DNA of 64,000 bases, taken from NCBI GenBank assembly GCA_003151425.1, contig PLXO01000100.1, forward strand, positions 68,415-132,414, written 5' to 3'. Under the pieces are notes generated by a model. That model was not told where the DNA came from and made no database searches. It saw only the letters and a list, made by a program, of their open reading frames with translations. Shown piece after piece: positions 1 through 64,000 of the stretch; position 1 is the stretch's first letter; every line of letters starts with the position of its first letter. A program made the position numbers and the translations under genes. The stretch comes from Acetobacteraceae bacterium (GTDB taxonomy: Bacteria; Pseudomonadota; Alphaproteobacteria; Acetobacterales; Acetobacteraceae).

Positions 1-217
1 TGATCACCCGCTCCGGCTTCTCCGCCAGCATCGTCGCGATCACGTCATCGAACTGCGTGACATCGCCGCGGACCACCTTCACGCGCCCTGCCAGGTCGGC
101 AACGGTGGGCGCGTTCGGGTTGATATCCATGCAGGTGACCGGCTCGCCGCGCGCCAACAACAGACGTAGTACGCGCGAGCCGATGAAGCCGGTGCCGCCG
201 ATGATCAGGGTGGACAT
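1..217 (-). CDS. NAD-dependent epimerase/dehydratase, N-terminal fragment (truncated by window edge)
   Basis: Minus-strand translation from ATG at 217: MSTLIIGGTGFIGSRVLRLLLARGEPVTCMDIN..., a Rossmann GxxGxxG motif; runs off the window start. Confidence 0.85.
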   Translation of the reverse strand, partial: MSTLIIGGTGFIGSRVLRLLLARGEPVTCMDINPNAPTVADLAGRVKVVRGDVTQFDDVIATMLAEKPERVI

Positions 218-383
218 GGGTTTCCTCCGGGTTTTGCCGGCAGGCTACGGCGCGCCCGCCCGCTGTTCAACCCGACATCATCTCGACCCGATGGCGCACG
301 ACAACAGATGGTGGGCGACACCAGATGGCGGGCGAGGCGCCGGTCTGGCAGAGTGCGACTGCGGCAATGCGATGGGGAGACGG

Positions 384-860
384 ATGGCAATCGAATTTGT
401 GGTCAACGGGACGGCACGGACGGTGAACGCCGCTGACACCACGCCGCTGTTGGATGTGTTGCGCAACCAGCTCGACCTGAAAGGCGCACGCTACGGCTGC
501 GGGCTGGAGCAGTGCGGCAGTTGCATGGTGCTGGTGGACGGTGCGCCCGTCTACGCCTGCGCGCGCGAGGTCGGCACCGTCGCCGGCAAGCACATCATCA
601 CGATCGAGGGAATCGGCAGCATCGCCCACCCGCATCCGTTGCAGCTTGCGTTCCTTGATGAGCAGGCCGGGCAATGCGGCTACTGCCTGTCCGGCATCAT
701 CATCGAGGCCAAGGCGCTGCTGGACCGCAACCCGGACCCGAGCCGGGCGGAGATCGCCGCCGCGCTCGACAACCATCTCTGCCGCTGCGGCGCGCATCCA
801 CGTATCCTGCGCGCGGTCGCCAAGGCCGCCACGATGATCCGCGAAGGAGCCGCCCAATGA
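384..860 (+). CDS. (2Fe-2S)-binding subunit of molybdenum hydroxylase (IorA-like)
   Basis: MAIEFVVNGTARTV..., CGLEQCGSCMV and CGYCLSG...CRCGAHPRI motifs; overlaps the next gene at ATGA. Confidence 0.92.
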   Translation: MAIEFVVNGTARTVNAADTTPLLDVLRNQLDLKGARYGCGLEQCGSCMVLVDGAPVYACAREVGTVAGKHIITIEGIGSIAHPHPLQLAFLDEQAGQCGYCLSGIIIEAKALLDRNPDPSRAEIAAALDNHLCRCGAHPRILRAVAKAATMIREGAAQ

Positions 861-2965
861 GCGACACGCTGCCGTTGAGCATCCAGAACAACCGGCGGAT
901 GGAGAAGTGGATCCGTTTCGATCCCGACCGTACCGTGCGCCTGGCGGTGGGCAAGGTGGAGCTGGGTCAGGGCAACGTGACCGCGCTGGCACAGATCGCG
1001 GCGGAGGAGCTGGACATTGATCTCACGCGCATCGCGGTGCTGGCGGGCGACACGCAGGATGCGCCGGATGAGGGGCAAACGACCTCCAGTCAGTCGATCG
1101 AGGTGTCGGGCCGCTCCGTCCGGCTGGTGACGGCAGAGTTGCGCGCCCGCGTGCTCGACCGGCTGGCACGGCGGCTGAATTGCGCGCCGGCGGAAATTGG
1201 CGTCGATGACGGAACGTTCCGCCGGGGCAACGCACCGACCGGGCACGATTATTGGAATTTCGTGCAGACGGAGGACTTCGCCGCCGAGATCGCCGGCACC
1301 GCGACGCCGAAGCCGCACACGGAATACCGCGTGGTGGGCAAGGCGGTGCCGCGGCGCGACCTGCCGGCGAAGGTGACGGGCGCCAGCTTCATCCACGACA
1401 TGGTACGCCCGGACCTGCTGCACGCGCGCACGCTGCGCCAGCCCAATCGCGGCGCGGTGCTGGCCGCGTTCGACGAGGCGGCGGTGCGACGCGCGGCGGG
1501 CGGGGATTTCCGCGTGGTGCGGGTGGGCAATTTCGTTGCGTTCGTGGGGCATGACGAGACGGTGGTGCATCGCGCAGCGGCCGCAGCGCCTGCGCATGCG
1601 CGCTGGGACAACGCGCGGCAGATCACGCCAGACCAGCAGGAGGCCGCCTGGCTGGTCGGCAAGCCCACCAATGAACGGGTGCATGGCGACCCGCCCATGG
1701 CAGATCCGCCGAAGACGGTGATAGAGGCAACCTATTCCCGCCCGTACATCGCGCACGCGGCAATGGGTCCGTCCTGTGCGCTAGCGGAATATCGCCACGG
1801 TACGCTGTCGGTTTGGTCGCACACGCAGGGGCCATATCCGCTGCGCGCCGCGCTGGCCAATGTGCTCGGGCTGCCGACCGAGCGCATTATCGTGCGGCAC
1901 GCGCATGGCGCCGGCTGCTACGGCCACAACGGCGCCGACGACGCGGCCGTGGACGCCGCGATGATCGCGCTGCAGGTGCCCGACCAGTGCATCCGCGTGC
2001 TATGGCGGCGCGAGGAAGAATTCGGTTTCGAACCATTTGGCACCGCGATGCAGGTCACTGCGCGCGCGGCACTCGACGATACCGGAAAGCCGGTAGAATG
2101 GACGACGGAGATCTGGTCCGGCACGCATGTGCAACGCCCCAGCACCGGCGGCAACATGCTGACGCACGAGGCGCTGCCGACGCCGCCGCCCGACCCGAAG
2201 CCGACCGATCCGCCGGAGTCCGGCGGGGGTGGCGGTACACGCAACGGATTGCCACTCTACGACTTTCCGGTGCGGCGCATCCTGCATCACCTGGTGCTGG
2301 CCCCGCCGGTGCGCACTAGCGCGCTGCGCGGCCTCGGCGCGCTGCCAAACGTGTTCGCGATCGAGTGCTTCATGGACGAGCTGGCTGAACGCGCCGGTGT
2401 CGATCCGGTGTCGTATCGCCTGTCCGTGCTGTCCGATCCGCGCGCCCGGCGCATCATCGAGGACGTGGCGGTGCGCAGCGACTGGGCGCAGCGCGGGCCG
2501 GCGGGGACCGGGCGCGGGCTGGGTCTGGGCTGGGCGCGCTATAAGAACAAGGCGGCCTATGCGGCGGTGGCTGTCGAGCTCGAAGTGGATCAGGAGGTGC
2601 GGCTGAAGCGCGTGTGGTGCGCGGCGGATGCCGGGCTGGTGATCAACCCGGACGGTGGCAAAAACCAATTGGAGGGCGGCATCATCCAGGCGGCCAGCAT
2701 GACGCTTAAGGAGCAGGTGACGATGGAAGGCGAAGGCGTTACCTCAATCGATTGGAAGTCCTATCCGATCCTGAAATTCAGCGAGGTGCCGGAAATCGAT
2801 ACGGTGCTGGTGGACGCGCCGGATCAGCCGACGCTGGGAATGGGCGAGTGCACCATGGGGCCGACCGCGGCGGCGATCGGCAACGCGGTGGCACATGCGC
2901 TGGGCGTGCGGATCAGGGACATGCCGTTCACGCGGGAGCGGATCGCGCAGGTGCTGTTGGGGTAG
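857..2965 (+). CDS. Molybdopterin-binding large subunit, xanthine dehydrogenase/IorB-like family
   Basis: ELGQGNVTALAQIAAEELD..., TTSSQSIEVSGRSVR; downstream of and overlapping the 2Fe-2S subunit. Confidence 0.9.
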   Translation: MSDTLPLSIQNNRRMEKWIRFDPDRTVRLAVGKVELGQGNVTALAQIAAEELDIDLTRIAVLAGDTQDAPDEGQTTSSQSIEVSGRSVRLVTAELRARVLDRLARRLNCAPAEIGVDDGTFRRGNAPTGHDYWNFVQTEDFAAEIAGTATPKPHTEYRVVGKAVPRRDLPAKVTGASFIHDMVRPDLLHARTLRQPNRGAVLAAFDEAAVRRAAGGDFRVVRVGNFVAFVGHDETVVHRAAAAAPAHARWDNARQITPDQQEAAWLVGKPTNERVHGDPPMADPPKTVIEATYSRPYIAHAAMGPSCALAEYRHGTLSVWSHTQGPYPLRAALANVLGLPTERIIVRHAHGAGCYGHNGADDAAVDAAMIALQVPDQCIRVLWRREEEFGFEPFGTAMQVTARAALDDTGKPVEWTTEIWSGTHVQRPSTGGNMLTHEALPTPPPDPKPTDPPESGGGGGTRNGLPLYDFPVRRILHHLVLAPPVRTSALRGLGALPNVFAIECFMDELAERAGVDPVSYRLSVLSDPRARRIIEDVAVRSDWAQRGPAGTGRGLGLGWARYKNKAAYAAVAVELEVDQEVRLKRVWCAADAGLVINPDGGKNQLEGGIIQAASMTLKEQVTMEGEGVTSIDWKSYPILKFSEVPEIDTVLVDAPDQPTLGMGECTMGPTAAAIGNAVAHALGVRIRDMPFTRERIAQVLLG

Positions 2966-3094
2966 GTCAGATCCACTTTGCAACGACATCGCTTCGCGTT
3001 GAACCGACCGATGCGTTCCACTTGCACCGCCGGCATGGTTGTGCCTGATGCCCACAGACGATGCTGACGGCACGCGAGCCGCTGGAGGACCTAA

Positions 3095-4168
3095 GTGAAA
3101 TTTTCGATCGCCGTGAACATGGAGCGCTTCGATGCAAGCCAGGACATGCAGGGCGTTGCGCGCGACGCGCTGGAGCTGGTCACCCTGGCGGACCAGGGCG
3201 GCTTCGAGGTCGCCTGGGCCGCCGAGCACCACACGATCGAGCTGACCGTCGGTCCCAATCCGTTCACGCTGCTGATGCACTGGGCCGCGCACACCTCGCG
3301 CATCCGGCTCGGCACCGCCGTGGTGGTCGCGCCGTACTGGCATCCGATCCGGCTCGCCGGCGAGGCGGCCTTGTTCGATGTACTGACCGGCGGCCGGCTG
3401 GAGCTTGGCATAGCGCGCGGCGCGTTCCAGTACGAGTTCGATCGCATGGGCAGCGGCATCCAGCAGCGGAAGGGATTTGATTACCTAAAGGAGCTGCTGC
3501 CGACCGTGCAGGCCCTGTGGCAGGGCGATACCGAACATCATGGCAGGTTCTGGGATTTTCCCATGGCGACATCGGTGCCCAAACCGTTGCAACAGCCGTA
3601 TCCGCCGATTTGGATCGCCGCGCGCGACCCCGAAACGTTCGCCTGGGCGGTGGAATCCGGCGCCAACATCATGGCGACACCGCTGTCACGGCCGCACGCC
3701 GAGGTCGGCATCCTGGGCCGGCGCTTCGCCGAGACGCTGGCCAAATTTCCCGACCGGCCGCGACCGCGCTTCCTGATGCTCCGCCGGGTCTGCGTTTATG
3801 ACCGGCCGGAGGACGCGCGCATCCCGATCGATGCGTCGATCGCCTATGGCCTTGCGTTCGACAGCCTGTTCGCCGAGACCGCCGGCGTGGTGAACGGTTT
3901 CGCCGCACCCAGCGATCCCTCGCGCGCGGCGCATCGCCCCGAGTATCAGCCGGACATGGTCCGCGACGGCATGGTGATGGGCACGCCCGACGAGGTCGTG
4001 GCCAAGCTGCGCGACTACGAGGCCGTCGGGCTGGACCAGTTCTGCTACGGTGCCAACTTCGGCCTGCCGCATGCGGTCGCGCGGCGCTCGCTGGAGCTGT
4101 TCATCACCAAGGTCATGCCCCATTTCGCGTCAACGGCTCAGCCGAAAGTGCTGTTGGCAACAGCATGA
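3095..4168 (+). CDS. LLM class flavin-dependent oxidoreductase (luciferase-like)
   Basis: MKFSIAVNMERFDAS...FEVAWAAEHHTIE...RIRLGTAVVVAPYWHPIRLAGEAALFDVLTGGRLELGIARG. Confidence 0.92.
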   Translation: MKFSIAVNMERFDASQDMQGVARDALELVTLADQGGFEVAWAAEHHTIELTVGPNPFTLLMHWAAHTSRIRLGTAVVVAPYWHPIRLAGEAALFDVLTGGRLELGIARGAFQYEFDRMGSGIQQRKGFDYLKELLPTVQALWQGDTEHHGRFWDFPMATSVPKPLQQPYPPIWIAARDPETFAWAVESGANIMATPLSRPHAEVGILGRRFAETLAKFPDRPRPRFLMLRRVCVYDRPEDARIPIDASIAYGLAFDSLFAETAGVVNGFAAPSDPSRAAHRPEYQPDMVRDGMVMGTPDEVVAKLRDYEAVGLDQFCYGANFGLPHAVARRSLELFITKVMPHFASTAQPKVLLATA

Positions 4169-4254
4169 TACGAGGGACGCCGCAGAAGATGAGCGCGTGC
4201 GTGTTCGGGTCAATCGCGGCGGCAATCGGCACCGCTAGCTAAGGTCGATCCCAC

Positions 4255-5169
4255 CTATTCCGTAACGAACTCGCACACCCGATACCCCTGCGCGAACAGC
4301 AGCGCGCGCAGATCCGCATGATCCACCCGTGCCTGCGCCGCAGCCGCGACGATCGGCTTGGCGTGAAACGCCACCCCCAGTCCCGCTTCACGCAGCATGT
4401 CCAAATCGTTCGCGCCGTCCCCCACCGCCAACGTCGCCTCCAACCCCAGCCCATCCCGCGCCGCCAGTTCCCGCAGCGTCGCCACCTTGGCATGGCGGTC
4501 CAGGATCGGCTCCGCCACCGCGCCGGTCAGCACCGCGCCGTCATCCAGCAGCACGTTCGACCGGTGCAGATCGAATCCCACCAGTACCGCAACGCGTCCG
4601 GTAAAAAACGAGAACCCACCAGAAACCAGCGCGGTCACCGCGCCATTCGCGCGCATCGTCGCTACCAGTTCCCGCGCCCCTGGAGTCAGACGCACGCGCT
4701 GCCACGTCTGCTCCAGCGCTGCGACCGGCAGGCCCTTTAGCATCGCCACCCGCTCGCGCAGTGCGGCCTTGAAATCCAACTCGCCGTTCATTGCGCGTGC
4801 GGTGATTGCGGCGATGCGCTCCTTGAGCCCGGCGAAATCGGCCAGCTCGTCCAGCGTCTCGCCGGTCACGATGGTGCTGTCCATGTCGGCGATCAGAAGG
4901 CGCTTGCGCCGCCCCTGCACAGTCTGGGCGACGGCATCCACCGTGGCGCCGTCCAGCGCGGCGCGCACCTCGGTCAGGTCCGGCGCGGTATCCAAAACAA
5001 GGTCCACGGCCTCGCCGGGCGACAACACGGACGCCGGACCGCCGCCTATCACATCGCGGACTCGGTCCACCAGCGTATCGGTCAACAACATGGCAGTGCG
5101 ATCGGCGACCAAAGTCAGAACGTGCGCGGCCCCCGCCGCGGCCGCATCGCGCTCCCGCTCGACCGTCAC
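4255..5169 (-). CDS. serB: Phosphoserine phosphatase SerB
   Basis: HAD motifs LLIADMDSTIVTGETLDELADFAG, VSGGFSFFTGRVA, AVGDGANDLDMLREAGLGVAFHAKP. Confidence 0.95.
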   Translation of the reverse strand: MTVERERDAAAAGAAHVLTLVADRTAMLLTDTLVDRVRDVIGGGPASVLSPGEAVDLVLDTAPDLTEVRAALDGATVDAVAQTVQGRRKRLLIADMDSTIVTGETLDELADFAGLKERIAAITARAMNGELDFKAALRERVAMLKGLPVAALEQTWQRVRLTPGARELVATMRANGAVTALVSGGFSFFTGRVAVLVGFDLHRSNVLLDDGAVLTGAVAEPILDRHAKVATLRELAARDGLGLEATLAVGDGANDLDMLREAGLGVAFHAKPIVAAAAQARVDHADLRALLFAQGYRVCEFVTE

Positions 5170-6458
5170 CGCAACGGCAGCGCCTGCTCGCCCAGCATGT
5201 CGGTCAGCACCACCGCGCGCGCCTCATCGAGATCAACCTGGTTCGTCGCCAGCAGCGGCGCGGCATCCGCCAGGACGGCGTCAACGTCCTGCATCAGCTT
5301 CAATCGCTTGAACAGATCAGGTCGCGTCAGCCCCATGCTCTCGCCAACGAGTTCGAGAAAGTTCACCACCTCGAATGGCCAGTCGCGCTCGTGGCTGCAC
5401 AGCTCGCGATGGCAGTTGTGGTAGATGCCCGCCAGTGTCGTTACGCCGGCGTCTGCCGCCGCCTGCAACTGCGCGCGATGCACCTCGCGCTTGAAATCGG
5501 GCAGTGCGTTCAGCGTGTTGCACATATAGCCGACGCGCGGCTGTGCGAAGTCGACAAATTCCAGGCCCGGAATGGCTTCCAGGATGGCACACGCCGCCTC
5601 GCTCACGCCGGCGATGCCCGGGTGCTCGTGCAGGCCGACACGCTTCTCCACCCGGCGCGTCATCAGCGGACGCAACGCATCCAGCCGCGCGGCGAGGAAC
5701 AACAGGAACGGTTGCAGATCGAGCGCCGTGTCGGTCTTGCCCGGCGCGACGATTTCACCAAGCTGTACCTGGCAGGTCGGGCACCAGGTCAGCGCGCGCC
5801 CGCCGACCGCGCCGGCGAGCCGCTCGATCGTGCGATACGCCACGCGGCCCGAGGTCGCCACATCGCCGGCGCGGAACTGCAGCACGCCGCAGCAATGCGA
5901 CGGCCCGCCCATCACGCGATAGTGCACGCCCAGCGCCTCCATGATGTCGAAGCACAGCAGTGCGATGTGTGGCGTCTTCACCAGGTTGCAGCCAGTGTAG
6001 AAAACCACGTCCGGCTGCGTATCGTCGTCGGTGTCATCGGCGCGGAAGCGCGACAGAAGGTCCGGCGGCAACTGCATGCGTGACAGCACGCGCACGCCCT
6101 TGGTCATGCCGCCGAATCGCGCGAAAGCGTCACGCCGCCGCGCGGTGGCATCGGTGCGACGGCGTAACGCCAGGCGCGCCATCGCCAGCATGAAGCGTGG
6201 ATTGACCCCGTGCTGGCAGGCCGGGATGCAGTGCCCGCTGCCGGAACAGACCGCCGCCCAGCGTGCCGAGGCCTCGGGATGGTCGGTGCCGCGCAGGATG
6301 CTAAGCACGCCGCCTGCGATGGCGTATGGGTCATCGGCGTCGATGCCGGCGGCCTCGGGCATTGGGCAGACCTTGACGCAGTCGCCACAGGACGTGCAAC
6401 GCTCCAGCACTTCCGCGACGCGCAGATCGAGCGCGATTTCGAACGGGCTGTCCGGCAT
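5166..6458 (-). CDS. (Fe-S)-binding protein with CCG-type cysteine-rich domains (heterodisulfide reductase-like)
   Basis: ERCTSCGDCVKVCPMPEA, CSGSGHCIPACQHGVNPRF, GGPSHCCGVLQF, NCHRELC; overlaps serB at ATGA. Confidence 0.88.
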   Translation of the reverse strand: MPDSPFEIALDLRVAEVLERCTSCGDCVKVCPMPEAAGIDADDPYAIAGGVLSILRGTDHPEASARWAAVCSGSGHCIPACQHGVNPRFMLAMARLALRRRTDATARRRDAFARFGGMTKGVRVLSRMQLPPDLLSRFRADDTDDDTQPDVVFYTGCNLVKTPHIALLCFDIMEALGVHYRVMGGPSHCCGVLQFRAGDVATSGRVAYRTIERLAGAVGGRALTWCPTCQVQLGEIVAPGKTDTALDLQPFLLFLAARLDALRPLMTRRVEKRVGLHEHPGIAGVSEAACAILEAIPGLEFVDFAQPRVGYMCNTLNALPDFKREVHRAQLQAAADAGVTTLAGIYHNCHRELCSHERDWPFEVVNFLELVGESMGLTRPDLFKRLKLMQDVDAVLADAAPLLATNQVDLDEARAVVLTDMLGEQALPLR

Positions 6459-6542
6459 GATCCCCTCCGTCGGCGCCGACTATAGGGCGCCGCCGTGTCT
6501 CTGGCATAGTGTGGATTGTTGGTGGAGGAACAGGGGGGAACG

Positions 6543-7568
6543 ATGGCAATTACGATGGTCTATGTGTCCTGCGCGGAGCCGCGCGAGATCCTGCGCTTCG
6601 CAATGGATCGCGACAGCGGTGCGCTGCAGCAGATCGACGCGACCTATGTCCCGGGGATCGACATCGCGTCCAACACCTCCATGCCGCTGGCGATCAGCCG
6701 CGACCGGCACGTGCTGCATGCCGGGCTGCGCCAGCCGCCGTATCCCTGCGTCGGATTCGCCATCGATTCGAAGGACGGTGCGCTGAGCGTGCTCGGTGGC
6801 GCCAATCTGCCGCACAGCGTCTGCTATCTGACGATCGATCGGACCGGGAAACATCTTCTCGCCGCGTCGTATCAGGGCGCGCTGCTGGCCAGCCACGCGC
6901 TGGATGCGCGCGGCGTGATCACCGCGCCAGCGACCCAGGTGGTGCCGACGCCGCCGGCCGCGCATTCGGTGATCCAGGATGCCACCGGGCGCTTCGTCTA
7001 TGCCGCCAGCCTCGGCGGCGACGTGGTGATGCGGCTGCGGTTCGATGCCACCACCGGGCGGCTGGAGGACATGCAGACAGCGCCGATGCCGCAGGGCGCC
7101 GGGCCGCGGCATTTGCGCCTGTCGCCCGACGGGCGCTTCCTCTACACGCTGTGCGAACTGGACGCGACGATCGGCGTGTTCGCGGTGGCGCCGGGGACCG
7201 GGTTGCTGGAGCGACGGCAGATCCTGCGCACCCAGCCTGAGGGTTTCGCCGCCAAGGCCGCAGACATGCACCTGACGCCGGATGGATTTTTCCTTTACGC
7301 CAGCGAGCGTGGGACGAGTACCCTGACGGTTTGCCGCGTCGCGTCGGATGGCTCGCTGTCGGTGATTGACCAGACCGCCACGGAAACATTCCCGCGTGGC
7401 TTCGCAATCGATTCGCGCGGGCGCTTCCTGCTGGCGGTCGGGCAGGAGAGCCATCATCTGAGCGTCTATCGGATCGATCCGCAGACGGGCCGGCTGAATG
7501 CTGCCACGCGGTACGCGACGGCACGCAATCCGAACTGGGTCGAAATAATCGATCTCCCCGGTGGCTAA
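6543..7568 (+). CDS. Lactonase family protein (7-bladed beta-propeller, 6-phosphogluconolactonase-like)
   Basis: MAITMVYVSCAEPREIL...GAGPRHLRLSPDGRFLYTLCELDATIGVF...HLTPDGFFLYASERG...NPNWVEII. Confidence 0.85.
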   Translation: MAITMVYVSCAEPREILRFAMDRDSGALQQIDATYVPGIDIASNTSMPLAISRDRHVLHAGLRQPPYPCVGFAIDSKDGALSVLGGANLPHSVCYLTIDRTGKHLLAASYQGALLASHALDARGVITAPATQVVPTPPAAHSVIQDATGRFVYAASLGGDVVMRLRFDATTGRLEDMQTAPMPQGAGPRHLRLSPDGRFLYTLCELDATIGVFAVAPGTGLLERRQILRTQPEGFAAKAADMHLTPDGFFLYASERGTSTLTVCRVASDGSLSVIDQTATETFPRGFAIDSRGRFLLAVGQESHHLSVYRIDPQTGRLNAATRYATARNPNWVEIIDLPGG

Positions 7569-7730
7569 GTCCTGCGATTCGTAATTACGGTGACGTATTC
7601 CGGGGTCGTATCCATGGCCACCCCAATCGTTTCCCCTCTTACAGGGCGCGGATTTGGGGCTGTAGGCGGGGTATCGATATCGAAAGTGCGTCATCGTATT
7701 TACGAAAAGGAGTACTAAGGAACCCACCGT

Positions 7731-7812
7731 GTCATGCCGGCGAAGCCCAGGGGGCATCCACGACTTGCCCTTGGGCACGCAGCAAAGTCGTGGATGCCTT
7801 TGCCGGCATGAC
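7731..7812. repeat. Intergenic inverted repeat, family A
   Basis: gtcatgccggc...catccacgacttgcccttgggcacgcagcaaagtcgtggatg...gccggcatgac, complementary arms; core recurs near 25490. Confidence 0.85.
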
Positions 7813-7822
7813 AGAACGAGGG

Positions 7823-9025
7823 CTAGTACCCAGTCCGCGTCGCACCCACGACGTAGTTCTTGCGGGGGAATTCCTCCGTATAGGACCGCAAGCTCTTGGT
7901 CCCGCCGCGCGCGCCCATGTCGCGATACGGATGCGCCCGCAACTTCTCGACATCGATATCGATGCCGTGCCCCGGCACGGTCGGCAACTCCACGAAACTA
8001 TCCTGCACCATCAGCGGCTGTACGGCGATCGCATCGCACGCGGGCTTCAGATTGATGAAGCACTCGGCGATCCAGAAATTCGGAATCATCGCCGACAGCG
8101 TCACCGTCGCCGCCAGACCGACCAGCGTCGAATTGTAGTTGTGCGGCGCTACCGCCACCGCATGCGGCTGCGCCATCGCGGCAATATCCAGCATCGCGGT
8201 GATGCCGCCGCAGTTGCAGATATCCGGATTGATGATGTCCGCCGCACGCGCCGCCAGCGCCTGGGCGAATCCTTCCTTGGAATAGATCGCCTCACCCGTC
8301 ACAATCGGGATCGGCAGGTTGCGGCGCACCTCGGCGACCAGCTCGATGTTGTCGCACAGACAGGGTTCCTCGTACCAGCCGACATCGAACTCGGCGATGC
8401 GCCGACCAATGCGGATGGCGTGCATCGGCGCGAGCCGACGATGCACCTCGACCAGCAGCGTAAAATCCGGCCCCAGCGTCTCGCGCATTGCTTTCACATA
8501 GCGCACGACGTGGGCCTCGTCCTCCTTGTGGATGAAGCTGCGCCATGGGCCGGGAAACGGATCCCATTTCAACGCGGTGAACCCCGCCGCCTTGACCTTC
8601 AGCGCCCGCTCCAGGTTCTGCTCGATGGTTTCCTGCCCGTTCGACCAGCCGTTGGCGTAGACCCTCACGCGCTCACGCGACGCGCCGCCCAGCAAATTAT
8701 ACAGCGGCAACTTGGCGTGCTTGGCGACGATGTCCCACATCGCGATCTCGATCGCACTCCATGCCGACAGCAGATCGAGCGAGGCGCGACGCATCGCGAA
8801 ATCCTCGAACATGACCTGGCCGGTGTGACGGATGTTGAAAGGACTGCGGCCGAGTACGTATTTGGCCATCGCCTGCAAACATAGCTCGATCACCTGCTCC
8901 TTGCCGGGGGTAACGTAGGCCTCGCCCCAGCCATGCAGGCCGGTGTCGGTCTCCACCCGGCAGAACAGCAGGTTCTTCGCCGTTCCGGGATCGAACAGGA
9001 ACGTTTCGATGCGCGCGATCTGCAT
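7823..9025 (-). CDS. Mandelate racemase/muconate lactonizing enzyme family (galactonate dehydratase-like)
   Basis: MQIARIETFLFDPGTAKNLLFCRVETDTGLHGWGEAYVTPGKE...FTLLVEVHRRL...IVTGEAIYSKEGF...NPDICNCGGIT. Confidence 0.9.
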   Translation of the reverse strand: MQIARIETFLFDPGTAKNLLFCRVETDTGLHGWGEAYVTPGKEQVIELCLQAMAKYVLGRSPFNIRHTGQVMFEDFAMRRASLDLLSAWSAIEIAMWDIVAKHAKLPLYNLLGGASRERVRVYANGWSNGQETIEQNLERALKVKAAGFTALKWDPFPGPWRSFIHKEDEAHVVRYVKAMRETLGPDFTLLVEVHRRLAPMHAIRIGRRIAEFDVGWYEEPCLCDNIELVAEVRRNLPIPIVTGEAIYSKEGFAQALAARAADIINPDICNCGGITAMLDIAAMAQPHAVAVAPHNYNSTLVGLAATVTLSAMIPNFWIAECFINLKPACDAIAVQPLMVQDSFVELPTVPGHGIDIDVEKLRAHPYRDMGARGGTKSLRSYTEEFPRKNYVVGATRTGY

Positions 9026-9040
9026 GACGCCCTCCCTTTG

Positions 9041-9829
9041 TTACGCGCCGGTGAAATTCGGCGGCCGCCGTTCCCCCATCGCCTTGATTCCCTCGCGGAA
9101 GTCGTCGGACTTGCGCAGCCAGTCCTGCTCCTCGAATTCCCGCTCGGTGGCCTGGGCCACGGCGTCGGCCAAGCCACGGCGCAACGTCTCGCGCGTCGCC
9201 ACGATCGCCAGCGGCCCCGATGCCGCGATCTCGCTCGCCACCTCGATCGCTTTGGGACGCACGTTTTCGAGCGGCACACAGTAATCCGCCAACCCCAGCG
9301 TTACCGCCTCGTCGCCCGGCACGCGTCGGCCCGTGTACATCAACATCGCCGCGCTCTGCATGCCCACCAACCGCGGCAAGGTGGCAGTCAATCCGAAACC
9401 GGGATGATACCCCAGCCGCGTGAAGTTCGCCGAGAACCGCGCCTCGGGACAGGTCACGCGGAAATCCGCCATGACAGCCAGACCGAGGCCGGCGCCCACC
9501 GCGGCCCCTTGCACCGCCGCAACGATCGGCTTGCCGGAGCGCCACAGCCGCTGTGCCTCCTTATACAGATGCCGTCCGCGCGTGGCACCCACCGCCACGC
9601 CTTCGGGTCCGCGACTGGAGAAATCGGCGCCGGCGCAGAAATGCTTTCCCTCCGCGCACAACACGATCGCGCGGCAATCAGGCGTGCGGTCCATGTCCTC
9701 CAACACGTCGGCGATCTCCGCGACCATGTCGGTGTCGACGAAATTGTTCGGGCCGCGCCTGATCTCGATGATGGTGATGACGCCTTCCCGGCTCACGCCG
9801 ATATGCTTGAACGTCGCGGTGTCAGCCAT
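9041..9829 (-). CDS. Enoyl-CoA hydratase/isomerase family protein
   Basis: AIVLCAEGKHFCAGADFSSRG...KPIVAAVQGAAVGAGLGLAVMADFRV...ARFSANFTRLGYHPGFG. Confidence 0.93.
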   Translation of the reverse strand: MADTATFKHIGVSREGVITIIEIRRGPNNFVDTDMVAEIADVLEDMDRTPDCRAIVLCAEGKHFCAGADFSSRGPEGVAVGATRGRHLYKEAQRLWRSGKPIVAAVQGAAVGAGLGLAVMADFRVTCPEARFSANFTRLGYHPGFGLTATLPRLVGMQSAAMLMYTGRRVPGDEAVTLGLADYCVPLENVRPKAIEVASEIAASGPLAIVATRETLRRGLADAVAQATEREFEEQDWLRKSDDFREGIKAMGERRPPNFTGA

Positions 9830-9966
9830 CGTGGTTTCCTCCGTCGTGAACTGGCGCGGCCACCATATGCGGGGGCCCCGCCCTCGTCACCCCTCATCCG
9901 TCAGCCTTGGCATTGCCCAACTTGGATGGATCGGCAAGTCTGTACGGATGACACGGGGAAACGCGG

Positions 9967-11082
9967 ATGAACTTCGATTTTTCCGACGACCTGAAGCAAT
10001 TGCGCGACGAGGCGCGACGCTTCCTGACGGAGCGCTGCCCGACGACGGTGCCGCGGCGCATTCTGGAAGGTGACGCGTCCTACGACCACGCGCTGTGGCG
10101 TGAGATGGCCGAGATGGGCTGGACCGGAGCGTCGATCCCGGAACAATACGGTGGCGCTGGGCTTGGCCATCTCGCAGTCTGCGTGCTGGCCGAGGAACTG
10201 GGGCGGGCGGCGGCGCCGGTGCCCTATGCGTCGTCGGTCTATCTCGCGACCGAGACACTGCTTGCCTACGGCAGCGCGGAACAGAAAGCGAGTTGGCTGC
10301 CACGTCTTGCCGCGGGCGAGGTCATTGGCTGCTTCGCGGTCGCGGAACATCCTGGCGCCTTCGTCGCGCGCCGCATCGACGCGCAGGCGTCCGACGGCCG
10401 GTTGCATGGCACGAAGCAGGCAGTTGCCGACGGCGACATTGCCGATTTCGCCATCGTCGCCGCGCGTGGCGGGGCGTGGCTGCACCTGGTGGATCTAAGC
10501 GGTCCTGGCGTCACGCGCGAAACGATTGCCACGATCGATCCCACCCGTTCCCACGCGCGCCTGACCTTCGACGACGCGTCGGCGCAACCGCTGCCCGGTG
10601 CTGACAGTCCCGACGCGATCCACCACATCCTCGACCGTGCCGCGGTGATGATGGCGTTCGAGCAGGTGGGCAATGCGCAGGCCGCATTGGACATGGCGTG
10701 CGCCTACGCGCGGGAACGTTACGCCTTCGGCCGCCCGATCGGCTCCTTCCAGGCGATCAAGCACAAGCTGGCCGAGGTCTATGTCGCGCTCGAACTGGCC
10801 CGCTCCAACGCCTATTACGGCGCCTGGGCGCTGAACAGCGAGGCCGCCGAACTGCCGATCGCCGCCGCGGTCGCGCGTATTGCCGCCTGCGACGCCGGCT
10901 GGCTCGCAACCAAGGAAAACATTCAGACTCATGGCGGCATGGGCTTCACGTGGGCATTTGACTGCCACCTGTTCTATCGCCGCGCAAAGCTGTTGGGGCT
11001 GGCGCTTGGATCGTCACGCGAGTGGAAGCACCGCCTGATCACCGAACTGCGCAGCCGCAATACCACCGCGCTGGCCGCCTGA
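9967..11082 (+). CDS. Acyl-CoA dehydrogenase family protein (possible small/alpha subunit)
   Basis: MNFDFSDDLKQLRDEARRFLTERCP...RERYAFGRPIGSFQAIKHKLAEVYV...THGGMGFTWAFDCHLFYRRA. Confidence 0.92.
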   Translation: MNFDFSDDLKQLRDEARRFLTERCPTTVPRRILEGDASYDHALWREMAEMGWTGASIPEQYGGAGLGHLAVCVLAEELGRAAAPVPYASSVYLATETLLAYGSAEQKASWLPRLAAGEVIGCFAVAEHPGAFVARRIDAQASDGRLHGTKQAVADGDIADFAIVAARGGAWLHLVDLSGPGVTRETIATIDPTRSHARLTFDDASAQPLPGADSPDAIHHILDRAAVMMAFEQVGNAQAALDMACAYARERYAFGRPIGSFQAIKHKLAEVYVALELARSNAYYGAWALNSEAAELPIAAAVARIAACDAGWLATKENIQTHGGMGFTWAFDCHLFYRRAKLLGLALGSSREWKHRLITELRSRNTTALAA

Positions 11083-11096
11083 GACGGGAGGACCGC

Positions 11097-12332
11097 ATGG
11101 ACTTCGAAGACACACCGGACGAAGCCGCGTTTCGCGCCGAGGCGCGCGCCTTCCTGGACGCCAACGTGGAACCCCGCAAGCCAGGCGACGTCGAAGGTTA
11201 TCGCCGCGGCCAGGACGAGCCCGGCGCGATAGAGGCCGCACAGGCGTTCCAGGCAAAGAAGCACGCGGCGGGATTTGCCGGCATCGCCTGGCCGACCGAA
11301 TGGGGCGGGCGCGGCGGCACGCCGATCCAGCAGGTGATCTACACCCAGGAGGAGGCGAAATACAAAGTCTTCAGCAACGTCTTTGGCATTGGCCTGGCGA
11401 TGGCGATTCCGACGATCTGCACCTGGGGCACGTCGGAGCATCGCGCCCGCTTCGCTCCGCCGGCGCTGCGCGGAGAGGAGGTCTGGTGCCAATTGTTCTC
11501 CGAACCCTCCGGCGGATCCGACCTTGCGCAGTTGCGCACGCGGGCGGAACGAAACGGTGACGGCTGGATCGTCAACGGCCAGAAGATATGGACCTCGGGG
11601 GCGCATTATTGCCGGTTCGGCATTTTGGTGGCACGTACCGATCCGAATGTGCCAAAGCACGCCGGGCTGACGTTTTTCATTCTGGATATGAAAACCCCCG
11701 GAGTGGAGATCCGCCCGATCAGGCAGATGTCGGGTTCTTCGCATTTCAACGAGGTGTTCTTCACCGATGTTCGCATTCCCGACACGATGCGCGTGGGCGA
11801 TGTCGGCAAGGGCTGGCGCGTCGCACTGACCACACTGATGAACGAGCGCTACGGCATGCGCGAGGCCCCCGGCCCCGACTTCGCCGAGGTCTTTGAATTG
11901 GCGCGTGCGATCGAGCTGGAGGACGGGCCGGCACTGGAGAACGCCGCGGTGCAGGAAAGACTCGCGGAATGGTATGTGCGCACGCAGGGCCTGCGCTTCA
12001 CCAAGTACCGCACGATGACGGCGCTTTCACGCGGGCAGACGCCGGGGCCGGAATCCTCGATCACCAAGCTGGTGGCGGCGAACAAGCTGCAGGAGATCGC
12101 GGCGTATGGGTTGGATCTGTTGGGGATGGACGGCGTGGCGATGGGCAAGGACCAGCCCATCGACGGTCTGTTCGAGGAGGCGCTGCTGTATTCGCCGGCG
12201 TTACGGATCGCTGGCGGAACGGACGAGATCCTGCGCAACATTATAGCAGAGCGCGTGCTCGGCCTGCCGCCGGACCCGCGGGTGGACAAGGACATCCCGT
12301 ATCGCGACGTGCCGACTGGAGCGCGTGGTTGA
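11097..12332 (+). CDS. Acyl-CoA dehydrogenase family protein
   Basis: MDFEDTPDEAAFRAEARAFLDANVEPR...WCQLFSEPSGGSDLAQLRTRAERNGDGWIVNGQKIWTSGAH...GGTDEILRNIIAERVLGLP. Confidence 0.95.
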   Translation: MDFEDTPDEAAFRAEARAFLDANVEPRKPGDVEGYRRGQDEPGAIEAAQAFQAKKHAAGFAGIAWPTEWGGRGGTPIQQVIYTQEEAKYKVFSNVFGIGLAMAIPTICTWGTSEHRARFAPPALRGEEVWCQLFSEPSGGSDLAQLRTRAERNGDGWIVNGQKIWTSGAHYCRFGILVARTDPNVPKHAGLTFFILDMKTPGVEIRPIRQMSGSSHFNEVFFTDVRIPDTMRVGDVGKGWRVALTTLMNERYGMREAPGPDFAEVFELARAIELEDGPALENAAVQERLAEWYVRTQGLRFTKYRTMTALSRGQTPGPESSITKLVAANKLQEIAAYGLDLLGMDGVAMGKDQPIDGLFEEALLYSPALRIAGGTDEILRNIIAERVLGLPPDPRVDKDIPYRDVPTGARG

Positions 12333-12397
12333 CGCATCCGCCCTCTCGTCGACACGGCGATCGCCCACCCACCGAACACACTAGGTGAGAACTGAGA

Positions 12398-13558
12398 ATG
12401 TTCGAGATCCCCGAAGAACACCGCATGCTGCAGGACCTGGTGGCGAAGTTCGTCGACAACGAACTGATGCCGCTGGAGGCCGCTGTGCTGAAGCGGGAGA
12501 TGCAGGGAGGGAAGGCTTCGCTCACAGACGAGGAGGAGGCGCCGCTCCTCGCGCAGTGCAAGGACCTCGGACTTTGGGGGCTGGACGTGCCGGAGGAATT
12601 CGGCGGCGCCAACCTGCCGATGCTCGCACTGATCGGCGTGTATGAGGAACAGGGCCGCACTGCGGTGCCGTTCACCTTTCCCCCCGACAGCCCGAACCTA
12701 CACATGCTGATGGCAGTGGCGAACGACGAACAGCGCCGCAAGTATCTCGATCCTTACGCCCGCGGCACGGCCAAGTCGGCGATTGCGATATCCGAACCGG
12801 GCGCTGGCGGCGATCCCGCCGGCATGACCACCCGCGCGGTGCAGGATGGCGACGACTGGGTGATCAACGGGCGCAAGATCTGGGTCAGCCGCGTGCCTTC
12901 CGCCGACTTCGTCATCCTGATGGCGCGCACCGGCGAAGGCAGGCGGCACGAGGGCATCACCGCCTTCATCATCGAAAAGGGCACCAAGGGCTTTATCATC
13001 GAGCGCGAGATCCCGATGCTCGGCGGCCATCGCACCTACGAGCTGGTGTTCGAGGATTGCCGCGTTCCGGCGCGCCAGGTGCTGGGCAAGCTCGGCCAGG
13101 GCTTCGCGCCGATGCAGTTGCGCCTGACGGTGCGGCGGCTGCAGATGGGCGCTTGGTGCGTCGGCATCGCGCGCCGCGCGTTGGACATGATGATGGACCA
13201 TGCGAAGCAACGCAGCACCTTCGGCGTGAAGCTGGCGGACCGGCAGGCGATCCAGTGGTGGATCGCCGATGCGGCCGTGAAGATCCATGCCTGCCGGCTG
13301 ATGGTGCTGGACGCCGCGGCGAAGCAGGATGCCGGCCAGGACGTGCGCACCGAGGCCTCCATGGTCAAGCTGTTCGGTACCGAAATGGCGCAGGAGGTAT
13401 TGGATCATGCGATGCAGACCTTCGGCGCGATGGGGGTTGCCAAGGAGCTGCCATTGCAGTTGATGATGCAAAAGGTGCGCACGATGCGCGTCTACGAAGG
13501 CCCGTCGGAAGTGCACCGCATGGTGATCGCCCGGCGGATGCTGGCAAGCAGGAAATAG
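12398..13558 (+). CDS. Acyl-CoA dehydrogenase
   Basis: MFEIPEEHRMLQDLVAKFVDNELMPLE...AISEPGAGGDPAGMTTRAVQDGDDWVINGRKIWVSR...MRVYEGPSEVHRMVIARRML. Confidence 0.95.
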   Translation: MFEIPEEHRMLQDLVAKFVDNELMPLEAAVLKREMQGGKASLTDEEEAPLLAQCKDLGLWGLDVPEEFGGANLPMLALIGVYEEQGRTAVPFTFPPDSPNLHMLMAVANDEQRRKYLDPYARGTAKSAIAISEPGAGGDPAGMTTRAVQDGDDWVINGRKIWVSRVPSADFVILMARTGEGRRHEGITAFIIEKGTKGFIIEREIPMLGGHRTYELVFEDCRVPARQVLGKLGQGFAPMQLRLTVRRLQMGAWCVGIARRALDMMMDHAKQRSTFGVKLADRQAIQWWIADAAVKIHACRLMVLDAAAKQDAGQDVRTEASMVKLFGTEMAQEVLDHAMQTFGAMGVAKELPLQLMMQKVRTMRVYEGPSEVHRMVIARRMLASRK

Positions 13559-13579
13559 CGACCCTAGGGAATACTGAAG

Positions 13580-14140
13580 ATGGATGCACTTGAATTGCTG
13601 CTGACGCGGGAGTCGGCGCTGAAGTTGGAAAACCCGGGGCCGCGCGAGGCCGATCTCGAGGTGATGATCCAAAGCGCGCTACGCGCCCCCGATCATGGGC
13701 GGCTGCGGCCGTGGCAGTTTGTCGTGATCCCGGAAGGAAACCGTGCAGCGTTCGGCGAGCTGCTGGCGGCGTCGATGGCGCGACGCAACCCGGCGGCGCC
13801 AGCGGAGGAACTGGCGCGCGAGCGGGGCAAGGCGATGCGCGCACCGGTCATCGTGGTGGCGGCCGCAAAGCTGGCCAAGGGGCACAAGATCCCCGAGATC
13901 GAGCAGCTTCTGTCGGCCGGCGCGGCGGTGCAGAACATCATGCTGGCAGCGAATGCGCGGGGCTTCGGCGCGATGTGGAAGACCGGCGCGCCAGCCTATG
14001 ACGCGTCGGTGAAGCAGGCGCTAGGGATTGCGCCGGACAGCGAGATCGTTGGGTTTTTGTATCTTGGCACGCAGGTGGGCGGCGGGATCCAGGTACCGCG
14101 ACCAGTGCCGAAGGATTATGTGTCGGTGTGGGCTGGCTGA
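13580..14140 (+). CDS. Nitroreductase family protein (YdjA-like)
   Basis: MDALELLLTRESALKLENPGPREADLEVMIQSALRAPDHGRLRPWQFVVI...GAAVQNIMLAANARGFGAMWKTG. Confidence 0.9.
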   Translation: MDALELLLTRESALKLENPGPREADLEVMIQSALRAPDHGRLRPWQFVVIPEGNRAAFGELLAASMARRNPAAPAEELARERGKAMRAPVIVVAAAKLAKGHKIPEIEQLLSAGAAVQNIMLAANARGFGAMWKTGAPAYDASVKQALGIAPDSEIVGFLYLGTQVGGGIQVPRPVPKDYVSVWAG

Positions 14141-14150
14141 TCTGCTTTTA

Positions 14151-14256
14151 CTACTCCCTCCCCCCTTGAGGGGGAGGGTTGGGGTGGGGGGTGTTCCGAC
14201 CCGCTCCCGCAAGAGACCCCTCCCCCCAACCCCCTCCCTCAAGGGGAGGGGGAGTA
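14151..14256. repeat. Intergenic palindromic repeat, family 'ccctcaaggggaggggg'
   Basis: ctactccctcccccttgaggg ... ccctcaaggggagggggagtag; related element at 51845-51979. Confidence 0.85.
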
Positions 14257-14263
14257 GTCGTTC

Positions 14264-15631
14264 CTACCTTTGCCTTACCTTCGCCCCCGGATGACTGTCC
14301 GGCAGCCGCGCCCGCCCCAGCCCATATAGTTTCTCCCGTAACGTTCCTGACGCGTATTCAGTCTTGTAGACACCGCGCCCCTGCAGCTCCGGCACGATCA
14401 GATCCACAAAATCGACGAACGTCTCCGGCGTCACGGCGTACGCCAGATTGAATCCGTCGATGCCGGTTTCCTCCACCCAGCTCTGCATCTCATCCGCCAC
14501 GCGGCCCGGCGCGCCCACCACCACCGGTCCACGCCCGCCGATCGCCGCGTGCGCCGCGATCTCGCGCACCGTCCAGGTGCGGTCCGGATCCGCCGTGGTG
14601 AATGCCTCCAGCGCCGAGGTCATCGCATTGCGTTCGCTGTAGCGCAGCGGCGCATCCAACGGCAGCGCGGCGAAATCGACGCCGGTCCAGCCGGACATCA
14701 ACACCAGTGCGCCCTCCTCGCTGACATGCGTGCGGTACTCGGCCAACTTGGCGTCCGCCAGTGCATCGGTGCGATCGGTAACGATCGTCATCATGGTGAA
14801 GATCAGAATCTCCGCCGGGTCGCGCCCGCTCGCCGCGGCACGGCGTCGGATGTCGGCGACGATCGGCGCGATCACCCGCTTCGACGGGCCGTTGATGAAC
14901 ACGCACTCCGCGTGATCCGCAGCGAACTGCCGCCCGCGCGCGGACGCCCCCGCCTGGTACAGCACCGGCGTTCGTTGCGGTGACGGTTCGGCCAGGTGGA
15001 TCGCATCGAGCTGGTAATATGGTCCGTCGTGCCGCACGCGATGAATCCGATCCGGGTCGGCAAAGATCCTCCGCTGTCGGTCGCGCAGCACTGCGCCGTC
15101 CTCCCAGCTTCCCTCCCACAGCTTGTAGACCACCTGCATGTAGTCCTCGGCCACGGCATAGCGCGTATCGTGGCCGGCCTGCTCGCGCTGCCCCATCCCT
15201 TGCGCGGCACTGTTCAGATAACCGGTGACGATGTTCCAACCGATCCGCCCATTGGTCAGATGATCCAGCGTCGACATGCGCCGGGCGAACGGATAGGGCG
15301 GCTCGAACGTCAACGTGCAGGTAACGCCGAAGCCCAGGTTCCGCGTCACCAGCGCCATCGCCGGAACCAGCATCAGCGGATCGTTCACCGGTACCTGCAC
15401 TGCCTGCTCCAGCGCGGTGCGTGGGCCGCCGCGATACACGTCGTAGATGCCCAGCACGTCGGCCATGAACAGTGCGTCGAACAGACCGCGCTCCAGCGTG
15501 CGCGCCAGATCGGTCCAGTAGCCCAGCGTATTGTAGCTGTCGGAACGGTCGCGCGGATGCGTCCACAACCCGGGCGACTGGTGCGCCACGCAGTTCATGT
15601 CGAAGGCGTTCAGGCGGATCTGCTTGGGCAT
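14264..15631 (-). CDS. NtaA/DmoA family FMN-dependent monooxygenase (LLM class)
   Basis: MPKQIRLNAFDMNCVAHQSPGLWTHPRDRS...NGRIGWNIVTGYLNSAAQGMGQREQAGHDTRYAVAEDYMQVVYKLWEGSWEDGA. Confidence 0.93.
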   Translation of the reverse strand: MPKQIRLNAFDMNCVAHQSPGLWTHPRDRSDSYNTLGYWTDLARTLERGLFDALFMADVLGIYDVYRGGPRTALEQAVQVPVNDPLMLVPAMALVTRNLGFGVTCTLTFEPPYPFARRMSTLDHLTNGRIGWNIVTGYLNSAAQGMGQREQAGHDTRYAVAEDYMQVVYKLWEGSWEDGAVLRDRQRRIFADPDRIHRVRHDGPYYQLDAIHLAEPSPQRTPVLYQAGASARGRQFAADHAECVFINGPSKRVIAPIVADIRRRAAASGRDPAEILIFTMMTIVTDRTDALADAKLAEYRTHVSEEGALVLMSGWTGVDFAALPLDAPLRYSERNAMTSALEAFTTADPDRTWTVREIAAHAAIGGRGPVVVGAPGRVADEMQSWVEETGIDGFNLAYAVTPETFVDFVDLIVPELQGRGVYKTEYASGTLREKLYGLGRARLPDSHPGAKVRQR

Positions 15632-15810
15632 CTTGCCCCCTCGGCCAGTCAGGACATATCAGATAACCACGGATAATCGGGCATCGGAACCACGAGAAGG
15701 TTGCCCGTTCCGAGCACAACGCCCAGACTCGACGCAAGAGCCAGACTCGCTGCAAGGGTCGGCCGTACGTCGCGACCACACACGCCGAGACTTTAGGGAA
15801 CGTCCAGTCC

Positions 15811-17055
15811 GTGAGCGAGATCAGCACGGCGCACCCAGCGCCGGCGCGCATGTCCCGGCTATTCGCCAATGCCGACTTCTGGCGCCTGTGGTACGCCGGA
15901 CTGGTCGTGTTCGTCGTCCGCTGGCTGGAAACCCTGGCCGTCGCGGTGTTCGTTTACCGCGCCACCGGGTCACCCTTCCTCGTCGCCATGATGACCATGC
16001 TGCGGCTGCTGCCGATGGGACTGTTCGGCGCGCTGCTCGGCGCGGTAGCGGAACGGATCGAGCGCCGCACCGCGCAGATCGGTGTCATTGCGCTGATGGG
16101 CTGCACCTCTGCCGCGCTGGCGACGCTGGCCTATGGCGGTCATCTCTCGGTGTGGCAGCTCGCACTGGCAAGCTTCATCAACGGCCTCGGCTGGGCCACG
16201 GACAATCCGGTGCGCCGCGTCATGATCGGCGAGGTGGTCGGCAGCCATCGGATGGGCGTGGCGATGTCGATCGACGTTGGTACAAATAACGCCAGCCGCA
16301 TGCTGGGTCCGACCGTAGGCGGCATCCTGTTCGCCACCGTCGGCGTCGGTGGCGCCTTCGCGCTCAGCGTGCTGCTGTACGCCACCTCGCTGTTTGCGGT
16401 GATCGGCCTGCGGTACCGCAACAGCCAAGGCCAGCGCGACGGCGGTTCGGTGCTGATGCGGATTCGCGACGGGGTGGAACTGGTTCGGCATGACCGGCGA
16501 CTGATCGGTACGCTGACGATCACCGTGGTCTACAACGTGTTCGGCTGGCCGTTCACCTCCATGGTGCCGGTGATCGCACAGGATCGGCTGCATCTGACGC
16601 CGGAATGGATCGGCATCATGGCCAGCATGGACGGCGTCGGCGCCTTCATCGGCGCCACGGTTATCGCGCTGTTCGTCGGGCCGCGCTTCTATGCGCGCAC
16701 GTATCTGGCCGGCGTGACCAGCTACATGATCATGCTGACGGTATTCGCGCTCGTTTCGCAGCCGATCACCGCTGGCGCGGCACTGGTGCTCACCGGAATC
16801 GGCGGCGCCGCGTTCAGTATCATGCAGGCGACACAGGTCTATCTGGCCGCACCACCGGAGATGCGCAGCCGCGTGCTGGGCGTGCTGTCGGTGTGCATCG
16901 GCATCGGCCCGATCGGCTTCGTGCATCTGGGGCTGCTGGCGGACGCGATCGGCGCGCCGTGGGCCACCGCAACGATGGGACTCGAGGGGTTGCTGGCGCT
17001 GGCGCTGACATTCCGCTGGTGGCGAGTCATTTTGTCTCGGGAGGCGCCGGCCTGA
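15811..17055 (+). CDS. MFS transporter
   Basis: Multiple hydrophobic TM segments; LFANADFWRLWYAGLVVFVVRWLETLAVAVFVYRATGSPFLVAMMTMLRLLPMGLFGALLGAVAERIERR. Confidence 0.88.
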   Translation: MSEISTAHPAPARMSRLFANADFWRLWYAGLVVFVVRWLETLAVAVFVYRATGSPFLVAMMTMLRLLPMGLFGALLGAVAERIERRTAQIGVIALMGCTSAALATLAYGGHLSVWQLALASFINGLGWATDNPVRRVMIGEVVGSHRMGVAMSIDVGTNNASRMLGPTVGGILFATVGVGGAFALSVLLYATSLFAVIGLRYRNSQGQRDGGSVLMRIRDGVELVRHDRRLIGTLTITVVYNVFGWPFTSMVPVIAQDRLHLTPEWIGIMASMDGVGAFIGATVIALFVGPRFYARTYLAGVTSYMIMLTVFALVSQPITAGAALVLTGIGGAAFSIMQATQVYLAAPPEMRSRVLGVLSVCIGIGPIGFVHLGLLADAIGAPWATATMGLEGLLALALTFRWWRVILSREAPA

Positions 17056-18472
17056 TGCGCGCGGGATCGAGCTCCACCTGGCGCACATCATAGGCCAACA
17101 GATCGCGCCAGTGCTCTGCCAGATCGGCACGGAACAATCCGCGCGTGACGCCGGCGACCAGCTTGGGCGTGGCGATGGTCATCGCGTTGATGGACGATCC
17201 GGCTGGGCCGAAGCTCATTGTCGTGCCGATCCCGAACAGATGCAGATCGGCGATCCAGGGTGTGCGGCCGGGTGTCTTCTCGGTGAAGGCGAAATCGGCA
17301 TCCAGATAAGGGAAGCGCGCGAGACGATCATTGCGCTCGTCGTCGGGCGGCGAGTAGCGGTCGCCCCAGGTGGCGATGTTGTCGGCGCAGGACGAAAGTT
17401 CCGGGCGCAGGTGGGCATCGTGGTCGATACCGGTGCCGCAAATCACGAAATCCACCGCGAATGGACCGTTTGGCGTGTCCAGCACTACGTTTCCGTCGAC
17501 TATTCGCGCACCGGTCCAGGGCCGGCCGAGGTGCATGGTGAAGTCGCTGAAGGCCGCGACACGCGCCCATGTATCGGGCGGGAACCCCTCGCGCAGGCCG
17601 AGGACGTGCTGCATGAAGCGCCAGCGCCATTCGTCCGGCATGTCGCCCAGATGCTTCATGAAGCCGGCGAAGGTCAGCCACCGATAGGGCTGGATGATCA
17701 TCGGTTCGGCCCGGCGGCAGAACAGATGCACGGCGGCGGCGGCGTGTTCCAGCGTGACGGCGGCGTTGTCGAAGGCCGAGGCACCCGCACCCAACACCGC
17801 CACCGTCCTGCCGGCGAGAGCAGTGAAATCGATCGCATCGGCGGCATGCGCGCGGAATGCCGCCGGCAGCGACGCGATAAAGTCCGGCATCCACCACTGC
17901 CCGGTGCCGTCCTGGCCGGTGGCCAGCACGATCTTGCGCGCATAAAGGATCTCGCCGGTCGACAGGGTCGCGGCCAGACAGGGCAGGTCGTCGTCGGTGC
18001 GGCACGGCGCAATCGCGCTCACCGCCACGTCGTTGCGTACCCGCAGCCCGACGACGTAGCGGAACCACAGCAGATAGTCGTTCCACTTCCCGGACGGGAT
18101 CAACGACATCGCCTGCCAGTCGGCGGCACCCCACTGCGCCTCGTGCCAGGCCTGATAGGTCAGGCTCGGCACATTCAGATCGGGCCCGGTCTGGTCCTTG
18201 GCGCTGCGCAGCGTCGGCATCCGCGCATAGGTGACCCAGGGACCTTCCTGACCGTAGGGCGCGCGATCGACCAGCAGGATGTTGTCCACCCGATCGCGCA
18301 ACAGGCCGAAGCCGACCGCCAGCCCTCCCTGCCCCGCGCCGACGATCAGTACATCCAGCGCCGATGCACCGCGCACGCTGCGCGGCCGCAGCCACGGCTT
18401 GCGAGGATGCGCGATCAGCTTCAGGTCGCGCCGAACGTCGTCCTCCAGGTCGGCGAGATTGGTCGGTTTCAT
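17027..18472 (-). CDS. NAD(P)/FAD-dependent oxidoreductase (flavin monooxygenase-like)
   Basis: ALDVLIVGAGQGGLAVGFGLLRDRVDNILLVDRAPYGQEGPW...GRTVAVLGAGASAFDNAAVTLEHAAAAVHLFCRR. Confidence 0.9.
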   Translation of the reverse strand: MKPTNLADLEDDVRRDLKLIAHPRKPWLRPRSVRGASALDVLIVGAGQGGLAVGFGLLRDRVDNILLVDRAPYGQEGPWVTYARMPTLRSAKDQTGPDLNVPSLTYQAWHEAQWGAADWQAMSLIPSGKWNDYLLWFRYVVGLRVRNDVAVSAIAPCRTDDDLPCLAATLSTGEILYARKIVLATGQDGTGQWWMPDFIASLPAAFRAHAADAIDFTALAGRTVAVLGAGASAFDNAAVTLEHAAAAVHLFCRRAEPMIIQPYRWLTFAGFMKHLGDMPDEWRWRFMQHVLGLREGFPPDTWARVAAFSDFTMHLGRPWTGARIVDGNVVLDTPNGPFAVDFVICGTGIDHDAHLRPELSSCADNIATWGDRYSPPDDERNDRLARFPYLDADFAFTEKTPGRTPWIADLHLFGIGTTMSFGPAGSSINAMTIATPKLVAGVTRGLFRADLAEHWRDLLAYDVRQVELDPARIRPAPPETK

Positions 18473-18535
18473 TTCGGCAAGATCGGCGTCATGCTGACCG
18501 GGGCGTCGCCATGACGCACCTCACGATCGACGCGC

Positions 18536-19405
18536 CTAGCGCCGGAAGTGGTACCTGAACCGCCCGTCGTCGGCCTCGATCCGTCCTGCCGTCGGCGACG
18601 GGAAATGCACCGGCAGAATCACCGTGTCAGTGTCTGCGACCGAATTCAGAAATCGCCTGCGCGACTGCGCGGCCAGTGCCGGATCCCAGCAGAAGATGGT
18701 GGACCAGTCAGGCTCGCGGCATTGCAGCGCGTGATGCATCATGTCCCCGGTCACCACCGCGCGCTGGCCCTTGGAACGAATGTTGACGCAGCAATGACAC
18801 GGCGAATGGCCCGGCGTCGGGGTCAGCGACACCAGGTCGTCCAGCACATAGTCGTCGTCCACCAGCAAAGCCTGGCCGGCGGCGACGATCGGCTCGCAGT
18901 TATAGCGCCAGACATTGCCGGGCGGGTTCTCGCCGCGCTTGTCGGCCGCCTCCCACGCGGCGTATTCGCGCTTGTGGAACACATATTTCGCCCGCGGAAA
19001 GGTCGGCACCCAGCGCCCGTCACGCAGCACCGTGTTCCAACCGCAATGATCGATGTGCAGATGAGTGCAGAACACATAGTCGATCTGTTCGAAGCTCAGC
19101 CCGGCGGACTTGAACCCGTCCAGCCAGGGCTGCTTGGGGAAATCCATCGGCGCCGCGTAGCCCTTGTCCTCGCCGGTGCAGGTATCGACCAGGATCGTGT
19201 GATGCGGCGTGCGGATGACGAAGGTCTGGTAGGTGATCACCATCCGGTTCGACGCCGCATCGTAAACCACCGGATCGAGGCCCGCGAGGTGCGCGCGTCC
19301 GACCTCCGGATCGTAGTCGGGGAACATCGCCTCCGGCGCGCGCCAGGGCCCGTCACGCTCGATGATCGATGTGATGGTGACGTCGCCGATCCGGACCTCT
19401 TGCAT
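18536..19405 (-). CDS. MBL-fold metallo-hydrolase
   Basis: VDTCTGEDKGY...VFCTHLHIDHCGWN...LTPTPGHSPCHCCVNI...TGDMMHHALQ. Confidence 0.93.
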   Translation of the reverse strand: MQEVRIGDVTITSIIERDGPWRAPEAMFPDYDPEVGRAHLAGLDPVVYDAASNRMVITYQTFVIRTPHHTILVDTCTGEDKGYAAPMDFPKQPWLDGFKSAGLSFEQIDYVFCTHLHIDHCGWNTVLRDGRWVPTFPRAKYVFHKREYAAWEAADKRGENPPGNVWRYNCEPIVAAGQALLVDDDYVLDDLVSLTPTPGHSPCHCCVNIRSKGQRAVVTGDMMHHALQCREPDWSTIFCWDPALAAQSRRRFLNSVADTDTVILPVHFPSPTAGRIEADDGRFRYHFRR

Positions 19406-19419
19406 ACTGCCTCGCTGCG

Positions 19420-19713
19420 TCAGGTGAGCGAGGCGATGATCTGTCGGAATGCCTCCTCCGGGAAGGCCTTGAGCGAGGTGGTGCGCACATTGCCCATCTT
19501 GCCGAGGATCAGCATGAAGCGCGCCGCCACCGCGTCGTCCGGCGCATCGTATATCGCGACAAGATCGTAGTCGCCCAGGGTCATGTAGAGCGCGCGGAAC
19601 TGCCCGCCCATCTCCGTCAGTGTTTTCTTGGCCGCATCGATCCGGCGCGAGGCGCCATCGATGTCGCGGATACCCTGCTCGGTCCACCTGGCCAGCATCA
19701 CGTATGTGGGCAT
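19420..19713 (-). CDS. GYD domain-containing protein
   Basis: MPTYVMLARWTEQGIRDIDGASRRIDAAKKTLTEMGGQFRALYMTLGDYDLVAIYDAPDD. Confidence 0.9.
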   Translation of the reverse strand: MPTYVMLARWTEQGIRDIDGASRRIDAAKKTLTEMGGQFRALYMTLGDYDLVAIYDAPDDAVAARFMLILGKMGNVRTTSLKAFPEEAFRQIIASLT

Positions 19714-19828
19714 GGTTGGTTCCCTCCCGTCAGCAGAAAGGAGCCTATCAGGATAAGCGGGGCGACGCGAGGACCAAGCGGAACCCGACAAGGCGCGGAT
19801 GGCCGCAGCCGAGATGTAGGGCAGCGCG

Positions 19829-20128
19829 TCACCGCGGCGCGGCCGCCTGGCTGCCGGACAAATCGGTGACAGTGCCGCCAGACCCCGTCGATGCGACCCG
19901 CGGTGCGGCCACGGTCAGCATTGCCGGCGCTGGCACCTCGGCGTCCCGGCCGATCGAGAACAGGCCCTTGAGGAACTGAATACCGCCGAACAGGATTGCA
20001 CCCCAGGCAACGAAGTAATGGCTGCCTTCAGGTGATGCAGTCGCAAGTGAATACGTGCAGACGGTGACGGTGATGCCGCCGATGCACCACAGCGCAGCCA
20101 CCGTCAAATTGTGTTCCGCCGGCGCCAT
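19829..20128 (-). CDS. Hypothetical small membrane protein
   Basis: 99 aa with two hydrophobic segments (LWCIGGITVTVCTYSLAT; YFVAWGAILFGGIQFLKGLF). Confidence 0.55.
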   Translation of the reverse strand: MAPAEHNLTVAALWCIGGITVTVCTYSLATASPEGSHYFVAWGAILFGGIQFLKGLFSIGRDAEVPAPAMLTVAAPRVASTGSGGTVTDLSGSQAAAPR

Positions 20129-20330
20129 GGTCGGGCCTCCTTCGTTGCTCGATGTTTGCGCAAGGAAGACGGTCTTCCCAGGTCAGTAGTCGGGTTGTCC
20201 GGTCGCCGTCATCCTGCTGCCGTCACGATCAACGACGCCGGCACGTTTCTCAATCCAAAAGCTGCCCCGCCAGTTTCAACGAAAATTGTCGGCCAGATTT
20301 CCACGGACATTCGCCGCGATCAGCCGCGGG

Positions 20331-21068
20331 TCAACCATGCATCCGATTGAGGAAACGAGCCACCCGCTCGGGCGCGCTGCCGTTGAAGAAATCGCCCACC
20401 GGCGCGCGATGCGCAACGAGGCCGGCTTCCATGAACATCACCTCGTTCGCCGCGCGGCGCGCGAAGCCGAGCTCATGGGTGACGACGATGCTGGTCATGC
20501 CTTCCTCGGCGAGCTCCTGCATCACGCTCAGCACCTCGCCGACCGTTTCGGGATCGAGCGCGCTGGTCGGTTCATCGTACAGCATCAGTGCCGGCTCCAT
20601 CGCCAATGCGCGGGCGATGGCGACACGCTGCTGCTGGCCACCGGACAGCTCGTCCGGAAACGCGGCGGCCTTGTCGGGCAGATGCACCTTGCGCAGCAGA
20701 TGGCGCGCCAGCTCCCGCGCCTGCTTCACCGGCCTGTGCTTCACCCGGATCGGTCCGAAAATGATGTTGTCTTCGGCGGACAGGTGCTGGAACAGCTCGA
20801 AATTCTGAAACACCATACCCATCCGCCGGCGCAACAACGCGGCCTGCTTGCGCGGCGTGTTGGCGATCTCCTGGCCCTCGAACATGATGCTGCCGGACGC
20901 AATCGGCTCCAGCAGGTTCAGACAGCGCAGCAAGGTCGACTTGCCGGAGCCGGAGGGGCCGAGCAGCACCAGGCACTCGCCCGGCGTCACCGATACGTCG
21001 ACGCCCTTCAACACATCGAGCGCGCCAAAGCGTTTCCAGATCGCAACCGCGTCGAGCAAGTGGGTCAT
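20331..21068 (-). CDS. Polar amino acid ABC transporter ATP-binding protein
   Basis: MTHLLDAVAIWKRFGALDVLKGVDVSVTPGECLVLLGPSGSGKSTLLRCLNLLEP...LSGGQQQRVAIARALAMEPALMLYDEPTSALDPE. Confidence 0.96.
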   Translation of the reverse strand: MTHLLDAVAIWKRFGALDVLKGVDVSVTPGECLVLLGPSGSGKSTLLRCLNLLEPIASGSIMFEGQEIANTPRKQAALLRRRMGMVFQNFELFQHLSAEDNIIFGPIRVKHRPVKQARELARHLLRKVHLPDKAAAFPDELSGGQQQRVAIARALAMEPALMLYDEPTSALDPETVGEVLSVMQELAEEGMTSIVVTHELGFARRAANEVMFMEAGLVAHRAPVGDFFNGSAPERVARFLNRMHG

Positions 21069-21829
21069 CGGATAGACTGGGTACTTGCGGCTGCCAACAC
21101 CACGCGCCGCGCGCCGGGGCGACGGCGGAAGCTGCGCTCGATCATCGATTGGATCGCCATAAAAACGGTGGTCAGCGCCAGGTAATACAGGCCGGCGGCG
21201 GTGAGCGTCTCGATGTAGCGGAAATTGCCGGAGGCCGTCTGATCGGCCACCAGCAGCAGCTCCTGCACGCCAATCACCGAGACCAGCGCTGAAAGTTTCA
21301 GCATGCCGATGAACTGGTTGCCGATCGGCGGGATGATGATGCGCAGCGCCTGCGGCAACACGACCCAGCGCATCACCCGCCATTCCTCCAACCCCAGCGC
21401 CCGCGCGGCCAGCCGCTGGCCCGGCCCGACCGCGCGAATGCCGGAGCGCATGATCTCCGCCATGTAGGCGCCCTCGTTCAGGCCCAGCGCCAGCACGGCG
21501 CAGGCGAAGCCTGGCAGCAGAACGCCAAAGGCGGGCAGCACGTTGAACGCGAACACCAGTTGCAGCAGCACCGGCGTGCCGCGAAACAACCAGAGATAGA
21601 ACACGACCAAGGCCCGCACGGCGCGCAGCGGCACTTCCTGTCCCACCGCCAGCAGCAGCCCCACCGCCATGCCAGTGGCGAGCGAGGCGATGCTGAGCGA
21701 CAGCGTCATCATCGCGCCATGGAAAAACGCCGCGCTGAGCAGGTACTGCGCCAGCAGATGCGGCTGGAACAGCGACATGCGCGCGCCAACCGCTTTCAGA
21801 ATGCCGAGCTGGCGGGCGGCAGGTTCCAT
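21065..21829 (-). CDS. Amino acid ABC transporter permease (HisM/GlnP type)
   Basis: GAMMTLSLSIASLATGMAVGLLLAVG...WLFRGTPVLLQLVFAFNVLP...EGAYMAEIMRSGIRAVGPGQ. Confidence 0.94.
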   Translation of the reverse strand: MEPAARQLGILKAVGARMSLFQPHLLAQYLLSAAFFHGAMMTLSLSIASLATGMAVGLLLAVGQEVPLRAVRALVVFYLWLFRGTPVLLQLVFAFNVLPAFGVLLPGFACAVLALGLNEGAYMAEIMRSGIRAVGPGQRLAARALGLEEWRVMRWVVLPQALRIIIPPIGNQFIGMLKLSALVSVIGVQELLLVADQTASGNFRYIETLTAAGLYYLALTTVFMAIQSMIERSFRRRPGARRVVLAAASTQSIR

Positions 21830-22587
21830 TTCTGGATCAGCGTCGCATAGGTGCCGTCGGCGACGATCGCTTGCACCGCCTTGTCGAGCGCGACCTTCAA
21901 CGCGGGATTGTCCTTGCGCACCGCGATGCCGACCTTGGTGCTGGTGTCAAACGGCGCGCCGCCGGTGGCGTAGGCGCCGGGCGTCTCATGCATCAGCGCA
22001 GCGACCGTTGCGGTGGAGACGATGATGGCGTCCGCGCGTTCCTGCGTCAGCGCCAGTGCGCAGTTGGTGGTGCCCGGCAGCAGCAGCAGGCTGACCTCCG
22101 GTTTGCCTGCTGCCTTGCATTGATCGTTGGCCTGCTTTGCGGCGACCTCAAACACCGTGCCGACCGGCGCCGCGACCTGCTTGCCGCACAACGTGGCCAC
22201 GCCGTCGATCTTCTTGGGATTGCCCGCGCGCACGACGATCTGGTTGCCCACCAGCAGGTAGGGGACGAGGTCGGCGACCTCCAGTCGTTGCGGATTGATG
22301 TACATACCGCTGACGATGATATCGACGCGCTTGCCCAGCAACGCCGGGATCAGGCCCTTGAACTCGATCGGCATGATGGTCGACTGCAGTCCCATTCTCC
22401 TGGCGACCGCGTCGGTGAAATCGATGTCGAAGCCGATGGGTTTGCCGCCGGTGTCCGCGAACTCGAACGGTGGGAAGGTGACCGAGGCGCCCCAGGTCAG
22501 CTTGCCCGCTTCCGCGAGTTCAGGTGCCTGCGCGAATCCCAGGCTCGGCAGCAGAACGAGCGCAAGCGTCATGGCCAGTCGCAACAT
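21796..22587 (-). CDS. Amino acid ABC transporter substrate-binding protein
   Basis: MLRLAMTLALVLLPSLGFAQAPE signal peptide; LTWGASVTFPPFEFADTGGKPIGFDIDFTDAVARRMG. Confidence 0.94.
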   Translation of the reverse strand: MLRLAMTLALVLLPSLGFAQAPELAEAGKLTWGASVTFPPFEFADTGGKPIGFDIDFTDAVARRMGLQSTIMPIEFKGLIPALLGKRVDIIVSGMYINPQRLEVADLVPYLLVGNQIVVRAGNPKKIDGVATLCGKQVAAPVGTVFEVAAKQANDQCKAAGKPEVSLLLLPGTTNCALALTQERADAIIVSTATVAALMHETPGAYATGGAPFDTSTKVGIAVRKDNPALKVALDKAVQAIVADGTYATLIQKWNLPPASSAF

Positions 22588-22725
22588 AGCAGTTCCCCTC
22601 CGGTATACCGGTTCTGATCGTGCAAACCCTGTGCCATAGGCCACCGAGTTGGGCCATGGTATCCCCAGCATAGACCGGACTCCTGAACAGGACCGACTCA
22701 TGGCAGGGTCGCCGCCGCGCGGCCA

Positions 22726-22768
22726 CGATGGATGCACAATGATGCGACCGCGATGGATGCACAATGAT
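22726..22768. repeat. Short direct repeat upstream of the DadA-like gene
   Basis: cgatggatgcacaatgat at 22726-22743 and 22751-22768, period 25 bp. Confidence 0.8.
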
Positions 22769-22782
22769 AAGGAGCTTGATTG

Positions 22783-24033
22783 ATGACGCTCGCACGGCAT
22801 GGGGCGATCGTGATTGGCGCCGGGGTGGCCGGCCTATCCGCCGCGCTCTATTTGCAGCGCGCCGGGGTCGCGGTCGCGGTGATCGATCCGCTGCCGCCGG
22901 CGGGCGGCGCATCGTTCGGCAATGCCGGCTTGCTCAGCCCTGACACCGCGGTGCCGATCGCGCTGCCCGGCATGCTGCGCAAGGTGCCGGGCTGGCTGCT
23001 CGATCCACTTGGCCCGTTGTCAGTGAAGCCGAGCTACTTCCCGCGCGCACTGCCATGGTTGCTGCGCTGGATCGAGTCCGGACGGCTGCACCGCGTGATG
23101 GCAATCTCCGACGCGATGCGCGCGCTGCACAAGGAGACGCTGACCTGCTGGAAGGAACTGTTGGGGGCGGAACTATATGGCGGGCTGATCCGCCAGGTCG
23201 GCCAGGTGCAGGTGTGGGAGGGTGACGCGGAAAGCGCCAGCGCGGTGGTGGAACGCCAGGTGCGCGAACGGCAGGGTATCAAGACCGAGGACCTTACCGC
23301 CGACGACCTTCGCCAGATGTTTCCGGGCATCGCCCGTGAAGTGACGCGCGGTCTGCTGGTGCCGGGCAATGGCTACACCGTCAGTCCTCAGCGCAGCGTG
23401 CGCACGCTTGGCGAGTTGTTCCGCCAAGAGGGCGGCACGCTGATCAACGAACGCGCAATGAAGTTGATTCCGCAGGATGGCGGTGGCTGGATGGTGATGA
23501 CCAACACGGCCAACCGCAGCTCCGAGCACGTCGTGCTGGCCGGTGGCGCTTGGTCGCGGCAATTGCTCGATCCGCTCGGTATCCGTGTGCCATTGGAGAC
23601 CGAGCGCGGCTACCACGCGATGCTGTTCGATCCGGAAGTGACACCGTCGCTGCCGATCAGCAACAAGACGCGCGCGTTCGGCGTGACGCCGATGGAGGAC
23701 GGGCTGCGCATTGCCGGCACGGTGGAAATCGCCGGACTGGATGCGGCCCCGAACGAGGAGCGCGCGAAGATCCTGGTAGGGCATGCGAAGCGAATGTTCC
23801 CGGCGCTGAAGGGCGAGCGGGTGCGCTACTGGATGGGCTTTCGCCCATCGACGCCGGACAGCCTGCCGATCCTGGGTCCGGCGCCAGGTCGCACCGGACT
23901 TCATTTCGTGTTCGGTCATGGACATTTCGGCATGAGCGGCGGGCCGCCGAGCGGACGGCTGGTTGCGCGGCTGATAACCGGCCAGGCGCCCGGCATCGAT
24001 CCCGCGCCCTACGCGGCGCAACGCTTCCGCTGA
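22783..24033 (+). CDS. FAD-dependent oxidoreductase, D-amino acid dehydrogenase (DadA)-like
   Basis: GAIVIGAGVAGLSAALYLQRAGVAVAVIDPLPPAGGASFGNAGLLSPDTAVPIALPG...WMGFRPSTPDSLPILGPAP. Confidence 0.92.
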   Translation: MTLARHGAIVIGAGVAGLSAALYLQRAGVAVAVIDPLPPAGGASFGNAGLLSPDTAVPIALPGMLRKVPGWLLDPLGPLSVKPSYFPRALPWLLRWIESGRLHRVMAISDAMRALHKETLTCWKELLGAELYGGLIRQVGQVQVWEGDAESASAVVERQVRERQGIKTEDLTADDLRQMFPGIAREVTRGLLVPGNGYTVSPQRSVRTLGELFRQEGGTLINERAMKLIPQDGGGWMVMTNTANRSSEHVVLAGGAWSRQLLDPLGIRVPLETERGYHAMLFDPEVTPSLPISNKTRAFGVTPMEDGLRIAGTVEIAGLDAAPNEERAKILVGHAKRMFPALKGERVRYWMGFRPSTPDSLPILGPAPGRTGLHFVFGHGHFGMSGGPPSGRLVARLITGQAPGIDPAPYAAQRFR

Positions 24034-24047
24034 AGGAGAAACGGACG

Positions 24048-25376
24048 ATGGCGGTCAGCGAGATCTATCATTCCACCTTCAAGGCGATGCCATATTGGTG
24101 GGAGGCCTATCATCCCACGGCGCAGGATCCGCTGGAGCTACCCTCGCGCGTGCGTGTCGCGATCGTCGGCGGCGGCTATGGCGGGTTGTCCACCGCGCTG
24201 GAGGGCGCGAAGCAAGGCGTGGACTGCGTCGTTCTGGAGACGGCCGAGCTGGGCTTCGGCGCCAGCACACGCAATGGTGGTGGCGTCAGCGGCGGGGTGA
24301 ATATCGGCAAGAGCTTCTCCGGCAAAAGCCTCGATCCGTCGTCGGAACGTGCGCAGGCCGTGCTGGCGGATGGCGCCGATGCGTTCAGCCTGATCGAGCG
24401 GCTGATCGCGGAGGAAGGCATCAACTGTTATTGGAAGAAGACCGGCCGCTTCGTCGGCGCCTGGACGCCGGGACATTACGCGAGCCAGGCGAAGAAGATC
24501 GCACTGTTGAATCAAGCCGCACGGTCGGAGGCGTATATGGTCCCACGCGAGCGCCAACGCGAGGAGATGGCGAGCGATTATTACTATGGCGGCATGGTTG
24601 TGGAACGCTCCGCCAATCTGCATCCGGCGCTGTACTACAAGGGACTGCTGGATGCCTGCCACGCGCGCGGTATTCCGGTGTGCGCCCGTGCACCGGTCAC
24701 CAAAATCACCGAGCGCGACGGTGGTTGGTTGGTGCAGACCGAGCGCGGCGCTGTGCAGGCCGACGAAGTGGTGATCGCCACCAACGGCTACACCGGCGAC
24801 GTCACACCGGAGCTAAAACGGCGCGTGGTGCCGTTGGCCAGCCACATCATCGCCACCGAGGAATTACCGCCCGACCTCGCGGCGTCCCTGATCCCCAAGC
24901 AGCGTACCCTGGCCGACACCCGCCGGGTGCTGTGCTATTATCGAATGTCGCCCGACGGCAAGCGCATGATCTTCGGCGGGCGCGCGCGGTTCACACCCGT
25001 CACACCGCACGAAAGCGCGCCGATCCTGCATCGTTTCATGACCGATCGGTTCCCGCAGTTGCGCGGCACGAAGATCACGCATGCCTGGACCGGCAATGTC
25101 GCGTTCACGCTGGATGCGCTGCCGCATATGGGCCGGCAGGACGGCATGCACTATCTGCTGGGCTGCAACGGCAGCGGCGTCGCGATGATGACCTATCTGG
25201 GCTGGCAAACCGCGCGCAAGATCGCCGGCGTGGCGAATCAGCCGAGTGCATTCGATACTGAGGAATTTCCCTCGCATAGACTGTATTCCGGTAATCCCTG
25301 GTTCCTGCCGGCGATTGGCGGATGGTACCGGTTGCGTGACAATTTGGATCGGGGGCTCGCGTCGCTGTCGTCGTAA
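24048..25376 (+). CDS. FAD-binding oxidoreductase, gamma-glutamylputrescine oxidase (PuuB)-like
   Basis: MAVSEIYHSTFKAMPYWWEAYHPTAQDPLELPSRVRVAIVGGGYGGLSTALEGAKQG...ASTRNGGGVSGGVNIGKS...CNGSGVAMMTYLG. Confidence 0.92.
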   Translation: MAVSEIYHSTFKAMPYWWEAYHPTAQDPLELPSRVRVAIVGGGYGGLSTALEGAKQGVDCVVLETAELGFGASTRNGGGVSGGVNIGKSFSGKSLDPSSERAQAVLADGADAFSLIERLIAEEGINCYWKKTGRFVGAWTPGHYASQAKKIALLNQAARSEAYMVPRERQREEMASDYYYGGMVVERSANLHPALYYKGLLDACHARGIPVCARAPVTKITERDGGWLVQTERGAVQADEVVIATNGYTGDVTPELKRRVVPLASHIIATEELPPDLAASLIPKQRTLADTRRVLCYYRMSPDGKRMIFGGRARFTPVTPHESAPILHRFMTDRFPQLRGTKITHAWTGNVAFTLDALPHMGRQDGMHYLLGCNGSGVAMMTYLGWQTARKIAGVANQPSAFDTEEFPSHRLYSGNPWFLPAIGGWYRLRDNLDRGLASLSS

Positions 25377-25420
25377 TGCGACGCTGGGAAACGAACGGGT
25401 CATCCGATGGGATCGTAGCT

Positions 25421-25550
25421 GCCACCCCGTTGGCCCGCCCCCCGGGTCGGGCCAACGGGGTGGCCGAGGACAGGCTCCTGCGGGCCATCGACGACTTGCC
25501 TTCGTGCGAGCAACAAAGTCGTGGATGGCCCCGCCGGAGCCTGTCCTCGG
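25421..25550. repeat. Compound palindromic intergenic repeat (two adjacent palindromes; second shares the family A core)
   Basis: gccaccccgttggcccg...cgggccaacggggtggc then ccgaggacaggctcc...acgacttgcc...caacaaagtcgtggatgg...ggagcctgtcctcgg. Confidence 0.85.
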
Positions 25551-25631
25551 GCTTGACCCGTGGGCGGGCCATGACGGCGTGGGCGTCGTCCGCTTCACAC
25601 CAGCCGCTCACGTCGGCGCCGGATCAGCCGC

Positions 25632-26291
25632 TCACGCCGGCGGCGCGGCTCCGGGATCATTCGCGCGGGTGACGTAGGCCTCGGCTTCGGGCTCATATTC
25701 GCGCCACAGCCGCGACAGCTCGGTGATCGGGGCCGGATCCGAATCGACCCGCAGGTCGACATAGGGAAAGCTCTCGCGGTGCGCTACCAGCAGAGCGGCG
25801 GAGATCACCGGAACGAACTCCCCGCCCGCCGCCTCGCCCGCCGCGAGCGCGGCGATCAGCCGCCTGGCGAGGGGCAGCGCTGGATCAGCCTCGAACGCGC
25901 GGACCATGGCGGCGGGGATGTCGGTCGAGCGGACAATGTTCGCGATGGCGACACAGTCTTTGCCATGCGCCTCGCCGGCCTTCTCCGCCGCCACATGCGC
26001 ACCTGTAAAGGCAACGGTGCGACCCGCGGCGTCGAGCACCGCAAGCTGACGCCAATCGGGATGCGGCGCGACGGCGAGAACGGCCTGCATCGTATGCCGG
26101 GCATCGTAGCCGCGTGCCAGCAGATCGAGCGCCAGCGGCCCCAGCCGCGGATCGGTGCGATGCTGCGTCAGACACGCCCCGACGCCGGTGCGCACATGGG
26201 AACACCGCGAGCCGGCGGCGATGGATGAGGTCGTCACCGCGGCGCCCAGCATGCCGGTGCGCGCGCAACGACCAAGCAGCGAGAAGGTCAT
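25632..26291 (-). CDS. DUF1028 domain-containing protein
   Basis: MTFSLLGRCARTGMLGAAVTTSSIAAGSRCSHVRTGVGACLTQHRTDPRLGPLALDLLARG. Confidence 0.9.
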   Translation of the reverse strand: MTFSLLGRCARTGMLGAAVTTSSIAAGSRCSHVRTGVGACLTQHRTDPRLGPLALDLLARGYDARHTMQAVLAVAPHPDWRQLAVLDAAGRTVAFTGAHVAAEKAGEAHGKDCVAIANIVRSTDIPAAMVRAFEADPALPLARRLIAALAAGEAAGGEFVPVISAALLVAHRESFPYVDLRVDSDPAPITELSRLWREYEPEAEAYVTRANDPGAAPPA

Positions 26292-27535
26292 GCGTTGTCT
26301 CCTTGCAGCATCGCCGTGATATCGACCTCCATCACCAGTTCGGGGCTGGCGAGGCCCTTGATGATGAGCGTGCTCAGGCACGGTACGGCCGGGCCGAGAT
26401 GGCGCAGCACCACGTCGGTCACGCAAGTCAGGTACGCGCGGTCGGTAACGAACACCGTCGCCTTGACGACATCGCTCAGCCGCGCGCCCGCTTCGCCGAG
26501 CAACACCGCCACGTTCTGCATCGCCTGCTCGGCCTGCGCGGGCGGATCGCCGGCGCCGTGCATCACCTCATTCAGATCGGTCCCGGTCTGACCGCGCAGC
26601 ACCACATGCCCCCCGGCGCGCACCGCCATGCAAAAATCGCAGTCGATGTTCTGCTGACTGAAGCCGTAACGGACCGCGTTGGAATGGTAGCGCCGCACGC
26701 GCAGGTGTGGGCAGCCCTGCTTGCGCATCGCCTGCACGTCGATCTCGAACAGGATGTCGGGGCGCGCGAAGCCAGGCACGATGATGCCGGTGGACACCGG
26801 ATGGATGCCACGGAAGTGTCGCCCGATTATCGGGTACACCGCGTGGCGATAGGCACGGTCGCTGATGTAGACAGTGATCTTGGTCACATCGTCCATTTCG
26901 GCGCCGGCTTCATGCAGCAGGGTCGCGAGATTGGTAAGCGCGCAGTCGGCCTGCGCCGCCGCGTCCTGCGGCCGGCGACCGGGGCCTGCCATCACGCTGC
27001 CGTCGAGCGCGGCGCCGGTCTGGCCGCGGATGAAGATATCCTGCGGCCCGGCGGCGACCATTGCGCCCTGCCAGGCGATGTCCTGACTGAACCAGTCCTT
27101 GAGCTCGAAGGTGCGCAGTCTGGTGACCGCGGCGCCGATCACCGCTTCCGCATCGATCTGCACCATCAGTTCCGGGTGCGAAAGGCCGGCGACGACCAGG
27201 CCGGTGCTGACCGGGAAGACATCCTTCAGCCGCCGGCCGAGCGTGTCGTAGACCCGTTTGCGGTGCGCCCGATCGACCAGCGACGTGGTCAGCTTGGTGA
27301 TGTCGTGCAACGAACCGCCGGCGGTATTGAGCGCGGCTTCGATGTTGTCCAACGCTGCCTCGGTCTGCGCCGCGGCGTCGCCCAGCCCGGCGACCGAGCC
27401 ATCCGGGCACAGCGCGCTACGTCCGCTGAGGAAGACGCGATTGCCGCCGCGCATGGCACCGGCAACGGACGTGGCGGCCGGGCCATCGGGGAGAAAATGC
27501 GCTGCCTCCAGCGGCACAAATCGGTCATGCGGCAT
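26288..27535 (-). CDS. Rid (RidA/YjgF/UK114) family protein with three tandem Rid domains
   Basis: Three internally homologous blocks: DAAAQTEAALDNIEAALNTAGGSLHDITKLTTSLVDRA / DAAAQADCALTNLATLLHEAGAEMDDVTKITVYISDRA / PPAQAEQAMQNVAVLLGEAGARLSDVVKATVFVTDRA; overlaps DUF1028 at ATGA. Confidence 0.92.
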   Translation of the reverse strand: MPHDRFVPLEAAHFLPDGPAATSVAGAMRGGNRVFLSGRSALCPDGSVAGLGDAAAQTEAALDNIEAALNTAGGSLHDITKLTTSLVDRAHRKRVYDTLGRRLKDVFPVSTGLVVAGLSHPELMVQIDAEAVIGAAVTRLRTFELKDWFSQDIAWQGAMVAAGPQDIFIRGQTGAALDGSVMAGPGRRPQDAAAQADCALTNLATLLHEAGAEMDDVTKITVYISDRAYRHAVYPIIGRHFRGIHPVSTGIIVPGFARPDILFEIDVQAMRKQGCPHLRVRRYHSNAVRYGFSQQNIDCDFCMAVRAGGHVVLRGQTGTDLNEVMHGAGDPPAQAEQAMQNVAVLLGEAGARLSDVVKATVFVTDRAYLTCVTDVVLRHLGPAVPCLSTLIIKGLASPELVMEVDITAMLQGDNA

Positions 27536-27656
27536 CGGGCGGTTCGCCTTTCCCTGGTAACCGGATCATGGTGATACGCTAAACGTGGCGGCTGGTCCAA
27601 GCCAGGACCCACGCGCCGGCAATTCTCATTTCGGCCGGGCTGTGTTCCCCCGCGTC

Positions 27657-27732
27657 GTCATGGCCGGGCTTGTCCCGGCCATCCCCGCCAACACCGTGCC
27701 GCGGGGATGCCCGGGCAAGCCCGGCCATGACG
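27657..27732. repeat. Intergenic inverted repeat, family B (gtcatggccgggcttgtcccggccatcc)
   Basis: Complementary arms gtcatggccgggcttgtcccgg / ccgggcaagcccggccatgac; second copy at 48701-48779. Confidence 0.9.
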
Positions 27733-27891
27733 ATACCACAACGTCGTCGCACCCATAATGGCAGTCGTTACCTGCTCGCCACGGACTACCGCGATCTGAG
27801 GCGCACCACCTTCCATGCCGCGCCCCTTGGCCGACCCAGCACACTCGCCGTACACCGGCGGACAGCTCGGCACCACAACAAGGGCAGACGA

Positions 27892-30132
27892 ATGTCTCTA
27901 CTATCCGGTTTTCGCGTCGCTCAGCTCGGCCAGGGTCTCGCCGCTGCCGTCTGCGGGCGGCTGCTTGCCGACCTTGGCGCCAACGTCGCCTGCACCGACC
28001 CGGACATTTCGGCACCGCTCGCGGTGTATCTGAATGACGGCAAGACGGTCTTGGCCGACGGGGCCGCGCAGGCGGCTTTGTCGCACGCCGACATGATCGT
28101 CTGCGAAGGTGGCCCGGCGGCGCTGCGCGAGCGGCACCACGGCTCCGACGACCTCCGACCGATCAACCCCTCCGCCGCTCTGGTTTTCATCTCGCCGTTC
28201 GGCCAGACCGGACCGCTGGCGGATCAACCCGCAACGGACCTGACGTTACACTATGCCAGCGGCATCGCCCGCCTGCTGATCGGCCAGGTGGATGATCTGA
28301 CAGAGCCGCCGATCCGTGCGGTCGGTCAACAATCCGCTTTCATCGGCGGCATCGCCGCAGCCTGCGCCGGCATGCACGCGGCACTGTCGGTCACGGCCGG
28401 CACGCTGATCGATGTTTCGATCCAGGAAGCACTCGCCACGCTGGCGATGACCGAGCTCGCGCGCGCCGGGCACGGCGGCAAAAGCCGAGCGCGCAAACGC
28501 GTGACCGACGGTAACGGCGCCACCGTCTGCATCCTGCCGGCGCGCGACGGCTACGCCGCGATCTCGCCGCGCGAGGACCGGCAATGGGCGGCTTGGCTCG
28601 CCGCGATGGGTTCGCCGGCGTGGGGCGCCGATCCGCGTTTTGCCAGCAAGGCCGACCGGGTCGCCAACTGGGACGCGCTGCACGCGCTGATGTCGGCCTG
28701 GAGCCGCCAATACGACAAGCAAACGATCGCCGCTATCGCGCAGGCAGCGCACGTGCCAAGCTTTCCGTTGCGCGAGCCCTCGGAACAACTGGCCTCGGCG
28801 CAGCTTGCGCACCGCGGATTCTACCGGCCGCTCAGGCTCGGCGGCCACGCGGTCCAGGCGCCCGGACCACCTTTCGGACTGCGCATCATGCAGGCCGCGC
28901 GCGAGAAGGTCGACGGCGAGCACGAAACGCTCGGGAGCGAACGCGAAGCGCCCGAGGTCAAGCGCGACGGACCCGGGGGCAAGCGCGACGCACCGGGGCC
29001 GATGCCGCTGACCGGCATTCGCGTGCTCGACTTCAGTTGGGTCATCGCCGGCCCGACGACCACGCGCTATCTCGCGGCGATGGGCGCGGAGGTGATCAAG
29101 GTCGAGGCCCCAGGCCGCGGCGATCCGGGTCGCGCGACCGAGTTGCACAGCGTGCTCGGCCAGGCCAAGCGCAGCATCGTCCTCGACCTGAAGCAGCCCG
29201 AGGCGGTCGAGGTCGCGCGCAAACTGGCCGCACGCTGCGACGTTCTGGTCGAGAATTTCGCCACCGGCGTGATGGAGCGTCTTGGCCTCGGCGCGGACGC
29301 GCTTCAGGCGATCAATCCAGGTCTGCTCTACGTCTCTGCGTCCGGTCTCGGGCGAACCGGCCCGGAGTCGCATGCGGTCGCCTACGGCACGCTGCTGCAA
29401 TGCTACGCCGGCTTCGCCGGGCTGAACCGCCATCCGCACCTGCCACCACGCGTCGGCCTGGCGTGGCTGGACCCGATGTGTGGCCTCATGCTCGGGTTTA
29501 TCATTGCGACTGCGATCTGGCATCGCCGGCGCTCGGGCGCGACGGTTCGCGTCGATTTCTCGATGCTCGAGGCGATGCTGTGGACGATGGCCGAACCGTT
29601 GCTGGCGGCGCAGCTCGATGCGCCACCCAAACCGCGCGGCAACCAGTCCGATCGCTGCGCCCCGCATGGCGCCTATCGTTGCGACGGCGACGACGACTGG
29701 GTCAGCATCGTGGTCCGCGACGATGAAGACTGGCACAGGCTGTGCGCGATCGTTCCGTCCCTGTCGGAGATGGCGAAGCTCGGTTTCGCCGATCGATGCG
29801 CGGGCGGCGACACGATCGACGCCGCACTGTCGGCCTGGGTCCGACCGCGCGATGCACGAGGAACCGCCGATGCGCTGATGCGCGCCGGTCTACCTGCCGC
29901 GGCGCTTGCCACCTCACGTGACCTTGTCGAGAGCCCCCATCTGCGCGCACGCGGCTTCTGGGACGCCGACGTTGCCGGGGTTCTGCCCGGCCTGCCATGG
30001 CGCGCCAGCTTCGGCCGAACGACCGGGGCCGCACCGGGCCACGGCACCGATACCGGAACGGTTCTAACGGAGGTCCTCGCTCTGTCGCCGGCGGAGATCG
30101 CGGCGCTGCGCGGCGTCGGCGCGTTGGGATAG
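27892..30132 (+). CDS. CaiB/BaiF CoA-transferase family protein, fused double-domain
   Basis: Two CaiB-type N-termini (LLSGFRVAQLGQGLAAAVCGRLLADLGANV...; PLTGIRVLDFSWVIAGPTTTRYLAAMGAEVIKVEAPGRGDPGR) in one 746 aa ORF. Confidence 0.93.
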   Translation: MSLLSGFRVAQLGQGLAAAVCGRLLADLGANVACTDPDISAPLAVYLNDGKTVLADGAAQAALSHADMIVCEGGPAALRERHHGSDDLRPINPSAALVFISPFGQTGPLADQPATDLTLHYASGIARLLIGQVDDLTEPPIRAVGQQSAFIGGIAAACAGMHAALSVTAGTLIDVSIQEALATLAMTELARAGHGGKSRARKRVTDGNGATVCILPARDGYAAISPREDRQWAAWLAAMGSPAWGADPRFASKADRVANWDALHALMSAWSRQYDKQTIAAIAQAAHVPSFPLREPSEQLASAQLAHRGFYRPLRLGGHAVQAPGPPFGLRIMQAAREKVDGEHETLGSEREAPEVKRDGPGGKRDAPGPMPLTGIRVLDFSWVIAGPTTTRYLAAMGAEVIKVEAPGRGDPGRATELHSVLGQAKRSIVLDLKQPEAVEVARKLAARCDVLVENFATGVMERLGLGADALQAINPGLLYVSASGLGRTGPESHAVAYGTLLQCYAGFAGLNRHPHLPPRVGLAWLDPMCGLMLGFIIATAIWHRRRSGATVRVDFSMLEAMLWTMAEPLLAAQLDAPPKPRGNQSDRCAPHGAYRCDGDDDWVSIVVRDDEDWHRLCAIVPSLSEMAKLGFADRCAGGDTIDAALSAWVRPRDARGTADALMRAGLPAAALATSRDLVESPHLRARGFWDADVAGVLPGLPWRASFGRTTGAAPGHGTDTGTVLTEVLALSPAEIAALRGVGALG
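28915..28998 (+). repeat. 4 x 21 bp in-frame degenerate repeat encoding a heptad linker
   Basis: Translated GEHETLG/SEREAPE/VKRDGPG/GKRDAPG between the two CoA-transferase domains. Confidence 0.8.
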
Positions 30133-30203
30133 ACGGCGATCAGGCAGGGGCCGCCTCGCTGCGCACCACGCACCGCGTCGCAGGTCCCGCACGTTGTTGT
30201 TCG

Positions 30204-30989
30204 TCAATTCTTGGTGTCGGAATCACAACAGGACTCACCAACCTCGGCGGCCACGTACCGACCAGTCGAGTCGACAAAGCCGCCGTCGCCATACCGGTCG
30301 TGGTGCCGCACCCAATCGGTCAGGTTGCCATTGACGGTCTCGTCGCGGCCCTTCGGCGTGATATCGAGATAGTGATATGTGCCAAGGAACATCTCGCCGC
30401 CGCGAGCGTGCGAGGAGTAGGTATGGAAGATATCACCGGCCGCGTCCCGGTAGAACACGCTCCTACCGGACATTTCGTCACTCTGGAACGGGTGCATTTC
30501 GTAATTGTAGTACACCTCGCCCTGCGCGATCTGCTCTGGCGTGAACGACACGTGGAAGTCGTAATTGAAGTCGTTGGCGAACGACGACACCCACTTGAAC
30601 CGCCAGCCCATGCGTCGCTTGTAGTCTTCTATCCTGGGCAACGGCGCGCGCGACACCGCAACATACGTCACGTCATGATGCTCGAGGTGCGGCAGGGCGC
30701 CGCCGACATGATCGCACTCGAACGAGCAGCCGACGCAGCCCTCCGGCCAGTCCGGGCCGAACATGAAATGTTTGACGATCAGTTGGCTGCGCCCGTCAAA
30801 CAGGTCCGCCAGCGTCTCCCTGCCGCGCGGTCCGTCAAACACATACGGCTTCTCCACCTTTACCCAGGGCAGGGCGCGCCGTTCGGCGCTCAATTGATCG
30901 CGCAGGCGGGTGAGTTCCTTCTCCTTGATCAGGAGCTGTCTGCGTGCGGCGACCCACTCGTCACGCGAAACGATCTGGTGCTGTTGCAT
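30204..30989 (-). CDS. DUF899 family (thioredoxin-like) protein
   Basis: MQQHQIVSRDEWVAARRQLLIKEKELTRLRDQLSAERRALPWVKVEKPYVFDGPRG...MFGPDWPEGCVGCSFECDHVGG. Confidence 0.92.
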   Translation of the reverse strand: MQQHQIVSRDEWVAARRQLLIKEKELTRLRDQLSAERRALPWVKVEKPYVFDGPRGRETLADLFDGRSQLIVKHFMFGPDWPEGCVGCSFECDHVGGALPHLEHHDVTYVAVSRAPLPRIEDYKRRMGWRFKWVSSFANDFNYDFHVSFTPEQIAQGEVYYNYEMHPFQSDEMSGRSVFYRDAAGDIFHTYSSHARGGEMFLGTYHYLDITPKGRDETVNGNLTDWVRHHDRYGDGGFVDSTGRYVAAEVGESCCDSDTKN

Positions 30990-31123
30990 GATCTGCTTTC
31001 CGTTTGTTGCAGGACGTGTGGAGCGGAGTTAGCCGAGGGCGTAAGCCGGTGCTGCGTCGTGATCCGTCTCCGTGGCGGATTGCGCTTTACTGATCTGCCC
31101 TATCCTCATTGTGCCGCGTGTTT

Positions 31124-31594
31124 TCACCCCGTCGTCATATATTCACCGAAGCGTTCCAGGCAGCTCGTCCAGCCGCCTTGATGGTCATTGCACCCCTCGG
31201 CCGTCTCGAACGCCGCCTGATGCAGGGTCAGCTTCGTCTTCCTACCCTGCTCGGCGAACGTCACCGTGGTCAGCAATTCGTGGCCGGGATTTCCCGCCGC
31301 GTCCTCCCAGGCAAAGGTGAAGACGATCCGCTCCGGCGCGACGATTTCACGGTAGACACCGCGCTTCCAGTGGTCGGTGCCCGCGGGAGAACGCATGCAG
31401 AATCGAAATGTCCCGCCGGGCCGTATGTCCATGTCACAGAATGTCGTGGTGAATCCTTGCGGCCCCCACCAGCGCGCCACCTGCTCGGGTTCAGTCCATG
31501 CCTTGAACACAAGAGCGCGCGGCGCATCGATGACACGCGTGACGAGGAGCTCGCGGTCCGTCGTATCTGCCGCAATGCTAGTTGCCGCGACCAC
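31124..31594 (-). CDS. SRPBCC/AHSA1 domain protein
   Basis: DRELLVTRVIDAPRALVFKAWTEPEQVARWWGPQGFTTTFCDMDIRPGGTFRFCMRSPAG. Confidence 0.94.
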   Translation of the reverse strand: MVAATSIAADTTDRELLVTRVIDAPRALVFKAWTEPEQVARWWGPQGFTTTFCDMDIRPGGTFRFCMRSPAGTDHWKRGVYREIVAPERIVFTFAWEDAAGNPGHELLTTVTFAEQGRKTKLTLHQAAFETAEGCNDHQGGWTSCLERFGEYMTTG

Positions 31595-31928
31595 GTTTCT
31601 TCCCCTTCCCTTGCAGATCCTTCAGATAACCCTCGAGGCGATCGAAGCTCTCCTCCCAGAAGCGGCGGTAATGCTCCAGCCAATCCGCGGCTCCCTTGAG
31701 TGGACGCGGCGCGAGCCGGCATGGCCGCCACTGTGCCTCGCGGCCACGCACGATCAGCCCCGCGCGTTCCAGCACCTTGAGGTGTTTGGAAATGCCGGGA
31801 AGGCTCATGGCAAACGGCTCCGCCAGCTCGGTGACCGAGGCCTCACCTGAGGCAAGCCGCGCCAGGATCGCGCGCCGCGTGGGATCTGCGAGAGCCGCAA
31901 AGGTACGATTGAGGCGATCCGGCGACAT
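31578..31928 (-). CDS. ArsR/SmtB family transcriptional regulator
   Basis: LNRTFAALADPTRRAILARLASGEASVTELAEPFAMSLPGISKHLKVLERAGLIVRGREAQWRPCRL; overlaps the SRPBCC gene. Confidence 0.95.
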   Translation of the reverse strand: MSPDRLNRTFAALADPTRRAILARLASGEASVTELAEPFAMSLPGISKHLKVLERAGLIVRGREAQWRPCRLAPRPLKGAADWLEHYRRFWEESFDRLEGYLKDLQGKGKKRGRGN

Positions 31929-32184
31929 GCGCCTATGAACTTCCTGGTTAAGTAACCTATCGGTTCAATATGGCCGTCGCCGGCGCCTGTCAAGCTTTCT
32001 GCGATCACGCTCCCGTCATTGCCGGATCAGCATCACGGGCATCAGAGCTTTCGCGGCTCGATACCTGCCGCCGGCACCGGTGCACCTGCGCGCGCCGACG
32101 CGGACGTTTATGCTCCGTTTCCGAAATCAGATCGCAGACTGCTGGTCTGGTGACCCCGCCGTCAGCCGGGAATTCGATCGACGC

Positions 32185-32928
32185 TCAGCCCCCTGCCCGC
32201 GCGTTGCGGAAGGTGACCACCAGCACATCGCGGTGCGCTGGCAGCGCGGGGTCCAGTGGCTGCACCGGCGTGACGCCGTGATAGACCCGCGCGTCGTCCA
32301 CCAGGGCCGCATCGAACGGATGCGTTAGCGTGAAGCTGCCCAGCAGGCGCCGCTCCAGATCGTGGATCGTCGTCGTTCCGCTGGCGATATTTTGCCGCCC
32401 GACCAGCAGCACCAGGACATAGTCGACGCCATCGCGGTGCAATCCTTCCGGTGTCGGCTGGCCGGCCTCACCAGGTCGCGCCTCGATGCGGAACTGGTGC
32501 ACCTCGATGTGCCAGGCGCGGACCTCCGGGGCGAGGCCGCCGAACAAGCCATGGCAGAATCGCAGGATCGTGCGCAAGCTGTCCCCGTCGCCGATCACGT
32601 CGGTGATCGGGGAGAACCAGCGCGCGATGCCGCCGTTCAGATTGTTGTAGTCGAGCGTTTGGAAGTGCGCCTGATGTGGCTGGCGCCGAATCGCGCCGTC
32701 CGCCGTGGCAGCGAAGATCGCGTGGCGCCGGCGGCGGTAGCGGCCGCCATCGGCCATGTAGGTGTCAAGGTCGAGCGCGTCCCAGCTCGCCGCGAAATCA
32801 CCCCAGTCGGTCAACGCACCGGCTGACACCAACCCCTGATGCATCGCCTCGGCGGCGACGAAGACATAGCCGGCACCGGCGAGATGCGTGTCGAGCGCCT
32901 CGTCCGGATGCAGAACAAGTTCGCTCAT
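32185..32928 (-). CDS. 2OG-Fe dioxygenase family protein (PF10014/IDO-like)
   Basis: PEGLHRDGVDYVLVLLVGRQNIASGTTTIHDLE...LTHPFDAALVDDARVYHGVTPVQP (HxD...H facial triad). Confidence 0.85.
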   Translation of the reverse strand: MSELVLHPDEALDTHLAGAGYVFVAAEAMHQGLVSAGALTDWGDFAASWDALDLDTYMADGGRYRRRRHAIFAATADGAIRRQPHQAHFQTLDYNNLNGGIARWFSPITDVIGDGDSLRTILRFCHGLFGGLAPEVRAWHIEVHQFRIEARPGEAGQPTPEGLHRDGVDYVLVLLVGRQNIASGTTTIHDLERRLLGSFTLTHPFDAALVDDARVYHGVTPVQPLDPALPAHRDVLVVTFRNARAGG

Positions 32929-34955
32929 GCCGCCTCCTGGTACGCAGCGACATCAAGCCAGGTGCTCTGGTACGTCGCGCCGTCACCCATGTCGGTGTAG
33001 CGGTCGGAGCACAGCATGTTGATGGTGCCGGAAATCGCCTCGGTGTCGGGGCGCTGGCCCACCACCAGGACGACGCCCGGCTGCACCTCGTCGCTGACGC
33101 GTAACGTAAATACGACATCCCCGCGATCGTTGAACAGCCGCACGCGCTGCCCGTCCGCCAGGCCGCGCGCCGTCGCATCGTCGGGATGCAGGATGCAGAC
33201 GGCGGGGCCTTCGCGCTTGCGCAGGAACTCGACGCGCGAATAGACCGTGTGGCTCTGGAAGTAGCCCGGCGCGGTCAGCAAGCGCAGCTTCCAACGCGCG
33301 GCATCGCGCTGCTCATCGGGATCGGGCGCCCAGTCGGGCATCGGCGGCTGACCCTTGGCGGCCAGTGCTTCCGAGTAGAATTCCAGCTTGCCGGAGGGTG
33401 TGCGGAACTGCTGCGGGCCATCCGGTGCCAGCCGGATCGGGCCTGCGGTCTTCACCGCAGCCGGATCGAGCGTCGCCGCCTGGCCGGACGCGCCGTTGAA
33501 CAGCGCGCCCAGCATCGCATCCTGCGACATGCCGAAGATCGGATCGTTCAGGCCCATGCGAACCGCGAGCTCCTGCGCGAAGTCGACGTTGGATCGCGCG
33601 CCCGGTTGCGGGGCCACGGCCCGCGGACCGTATTGCAGATAGTAGGCACCGTAGGCGCGATACAGGTCCTCGGTTTCCAGATACATCGCCGCCGGCAGCA
33701 CGATGTCGGCATAGCGCGCGGTGACCGACAGGAACGGATCGTGCACCACGGTGAACAGATCCTCGCGCATCAGGCCACGGCGCACCTTGGCCAGGTCGGG
33801 ACATGTCACTGCCGGATTGTTCGCCGAGACGAACAGCGCGCGGATCGGCGGATCGCGCATCTCCGTCAATGCCTCGCCGATGCGCAGATGGTTGACCATG
33901 CGCGTCGTTGCCGGACCGGACGGTTTGCGCACCGCGTTGTAGTTTAGCTCGCAAGACGCGGCGGTCATCAGCAGCGCGCCACCGCCCTTGCGGGCATAGG
34001 CGCCGGTGACACCCGGCAGCAGCGCCACCGCGCGCAGTGCCTGGCCGCCGTGCAGCAGCCGAGTCATGCCCTCGCCCAGGCGGATGAACGGCGCCCTGGC
34101 GTTGCCATACACCGCGGCGAGGCGTTCGATGTCCGCTTCCGCCAAGCCGGTGATGACGGCGGTGCGTGGCGGATCGAAGCGCGGCAGCACCTCGTGTTCC
34201 AGCCGGTCGAATCCCACGGTGTGCTCGGCGATATAGGCGCGGTTGCACAACCCATCGCGCACCAGGATGTGCATCACGCCGAGCGCCAGGGCTGCGTCGG
34301 TACCAATGCGGATCGGCAGGTGCCAGTCGGACCGCACGGCGGTGCGGCTGCGGCGCGGGTCGATCACGACAAACGGCACACCCTTGCGGCGAAGCTGCTC
34401 GACACGGGCAAAGAAGTGCACGTTGGTGGTTACCAGGTCGGCTCCCCAGGATATTACCAAATCGGAATGCTCAACCGTCTCCGGATCGGCGCCGCCGATC
34501 GCGCCGACCGTCGCGTCCCAGGCGGCCTCGCAACAGGTGTCGCACACCGTTCCGGCTTGTAATCGGCTGCTGCCGAGGGCGTGGAACAGCCCGTTCACCA
34601 GGCCGCGGTTCATCTGCCCCGAATGCGCGCTGTAGGCGTAACCGAGCAACGCGAGCGGGCCGGACTCGGCGATGATCGCCTTCCAGCGCGCGGTGATTTC
34701 GTCCAACGCTTCGTTCCAGGTGATCGGCGCGAATAGCCCCTCGCCCTTCGGCCCGATGCGGCGCAGCGGCGAGGTCAGGCGATCGGGCGAATGCACCAAC
34801 TCGGCGTCGCGGTTCACCCGCGCGCAGGCGAAGCCGGCGGTGAAGGGCTGGTCGGGATCGCCCTCGACGCGCATCACGCGTCCGTCCTCGACATGGGCGA
34901 GCAGCGAGCACATGTCGGGGCAGTCGTGCCCGCAGACGACGCGAATGGTTTCCAT
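32925..34955 (-). CDS. Molybdopterin-dependent oxidoreductase (DMSO reductase/formate dehydrogenase-like)
   Basis: METIRVVCGHDCPDMCSLLAHVEDGRVMRVEGDPDQPFTAGFACARV 4Fe-4S motif; C-terminal molydopterin dinucleotide-binding-like region. Confidence 0.94.
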   Translation of the reverse strand: METIRVVCGHDCPDMCSLLAHVEDGRVMRVEGDPDQPFTAGFACARVNRDAELVHSPDRLTSPLRRIGPKGEGLFAPITWNEALDEITARWKAIIAESGPLALLGYAYSAHSGQMNRGLVNGLFHALGSSRLQAGTVCDTCCEAAWDATVGAIGGADPETVEHSDLVISWGADLVTTNVHFFARVEQLRRKGVPFVVIDPRRSRTAVRSDWHLPIRIGTDAALALGVMHILVRDGLCNRAYIAEHTVGFDRLEHEVLPRFDPPRTAVITGLAEADIERLAAVYGNARAPFIRLGEGMTRLLHGGQALRAVALLPGVTGAYARKGGGALLMTAASCELNYNAVRKPSGPATTRMVNHLRIGEALTEMRDPPIRALFVSANNPAVTCPDLAKVRRGLMREDLFTVVHDPFLSVTARYADIVLPAAMYLETEDLYRAYGAYYLQYGPRAVAPQPGARSNVDFAQELAVRMGLNDPIFGMSQDAMLGALFNGASGQAATLDPAAVKTAGPIRLAPDGPQQFRTPSGKLEFYSEALAAKGQPPMPDWAPDPDEQRDAARWKLRLLTAPGYFQSHTVYSRVEFLRKREGPAVCILHPDDATARGLADGQRVRLFNDRGDVVFTLRVSDEVQPGVVLVVGQRPDTEAISGTINMLCSDRYTDMGDGATYQSTWLDVAAYQEAA

Positions 34956-35070
34956 CTCGACCTCCGGCCGTATCCAGATTGTCAGAACGGCAGAGAATTG
35001 GCCGGGACGAAAGGGCCAGTTTCGCGGGGTTGATCAGACCACTTTGGGGTCGTCCGCGAATTGCGGTCGA

Positions 35071-35931
35071 TCAGCCGCCCAGGAAGCGCTCGGTCCAGCT
35101 CTTGTAGTCGCCCTCGCGCGTCATCCGGTGCATCGTCTCGGCCGAGGCGATGCCGGTCAGGTCGGACGGCTTCGTTCCGTCACGCAGCGCCTTCAACGTC
35201 GTGTAGACAGCCTGCACAGCGGCCGAGAACGGCTGGTGGCCCTGCAGCGCGATGCGCACGCCGCGGCTGGCGAGATAGGGCTTGTCCAGCATGTCGCCGC
35301 TCAGACCGCCAAGCACGATCGGCAGCTTCACCTCGCCGGCGATCGCATCGAGCTGGGCGCGGGTGATCCGCCCGGCGAAGAACAGCGCGTCCACGCCGGC
35401 CGCTTCGTACGCCTTGGCACGCGCCACGGCATCCGCGGTGCCGGTCATCGCGGCGGCGCTGGTGCGGCCGACCACCGCGAAGCTGTTGTCCTCGCGCGCC
35501 GCCAGTGCCGCACGCATCTTGCCGACGCCTTCTTCGATCGAGATCAGCGTGGGTTTCGTTTCGCCATAGGTCCGCGGCAGCAGCGTGTCCTCGATTGAGG
35601 CGGCGGCGACGCCGGCGGTTTCCAGCTCCTGGATGGTGCGCATCACGTTCAGCGCGTTGCCGTAGCCGTGGTCGGCATCGACCAGCAGCGGCAGCTTGCC
35701 GGCGCGGTTGATGCGGTAGGCCTGTTCGGCAAACTCGGTCAGGGTCAGAACGATCAGGTCGGGCACACCGAGCACCGTGAACGATGCGATGGAGCCGGCG
35801 AACATGCCGATTTCGAAACCGAGCTCCTCGGCGATGCGCGCGGAGATCGGGTCGAAGACGGAGCCGGGGTGGACGCAGTCCGCGCCTTGCAGGACGGCCC
35901 GGAAGCGTTCGCGTCGATCGGTCCAGTGCAT
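35071..35931 (-). CDS. Isocitrate lyase/PEP mutase family protein (oxaloacetate decarboxylase-like)
   Basis: GKLPLLVDADHGYGNALNVMRTIQELETAGVAAASIEDTLLPRTYGE...AVVGRTSAAAM. Confidence 0.9.
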   Translation of the reverse strand: MHWTDRRERFRAVLQGADCVHPGSVFDPISARIAEELGFEIGMFAGSIASFTVLGVPDLIVLTLTEFAEQAYRINRAGKLPLLVDADHGYGNALNVMRTIQELETAGVAAASIEDTLLPRTYGETKPTLISIEEGVGKMRAALAAREDNSFAVVGRTSAAAMTGTADAVARAKAYEAAGVDALFFAGRITRAQLDAIAGEVKLPIVLGGLSGDMLDKPYLASRGVRIALQGHQPFSAAVQAVYTTLKALRDGTKPSDLTGIASAETMHRMTREGDYKSWTERFLGG

Positions 35932-35966
35932 ATGGGTCTTCCTTCTTTACGCCGCCGTCACGGAAT

Positions 35967-37562
35967 TCACGCCGCCGCCACGAAGCCGTCGCGACGGAGA
36001 TCGCAGCCGCCGGTGAGCACGCCGGTGGCGCGGTCGATCGCGATGCCGTGCATGCCGCCGACCGCGGTTGTCCAGGGTGCGGCGGCCTCGGCCGCGTGGC
36101 CGCGCGTGCACAGGGCGGTGATGGTATCGGCCGGGATGCGCGATTCCACCTCGACCCGCCGGCCGTCCCACAGTCGGGCACGTGGCGCGTCGATCGCATC
36201 CTGCAGCATCAGGCCGAATTCGATGTGCTGGACCAGAGCCTGAGGCTGCGTCTGGCAGATCCCGTAGCTGCCGGGCGTGCCGAGCGCCAGCACCGGTTGC
36301 CCGTCCCGCGTGGCGATGCTGGGCGCCATCGGCAGAGCGAGCGGCGCGCCGGGGCGCAGCGGGTTGGTACCGCGCAGATCGACTTCACCCCAATACAGGA
36401 AGTTGTTGAGGCAGACGCCGTGTCCGGGCACCACGATACCGCAGCCGAATTTTGCCCCGAGACTCTGGGTGACGCAGACCACGTTGCCGTGCCGGTCCGC
36501 GACCGAAAAGGATGTGGTATGCTGGCCACGCGCGGACGCAGGCGCGGGCGCGATCCATTGCTCGGTCGGTCCCTCGATCGGCGTCCCGTCGCGCAGGCGT
36601 GCCCGCAGCGCCGCCACCGACGCTTCCCCCATCAGCTCGGCCAGTCGTTCCGGCGATGGATTGTTGTTGGCAATGCGCACGCCCGCCGCCAGGCGGATGG
36701 CGCGATACATCGTGTCGAGATGCTCGACGCCGTTCCGCTCCATCGCCGCCACCGCGAGCCCGTCGAGCAGCCGGAGCGTCAGCAGATACTGGAACCCCTC
36801 GCAGGGCGGCGGCAGCGTGTGGATGGTCAGGTCGCGATAGGACGCCATCAGCGGATCGAGCCAGACCGGCTGCACCGACTCCAGGTCGCCGATCGTCAGG
36901 CAGCCGCCGAGCGATTGCACATGCGCAACCAACGCCGCGCCCAGCTTGCCGCCGTACAGGTAGACCGGGCCCTCGGCGGCGATCACTTCATAGGTACGTG
37001 CCAGATCAGGCTGACGCAACACCGCCCCGAGGGCCACGCCGCCTGTTGTGTAGACCCGCGCCCAGTCCGCATGGAAATCGTGGTGGCCCTTGAATTCGGT
37101 CTCGGTGCCGCGCAGCGCGGACACATTGTAGTCCACCAGCGGAAACCCCTCGCGCGCCAGCACGATCGCGGGGGCGAACACCTCGGCGAAGGATTTGCTG
37201 CCGTGGGCGCGCACCAGCTCGCACCAGCCCGCCAGATTGCCTGGCGTCCCGGTGGCGATCGCGCCGCGCGCCAACTGGTCACGGTCGGAGAACTTCCCGG
37301 CCGGGAACGCGCTCGGCACACGCGTGATGAAGTCCAGGGTGCGCACACGGCGCTCCGCGGCGATGTAGCAGGTCGCCATGCCCATACCGGCCAGGCCGGA
37401 CATATAGGGCTCGACCACATTCAACGCCGCGGCGGTCGTCGCCGCCGCATCGAACGCGTTGCCCCCCGCGCGCAGCATTGCCGCGCCGGCATGCGCCGCC
37501 TGCGGATGTGCCGCCGCCACGATCCCGCGCAAGGAGGAAACCGTCGGTCGTCTGCCGTCCAT
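35967..37562 (-). CDS. ggt: Gamma-glutamyltransferase family protein
   Basis: AGGNAFDAAATTAAALNVVEPYMSGLAGMG...HTTSFSVADRHGNVVCVTQSLGAKFGCGIVVPGHGVCLNN. Confidence 0.92.
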   Translation of the reverse strand: MDGRRPTVSSLRGIVAAAHPQAAHAGAAMLRAGGNAFDAAATTAAALNVVEPYMSGLAGMGMATCYIAAERRVRTLDFITRVPSAFPAGKFSDRDQLARGAIATGTPGNLAGWCELVRAHGSKSFAEVFAPAIVLAREGFPLVDYNVSALRGTETEFKGHHDFHADWARVYTTGGVALGAVLRQPDLARTYEVIAAEGPVYLYGGKLGAALVAHVQSLGGCLTIGDLESVQPVWLDPLMASYRDLTIHTLPPPCEGFQYLLTLRLLDGLAVAAMERNGVEHLDTMYRAIRLAAGVRIANNNPSPERLAELMGEASVAALRARLRDGTPIEGPTEQWIAPAPASARGQHTTSFSVADRHGNVVCVTQSLGAKFGCGIVVPGHGVCLNNFLYWGEVDLRGTNPLRPGAPLALPMAPSIATRDGQPVLALGTPGSYGICQTQPQALVQHIEFGLMLQDAIDAPRARLWDGRRVEVESRIPADTITALCTRGHAAEAAAPWTTAVGGMHGIAIDRATGVLTGGCDLRRDGFVAAA

Positions 37563-37655
37563 GACGCGTCCTTCCTGGTCGCGCCAGAGTGGGAGGCGCG
37601 CGACGTCAGGTCAAATACGGCTCAGGCCGCGATCGCCATGGGCGAGCCACGGGCA

Positions 37656-38291
37656 TTACCTGGTCATGCGACGGATCGCGATGTCGCAGAACATCTGCTG
37701 CTGCAACGCGAACCCCACAACCTCCCAGTCCTCCTGCACCACCAGTTCGTTCACCGCCGGCACGACACCATAAGGGCCACCGGTCAGATGATCGAACATG
37801 ATATAGTCGTTGAACACCATCAATCCGTGCGTCTTGAGCTTCGTCTTGGCGATGTCGATATCCCGTTTCACCTCCATGTAGCTGTGGCCTGCGTCAATGT
37901 AGAGAAGGTCGAAATAGTTGTCCGGGTACTTGGGCAGGGTTTCGTGGCTCCACCCTTCCTCCGTCACGACTTTGCAGCGGCTTCCGGCGTACTTGTCACG
38001 GTAAAAATCCAGATGCGTCTTGCCCTCGAACAATTCCAAGGTCTGGAGGCCCCAGACAGTCGGGATGGTGTGCAGGACGAACGTGTCGAATGCGACGAAT
38101 TCCGCCGGCTGGAATAGATCGATCATGAACGTCGAGAGCCAGCCGGCCGCGACGCCGACCTCGCCGATGACACTCCCCGGCGCCAGCGCGATCGCACGGA
38201 GCAGATCCAATTTGTCGCCGTACAGCCGAGCATTGCGCAAATGCCGGGCGGCGAGGGCCGGGAAATCGTGATGCGGATACGGGGCAGTCAT
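37656..38291 (-). CDS. Class I SAM-dependent methyltransferase
   Basis: APGSVIGEVGVAAGWLSTFMIDLF...YFDLLYIDAGHSYMEVKRDIDIAKTKLKTHGLMVFNDYIMFDH. Confidence 0.85.
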   Translation of the reverse strand: MTAPYPHHDFPALAARHLRNARLYGDKLDLLRAIALAPGSVIGEVGVAAGWLSTFMIDLFQPAEFVAFDTFVLHTIPTVWGLQTLELFEGKTHLDFYRDKYAGSRCKVVTEEGWSHETLPKYPDNYFDLLYIDAGHSYMEVKRDIDIAKTKLKTHGLMVFNDYIMFDHLTGGPYGVVPAVNELVVQEDWEVVGFALQQQMFCDIAIRRMTR

Positions 38292-38403
38292 TTGAATGGA
38301 GCTCCCGTTTGATCGAATGGCGTGGCGGCGGTTCCGGCGCTCCACATGCCGCGTAGCAACCAGCGTAAGCGTTGGAACGGATCAACGCTTAGGCCGGTTG
38401 GTA

Positions 38404-39648
38404 TCATCCCGCGATCGCGCCCGCCACCGCGCCGCTCATGCAGGTTGCCAGCGTGCCCGACACGATCGAGCGCATGCCCAATTGCGCCACCTCGGCGCGG
38501 CGGTCCGGGATCATCATGCCGATGCCGCCGACCATGATGCCGGCGCTGCCGAAATTGGCGAAACCGCACAGCGCATAGGTCAGGATCAGCCGCGTGTGCG
38601 GGGTGAACGCATCACCCGGCAGCGCCGCGAAGTTCAGGTAGGCGACGAACTCGTTTAGTACCGTCTTGGTGCCCATCAGCACCGACGCCGCAACGGTCTC
38701 CTGCCATGGAATGCCGATCAGCCACATCACCGGGCGGAACACCCAGGAACAGATGCGCTGCAATGTCAGCGCCTCGCCGCCCCAATGCGGCAGCAGTCCC
38801 AGCCCCACGTTGACCAGCGTCACCATGGCGATCGTCACCACCAGCGTCGCGACGATGCCGACCAGCACTGGGATGCCGTCAGCGGTGCCCTTCACCAGCG
38901 CATCGATCGAACTGACCGGCGGGTGTTCCAGTACCAAGCGATCGTCATCGGCTTCGGCCGGGCCGAACGGCACCATCAGCGCCGCCACCGCGAGACCCGC
39001 CGGCGTGCTGATCACCGAGGCGATCAGGATCTGGCCCAGCGCGTCGGGAATCACGCCCGCGAGGAAACCCGCGTAGATCACCATCACCGTGCCGGCGACG
39101 CCCGCCATGCCACAGGTCATCAGCGCGAACAGCTCGCCGCGCTGCATGCGCGCGAGGTAGGGGCGCACGAGCAGCGGCGCCTCCACCATGCCGACGAAGA
39201 TGTGCACCGCGGCGCCGAGCGCCAACGCGCCGCCGATGCCCATCCAGCGCCGCAGCACCCAGGCGAAGGCGCCAGTCACGCGCTGCAACACGCCCCAATG
39301 GAACAGCAACGATGCCAGCGCGCTGATCACCAGCACGAGCGGCAGGGCCTTGAACGCCAGGATGAAGCTGGCGCCGGGCGTGGTCTCGGTGAACGGCAGC
39401 GGTGCGCCGCCGAGATAGCCGAAGACGAATCCCGTTCCGGCCTCGGTGGCGCGCTGCAACGCGTGCGCGGCGCGGTTGGCCAGCATCACCACGCTGACCG
39501 CCGGCGGAAAATCGAGCAGCAGCACCGCCAGCGCAACCTGCAGCGCCACACCGGCGATCACCGTGCGCCAGGGAATGCGCCACCGGTCCTCGCTGAGCAG
39601 CCAGGCGAGCAGCAGCAGTGCCAGCTCGCCCAGCGCGGCGTGTATCAT
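38404..39648 (-). CDS. Concentrative nucleoside transporter (NupC/CNT family)
   Basis: GTGFVFGYLGG...FILAFKALPLVLVISALASLLFHWGVLQ...GTKTVLNEFVAYLNFAAL...LTYALCGFANFGSAGIMVGGIGMMIPDRR. Confidence 0.94.
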   Translation of the reverse strand: MIHAALGELALLLLAWLLSEDRWRIPWRTVIAGVALQVALAVLLLDFPPAVSVVMLANRAAHALQRATEAGTGFVFGYLGGAPLPFTETTPGASFILAFKALPLVLVISALASLLFHWGVLQRVTGAFAWVLRRWMGIGGALALGAAVHIFVGMVEAPLLVRPYLARMQRGELFALMTCGMAGVAGTVMVIYAGFLAGVIPDALGQILIASVISTPAGLAVAALMVPFGPAEADDDRLVLEHPPVSSIDALVKGTADGIPVLVGIVATLVVTIAMVTLVNVGLGLLPHWGGEALTLQRICSWVFRPVMWLIGIPWQETVAASVLMGTKTVLNEFVAYLNFAALPGDAFTPHTRLILTYALCGFANFGSAGIMVGGIGMMIPDRRAEVAQLGMRSIVSGTLATCMSGAVAGAIAG

Positions 39649-41303
39649 CAGGCGGCACGCTGGTTGAACGGATAGTAGGCGGGGAACTCGCCGACCGCGG
39701 TCATATCGACCTCGACCATGCTGGGCCCGACATGGGCGAGCGACTTCGCCACGGTGGCGCCGAAGTCTTCGCCGCGTTCGACCTTCCAGAACGGGATGCC
39801 GGCGATGCCTGCCAGTTGTCCCAGGTCCGGTCCTTGCAGATCGGCAAAGAAACGGCGGCCGTGCTGAAACGTGTCCTGGATGCGCTTGATCACGCCGTAC
39901 CCGCGGTCGTTCATCACGATGATGCTGACGTCCAGTTTTTCCTGCGTCGCGGTCCACAGCTCGCCAACATTGAGGAAAAAGCCGCCGTCACCGGTCATAA
40001 CCACGGTCTTGCGTCCGTTTGCCGCCACCGCCGCGCCGATGCCGAGCGACAGGCCCTGGCCGATGCCGGCGCCCACCGGGAAAACGTTCTGTTGCGGCGT
40101 ATCGATCGGAAAGACGCGGTTGCCCCAGGTGGTGTTGTTCTGTGTCACGTCGCGCGCCCAGATTGCGTCCTTCGGCAGCACCGCGGCGAGCTGTTCGGGG
40201 AAGCTGCCGTAGGGGCCAAGCGTGGCGAGGAAATCCGCCCGTGCCTGCTCGCGCAGCGCGCGGAACTGCGCGGGGAAGGCGGGATCGATTTCCATGCGGC
40301 CCTCGATCCGTTCCGCCAGCGCCGCCAGGGTCGCCGCGGCGTCGGCGCAGACGAACCAGGAATTCGCGTAGGTGCGCCCGTTCGCCGTCGGATCGACATC
40401 GATCTGGATGATGTTTTGCGGGAGCTTGACCGAGAAATCTCCGGTCTCCTGCCCGCGCAGCCGCGTGCCGGCGGCCAACAGCAGGTCGACGCCCCGGTAG
40501 AACGCCTGCACCTCAGGCATGCCGTTGCCATGCAGCCCGCCCAGGTTCATCGGATGCGCGTCGGAAACGATCCCCTTGCCGTTGATGCTGTTCAGCATGC
40601 CGAAGCCGAGATCGAGCAGACGGCGCGCGGCAGGTCCGGCCGCCTTCGCGCCCGACCCGAGCCACAGCAGCGGCCGCTTCGCCGCCAGCACGCGCGAGGC
40701 CAGCTCGTCGAGCTCGGCGGCGGCGGGCAGGCGCAGCGGTGGCAGCGGCAGCACGAACGTGTCGAGCATCGCCGGGCGCTCGATCGGCGTGCGTTGGATG
40801 TCGATCGGCACCTCGACGCTGACCGGACCGGTGGGCGCGGTCAGCGCGACGACGGCGGCCGCGGTCAGCACGCCCAGCGCCTGCGGTGCCGAGCGCACGC
40901 GCCAGGCGCCCTTGCCCACCGCGCGCAACATGGCGAGCTGGTCGTGCGGATCGTGCACCGTGCCCATCTCGCGATCGACGAAGCGGGTGCTGGTCTGACC
41001 GGTGATGTGCAGCACCGGCGAGCCGGCGAAGCGCGCCTCGATCAGCCCGCCGACTGCGTTGGCCGCGCCCGGGCCGGTGCTGCTGAACATCACGCCGAGC
41101 CCACCCGAGGCGCGTGCATAGCCGTCGGCCATGTGGGTGCCGCCGAGCTCGCCGCGCGTCATGACGAAGCGGATGGCGTTGCGCCGGCCGATCGCGTCCA
41201 GCATCGGGATGTTGTGGACGGAGGCGATGCCGAAGACCGTCGTGACGCCGCAGGCGGTGAGGAACTCCGCCACGAGATCGCCCACCATATAGTCGCCCGC
41301 CAT
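39648..41303 (-). CDS. Thiamine pyrophosphate-binding protein (acetolactate synthase large-subunit-like)
   Basis: MVGDLVAEFLTACGVTTVFGIASVHNIPMLDAI...VMTRGELGGTHMADGYARASGGLGVMFSSTGPGAAN...VVMTGDGGFFLNVGELWTATQEKLDVSIIVMNDRGYGVIK. Confidence 0.95.
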   Translation of the reverse strand: MAGDYMVGDLVAEFLTACGVTTVFGIASVHNIPMLDAIGRRNAIRFVMTRGELGGTHMADGYARASGGLGVMFSSTGPGAANAVGGLIEARFAGSPVLHITGQTSTRFVDREMGTVHDPHDQLAMLRAVGKGAWRVRSAPQALGVLTAAAVVALTAPTGPVSVEVPIDIQRTPIERPAMLDTFVLPLPPLRLPAAAELDELASRVLAAKRPLLWLGSGAKAAGPAARRLLDLGFGMLNSINGKGIVSDAHPMNLGGLHGNGMPEVQAFYRGVDLLLAAGTRLRGQETGDFSVKLPQNIIQIDVDPTANGRTYANSWFVCADAAATLAALAERIEGRMEIDPAFPAQFRALREQARADFLATLGPYGSFPEQLAAVLPKDAIWARDVTQNNTTWGNRVFPIDTPQQNVFPVGAGIGQGLSLGIGAAVAANGRKTVVMTGDGGFFLNVGELWTATQEKLDVSIIVMNDRGYGVIKRIQDTFQHGRRFFADLQGPDLGQLAGIAGIPFWKVERGEDFGATVAKSLAHVGPSMVEVDMTAVGEFPAYYPFNQRAA

Positions 41304-41427
41304 GCCAGCCTCCGTTGGTTCGCGCGAGGCTGAAACAGCGTTTCGACGCGGTCAACCGGGATCGCTGGCCCATGTCGGGCGCGGGTGGTATACGGCAGCC
41401 TTGATTTTGACATCACTCAGGTCAATC

Positions 41428-42126
41428 GTGAACAGAGGTCCGCTGAACGCGCAGAGGCCAGACGCGGCGCCCAGGCTGATCGACCGGCGCGCCGTGCTGC
41501 TGACGGCCGGGGCCGCCCTGGTCGCACGTCCCGCCGCCGCCGCGCTGCCGGTGCCGACAGGCGACGCCCTGACCTTCCGCATGATGCGATTCGGCAATCA
41601 GATCGGCACGCACGTGGTGACCTTCCAGCAAGCTGGCGACGTGCTGACCGTGCGGATCGTGGTTGATGTGCTGGTGACCTTCGCCTCGATCCCGCTCGCC
41701 CGCTACGCACACCGCGGCGTCGAGACCTGGCATGGCACGACGCTGGTTGAAGTGGTGGGGAACACCGACAAGAACGGCAGGGTGCAATGGATGCACGCCC
41801 AACGCACCGATGACGGGCTGGTGGTTCTCGGCAGCCAGACCAAACGCTATGTCGCCCCGGCCTCCGCGATCCCCAGCAGCTACTGGGACAAGCGGATGCT
41901 GGATGGGCCGATGATCAGTCTGGAGGACGGCGTCCTGCTGTCGCCGAAAGTCGCCGATCTGCGAATGGACAGCATCCGGCTCGCCTCCGGCCGCTTGATC
42001 GCGGCGGACCACTACAATCTCAGCGGCGCGTTCGACGTGGACCTCTGGTACGATGAGACCCAGACCTGGGCAGGCATGGCACTGACCGTCGTGGACGGGT
42101 CCGAGATCCGCTACGAGCGTCTTTGA
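41428..42126 (+). CDS. Hypothetical secreted protein (Tat-like signal; possibly DUF6134)
   Basis: LIDRRAVLLTAGAALVARPAAAALP signal; alternative upstream starts possible. Confidence 0.65.
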   Translation: MNRGPLNAQRPDAAPRLIDRRAVLLTAGAALVARPAAAALPVPTGDALTFRMMRFGNQIGTHVVTFQQAGDVLTVRIVVDVLVTFASIPLARYAHRGVETWHGTTLVEVVGNTDKNGRVQWMHAQRTDDGLVVLGSQTKRYVAPASAIPSSYWDKRMLDGPMISLEDGVLLSPKVADLRMDSIRLASGRLIAADHYNLSGAFDVDLWYDETQTWAGMALTVVDGSEIRYERL

Positions 42127-42160
42127 ATTAGAACGTCTTCATCGCGACTGGCATCGCCGT

Positions 42161-42311
42161 CGTACACCTCTCCCGCTCTCGGCGGACTTGGGCCGCAAAG
42201 AGCGGACCAAGGTCGCGAGCCCTTGCGACGCGGGTGAGGGTCGTGCCGCACCACCCTCACACCCGTCTCGCTACGCTCGCCGACCTCCCGCAAGCGCGGG
42301 CGAGGTGTACG
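42161..42311. repeat. Intergenic composite inverted repeat, family D (gtacacctctcccgc...gcgggcgaggtgtac)
   Basis: Terminal complementary arms; internal cttgggccgcaaagagcggaccaagg module; related element 60930-61174. Confidence 0.85.
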
Positions 42312-42359
42312 TGAGGCTTGGCGGTTGCCGCGCACGCGGACGCGCGCCATGCTGCGGCG

Positions 42360-43262
42360 ATGGATCAGATAGCACCAGCTTCGGCAACCCTGCCTCGGTT
42401 CACTGCAACGGAAATCGCGCAGTACCGGCGCGACGGCTACGTCGTGGCGCGCGGCATCATGGGGCCGCGTTCGGTTGCCGCGTGCAACGCAGCGCTGAGC
42501 GATCTCGCCACCGGACATCTGCCGGCGCGCGACACCGTGCTGATGTACGAGAGCGGTCATGATCCGGCGACACTGCCGCCGGAGCAGCGCGAATTCGCCA
42601 TCCGCAAATACATGGATTTCGTGCCCGCCGCGCCGGCGCTGGAGATGGCGGCGATGAACCGCCGGCTGCACGCGCTGCTGGATCAGTTGCTCGGCGACGG
42701 CCGCGTGCTGTTCCAGGAAATGGCGCTGGTGAAACCGCCGCACATCGGCTCGGAGAAGCCGTGGCACCAGGATGCCGCGTATTTCCGGCTGACCGATCCG
42801 GGGCTGATCGTCGGCGTGTGGATCGCGCTGGACGCCGCGCTGCGCGAGAACGGCTGCATGGAGCTGGTGCCCGGCTCGCACCTGGATGGCGCGATGCCGC
42901 ACCAGCATGAGAATGATTTCAACCGCTGCCGCATCATCCCGCAACACGTGCGCGCGGCGGAGCGCATCGCGATCGAGATGCAGCCCGGCGACGCGCTGAT
43001 CTTCCATTCGCTGTTGCACCATTACACCGCGCCGAATGCCTCGCCGCTGCGCCGGCGGGCCGTGCAGTTCCACTATCACCAGATCGGCGCCGTGTGGGGC
43101 GAGCTGGCCGCGCATCAGCGGCTGTTTCATTTTCCCGACGGCAGCTACGCCGGCTGCACGGTACCGCACGCGCCTGAGCCGCACGATCCGGCAAAGCCCA
43201 GTGGCTACACCTACCGCGCCGGGCTCGAGCGGCCGATCTTGCCGGTCGATCCGCTCGATTGA
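42360..43262 (+). CDS. Phytanoyl-CoA dioxygenase family protein
   Basis: EIAQYRRDGYVVARGIMG...KPWHQDAAYFRLTDPGLIVGVWIALDAALRENGCMELVPGSHLDG...GDALIFHSLLHHYTAPNAS. Confidence 0.94.
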   Translation: MDQIAPASATLPRFTATEIAQYRRDGYVVARGIMGPRSVAACNAALSDLATGHLPARDTVLMYESGHDPATLPPEQREFAIRKYMDFVPAAPALEMAAMNRRLHALLDQLLGDGRVLFQEMALVKPPHIGSEKPWHQDAAYFRLTDPGLIVGVWIALDAALRENGCMELVPGSHLDGAMPHQHENDFNRCRIIPQHVRAAERIAIEMQPGDALIFHSLLHHYTAPNASPLRRRAVQFHYHQIGAVWGELAAHQRLFHFPDGSYAGCTVPHAPEPHDPAKPSGYTYRAGLERPILPVDPLD

Positions 43263-43267
43263 GCGCG

Positions 43268-44311
43268 ATGCACCTCGCGCTGATCGTCCCGGCACCGTTC
43301 GAAACCGTCTCCGGCGGCTATGCCTATGACCGGCGCATCGTCGCTGGACTGCGTGCGGCCGGGCACCAGGTTGACGTCATCGAACTGGCTGGCACACATC
43401 CGCTAGCCGACGAATTTACCCGCGACGCCGCCTGCATCGCGTTCGACGCGCTGGCCGAAACCGCCCGGCCGTTGCTCGACGGATTGGCGCTGCCGGCGTT
43501 CGCGGGCATGGACGACGCGCTCGCCGCCCGCGGGGCGATGGCGCTCGTCCACCACCCGACCGCGCTGGAGACCGGCTACAGCGAGGACGATCGCGCCCGG
43601 CTGCGCGGCATCGAGCAGCGTCTGCTGCCACGCCTCGCGCGTGTGATCGTCACCAGCGATCCGACCGCGGAACGGCTAAGCAGCGAGTTCGCCGTCCCGC
43701 GCCCGCGCATTGCCGTGGTGATGCCGGGCACCGATGACGCACCGCGCAGCTCTGGGTCCGGCGGGCCGACCTGCGAGATCCTGTCGATCGGCGCGCTGGT
43801 GCCGCGCAAAGGGCACGACCTGCTACTGCGCGCGCTGGCACGGCTGTTCGATCTCGACTGGCACCTGACCATCGTCGGCTCGCCGGCGCGCGATCAGACA
43901 CACGCCGATGCACTTATCGCGCTGGCGGCGGAGCTCGGCATCGCGCCGCGCGTTCGTTTCGCCGGCGAGGTGGGCGACGCCGCGCTGCAGGCGCTGTGGC
44001 ACGGCGCGGATCTGTTCGCGCTGGCCTCGCACTGGGAAGGCTACGGCATGGCGATCGCCGAGGCGTTGAAGCGCGGCGTGCCGGTCGCGGTGACCGCCGT
44101 CGGCATCGCGCCCACGCTGGTGACGCCGGAGAATGGCATCATGGTGCAGCCGGGTGATCGCGACACATTGTCGAAGGCGCTGCGGCGCGTGATCTTCGGC
44201 GCCGACCTGCGCTGCGACGTCGCGGAGGCAGCCTGGCAGACAGGTCGACAACTGCCGTCATGGGACGAGCAATCGCGCGCCTTCGCCGCGGCGCTGCTGT
44301 CGAAGGACTGA
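43268..44311 (+). CDS. Glycosyltransferase family 4-like
   Basis: MHLALIVPAPFETVSGGYAYDRRIVAGLRAAGHQVDVIEL...ALVPRKGHDLLLRALARLFDLDWHLTIVGSP...FALASHWEGYGMAIAEALKRGVPV. Confidence 0.93.
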   Translation: MHLALIVPAPFETVSGGYAYDRRIVAGLRAAGHQVDVIELAGTHPLADEFTRDAACIAFDALAETARPLLDGLALPAFAGMDDALAARGAMALVHHPTALETGYSEDDRARLRGIEQRLLPRLARVIVTSDPTAERLSSEFAVPRPRIAVVMPGTDDAPRSSGSGGPTCEILSIGALVPRKGHDLLLRALARLFDLDWHLTIVGSPARDQTHADALIALAAELGIAPRVRFAGEVGDAALQALWHGADLFALASHWEGYGMAIAEALKRGVPVAVTAVGIAPTLVTPENGIMVQPGDRDTLSKALRRVIFGADLRCDVAEAAWQTGRQLPSWDEQSRAFAAALLSKD

Positions 44312-44407
44312 CCGCCCGGGGGACTGACCGCCCGGGGGACTGACCGCAAGGGGACTGGCCGCAAGGGACTGATCGCAAGGGGACTGACCACAAGGGGACT
44401 GATCGCC
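44305..44407 (+). repeat. ~7 x 14-16 bp degenerate tandem repeat (ggactgaccgcaagg) bridging stop and start codons
   Basis: Repeated ggactg(a/g)(c/t)c(g/a)c... from the stop codon of the glycosyltransferase to the ATG at 44408. Confidence 0.92.
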
Positions 44408-45673
44408 ATGCTGTTGGGCTGCATCGCCGACGATTTCACCGGCGCCACCGACCTTGCTTCCATGCTGGTGAAACACGGCATGCGCACGGTGCAGCGCTTC
44501 GGCGTGCCGCGTGACGATGAAGCGGCGCCGGATGCCGACGCAGTCGTTGTGGCGCTGAAATCGCGCACCGCGCCGGCGCGCCAGGCGGTGGCCGAGAGCC
44601 TCGCCGCGCTGGGCTGGCTGCGCCGCGCGGGATGCCGGCAGATCTTCTTCAAATACTGCTCGACCTTCGACAGCACGGAGGCGGGCAATATCGGACCGGT
44701 GGCGGATGCTTTGCTCGCGGCGCTCGGCGCCGGCTTCGCACTGGCCTGCCCGGCGTTTCCGTTGAACGCGCGCAGCGTCTACCAAGGGTATCTGTTCGTC
44801 GGCGGCGTGCTGCTGAACGAGAGCGGCATGGAGAACCATCCGCTCACGCCGATGCGCGACGCCAACCTGGTGCGCGTGTTGTCGCGCCAGACCGAGGGCA
44901 CCGTCGGGTTGGTGCCCTATGCGGTGGTGGAGCAGGGTGCCGCGGCGATCCGCGACGCGATGACGGCTATGGCGGAACAGGGGCGGCGCTATGCGATCGT
45001 CGATGCGGTGAACGACTCGCACCTTTTGGCGATCGGTGCGGCCGCCGCGTCGCACGCGCTGATCACCGGCGGCTCCGGCGTCGCGATGGGCCTGCCGGAG
45101 AATTTCCGGCGTGCCGGTCTGTTGCCGGAGCGGACCGATCCCGGCGCGTTGCCGGCAGTGGCGGGTGCGGCGGCGGTGCTGGCCGGATCATGCTCACGCG
45201 CGACGCTGGGGCAGCTCGGCTTCGCGCGCGAGCACGTTCCGGTGTTCGAACTTGATCCGCTTGCGGTGCCCGACGCGGCGAGGCTCGCGGCCGGTGCGAT
45301 CGACTGGGCATCGGGCAGGCTTGGCGCGACACCGATCGTGATCGCCGCCTCGGCACCGCCCGACAAGGTCGCAGCGGTGCAGCAGCTTCTCGGCCGGGAT
45401 GCAGCCGGTGCGTTGATCGAGGACGCGATGGCACGCATCGCCGTGGCCCTGGTGGCAGGTGGCGTGCGACGCCTTGTGGTGGCTGGCGGCGAGACCGCGG
45501 GGGCGGTGGTGTCGCAACTCGGCGTGCGCAGCCTGCGGATCGGCGCTGAGATCGATCCAGGCGTGCCCTGGACCTATGCCGAGGGCGGCGATGCGCCACT
45601 GTTGCTCGCGCTCAAGTCGGGCAATTTTGGCGCGCGCGACTTCTTCCTTAAGGCATTCGCGGTGTTGGATTGA
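44408..45673 (+). CDS. otnK: Four-carbon acid sugar kinase family protein (3-oxo-tetronate kinase, OtnK-like)
   Basis: MLLGCIADDFTGATDLASMLVKHGMRTVQRFGVP...FFKYCSTFDSTEAGNIGPVADALL...VAGGETAGAVVSQLGV. Confidence 0.92.
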   Translation: MLLGCIADDFTGATDLASMLVKHGMRTVQRFGVPRDDEAAPDADAVVVALKSRTAPARQAVAESLAALGWLRRAGCRQIFFKYCSTFDSTEAGNIGPVADALLAALGAGFALACPAFPLNARSVYQGYLFVGGVLLNESGMENHPLTPMRDANLVRVLSRQTEGTVGLVPYAVVEQGAAAIRDAMTAMAEQGRRYAIVDAVNDSHLLAIGAAAASHALITGGSGVAMGLPENFRRAGLLPERTDPGALPAVAGAAAVLAGSCSRATLGQLGFAREHVPVFELDPLAVPDAARLAAGAIDWASGRLGATPIVIAASAPPDKVAAVQQLLGRDAAGALIEDAMARIAVALVAGGVRRLVVAGGETAGAVVSQLGVRSLRIGAEIDPGVPWTYAEGGDAPLLLALKSGNFGARDFFLKAFAVLD

Positions 45674-45697
45674 ACCTTGGACTTATTGGAGACACGC

Positions 45698-46330
45698 ATG
45701 ACCGAGATCGAAACGCGCCGTCTGCTGGTCGGACTGGCCGGCAGCCTTTTCACCCGCGGATATTCGGTCGGCAGCGCCGGCAACATCAGCGTGCGCATGC
45801 CGGATGGCTATCTGATCACGCCGACCAATTCCTGCCTCGGCCGGCTTGATCCAACACGGCTGTCGAAGCTCGATGTCGATTTCCGCCACGTCTCCGGCGA
45901 TCCGCCGTCGAAGGAGGTGTTCATGCATCGGGCATTCTACACCTCACGCAAGGACGTGGGAGGGGTGGTGCACCTGCACTCGACGATGGCGACCGCGGTG
46001 ACGTGCCTGCCCGATCTCGATCCGATCAACCCGATTCCGCCGCTGACGCCGTATTTCGTGATGCGTGTCGGGCGACGCCTGCCGATCGTGCCGTATTATC
46101 GGCCCGGAAATCCGCAGATGGAGGAGGCGATCCACAACGCCGCCCGCAATGCCCGCGCGGTGCTGCTGGCGAATCATGGCCCGGTGGTGTGCGGCAAGAC
46201 ATTGACCGATGCGGTCTATGCCGCGGAGGAGCTGGAAGAAGCGGCCAAGCTGTTCATCACGCTGCGCGGCGTGGAGGCGCGGCTGCTGAGCCCGGCGCAG
46301 GTGGACGATCTGGTGGCGACATTCGGCTGA
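45698..46330 (+). CDS. otnC: Class II aldolase/adducin family (3-oxo-tetronate 4-phosphate decarboxylase, OtnC-like)
   Basis: RGYSVGSAGNISVRMPDGYLITPTNSCLGRL...VGGVVHLHSTMATAVTCL...LLANHGPVVCGKTL; directly downstream of OtnK. Confidence 0.9.
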   Translation: MTEIETRRLLVGLAGSLFTRGYSVGSAGNISVRMPDGYLITPTNSCLGRLDPTRLSKLDVDFRHVSGDPPSKEVFMHRAFYTSRKDVGGVVHLHSTMATAVTCLPDLDPINPIPPLTPYFVMRVGRRLPIVPYYRPGNPQMEEAIHNAARNARAVLLANHGPVVCGKTLTDAVYAAEELEEAAKLFITLRGVEARLLSPAQVDDLVATFG

Positions 46331-46340
46331 GCGCGCGCCT

Positions 46341-46383
46341 ACGAACGAAAGCCCGGGCGAACGAAAACCCCCGCGAACGAAAC
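46341..46383 (+). repeat. 3 x ~16 bp degenerate tandem repeat (cgaacgaaa core) after otnC
   Basis: cgaacgaaa at 46342, 46358 and 46374. Confidence 0.75.
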
Positions 46384-46442
46384 AAGAGACACGCGGCAAT
46401 AGGGCGGCAACGTCGCGAAGAGCCATTCCGGACAACAGAATG

Positions 46443-46470
46443 AAAAAGGGCGCCTCTCGGCGCCCTTTTT
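46443..46470. terminator. Bidirectional rho-independent terminator
   Basis: aaaaagggcgcc-tctc-ggcgcccttttt perfect hairpin with A/T tracts between convergent genes. Confidence 0.9.
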
Positions 46471-46506
46471 CCCGTGCAGGCCGAGCCGGCCCGCGTGTGC
46501 GAAGTG

Positions 46507-46812
46507 CTAGCTCATCGGGCTGGGCATCGGCTCCGACGGCGCCGAAGCAGCGGCCTTCTTGCGTCCCGCCTTCTTCTTCGGTGCGGCCTTCTTTTTCGCC
46601 GCGGCCTTCTTGTGACCGGCCTTCTTCTTCGGTGCGGCCTTCTTCACTGCCGCCGCCTTCTTCTTCGGCGCGCCTTTCTTGCCCGCCGCCTTCTTCTTCG
46701 GTCCGGCCTTCTTCGCGGCCTTCCTGCCGGCCTTCTTCTTCGGTGCGGCCTTCTTCGCCGCACGCATCGCCAACGCCTGGGCGCGCGGCTTTTCGATGTC
46801 TTCTGTGCTCAC
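46507..46812 (-). CDS. Histone H1-like Lys/Ala-rich DNA-binding protein (AAPKKKAGRK repeats)
   Basis: GTG start; MSTEDIEKPRAQALAMRAAKKAAPKKKAGRKAAKKAGPKKKAAGKKGAPKKKAAAVKKAAPKKKAGHKKAAAKKKAAPKKKAGRKKAAA. Confidence 0.88.
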   Translation of the reverse strand: MSTEDIEKPRAQALAMRAAKKAAPKKKAGRKAAKKAGPKKKAAGKKGAPKKKAAAVKKAAPKKKAGHKKAAAKKKAAPKKKAGRKKAAASAPSEPMPSPMS

Positions 46813-47467
46813 CTGTTGAATCTCCTTCTCAAGCCATTGTTGGTGGTCGCGCGGTTAACGAGCGGCCGCCCATGCAGCCGGTCCCGCAAGGCGCCCGCCG
46901 ATCCTGCTCGGCAGTTTCGGCGGACCAAGTTCATCGGGCCGGCGATCGGATCGGCGCTGCCTCGACGTGCCGGAACTGAACTTTTTCCGGCGCGCGATAT
47001 GCATCCGACGTATCCGGCGTGGGGGTTCGCGATCCCCGCGCGCCACGGCCGCACGCATCCAGACGAACGTCGCGAGAGGTCGCGGCACGTCACACTGCGT
47101 GCCGTCAATTTCGCCAAGCTCCGCACGATAAAGTTCCCGATTGCGGGATTTGCCCCCGCTGCGGAATTCGATCGGCCTTGCTCCACCTGGACGAGGCTGC
47201 GGTCCATGGACCGTCCTTCTGTTATCCGGAGGCTTGCGCCGATTGGCTAAAGCAGCATCGCGAATCGGGCACCAGCGCACCAGAATCGCTATTCATCGCG
47301 ACGCGCTATCATGTCAACAAAAAGCGACCGTTTCGTCGCACAAAAGTTGAAAAAAATTGCGCTGCGTGATCACAAGCGCACAATGCGGACGCGAATGCCG
47401 CCGCCACGTCGATGTAGCGGCGGCTTCGAAGTCGGATCAATCCGTTATCGACGCTCCGCGATGGCGA

Positions 47468-48622
47468 TCAACGACGCTCCGCGATCGGGATGAACTGCAG
47501 GTTCTCCGGGCCGATGTAGTTCGCGGTGGGGCGGATCAGCTTGTTGTCGATGCGCTGCTCGATCACGTGCGCGGCCCAGCCGGAGGTGCGCGCGATCACG
47601 AACAACGGCGTGAACATCGAGGTGGGCACACCAAGCATGTGATAGCTGATCGCGCTGAACCAATCGAGGTTGGCGAACATCTTCTTGGCATCGCTCATCG
47701 TCGCTTCGATCCGGTCGGCGATGTCGAACAGCTTCATCGAGCCCGCGGACTGCGACAAACGCCGCGCCACTTCCTTGATCACTTTGTTCCGCGGATCGGC
47801 GATCGTGTAGACCGCATGGCCGAATCCGATCACCACCTCGCGATTGGCGATGCGCCGGCGGATGTCGGCCTCGGCCTCGTCGGGCGTCGCATAGCGGCTC
47901 TGGATCTCGAAAGAGACCTCGTTGGCGCCTCCATGTTTCGGGCCGCGCAGCGCGCCGATGCCCGCCGTGATGGCGGAGTACATGTCCGCCGCGGTGCCGG
48001 CGACCACGCGGCAGGTGAAGGTGGAGGCGTTGAACTCGTGCTCGGCATAGAGGATCAGACTGGTGTGCATGGCGCGCACGAACGCCTCATTCGGCGGCTT
48101 GCCGTGCAGCAGATGCAGGAAGTGCCCGCCGATCGAATCGTCGTCGGTTTCCACGTCGATCCGCTTGCCGTTGTGCGCGTAGTGGAACCAGTAGAGCAGC
48201 GCGGAGCCGAGGCATGCCATCAGCCGATCGGCGATGTCGCGCGCACCTGGCTGGTTCTGATCGTCCTTCTCGGGCAGCACGCAGCCGAGCGCGGAGACCG
48301 CGGTGCGCATCACGTCCATCGGATGCGCCGCGGCGGGCAGCGCTTCCATGCTGCGTTTCAGCGCCGCGGGTAGGCCACGCAACGCGCGCAGCTTGGATTT
48401 GTAGCCGGCGAGCTCGGCGTTGGTCGGCAGCGCGCCGTGCACGAGGAGATAGGCGATCTCCTCGAATTCGCATTGCTCGGCGACATCGAGGATGTCGTAG
48501 CCGCGGTAGTGCAGGTCGTTGCCGGTGCGTCCGACGGTGCACAGCGCGGTGTTGCCGGCGGTGACGCCGGACAGGCCGACGCCTTTCTTTGCCCGGTTGG
48601 GAATGGCGGCGGTGTCGCTCAT
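47468..48622 (-). CDS. prpC: 2-methylcitrate synthase/citrate synthase
   Basis: [52 protein letters not shown]...[25 protein letters not shown]; adjacent to prpD. Confidence 0.93.
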
Positions 48623-48700
48623 GGGTGCGTCCCTTTCAGTGGATCGATGCGGCGTGTGGACCGGCGAACATGATCACTCGCTGTGCGCTCTCCCGCTCAC

Positions 48701-48779
48701 CGTCATGGCCGGGCTTGTCCCGGCCATCCGTCGCGGCACCGTGCTAGCGGGGATGGCCGGGACAAGCCCGGCCATGACG
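48701..48779. repeat. Intergenic inverted repeat, family B (copy 2)
   Basis: cgtcatggccgggcttgtcccggccatcc...ggatggccgggacaagcccggccatgacg. Confidence 0.92.
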
Positions 48780-48804
48780 TGAGAGAGAGGGGCGCCAAGC
48801 GGAT

Positions 48805-50310
48805 TCAAAAAATCCCCGGCTTGCCGACGGCCAACGCCCCGGCCGGCAGCGCGATGTTCAGCAGATGCAGCTCCTCCGCCTTCAGCCGTGGCAGATTCTG
48901 CGCCACCTCCAGGAAGCGATCCGCTTCGCGCGCGGAAATGACGCCGTCGGTCAGCGTGCGGAACTTGTTGATGTAGTCCGGGCGCTTGAACGGGCTGGCG
49001 CCGAGCGGATGCGCGTTGGCCACTGCCATCTCGTCCACCAGCGTCGTGCCGTCGCTCAGCGAGATCTCCACCCGGCCGCCGAAGGCGAGCTCGTCCGGAT
49101 CGGTCGACAGGTAGCGGCGCTCCCACTCCGCATCCTCGCTCGTCTCGATCTTGTGCCACAGCCGGACCGTGTCCGCACGCGCGGCACGCTTCGGCGCGTA
49201 GCTGTCGACGTGATGCCAGCGCCCGTCCTGCAAGGCGACGGCGAAGATGTACATGATCGAGTGGTCCAGCGTCTCGCGCGATGCCTTCGGGTCCATCTTC
49301 TGTGGATCGTTCGCGCCGGTGCCGATCACCGCGTGCGTGTGGTGGCTGGTGTGGATGACGATTTTCTCCACCTGCTCAACGTCGAGAATCTTCTCACGCA
49401 TCCGGAACGCCAGATCGATCAGCGCCTGCGACTGGTATTCGGCGCTGTGTTCCTTGGTGAAGCTGCTGAGGATGGCGCGCTTCGCCTCACCCGGCGCCGG
49501 CAACGGCACCTGGTAGTGCGCGTCCTTGCCGTCCAGCACCCAGGCGATCACGCTGTCCTCGCCTTCATAGATTGGACTCGGCGCGCCCTCACCGCGCATC
49601 ACGCGATCCACCGCCTCGACCGCGAGCTTGCCGGCATGCGCGGGGGCGTAGGCCTTCCACGAGCTGATCTCACCCTTGCGTGACTGGCGCGTGGTGACGC
49701 TGACATGCACCGCCTGCTGCACGGCCTGATAGATCGTTTCCGTCGGCAGGCGCAGCAAAGTGCCGATGCCGGCGGCCTGGCCGGGGCAGAGATGGGTGAT
49801 GTGGTCGATCTTGTGCTTGTGCAGCGAGATGGCGCGAACCAGGTTTATGTGGACCTCGTAGCCGGTGGCGATGCCGTGCAACAGGTCGCGGCCGGACTTC
49901 CCCATGGTCTGCGCCACCGCGAGAATCGGCGGGATGTTGTCGCCGGGATGCGAGTAGTCGGCGGCGAGGAACGTATCGTGCATGTCGAGCTCGCGCACCG
50001 CGGCGCCATTCGCCCATGCGGCGTATTCCGGGCTGACGCGTTTGCCGGACGCGACGCCGAACACCGTCGCGCCATCCTTGCGCACGTGGCCGAGCGCCAT
50101 GCCGCGCGCGGAGACCGCCGAATGCCGGTTGATCGCCGCGATCGCCACCGCCGCGTTGTCGATGATCCGGTTCACGATCATCTCCGTCACGTCCTTGTCC
50201 ACCGCGACTTTGTCGGCAGCGACGGCGGCGATCTTCCACGCAAGCTGGTCCTCGCGCGCCAGGTTGTCCTTTGACGGGTGCACTCTCACGTCGTGCAGTA
50301 TCATGCGCAT
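48805..50310 (-). CDS. prpD: 2-methylcitrate dehydratase, MmgE/PrpD family
   Basis: [33 protein letters not shown]...[39 protein letters not shown]. Confidence 0.94.
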
Positions 50311-50452
50311 CCTCCGGTTGGCGTCCGCGTTCGCGCGGTCTAGCGTTGTAGCGTCCCTTCGTAGGATCGCGCCGCCGTAACGGCAAGCGGGGCACGTATG
50401 AGATGATACAGGCGGCGCAGGCGCCGACGTAACCGCAGGAGTCTATATATAA

Positions 50453-51814
50453 GTGTCAGATGCATTCGACCGCGTGATCATTGGCGATCTTGTCGGCACC
50501 GACCGCGTGCTGCGCGACGGCTATGTCGCGGTGCGCGGCGAGACCATCGCGGCGATCGGCCAGGGTGCACCGCCGCCGGCAACGGAGACACTCGATCATC
50601 GTGGCAGGCTGATCCTGCCAGGTTTGGTCGATGGCCACATGCACACTTCGTCGGCGATCGGCTGGCCGGGAATCGAAGGTGCCACGCGCAGCGCGGCGGC
50701 CGGCGGCGTGACGACCTGTGTCGACATGCCGTACGACGTGCCGCATCCGGTGACCGACGGGGGAAAACTTGCCGACAAGATCGGCTGGGTGGAACGCACC
50801 GCGCATGTCGACATGGCGCTGTACGGCACCATCCTGAAGACTGGCGGCGTGGCTGCGATTCCCGAGCTCGCCGCCGGCGGCATCTCGGCGTTCAAGCTCT
50901 CCACCTATGAATATGACGCGGTGCGCTTTCCGCGCATCGATCATCCGACGATGATCGATGCGTTCGCAGCGATCGCGAAGACCGGCCTGCCCGTGGCCGT
51001 ACACAACGAGGATCAGGAACTCGTCGAGCGGCTGACCGCGGAGGCGCGCGCGGCCGGGCGCACCGAGCCGATCATGCATTGCCGCACGCGTCCGCCGCTG
51101 GCCGAGACCATGGCCGATCTAGAGATTTTCGAGATCGGCCTGCAGACCGGCGCGCATGTGCATATCGCGCACTCGTCGCTGGCGCGCGGCTTCGCACTCG
51201 CCGAGACGTTTCGCGGCATGGGCATGCAGGCGACCGGCGAGGCCTGCATCCAGTATCTGTGTATGACCGAGGACGATCTGGTTCGGCTGGGCGGACGCGG
51301 CAAATGCAACCCTCCGTTCCGCACGGCAACGGAAGTGGAACTGATGTGGGCGGCGCTGGCCGAGGATAAGATCGCCTATGTCTCGACCGATCACGCGCCG
51401 TGGCCGCTGGAGCGCAAGACGCTGCCCGACATCTTCGCCTGCGGCGCCGGGCTGGTGGGCATGCAGAGTTTTGCGCCGCTGATGTTCACGCTGCTGGATG
51501 AGCGCGGCCTGTCGCCGACACTGATGGCGACGTATTGCGCCGAGCGCTCGGCGAAGCTGCACGGGCTGTGGCCGCGCAAGGGCGCGCTGCGAATCGGCTC
51601 GGATGCCGATCTGTGCGTGCTGGAGCGTGGCGACTTCGTGTTCGATGAGGCCCGCATCGTCGATCGGCCGGAGCTGCGCTGGTCGCCCTACCATGGGCGG
51701 CGCATGCGCGCCCGAGTCGCCGCGACGGTGCAGCGTGGCCGGCTGATCTGGGACGGCACGCAGGTGCTGGCGCGTCCAGGTGACGGGCGCTTCGTCCGGC
51801 GCGAGGCACACTGA
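50453..51814 (+). CDS. Cyclic amidohydrolase (dihydroorotase/hydantoinase/allantoinase family)
   Basis: LPGLVDGHMHTSS...AGGVTTCVDMPYD...GGISAFKLSTYEYDAVRFP...VHIAHSS...YVSTDHAPW. Confidence 0.92.
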   Translation: MSDAFDRVIIGDLVGTDRVLRDGYVAVRGETIAAIGQGAPPPATETLDHRGRLILPGLVDGHMHTSSAIGWPGIEGATRSAAAGGVTTCVDMPYDVPHPVTDGGKLADKIGWVERTAHVDMALYGTILKTGGVAAIPELAAGGISAFKLSTYEYDAVRFPRIDHPTMIDAFAAIAKTGLPVAVHNEDQELVERLTAEARAAGRTEPIMHCRTRPPLAETMADLEIFEIGLQTGAHVHIAHSSLARGFALAETFRGMGMQATGEACIQYLCMTEDDLVRLGGRGKCNPPFRTATEVELMWAALAEDKIAYVSTDHAPWPLERKTLPDIFACGAGLVGMQSFAPLMFTLLDERGLSPTLMATYCAERSAKLHGLWPRKGALRIGSDADLCVLERGDFVFDEARIVDRPELRWSPYHGRRMRARVAATVQRGRLIWDGTQVLARPGDGRFVRREAH

Positions 51815-51844
51815 TACCGGACCACGCAATGGGGGCGTAACATT

Positions 51845-51979
51845 CTCGCCCTCCCCTTGAGGGAGGGGGTTGGGGGAGGGGTTGGTGCCAGGGTCGCTCC
51901 GAAGCTTCGTGCCACGCCGACCCCTCCCCGCAACCTTGGTCCGCTTCGCGGCCCAAGCCCTCAAGGGGAGGGGGAGAGT
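51845..51979. repeat. Intergenic palindromic repeat (ccctcaaggggagggg family) with nested cttggtccgcttcgcggcccaag module
   Basis: ctcgccctccccttgaggg ... ccctcaaggggagggggag; compare 14151-14256. Confidence 0.85.
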
Positions 51980-52018
51980 CTTCCCCGGCCATCAGGTGAA
52001 TGCGGCGCCGGTGCGAAT

Positions 52019-52432
52019 GTGAGCGATCTGCCGCCGGATCGACGGCGACGCATCGGCTGGCGCTGGCCGTCCGCCATCATCATCGTGGTCGCGGCGCTGC
52101 TGACCTGCGGCGCGATCTATTACCATCGAACCATTACGCCGCCCGACTGCACCGATCCGCGCACCCTCGCGCTGGTGCACACGAGCCTGACCGACCACTT
52201 CAAGCTGCCGGACACGACGCGACTGGAGGGTATCCGGACCGTGGCAGGAAGCTATCTCGCGTTTCGTTACGTGTGCGACGCGCAGCTAACCGGCTTCGAT
52301 CGGAAAGCGCTGCCACCTGGCACGACGGTCCCCGGCGCGGTCCGCTACGTCAGCCATTTGACGGACGGCGGACAGCGGCATGAAGTGACGGTCCGCATCG
52401 CCCCCCTCATGATCATGGAGCAAGTCTGGTGA
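52019..52432 (+). CDS. Hypothetical membrane-anchored protein
   Basis: GTG start; single TM segment (WPSAIIIVVAALLTCGAIYY); overlaps the downstream carbamoylase start at GTGA. Confidence 0.65.
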   Translation: MSDLPPDRRRRIGWRWPSAIIIVVAALLTCGAIYYHRTITPPDCTDPRTLALVHTSLTDHFKLPDTTRLEGIRTVAGSYLAFRYVCDAQLTGFDRKALPPGTTVPGAVRYVSHLTDGGQRHEVTVRIAPLMIMEQVW

Positions 52433-53427
52433 CCGCACGCAGCATCACCGTCGCCGCCGCCCAGCTTGGGCCGATCCAAAAGGCCGAGCCGCGCAAGGTC
52501 GCGGTCGAACGCATGGTCCGGCTGATGGAGCGCGCGCACCGACGCGGCGTGGAGCTGGTGGTGTTTCCCGAACTGGCACTCACCACCTTCTTCCCACGCC
52601 ACTATCACGCAGACATCACCGAGGCGGATCACTGGTTCGAAACGACGATGCCCTCGAACCAGACGGCGCCGCTGTTTGCCGCCGCGCACAAATACGGCAT
52701 CGGCTTTCATCTGGGCTATGCCGAGATCGCGCACGAGCCCGACGAGACCGGCACGGTGCAGAAGCGGCGGTTCAACACCTCGATCCTGGTGAACCCCGAC
52801 GGCGATATCGTGCTGAAATACCGCAAGGTGCATCTGCCCGGGCACGCCGCGTTCGATCCTGGCCGCAAGGTCCAGCACCTGGAGAAGCGCTACTTCGAAG
52901 TGGGAAACCTCGGCTTCCCGGTGGTGCGCGCGGCGATGGGCGACCTAGCGGGCATCAACATGGGGATGCTGATCTGCAACGATCGCCGCTGGCCGGAGGC
53001 GTGGCGCGTGCTCGGGCTGCAGAGCGTCGAGCTGGTGCTGCTGGGCTACAACACGCCAAGCCTGAACATGGAGGCGGGTGGGTTCGAGGCGCATCATCTG
53101 CGCGTGTTCCACTCGCATCTGTCGATCCAGGCCGGGTGCTATCAGAACGCGTGCTTCGCGGTGGCGACGGCGAAGGCGGGCACCGAGGACGGGTGCGAGC
53201 TGTTCGGCCACTCGATCATCGTCAACCCGCAGGGCGAGATCATCGCCATGGCAACGAGCTGGGACGACGAGCTGATCACCGCCGACTGCAATCTGGACAT
53301 GTGCACGCTGGGCCGCACGACGATCTTCGCGTTCGACAAGCATCGCCGGCCGGAGGCTTATGCGCGGATCACCGCGCAGGTCGGCGCGGTCGAACCGCCG
53401 ATCTGGACGAAGCAGGCGGCGGAATAG
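52429..53427 (+). CDS. N-carbamoyl-D-amino-acid hydrolase-like carbon-nitrogen hydrolase
   Basis: VVFPELALTTFFPRHY...GIGFHLGYAEI...KRRFNTSILVNPDGDIVLKYRKVHLPGH...HLEKRYFEVGNLGFPV...ICNDRRWPEAWRVLGLQ (nitrilase E-K-C). Confidence 0.93.
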   Translation: MTARSITVAAAQLGPIQKAEPRKVAVERMVRLMERAHRRGVELVVFPELALTTFFPRHYHADITEADHWFETTMPSNQTAPLFAAAHKYGIGFHLGYAEIAHEPDETGTVQKRRFNTSILVNPDGDIVLKYRKVHLPGHAAFDPGRKVQHLEKRYFEVGNLGFPVVRAAMGDLAGINMGMLICNDRRWPEAWRVLGLQSVELVLLGYNTPSLNMEAGGFEAHHLRVFHSHLSIQAGCYQNACFAVATAKAGTEDGCELFGHSIIVNPQGEIIAMATSWDDELITADCNLDMCTLGRTTIFAFDKHRRPEAYARITAQVGAVEPPIWTKQAAE

Positions 53428-53688
53428 CCCGTCGTCGCTGAAACGTGATGGCCTGAAGGGGCTGTCCGGACCGCGGCGCCGGTGACGGAAGCCGATCCTC
53501 GTTGCAGTTCAGGCTACAAGCTGGCGATAATGCCGGCGTCCCGGGTCGCCAGCGGTTCGGGCGGGGTCACCTGCGCCGAGGGTGTCGGTCGGCTACGCAA
53601 ATGGTCGGCGCCATTGCTGCACATCCAACGCAGCGATCGGGCGCGGGCCGACCATCGCACATCATCGCATCAACCGGCGAAGAGAACC

Positions 53689-54114
53689 ATGAGCGACATC
53701 TCTGTCGAGAACTACAAGAAGTCGGTCGCCAAGATCATCGACACCTGGGCCAAGGAGATGGACAAGTGCGGCAAGGCGCTTGCGCCGATCCTGGATCAGC
53801 TCGCCGAGCTGGAAGCGGTCAAGTCGCCCGACGCGGACACCAAGAAACAGATCGACGAGCTCAGGAAGAAGGAGGACGCGATCCAGCAGCACATCGACAG
53901 TGCGTCTGCCAGCCTGCGCGTCAACATGATGGTGATCGACGTGCCGCCACAGGCGGACGAGAAGGAACTTATGAAGGTGCCGGGGTGGCTCAAGGATATC
54001 ATCAAGGCGAAGGGCATCCCGCTCGGCAAGGGTGTGTCCATCGCGCCTGCCATCGACTTCGATTTCAAGAAGAAGAAGCTGAAGTCGTTCGGCATCAAGG
54101 TCACCTTCCCCTGA
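53689..54114 (+). CDS. Hypothetical coiled-coil protein
   Basis: MSDISVENYKKSVAKIIDTWAKEMDKCGKALAPILDQLAELEAVKSPDADTKKQIDELRKKEDAIQQHIDSASASLRVNMMVIDVPP...; charged helical composition, unlike antisense GC-rich spurious ORFs. Confidence 0.75.
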   Translation: MSDISVENYKKSVAKIIDTWAKEMDKCGKALAPILDQLAELEAVKSPDADTKKQIDELRKKEDAIQQHIDSASASLRVNMMVIDVPPQADEKELMKVPGWLKDIIKAKGIPLGKGVSIAPAIDFDFKKKKLKSFGIKVTFP

Positions 54115-54210
54115 CGCCACTTCCCCTGAGGCCACTTCCCCTGGGGTCGCTTTCCCTGAGATCGCTTTCCCTGAGGTCGCTTTCCCTAACGCCGCTTTCC
54201 CTGAGGCGGC
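54106..54210 (+). repeat. 7 x 15 bp tandem repeat (ttyccctgaggycrc) beginning within the 3' end of the preceding CDS
   Basis: Units: ttcccctgacgccac, ttcccctgaggccac, ttcccctggggtcgc, tttccctgagatcgc, tttccctgaggtcgc, tttccctaacgccgc, tttccctgaggcggc. Confidence 0.97.
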
Positions 54211-54312
54211 GCGCGTCGGGCGACGGCGCGCCGACCCGGCATCGTTAACACTTCGTCAACCGTTGTCGGCGATACTACTCGGTCAGTACCTGAGCCATCA
54301 GGTTACCAACAT

Positions 54313-54325
54313 CGGCAAAATGCCG
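54313..54325 (+). promoter_or_regulatory. Putative leader hairpin upstream of micro-protein 1
   Basis: cggca-aaa-tgccg; analogous hairpin upstream of the paralogue at 54979-54992. Confidence 0.45.
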
Positions 54326-54347
54326 TTGAACATGTGGAGCAGATCCG

Positions 54348-54557
54348 ATGAAAACGATCGGTTCGATTAGCTATGAGCCTGACCTCTACATCTGCCATGC
54401 GCCGCCGGCGGCCGCGCCGTACGACCGCGACAGAAATCAAAACAGAGACCGCGACAGCGGTCATGACGACGATCGCGCCGACGATGCGCCGGACTCCGGA
54501 ACGGCGTCGGCGCGGCGTGCGGCCAGACCGCAGCACACGCTGAACGTGACGGTCTGA
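54348..54557 (+). CDS. Asp/His-rich micro-protein 1 (69 aa)
   Basis: MKTIGSISYEPDLYICHAPPAAAPYDRDRNQNRDRDSGHDDDRADDAPDSGTASARRAARPQHTLNVTV; resembles the 55026 protein (APPAA.P, D-rich, PQ..LNV C-terminus). Confidence 0.6.
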   Translation: MKTIGSISYEPDLYICHAPPAAAPYDRDRNQNRDRDSGHDDDRADDAPDSGTASARRAARPQHTLNVTV

Positions 54558-54978
54558 TCGCCCCGGGGCGATCGCTCGACCGTAGCAAGGTCAGGGCTCC
54601 GCCCACCGAGGCACCCCCCGGGACAAGCGCCTGGGGCAACGCCTGCCGGTGGCAGGCCTGAAACGCGGCAGGCGGGGCTTTACTCCATCGGCGTTAAGAC
54701 AGCGGCGTTGGCCAAGGCCGCTGGTCCCGCAACACATCATGCCCATTCCCCGGTTTGACCCGGCGAGCACCCGGGCATTCCGCGCGATACCGTGCTGGAA
54801 TGAATGCCCGGCGGTGTTTGCTTCACGCGACGGCCCGGATCGTCATCCGGGGACGGGCGGCGGTCGCCGGCGGCAGCGCGACGTCGTTTGGTCTTGGGGT
54901 CGTTAGCGTTTTGGCAATCTTTGCCTGCGACATTACATGAACAAGCGCTGGCTCATGAGGATCCGAGCGTCCCGCCGT

Positions 54979-54992
54979 CGGCAAAAACGCCG
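54979..54992 (+). promoter_or_regulatory. Putative leader hairpin upstream of micro-protein 2
   Basis: cggc-aaaaac-gccg; compare 54313-54325. Confidence 0.4.
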
Positions 54993-55025
54993 TGCACACC
55001 GCACACAGCACACGGAGTATGTTCG

Positions 55026-55196
55026 ATGAGCGCGATCAGTTCAGTCGGGTCCCAACCCATGCAGATCCAGCAGGCGCCGCCGGCGGCCAAGCCGGTCGAC
55101 CACGACGGCGACCATGACAACGATGCGACCGAGTCCAGCACGGCGCAGGCGCAGGAGAGTTCCGGCCCGCAGCGCGCGTTGAACGTGATGGCCTGA
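55026..55196 (+). CDS. Asp/His-rich micro-protein 2 (56 aa)
   Basis: MSAISSVGSQPMQIQQAPPAAKPVDHDGDHDNDATESSTAQAQESSGPQRALNVMA; paralogous to the 54348 protein. Confidence 0.65.
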   Translation: MSAISSVGSQPMQIQQAPPAAKPVDHDGDHDNDATESSTAQAQESSGPQRALNVMA

Positions 55197-55841
55197 TCAG
55201 CGATCGGCGCCAGTTGCCAGCGCCAGCGCAACGGCGGCCTGGCACGGCTCGATCACCGTCACGCCCACCGCGGCCTCGACCACAGCGCGGTGGTGCGCCA
55301 TGCCGGTGCAGCCGAGAATGACCGTGCCGGCGCCCGCGGCCGCGCAGGCGCGCGCCGCCTCGATCAGTTTGGCACGCACCGTGACGGGTTCCAGCAGCGT
55401 CTCCATCGAGACGTTCAGCGCCACCTCGGCGGCGAGCCGGGCCTCCAGGCCCATGGCGCGCAGCGCCGCGAGGTGGCGTGCCTTGGAGGCATCGACGATG
55501 GCGATCACGCCGAACCGTTCGGCCTGTGCCACGGCGGCCGCGACCGCTGCGCGGAAGACGCCGAGCACCGGGCGTTGGGTTACCGCGCGGGCGGCCTCGA
55601 TCCCGGGGTCGGAGGCGCAGGCGATGACATAGACGTCCGCCGCCTCGCGCTCGATCCGCCGGCACAGCGGCTCGACCACCGCGTGCCAATCCCGCCACGT
55701 GTAGATCGCCGGCGGTCCTTCCGGCAGGTCGACCACGTCGATCGCCGGCCCGCCCTTGTGGCGAAACCGCGCGATGGCGGCGTCGATGCCGGCGGTGCAG
55801 TCGCCGGACCGGTTCGGGTTGATCAGCAGAATACGTGCCAT
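55197..55841 (-). CDS. Asp/Glu racemase superfamily protein (hydantoin racemase-like)
   Basis: MARILLINPNRSGDCTAGIDAAIA...VYVIACASDPGIEAARAVTQRPVLGVFRAA...GAGTVILGCTGMAHHRAVVE. Confidence 0.9.
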   Translation of the reverse strand: MARILLINPNRSGDCTAGIDAAIARFRHKGGPAIDVVDLPEGPPAIYTWRDWHAVVEPLCRRIEREAADVYVIACASDPGIEAARAVTQRPVLGVFRAAVAAAVAQAERFGVIAIVDASKARHLAALRAMGLEARLAAEVALNVSMETLLEPVTVRAKLIEAARACAAAGAGTVILGCTGMAHHRAVVEAAVGVTVIEPCQAAVALALATGADR

Positions 55842-55943
55842 GCGTGCAGTCTCGCGGGTCTGGCGGCATCGGACAAGAAGACCGATATGGCCGGCAGGAC
55901 AATCGGGTGAACATCGGAAAGGCGGACGAGCAGCCGGTTCACT

Positions 55944-56027
55944 GTCATTGCGAGGAGCGAAGCGACGCGGCAATCCCCACGACGGTGCGTAGCCGGCAGG
56001 GGATTGCTTCGCTACGCTCGCAATGAC
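55944..56027. repeat. Intergenic inverted repeat, family C (gtcattgcgaggagcgaagcgac)
   Basis: gtcattgcgaggagcgaagcgacgcggcaatccc ... ggggattgcttcgctacgctcgcaatgac. Confidence 0.92.
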
Positions 56028-56202
56028 AGCAACATCCGGACGGACCCATTGCTTCGCCCGATTGCCCTGTAGGGCCAGAAGACCGATACGGTCCAAGGAT
56101 CGACATCGTCCCCAGACTGATATGGCGCAGCGACCGATCTGGCCTGCCGATCCCGGCTGAGCTATGCCGGGCCACAGACCGACGCGCCGTAAGGATATCA
56201 CA

Positions 56203-56625
56203 ATGGCCCCGACACGCTGGCAGCCGGACCGGACGCCGCGCGCGCCGCCCCCATGGCCGGTTCCCCCGCTCGCGACTGCGCTCGGGCGTGGCCTGCTGGG
56301 CCGCTGCCCGGCCTGCGGCAAGACGCATCTTTTCAACGGGTTCCTGCGTGTCGTGCGCGAATGCGCGGTCTGCCACGCACCGCTGGGCCGTGCCCGGGTC
56401 GACGACGCGCCGCCGTATTTCGTCATCCTGATCACGGCCCACATCGTCGTCCCGCTGATCCTGATCATGCAGCGATGGGGCAATCCATCGACCTTGGAGC
56501 TGACGGCGATCTTCGTGCCGCTGACCCTGGTGCTGTCGCTGGGCTTGCTGCGCCCGGTGAAGGGCGGGGTGCTCGCCGTGATGGTCACCACCGACATGCT
56601 GGGCAGCGAACCCGGACCGGAATGA
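56203..56625 (+). CDS. DUF983 domain-containing protein
   Basis: GRGLLGRCPACGKTHLFNGFLRVVRECAVCHAPLGRARVDDAPPYFVILITAHIVVPLIL. Confidence 0.93.
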   Translation: MAPTRWQPDRTPRAPPPWPVPPLATALGRGLLGRCPACGKTHLFNGFLRVVRECAVCHAPLGRARVDDAPPYFVILITAHIVVPLILIMQRWGNPSTLELTAIFVPLTLVLSLGLLRPVKGGVLAVMVTTDMLGSEPGPE

Positions 56626-57131
56626 TCTTGCCGCCGGACGCCAGGCTCGCCCGCGTCGTGCTGGACGGCGAGGCGCTGACCCGCCTCTCGCCGATCCTGG
56701 AGGCCGACCGCGCGCAGGCGGTGGCGGACCTCGTTTCCGGCAGTCGTTTCGCGCCGATGGCCGCGAAGCCGGAAAGGGCGGGGGCGGGCCCGCCGGCGCC
56801 TGGACCATACGAGCTCCACCTGTCGGTCTGGGAAGGCCGGCTGGTGTTCGACGTTCGCCACCTCGACGGCGCCAAGGTGATGGTGTTGGGCTTGGCACTT
56901 GGACCATTCCGCGGGTTGATCAAGGACTACAAGCTTTTGGTGGACAGCCATATCAAGGCGATGGAGGAAGGTCGCGAGGCCCGCATCCAGGCGATCGACA
57001 TGGGTCGCCGCGGGCTGCACGACGAAGGTGCCGCGCTGCTGTCCCGGCGCCTCGACGGCAAGATCGAAATCGACTTCGAGACCGCGCGGCGGCTGTTTAC
57101 GCTGGTCTGCGTGCTGCACACACGGGTCTGA
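56622..57131 (+). CDS. UPF0262 family protein
   Basis: [104 protein letters not shown]. Confidence 0.92.
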
Positions 57132-57136
57132 CGCGG

Positions 57137-57186
57137 ATGCGAGGGGACTGTGGTGCGAGGGGACTGGTACGAGGGGACTGGGGCTG
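57137..57186 (+). repeat. 3 x 14-16 bp degenerate tandem repeat (gcgaggggactgg) before mtnA
   Basis: gaggggactg at 57141, 57157 and 57171. Confidence 0.85.
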
Positions 57187-58341
57187 ATGCGGGTCGACGG
57201 GGTCTGGTATCGCAGCGTCTGGGTTGATCAGGCGAACTTTCAGCCTGGGGACGGCCTGCCCAGGTCCACGGAACCTGGCCCCATGGAACCGGGAGACGGC
57301 TGGTCGGTGCACATCCTCGACCAGACCAGGCTGCCCTGGGCGGTCGAAATCCTGCGGCTCACCGAGGTCGGCCAGATCGCCCACGCGATCCGGTCCATGC
57401 AGGTGCGCGGCGCGCCGCTGATCGGCGCCGTGGCGGCCTACGGGATGGCGCTGGCGGTCCGCGCGGATGCCTCCACCGAGGCGATGGAGCGCGACGCGGC
57501 CCTGCTGGCGGCGACGCGGCCAACCGCGATCAATCTGCGCTGGGCGATCGGGCGCATGCTGACGCGGCTGCGCAACACGGAGGCGGCGGAGCGGGCGCGG
57601 GTCGCCTATGCCGAGGCAGCGCTGATCGCCGACGAGGACGTGGCGCAGTGCGAGGCGATCGGCCGGCACGGCGCGGCGCTGATCGAGGCAGCCGCGGCGC
57701 AGGCGCCTGACCGGGCGGTGAACGTACTGACGCATTGCAATGCCGGGTGGCTGGCAACGGTCGATTGGGGCACCGCGCTGGCACCGATCTATCGGGCGCA
57801 CGACCAGGGCATTGACGTGCATGTCTGGGTGGACGAGACCCGGCCGCGCAACCAGGGTGCGGCCCTGACCGCCTGGGAGCTCGGCGCGCATGGCGTGAAG
57901 CACACTGTCGTGGCCGACAATGCCGGCGGGCACCTGATGCAGCACGGCAAGGTGGATCTGGCGATCGTCGGCACCGATCGGGTGACCCGCACCGGTGACG
58001 TGGCGAACAAGATCGGCACCTACCTGAAGGCGCTGGCGGCGCACGACAACGGCGTGCCGTTCTGGGTGGCGCTGCCGTCCTCGACAATCGATTGGATGGT
58101 TGGTGACGGCGTGGCGGAAATCCCGATCGAGGAGCGCGACGCCACCGAGGTGACCGACGTGACCGGTCGCACCGCCGACGGCGTGATCACCACGGTGCGG
58201 GTGGCCGCCGCCGGCAGCCCAGCGGCGAATCCGGCGTTCGATGTGACGCCGGCGCGGCTTGTCACCGGGTTGATCACCGAGCGCGGGCGGTGCGCGGCGA
58301 GTGAAGCCGGGCTTGCAGGGATGTTTCCGGACCATGCGTGA
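57187..58341 (+). CDS. mtnA: S-methyl-5-thioribose-1-phosphate isomerase
   Basis: [13 protein letters not shown]...[47 protein letters not shown]...[20 protein letters not shown]...[17 protein letters not shown]...[19 protein letters not shown]. Confidence 0.95.
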
Positions 58342-58370
58342 GCGAGTCGCGCGCCGGCGTCCGTCGGCGC

Positions 58371-58426
58371 TGCACGCGTCACCGAAGCCCCATCGTCCTG
58401 CACGCGTCACCGAAGTCCCATCGTCA
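58371..58426 (+). repeat. 2 x 28 bp direct repeat abutting the DUF2272 start codon
   Basis: tgcacgcgtcaccgaag(c/t)cccatcgtc at 58371 and 58399. Confidence 0.95.
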
Positions 58427-59247
58427 TGGCAACACTGATACGCGTGCTGCTGTTGGGGGCGGTGACAGCCATCTCGGCGTGCGCGGCGCCACCGATCCCC
58501 CCCGATGCGCATGCGCCGCCGTTCGCTCGCGTCCCGTATGAGCCGATCAGCCGCGCCTCGGTCGTTGCGGTGGCGTTGCGCGAGTGGCGGCTGTTCGGTG
58601 CGCCGGTGGATGACGATTCGCCCGGCACGCGCCCGCGGCCGGCGCCGGATCAGAAGCCGGAGCGCGAGGAGGGGCTATGGCAGCGCGTCGGCGAATACTG
58701 GTGGCTGGGGACGAACGCCGGCAGTCCGGAAGCCGCGTGGACCGGCGAACACGACGAGCACGGCGTGGTGTTTCCCGCCAGCGTCGATGGCGACTACGCC
58801 TGGTCTGCGTCGTTTGTGTCCTATGTGATGCGCATCGCCGGCGCGGCGGGCGGGTTCCCGTATTCGGCGAGTCATTCCACCTATATCGACATCGCGAAAC
58901 AGATGGCGACGGGCGCGGCCTCGGGCTGGATCGTCAGCGCCGAGCGGCCGGAGAGCTATGCGCCGCTTCCAGGCGATCTGATCTGCCTGGGGCGCGGGCG
59001 GGCACGGTCGTTCCGCTATGATGATCTGCCGGCGGGGCAGTTTCCCGGTCATTGCGATATCGTGGTGGACACGCTGGTGCCGGGGACGATCGGCGTGGTT
59101 GGCGGCAATGTCGATGATGCGGTGACGATGAAGCATGTGCCGGTGACGCCGGACGGCAAGCTTGCCAGCCCGGATGGGACGGTGCTGGATCAGCGGTATT
59201 CGTGGATGGTGGTGCTGCGGTTGCTGGTGGCGGCGCCGGTCGCTTAG
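58426..59247 (+). CDS. DUF2272 domain-containing lipoprotein
   Basis: LLLGAVTAISACAAPP lipobox; FPASVDGDYAWSASFVSYVMRIAGAAGGFPYSASHSTYI...PLPGDLICLGRG...GHCDIVVD...GVVGGNVDDAVTMKHV. Confidence 0.9.
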   Translation: MATLIRVLLLGAVTAISACAAPPIPPDAHAPPFARVPYEPISRASVVAVALREWRLFGAPVDDDSPGTRPRPAPDQKPEREEGLWQRVGEYWWLGTNAGSPEAAWTGEHDEHGVVFPASVDGDYAWSASFVSYVMRIAGAAGGFPYSASHSTYIDIAKQMATGAASGWIVSAERPESYAPLPGDLICLGRGRARSFRYDDLPAGQFPGHCDIVVDTLVPGTIGVVGGNVDDAVTMKHVPVTPDGKLASPDGTVLDQRYSWMVVLRLLVAAPVA

Positions 59248-59400
59248 GCGACGGCGAGAGATAATCGCGTCAAGTTGGGTACGGTCGATGCGCCGGGTAC
59301 ATCAATCCTTTCGACGGCTGGTATCAGACACCGATCTACGTCACTCGTTACGCCGTTGGTATTAGCCCGGGAACCAGGTTCACTGCTCGACGCCGGCCGC

Positions 59401-60708
59401 TCACGACGCCCGAACCGGCCGTCGCTCGATCACCGATTCTTCGGGATCAAGCCAGAAAGCCCACACCGCGGCACCGAAGACGAGCAGGGCCGCGGCGACG
59501 ATGAACGGCGCTTGCCAGGAGCCGTACTGCACGAGAACACCGAAGACGATCGGCGACAATGCGCCGCCGATGTTCCCGGCCATATTCATCACGCCGGCCA
59601 CGGTGCCGGAATATGCGCCGCCGACATGCATAGGCACGGACCAGGAAGGTCCGATGGTGCACTCGAGGAAAAACAGTGCACCCGTCAGGCAGAAGACGGC
59701 GGTATAGGCGTTGTCGGTCAGCGCAGCCGGCACGATGAACGCCGCGCAGCCCAGCATGCCCACGATCGCAACCAGTCGGCGCGCGAGCTTGGTGCGTCCG
59801 GTTTTCACCAGCAGCCAGTCGGTCGCCAGGCCGCCGACGGTGTCGCCGACGACGCCGGCCCAAAGCGGCAGCGAGGCGAAGATGCCGACCTTGAGCAGGG
59901 TGAAATGGCGGTACTCGATGAGGTATGATGGCAGCCAGCTCAGGAAGATCCACAGACAGTAAACATAGGTGAAATAGGCGCACATGATGGCCCACATGTT
60001 GGGTGACCGGAACAGAGTCCCCCACGGCATGGTCGACGCGTGCCCAATCTGCGGCGGCTTGATGTTGCCCTGCTCATCGACGCCCCGGATGTAGGCGAGC
60101 TCGGCGCGGCTCACCGATGGCTGCTCTTCGGGGGAGTTGCGGTAGTTGAAATACCACAGCACTGACCAGAGAACACCGAGCGCGCCGCAAATGTAGAACA
60201 CAAATCGCCACCCGAACGCCGCAATGATCGCCACCGCCAAGGGTGGCGCGATGGCGGCGCCGAGACGGCTCGCGCTATGGGATACGCCTTGAACCAGGCC
60301 GCGTTCCTGGCGGGGGAACCAAAGCTGCATTGACCGGGTCGCGGTCGGAAATGCGCCGGCTTCGCCGATGCCGGAGAGGAACCGGATGGAAGCGAATGAA
60401 AGCTTCCCGGTGGCCGCGGCGACGACCGCCGTCATGATCGCCCAGTAGGCGACGAGGGCCGTCAATACGCGCCGTGGCCCGAACCGATCGCCGAGCCAGC
60501 CGCCCGGAATCTGGAACAGCGCATAACTCCAGACGAAGGCGCTGAAGATGGCGCCCATCGTGATCTTATCGAAGCCGAATTCCTTGCTGATGACAGGCGC
60601 CGCGGTGGACATGTTCACCCGATCAAGATACGTGATGAGGTACATCAAGCTGATCAGGAACAACACATACCAACGCTTCGTGCCGGAGCGTTTTGCTTCA
60701 CCGTTCAT
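59401..60708 (-). CDS. MFS transporter (anion:cation symporter/ACS-like)
   Basis: RWYVLFLISLMYLITYLDRVNMSTAAPVISKEFGFDKITMGAIFSAFVWSYALFQIPGGWLGDRFGPRRVLTAL. Confidence 0.93.
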   Translation of the reverse strand: MNGEAKRSGTKRWYVLFLISLMYLITYLDRVNMSTAAPVISKEFGFDKITMGAIFSAFVWSYALFQIPGGWLGDRFGPRRVLTALVAYWAIMTAVVAAATGKLSFASIRFLSGIGEAGAFPTATRSMQLWFPRQERGLVQGVSHSASRLGAAIAPPLAVAIIAAFGWRFVFYICGALGVLWSVLWYFNYRNSPEEQPSVSRAELAYIRGVDEQGNIKPPQIGHASTMPWGTLFRSPNMWAIMCAYFTYVYCLWIFLSWLPSYLIEYRHFTLLKVGIFASLPLWAGVVGDTVGGLATDWLLVKTGRTKLARRLVAIVGMLGCAAFIVPAALTDNAYTAVFCLTGALFFLECTIGPSWSVPMHVGGAYSGTVAGVMNMAGNIGGALSPIVFGVLVQYGSWQAPFIVAAALLVFGAAVWAFWLDPEESVIERRPVRAS

Positions 60709-60929
60709 GACGCCCGCTCCTCGCTTTCAGCCGACATTCCTCAGACGAACTGAAATTCCTTGGGACCATGGACCAATTCGGCCGCAGGGACAAGGAAGTT
60801 TGCGGACGCTGACTGCCAGTCGGCTAAGTAACGGCAAATTTGCGACTCGATCGATTGCCGATGGATGGGTTTCCGACCGACGAATCAAGCTGGAGCAGGG
60901 TCGTTGTGACCGGGATCGTTGCGCCACCA

Positions 60930-61174
60930 CTACATCTCTCCCGCGCTTTGCGGCCTTGGGCCGCGCAGAGCTGACCAAGGCCTGCCCCCGGACTTGTTCC
61001 GGGGGTCGGCGAGCGGAGCGGTTCGGCCGCGAAGAGCGGACCAACGGTGAGGGTGGTGCACGCGGCACGACCCTCACCCGCGTTGCTGCGCTCCGACCAC
61101 CGGGTCAAGTGCCCGGGGGCAAGCCTTGGTCCGCTCTTCGCGGCCCAAGCCGGCAACTGCGGGGGAGGTGTACG
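60930..61174. repeat. Large composite intergenic inverted repeat, family D (copy 2)
   Basis: ctacatctctcccgc ... gcgggggaggtgtac with three internal ttgggccgcgaagagcggaccaa-like modules. Confidence 0.85.
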
Positions 61175-61190
61175 CTCCGACCATGTTCTA

Positions 61191-62279
61191 TCAGTGCGCC
61201 TCCAACCCACGCCATCGTTTCACATTCGCCTCGTGTTGCGCCAGAGTAGCGGCGAACACGTGCCCGCCAGTGCCATCCGCGACGAAATAGAGATCGTCGC
61301 TCGGGGCCGGATGCAGCACCGCGTGCAGGCTGGCGATCCCCGGCGCGCAGATCGGCCCCGGCGGAAGGTCATGATTGCGGTAGGTGTTGTAGGGATTGTC
61401 CTGCTCCAGCTCGCCGCGCGTCAGCGGATGATCGAGCGTCCCGAGGCCGCCGCTCGCGGCATAAACCACGGTGGAATCCGCCTGTAGCCGCATGCCCAGG
61501 CGCAGGCGATTTAGGAACACCGCGGCAATGCGCGCGCGCTCCTCCGGCTTCGCGGTTTCACGCTCGACGATGCTGGCGAGGATCAACGCCGCGCGCGGCG
61601 AAGCGAGCGGCAGACCGGGATCGCGATCGGACCAGGCAGCGGCAAGCGTCTTGGCCTCCGCCGCTTCCGCGCGCGCCAGCAGCGCTGCCCGCGTGGCGCC
61701 GTGCTCATAGGCATAGGTATCGGGCAGGACGGCGCCTTCGTCCGATACAGTCGCGGACCCGTCCAGCGCGTCGGCGTGATCCAGCAGCGCGGTCATCTGC
61801 CGCGCGGTCAGTCCTTCGGGAATCGTCAGGTGATGTTCCACCGGACGCGCGGTGCGCAGGACGGTCAGCACCTCGCGCAACGACGCCTGCGCCGGGAAGG
61901 CCAGTTCCGCGGCGTGCAGCGGACCTTCGCGCACGGTGGCGAGCATCGCCAGGCGGAAGGCCAGCGGCGAGGCGATGACGTTGTCTTCTTGTAACGTCTG
62001 AGCGATCCGCGCCGCGCCGCCATGCGGGACGACGACGTTGCGCGCGGTGGGCAACGGTCCAGGCATCGTGAAGACCTGCGGCGCGGCCAGCAAGCCGCCG
62101 ATCACGGCGATCGCCGGCAGCAGCGCCCTCAGAAGCGCCCTGGTCAGCACGCTCGTGAGTACCCTGGGCAGCACGCCCGCACGGCCCCGTCGCCGCACCG
62201 GCGGCGACGGTTCGACCGTCGGAATGGCCTCAGGGGGCGGCGCGGAAGATGACGGAGGCGTTGGTGCCCCCGAAGCCAA
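61191..62279 (-). CDS. mltG: Endolytic murein transglycosylase MltG
   Basis: LPDTYAYEHGATRAAL...ILASIVERETAKPEERARIAAVFLNRLRLGMRLQADSTVVYA...ELEQDNPYNTYRNHDLPPGPICAPGIASLHAVLHPA. Confidence 0.95.
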   Translation of the reverse strand: MASGAPTPPSSSAPPPEAIPTVEPSPPVRRRGRAGVLPRVLTSVLTRALLRALLPAIAVIGGLLAAPQVFTMPGPLPTARNVVVPHGGAARIAQTLQEDNVIASPLAFRLAMLATVREGPLHAAELAFPAQASLREVLTVLRTARPVEHHLTIPEGLTARQMTALLDHADALDGSATVSDEGAVLPDTYAYEHGATRAALLARAEAAEAKTLAAAWSDRDPGLPLASPRAALILASIVERETAKPEERARIAAVFLNRLRLGMRLQADSTVVYAASGGLGTLDHPLTRGELEQDNPYNTYRNHDLPPGPICAPGIASLHAVLHPAPSDDLYFVADGTGGHVFAATLAQHEANVKRWRGLEAH

Positions 62280-63492
62280 AGCTGTTGGACAGCACGACGC
62301 GAATGTTACGCTCCTGCGCCGTGTTCGCCACGCGGTCGATCACGCTCTCGCGGCTGGGTTCGTCGAGGTTCAGCGTGGGCGGCGCCACGCCGTCGCGAAT
62401 CGCCAGGATCGAGAAGATCGCCTCCACCGCGCCCGCCGCGCCGAGCAGGTGGCCGACCGCGGACTTGGTGGACGACATCGCCAGATTGCGCGCGGCATCG
62501 CCGAACAGCCGCTCGACCGCTTCCAGCTCAAGGTCGTCGCCGAGCGGCGTCGAGGTGCCGTGCGCGTTGACGTACTGGATGTCGCCTGGCGCGAACCCGC
62601 CGTTCTTCATCGCCGCGCGCATCGAGCGGAACGCGCCGTCATGGCCCTCGGCCGGCGCGGTGATGTGATAGGCGTCGCCCGACATCCCGTAGCCGGCGAC
62701 CTCGGCGTAGATTTTCGCGCCGCGCGCCTTGGCATGCTCGTATGCCTCGAGCACCACTACGCCGGCGCCCTCACCCATTACGAATCCGTCGCGGTCCTTG
62801 TCCCAGGGCCGCGAGGCCTTGGCCGGCCGGTCGTTGAACCCAGTGGACAGCGCACGCGAGGCGCAGAAGCCGGCGATACCGATCTCGCACACCGCGGCCT
62901 CGGCGCCGCCGGCGACCATCACGTCGGCATCGCCCCACATGATCAGCCGCGACGCATCACCGATCGCGTGCACGCCGGTGGCGCAGGCGGTGACCGCGGA
63001 ATGATTCGGTCCTTTGAATCCGTACTTGATCGAGACGTGGCCGGAACCAAGATTGATCAGCGCCGAGGGGATGAAAAACGGCGACAGGCGTCGGGACTTG
63101 CCCTGTTGCACCTGCAACGCTGCCTCGAAGATGGTCTGCAGCCCGCCGATGCCGGAGCCGATCATCACGCCGGTGGCGCAACGATCGTCCTCGGCCTGGG
63201 GCAGCCAGCCGGAATCCTCCACCGCCTCGGTCGCCGCGACCAGGGCGAGATGGATGAACCGGTCCATCTTCTTCACGTCTTTCACCGGGATCCACTCGGT
63301 GATGTCGAGCCTGCCGTCGGCCCTGGCGCCGATCGGCACCTGGCCCGCCACCTTGCAGGGCAGATCAGTGGTATTGAAGGACTGGATCGCGCTGATGCCG
63401 GACTCACCGTTGATCAGGCGGCGCCAGACATTCTCGACCCCGAGGCCAAGGGGACAGGCAATCCCCATGCCCGTCACCACCACGCGACGCAT
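62230..63492 (-). CDS. fabF: Beta-ketoacyl-ACP synthase II
   Basis: MRRVVVTGMGIACPLGLGVENVWRRLINGESGI...SAVTACATGVHAIGDASRLI...NAHGTSTPLGD...VGHLLGAAGAVEAIFSILAI; downstream of acpP. Confidence 0.97.
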   Translation of the reverse strand: MRRVVVTGMGIACPLGLGVENVWRRLINGESGISAIQSFNTTDLPCKVAGQVPIGARADGRLDITEWIPVKDVKKMDRFIHLALVAATEAVEDSGWLPQAEDDRCATGVMIGSGIGGLQTIFEAALQVQQGKSRRLSPFFIPSALINLGSGHVSIKYGFKGPNHSAVTACATGVHAIGDASRLIMWGDADVMVAGGAEAAVCEIGIAGFCASRALSTGFNDRPAKASRPWDKDRDGFVMGEGAGVVVLEAYEHAKARGAKIYAEVAGYGMSGDAYHITAPAEGHDGAFRSMRAAMKNGGFAPGDIQYVNAHGTSTPLGDDLELEAVERLFGDAARNLAMSSTKSAVGHLLGAAGAVEAIFSILAIRDGVAPPTLNLDEPSRESVIDRVANTAQERNIRVVLSNSFGFGGTNASVIFRAAP

Positions 63493-63521
63493 TGAAGGTA
63501 GTCCTCCCGGGCGGATCTGGC

Positions 63522-63761
63522 TCAGGTCGCCTTCTGCTTCTCGATGTAGTCGATCGCGTCCTTGACGGTGCTGATCTTCTCGGCGGCGTCCTCGGGGATT
63601 TCCACGCTGAACGCTTCCTCGAACGCCATCACCAGCTCAACCGTGTCCAGGCTGTCGGCGCCCAGATCGTCGATGAACGACGCCTCCGGCGTCACCTTGG
63701 CCTCCTCGACGCCGAGGTGTTCGACCACGATCTTCTTCACCCTGTCCGCGATCTCGCTCAT
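63522..63761 (-). CDS. acpP: Acyl carrier protein
   Basis: [79 protein letters not shown]. Confidence 0.98.
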
Positions 63762-63886
63762 CGGCGTTGCCACTCCTGCCTATATATGTCGGGCCCGCAC
63801 GGGCCACGGTTGCGTTTCTGTCCGGGGACTATGACGGCCGCTTAGCACGGTTTCCGCGCCGCCGCCAAGGAAGGCGATGAAGCAAG

Positions 63887-63959
63887 GTTGGGGCTCCGCC
63901 CCAAACCCCGCCAAGGGGCTTTGCCCCCTGTACCCCCACCAAAGGCGGAGCCTTTGGGA
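63887..63959. repeat. Intergenic short palindromic repeat, family E (ggggctccgcccc / ggggctttgcccc)
   Basis: ttggggctccgccccaaaccccgccaaggggctttgccccctgtacccccaccaaaggcggagcctttggg. Confidence 0.8.
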
Positions 63960-64000
63960 TCCATCCATTTTGTTTGGGTCGCGGGAGGGGGGACCGAGGC

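Follow-up and report, generated by a model that had tools for sequence, protein, structure and literature searches.

A window of 64,000 nucleotides from an Acetobacteraceae bacterium, the whole stretch of DNA analysed here, encodes a protein in which three Rid domains follow one another in a single chain. The Rid proteins with structures in the papers cited below are homotrimers. The locus raises the question whether such a chain is a homotrimer made covalent, with equivalent active sites, or a ring whose units have become unequal.

The triple Rid gene and its three blocks

A Pfam profile search found three PF01042 stretches in the 415-aa protein (whole-protein E 8e-43), and in a profile scan of the whole genome the blocks T1, T2 and T3 (Table 1) reached 49.2, 45.3 and 59.2 bits against the PF01042 cut-off of 27.3. 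Each of the three blocks is by this measure a member of the Rid/YjgF/YER057c/UK114 superfamily, which confirms the three tandem Rid/YjgF blocks read from this open reading frame in an earlier note, the middle and last blocks included. TIGR00004 (Rid family detoxifying hydrolase) likewise matches in three stretches, with 112 bits in all at a cut-off of 106.25. The same note had reported the catalytic arginine as missing, and this holds: the position of RidA Arg105 is taken by Ser in T1 and T2 and by Leu in T3, where the aligned residue is the Leu preceding "STLII".

Compared with the orthologues L029, L030 and L031, dN is well under dS in all three blocks (against L029, dN 0.17 and dS 0.91 for T1, 0.15 and 0.65 for T2, 0.19 and 0.76 for T3). 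T1, T2 and T3 are under purifying selection, and the gene is therefore not a chance open reading frame. An antisense frame of 486 aa (26114-27574, +) is regarded as a high-GC artefact because it is the minus frame that bears the Rid domains. A promoter scan around the triple Rid gene found none.

Table 1. Features of the triple Rid locus, in positions of the window
Feature	Position	Strand	Remarks
Polar amino-acid ABC transporter (ATPase, permease, solute-binding protein)	20331..22617	-	nearby context
D-amino-acid-dehydrogenase-like FAD oxidoreductase (DAO)	22780..24033	+	PF01266
FAD-dependent amine/amino-acid oxidoreductase (DAO)	24048..25376	+	PF01266; convergent neighbour
DUF1028 gene (PF06267)	25632..26291	-	PF06267 E 5.5e-60; start overlaps triple Rid stop
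Triple Rid gene	26288..27535	-	415 aa, block order A'-A-B; PF01042 x3, orthologues
Block T3, B type	26306..26707	-	105-half lost (T88 L105 S106 T107); 120-half kept (G31, E120)
Block T2, A type	26726..27127	-	both half-sites kept (Y88 S105 T106 G107; G31, E120)
Block T1, A' type	27134..27535	-	105-half kept (Y88 S105 T106 G107); 120-half lost (Gln120; degenerate N-terminal strand)
Double CoA-transferase III (CaiB/BaiF) protein	27892..30132	+	divergent neighbour

Known fused Rids and the missing arginine

Triple fusions have a name already. Niehaus et al. 2015 (PMC4433059) call them "3x-RidA", with Enterococcus faecalis EF_0115 as an example, and present them as three tandem fused Rid domains presumed to be covalently linked trimers. 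The window protein, with three tandem Rid domains in one chain, matches 3x-RidA in domain arrangement, and may like these fold as one trimer-like unit. The idea of the earlier note that three fused domains could build the whole trimer in one chain consequently loses its novelty, the more so as a solved structure, that of chorismatase, offers a single-chain match; it gains from the single globular chain and the non-equivalent interfaces predicted below.

The Arg-less state is equally familiar. According to the same paper, about 10% of RidA proteins have Ser instead of Arg at position 105, Trp at 105 is reported for Rid4 and Rid7, and the Arg-less Rid4-7 have no known imine hydrolase activity, Rid7 of S. 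enterica showing none (PMC4433059). Neither Trp105 of the Rid4/Rid7 type nor the catalytic Arg105 of RidA and the Arg-bearing imine hydrolases Rid1-3 occurs in T1, T2 or T3, and without Arg105 an assignment as classical 2-imino-acid deaminase fails. The earlier note had taken the absence of Arg to suggest a divergent subfamily or a non-deaminase role; it does not set this protein apart, since the sampled single-domain relatives also do without Arg105. Both the fusion itself and the missing Arg are thus of kinds already known (Niehaus et al. 2015). Half-site specialisation, split or two-gene kin and a link to DUF1028 are unmentioned in the available text of that paper, the comparison with EF_0115 being one with its description (PMC4433059), and they are likewise absent from the earlier note.

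Half-sites of the Rid cleft

The cleft of E. coli TdcF lies between two subunits; Asn88 orients Arg105, and Glu120 hydrogen-bonds the Cys107 carbonyl across the interface (PMC1884159). With residue numbers taken from an alignment with E. coli RidA (L092), we divide the cleft into a "105-half" (88/105/107) of one subunit and a "120-half" (Glu120, packed on Gly31) of the next. The pattern of kept and lost halves is the same in 7/7 triple chains. T2 has both half-sites intact in all seven, and T1 keeps Y88-S/G105-T106-G107 with Gln120 in each of them; Gly31 is lost from two of the T1 blocks, Asn56 from five. T3 retains G31 and E120 throughout, with F, L or V at 105 and mixed residues at 88 and 107.

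Blocks and genes with both halves are here called A, those with the 120-half lost A', and those with the 105-half lost B. Separate A-type genes have Y88, T106, G107, G31 and E120 in 43/43 and Ser105 in 38/43, counts that are partly circular because the types were set by motif thresholds chosen post hoc; a tree with the signature columns masked serves as the independent check on them. This half-site specialisation of the blocks is what appears to be new here, and no earlier description of such a series was found in the literature searched.

Distribution of triple, split and two-gene forms

The triple chains number seven in total. Orthologues of 56-76% identity are L029, L030, L031, L032 and L011/L054, and L034/L089 is a single, more divergent one; the named orthologues come mostly from Acetobacteraceae MAGs. 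A full triple is present in 5 of the 398 sampled genomes of the family, and 12 more have a match to a two-block stretch. In 11 of these 12 the match belongs to a split form, in which a complete one-block gene (S1) comes before a two-block gene (S2, S3), the two overlapping by 4 bp (ATGA) or lying a few bases apart; the first block of the two-block gene is without its N-terminal strand. The half-site pattern is repeated in this form: S1 is mostly intact, S2 has Gln120 in 12/12 and S3 has lost the 105-half in 12/12. Entropy at the lost positions of T3, S3 and the B genes exceeds the block mean, and at the kept halves it is zero or low. Two split loci carry changes in the one-block A gene as well: that of L071 has R88 and G120, and that of L080 has A120 together with a truncated N-terminus. 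In genome G732 (L070/L088) a single reading frame holds the whole split-form trio, fused; its first block is strongly degenerate and scores weakly with the HMM (27 bits).

A third arrangement consists of two genes. Five loci (L082, L083, L123-L125; genomes G365, G172, G275, G440 and G282) have an intact Rid and a 105-lost Rid 2-3 kb apart, i.e. A+B, and one (L084; G037) has a 120-lost Rid with Met120 separated by about 7 kb from a 105-lost Rid, i.e. A'+B. On the half-site reading, neither Rid of G037 could form a complete cleft alone. Of the eight separate B genes six have a Rid partner in the fetched locus, and of the 43 A genes 5 do (Fisher p 0.0006, in a sample that includes related, non-independent genomes, with four of the two-gene loci from one family); the B genes L126 and L141 have no Rid partner nearby.

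Two tandem genes of another alphaproteobacterial family (L018/L053; G084) each encode three divergent Rid domains, which like those of the window protein are without Arg105. Their blocks branch with other Rids and share only about 25% identity with the window protein, so that they look like an independent triplication. A phylum-wide search for further triples of the L018 type gave only a single-domain match at the threshold used.

History of the blocks

A first tree with distant outgroups had low support and long branches, and was superseded by later trees. In the masked tree the B genes form one clade with T3 and S3 (27 rows, 90/80, one change), T1 and S2 come together (98/82), as do S1 and the A gene of G282 (92/89). 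A recent internal triplication was rejected, a T1+T2+T3 clade having a p-AU of 0.035 on the unmasked set. On that set a collinear pairing of T1 with S1 and T2 with S2 was not rejected (AU p 0.29-0.30). A correspondence of T1 with S2, though not certain, agrees better with the half-site pattern and with the masked tree. With moderate support, block order appears to differ between the forms, being A'-A-B in the triple and A plus A'-B in the split form.

These results bear on a first alternative, that the protein is a 3x-RidA fusion of the usual kind: a homotrimer made covalent, with three equivalent working sites, in which differences between blocks reflect drift or fine-tuning. Such fusions are described (PMC4433059), and purifying selection on all blocks would fit three working sites. 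We nevertheless think this reading unlikely, as the three blocks are not each other's closest kin and all seven triples, and again the split form, show one and the same half-site pattern.

A second alternative, which we regard as quite unlikely, is that the B and A' blocks gained new chemistry, giving each chain different active sites for successive or alternative intermediates. In its favour are the invariance of Gln120 in T1 and S2 and the frequency of His105 in S3 (8/12) and Phe105 in T3 (5/7). However, variation at positions 88, 105 and 107 of the B blocks is above the block mean, and the residues there are not the same from one B group to another, which looks like relaxed constraint.

Predicted fold

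An AF2 run on six orthologues gave a model of the triple chain with a mean pLDDT of 77.7 and a pTM of 0.84, in which the chain is predicted to form one globular unit. Its top PDB matches in Foldseek are the chorismatases 5ag3 and 4bps (about 372 columns, TM 0.53 by query and 0.65 by target), followed by single RidA chains. The two-block protein of the split form (pLDDT 87.3, pTM 0.87) again has a chorismatase as its top fold match.

Chorismatases resemble a Rid trimer within one chain. Those of the FkbO/Hyg5 type (PDB 4bps, 5ag3) are single chains that match the triple Rid model end to end, at about 16% identity, and the chorismatase NCBIfam model TIGR04444 gives the triple Rid 23.6 bits against a cut-off of 325, far below the level of that family. 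AtzD and barbiturase ("Toblerone" fold) are held to derive from concatenated YjgF-like units and are pseudo-threefold chains (PMC3758960), as the triple Rid may be; they differ in their four-stranded repeat units and in the Ser-Lys dyads of a central barrel. Cyanuric acid hydrolase and barbiturase gave no sequence match and were not among the best 50 fold matches listed.

Gene neighbourhood and the link to DUF1028

The stop codon of the triple Rid gene and the ATG of the DUF1028 gene overlap by 4 bp, ATGA (GCATGACC). A DUF1028 gene likewise lies 3' of the triple in L032 and L089 and beside many single Rids; the flanks read of the triples L029 and L054 have none. No paper on the DUF1028 family was found in the literature searched. 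The convergent FAD-dependent oxidoreductase is a possible source of imines for the Rid protein, and clustering of Rid with FAD oxidases is reported by Niehaus et al. 2015 (PMC4433059). Farther off in the window, a large open reading frame (32925-34955, -), molybdopterin oxidoreductase-like by eye, adjoins a 2OG-Fe dioxygenase gene (32185-32928, -).

The closest sequence relatives of the triple are DUF1028-linked single-domain Rids, for example those from plasmids of Klebsiella, Rhizobium, Streptomyces and Arthrobacter. They share Y88-S105-T106-G107, E120, the lack of Arg105 and the DUF1028 neighbour, and differ in having one domain with both half-sites kept, expected to form a homotrimer. The plasmid relatives lie in clusters of FAD oxidoreductase, RidA, DUF1028 and M20 peptidase genes, to which Arthrobacter and Streptomyces add an aspartate ammonia-lyase. 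Plasmid pKLZT-2 of Klebsiella pneumoniae (L061) has RidA-DUF1028-ArgE with ABC transporter, GST-like and dehydroquinate dehydratase genes; a similar Rid gene occurs in 105 Klebsiella plasmid records, in one of which (pKLZT-2) the gene order was read. No triple Rid is among the plasmid matches listed, which span about one domain.

In alphaproteobacteria an HpaB-type flavin monooxygenase gene is often found 5' of Rid/DUF1028. Locus L082 (G365) has HpaB-type monooxygenase genes, DUF1028 and two Rids (A and B) in one same-strand run. Split and two-gene loci also include amidohydrolases, an arginase-family protein, MmgE/PrpD, M20 and peptide ABC transporters. We infer that the theme shared by these neighbourhoods is the catabolism of nitrogenous compounds.

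A non-catalytic role in the operon (ligand sensing, chaperone or scaffold), with the trimer as a binding module, would agree with the absence of Arg105 from every block and with the precedent of the Arg-less Rid4-7 and S. enterica Rid7 (PMC4433059), but is very improbable given the (near-)invariant Glu120 and Y-S-T-G motif in the blocks that keep them and the recurrent linkage to flavoenzymes and hydrolases.

A probable unequal ring in one chain

We consider it probable that the window protein is a covalent Rid hetero-pseudotrimer A'-A-B, in which two clefts are live and one is dead, and that it acts in a catabolic setting linked to DUF1028. T1 would contribute only a 105-half, T3 only a 120-half, and T2 both. 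If the 105-half of T3 faces the 120-half of T1, both lost halves would meet in one dead cleft, and live clefts would remain at T1/T2 and T2/T3. We prefer this arrangement because it is the simplest that uses every conserved half; the other ring arrangement may have one live and two dead clefts. The substrate step is likely the hydrolysis or deamination of an imine, an enamine or an intermediate akin to these, in a site that lacks the Arg usually engaged in carboxylate binding. The intermediate would likely be made by a flavoenzyme and handled jointly with the DUF1028 protein in an operon for the catabolism of nitrogen compounds. A flavoenzyme-fed hydrolysis related to imino-acid deamination is a plausible form of this chemistry.

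The distribution of forms suggests that a ring of identical units turned, step by step, into a single chain whose units are unequal. A homotrimer A3 would have given rise to A and B in two genes, and these to the two chains A and A'-B, or to the single chain A'-A-B. A wider reading, on which we are evenly divided, is that of a heteromeric Rid branch in which A, A' and B with complementary half-sites assemble into obligate hetero-trimers, whether encoded as two genes, as one plus two blocks or as an A'-A-B chain. Extant genomes would then preserve the steps from a symmetric homotrimer to a ring locked into asymmetry, with one interface dead, and on to fusion. No paper pairing YjgF with "heterotrimer" was found in the literature searched.

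If the half-site reading is true, these loci provide a testable natural series in which a symmetric enzyme ring becomes a hetero-oligomer by complementary loss and is then fused. They also tie an Arg-less group of Rid proteins to DUF1028, a family of unknown function, through a gene pair that extends from actinobacteria to Klebsiella plasmids.
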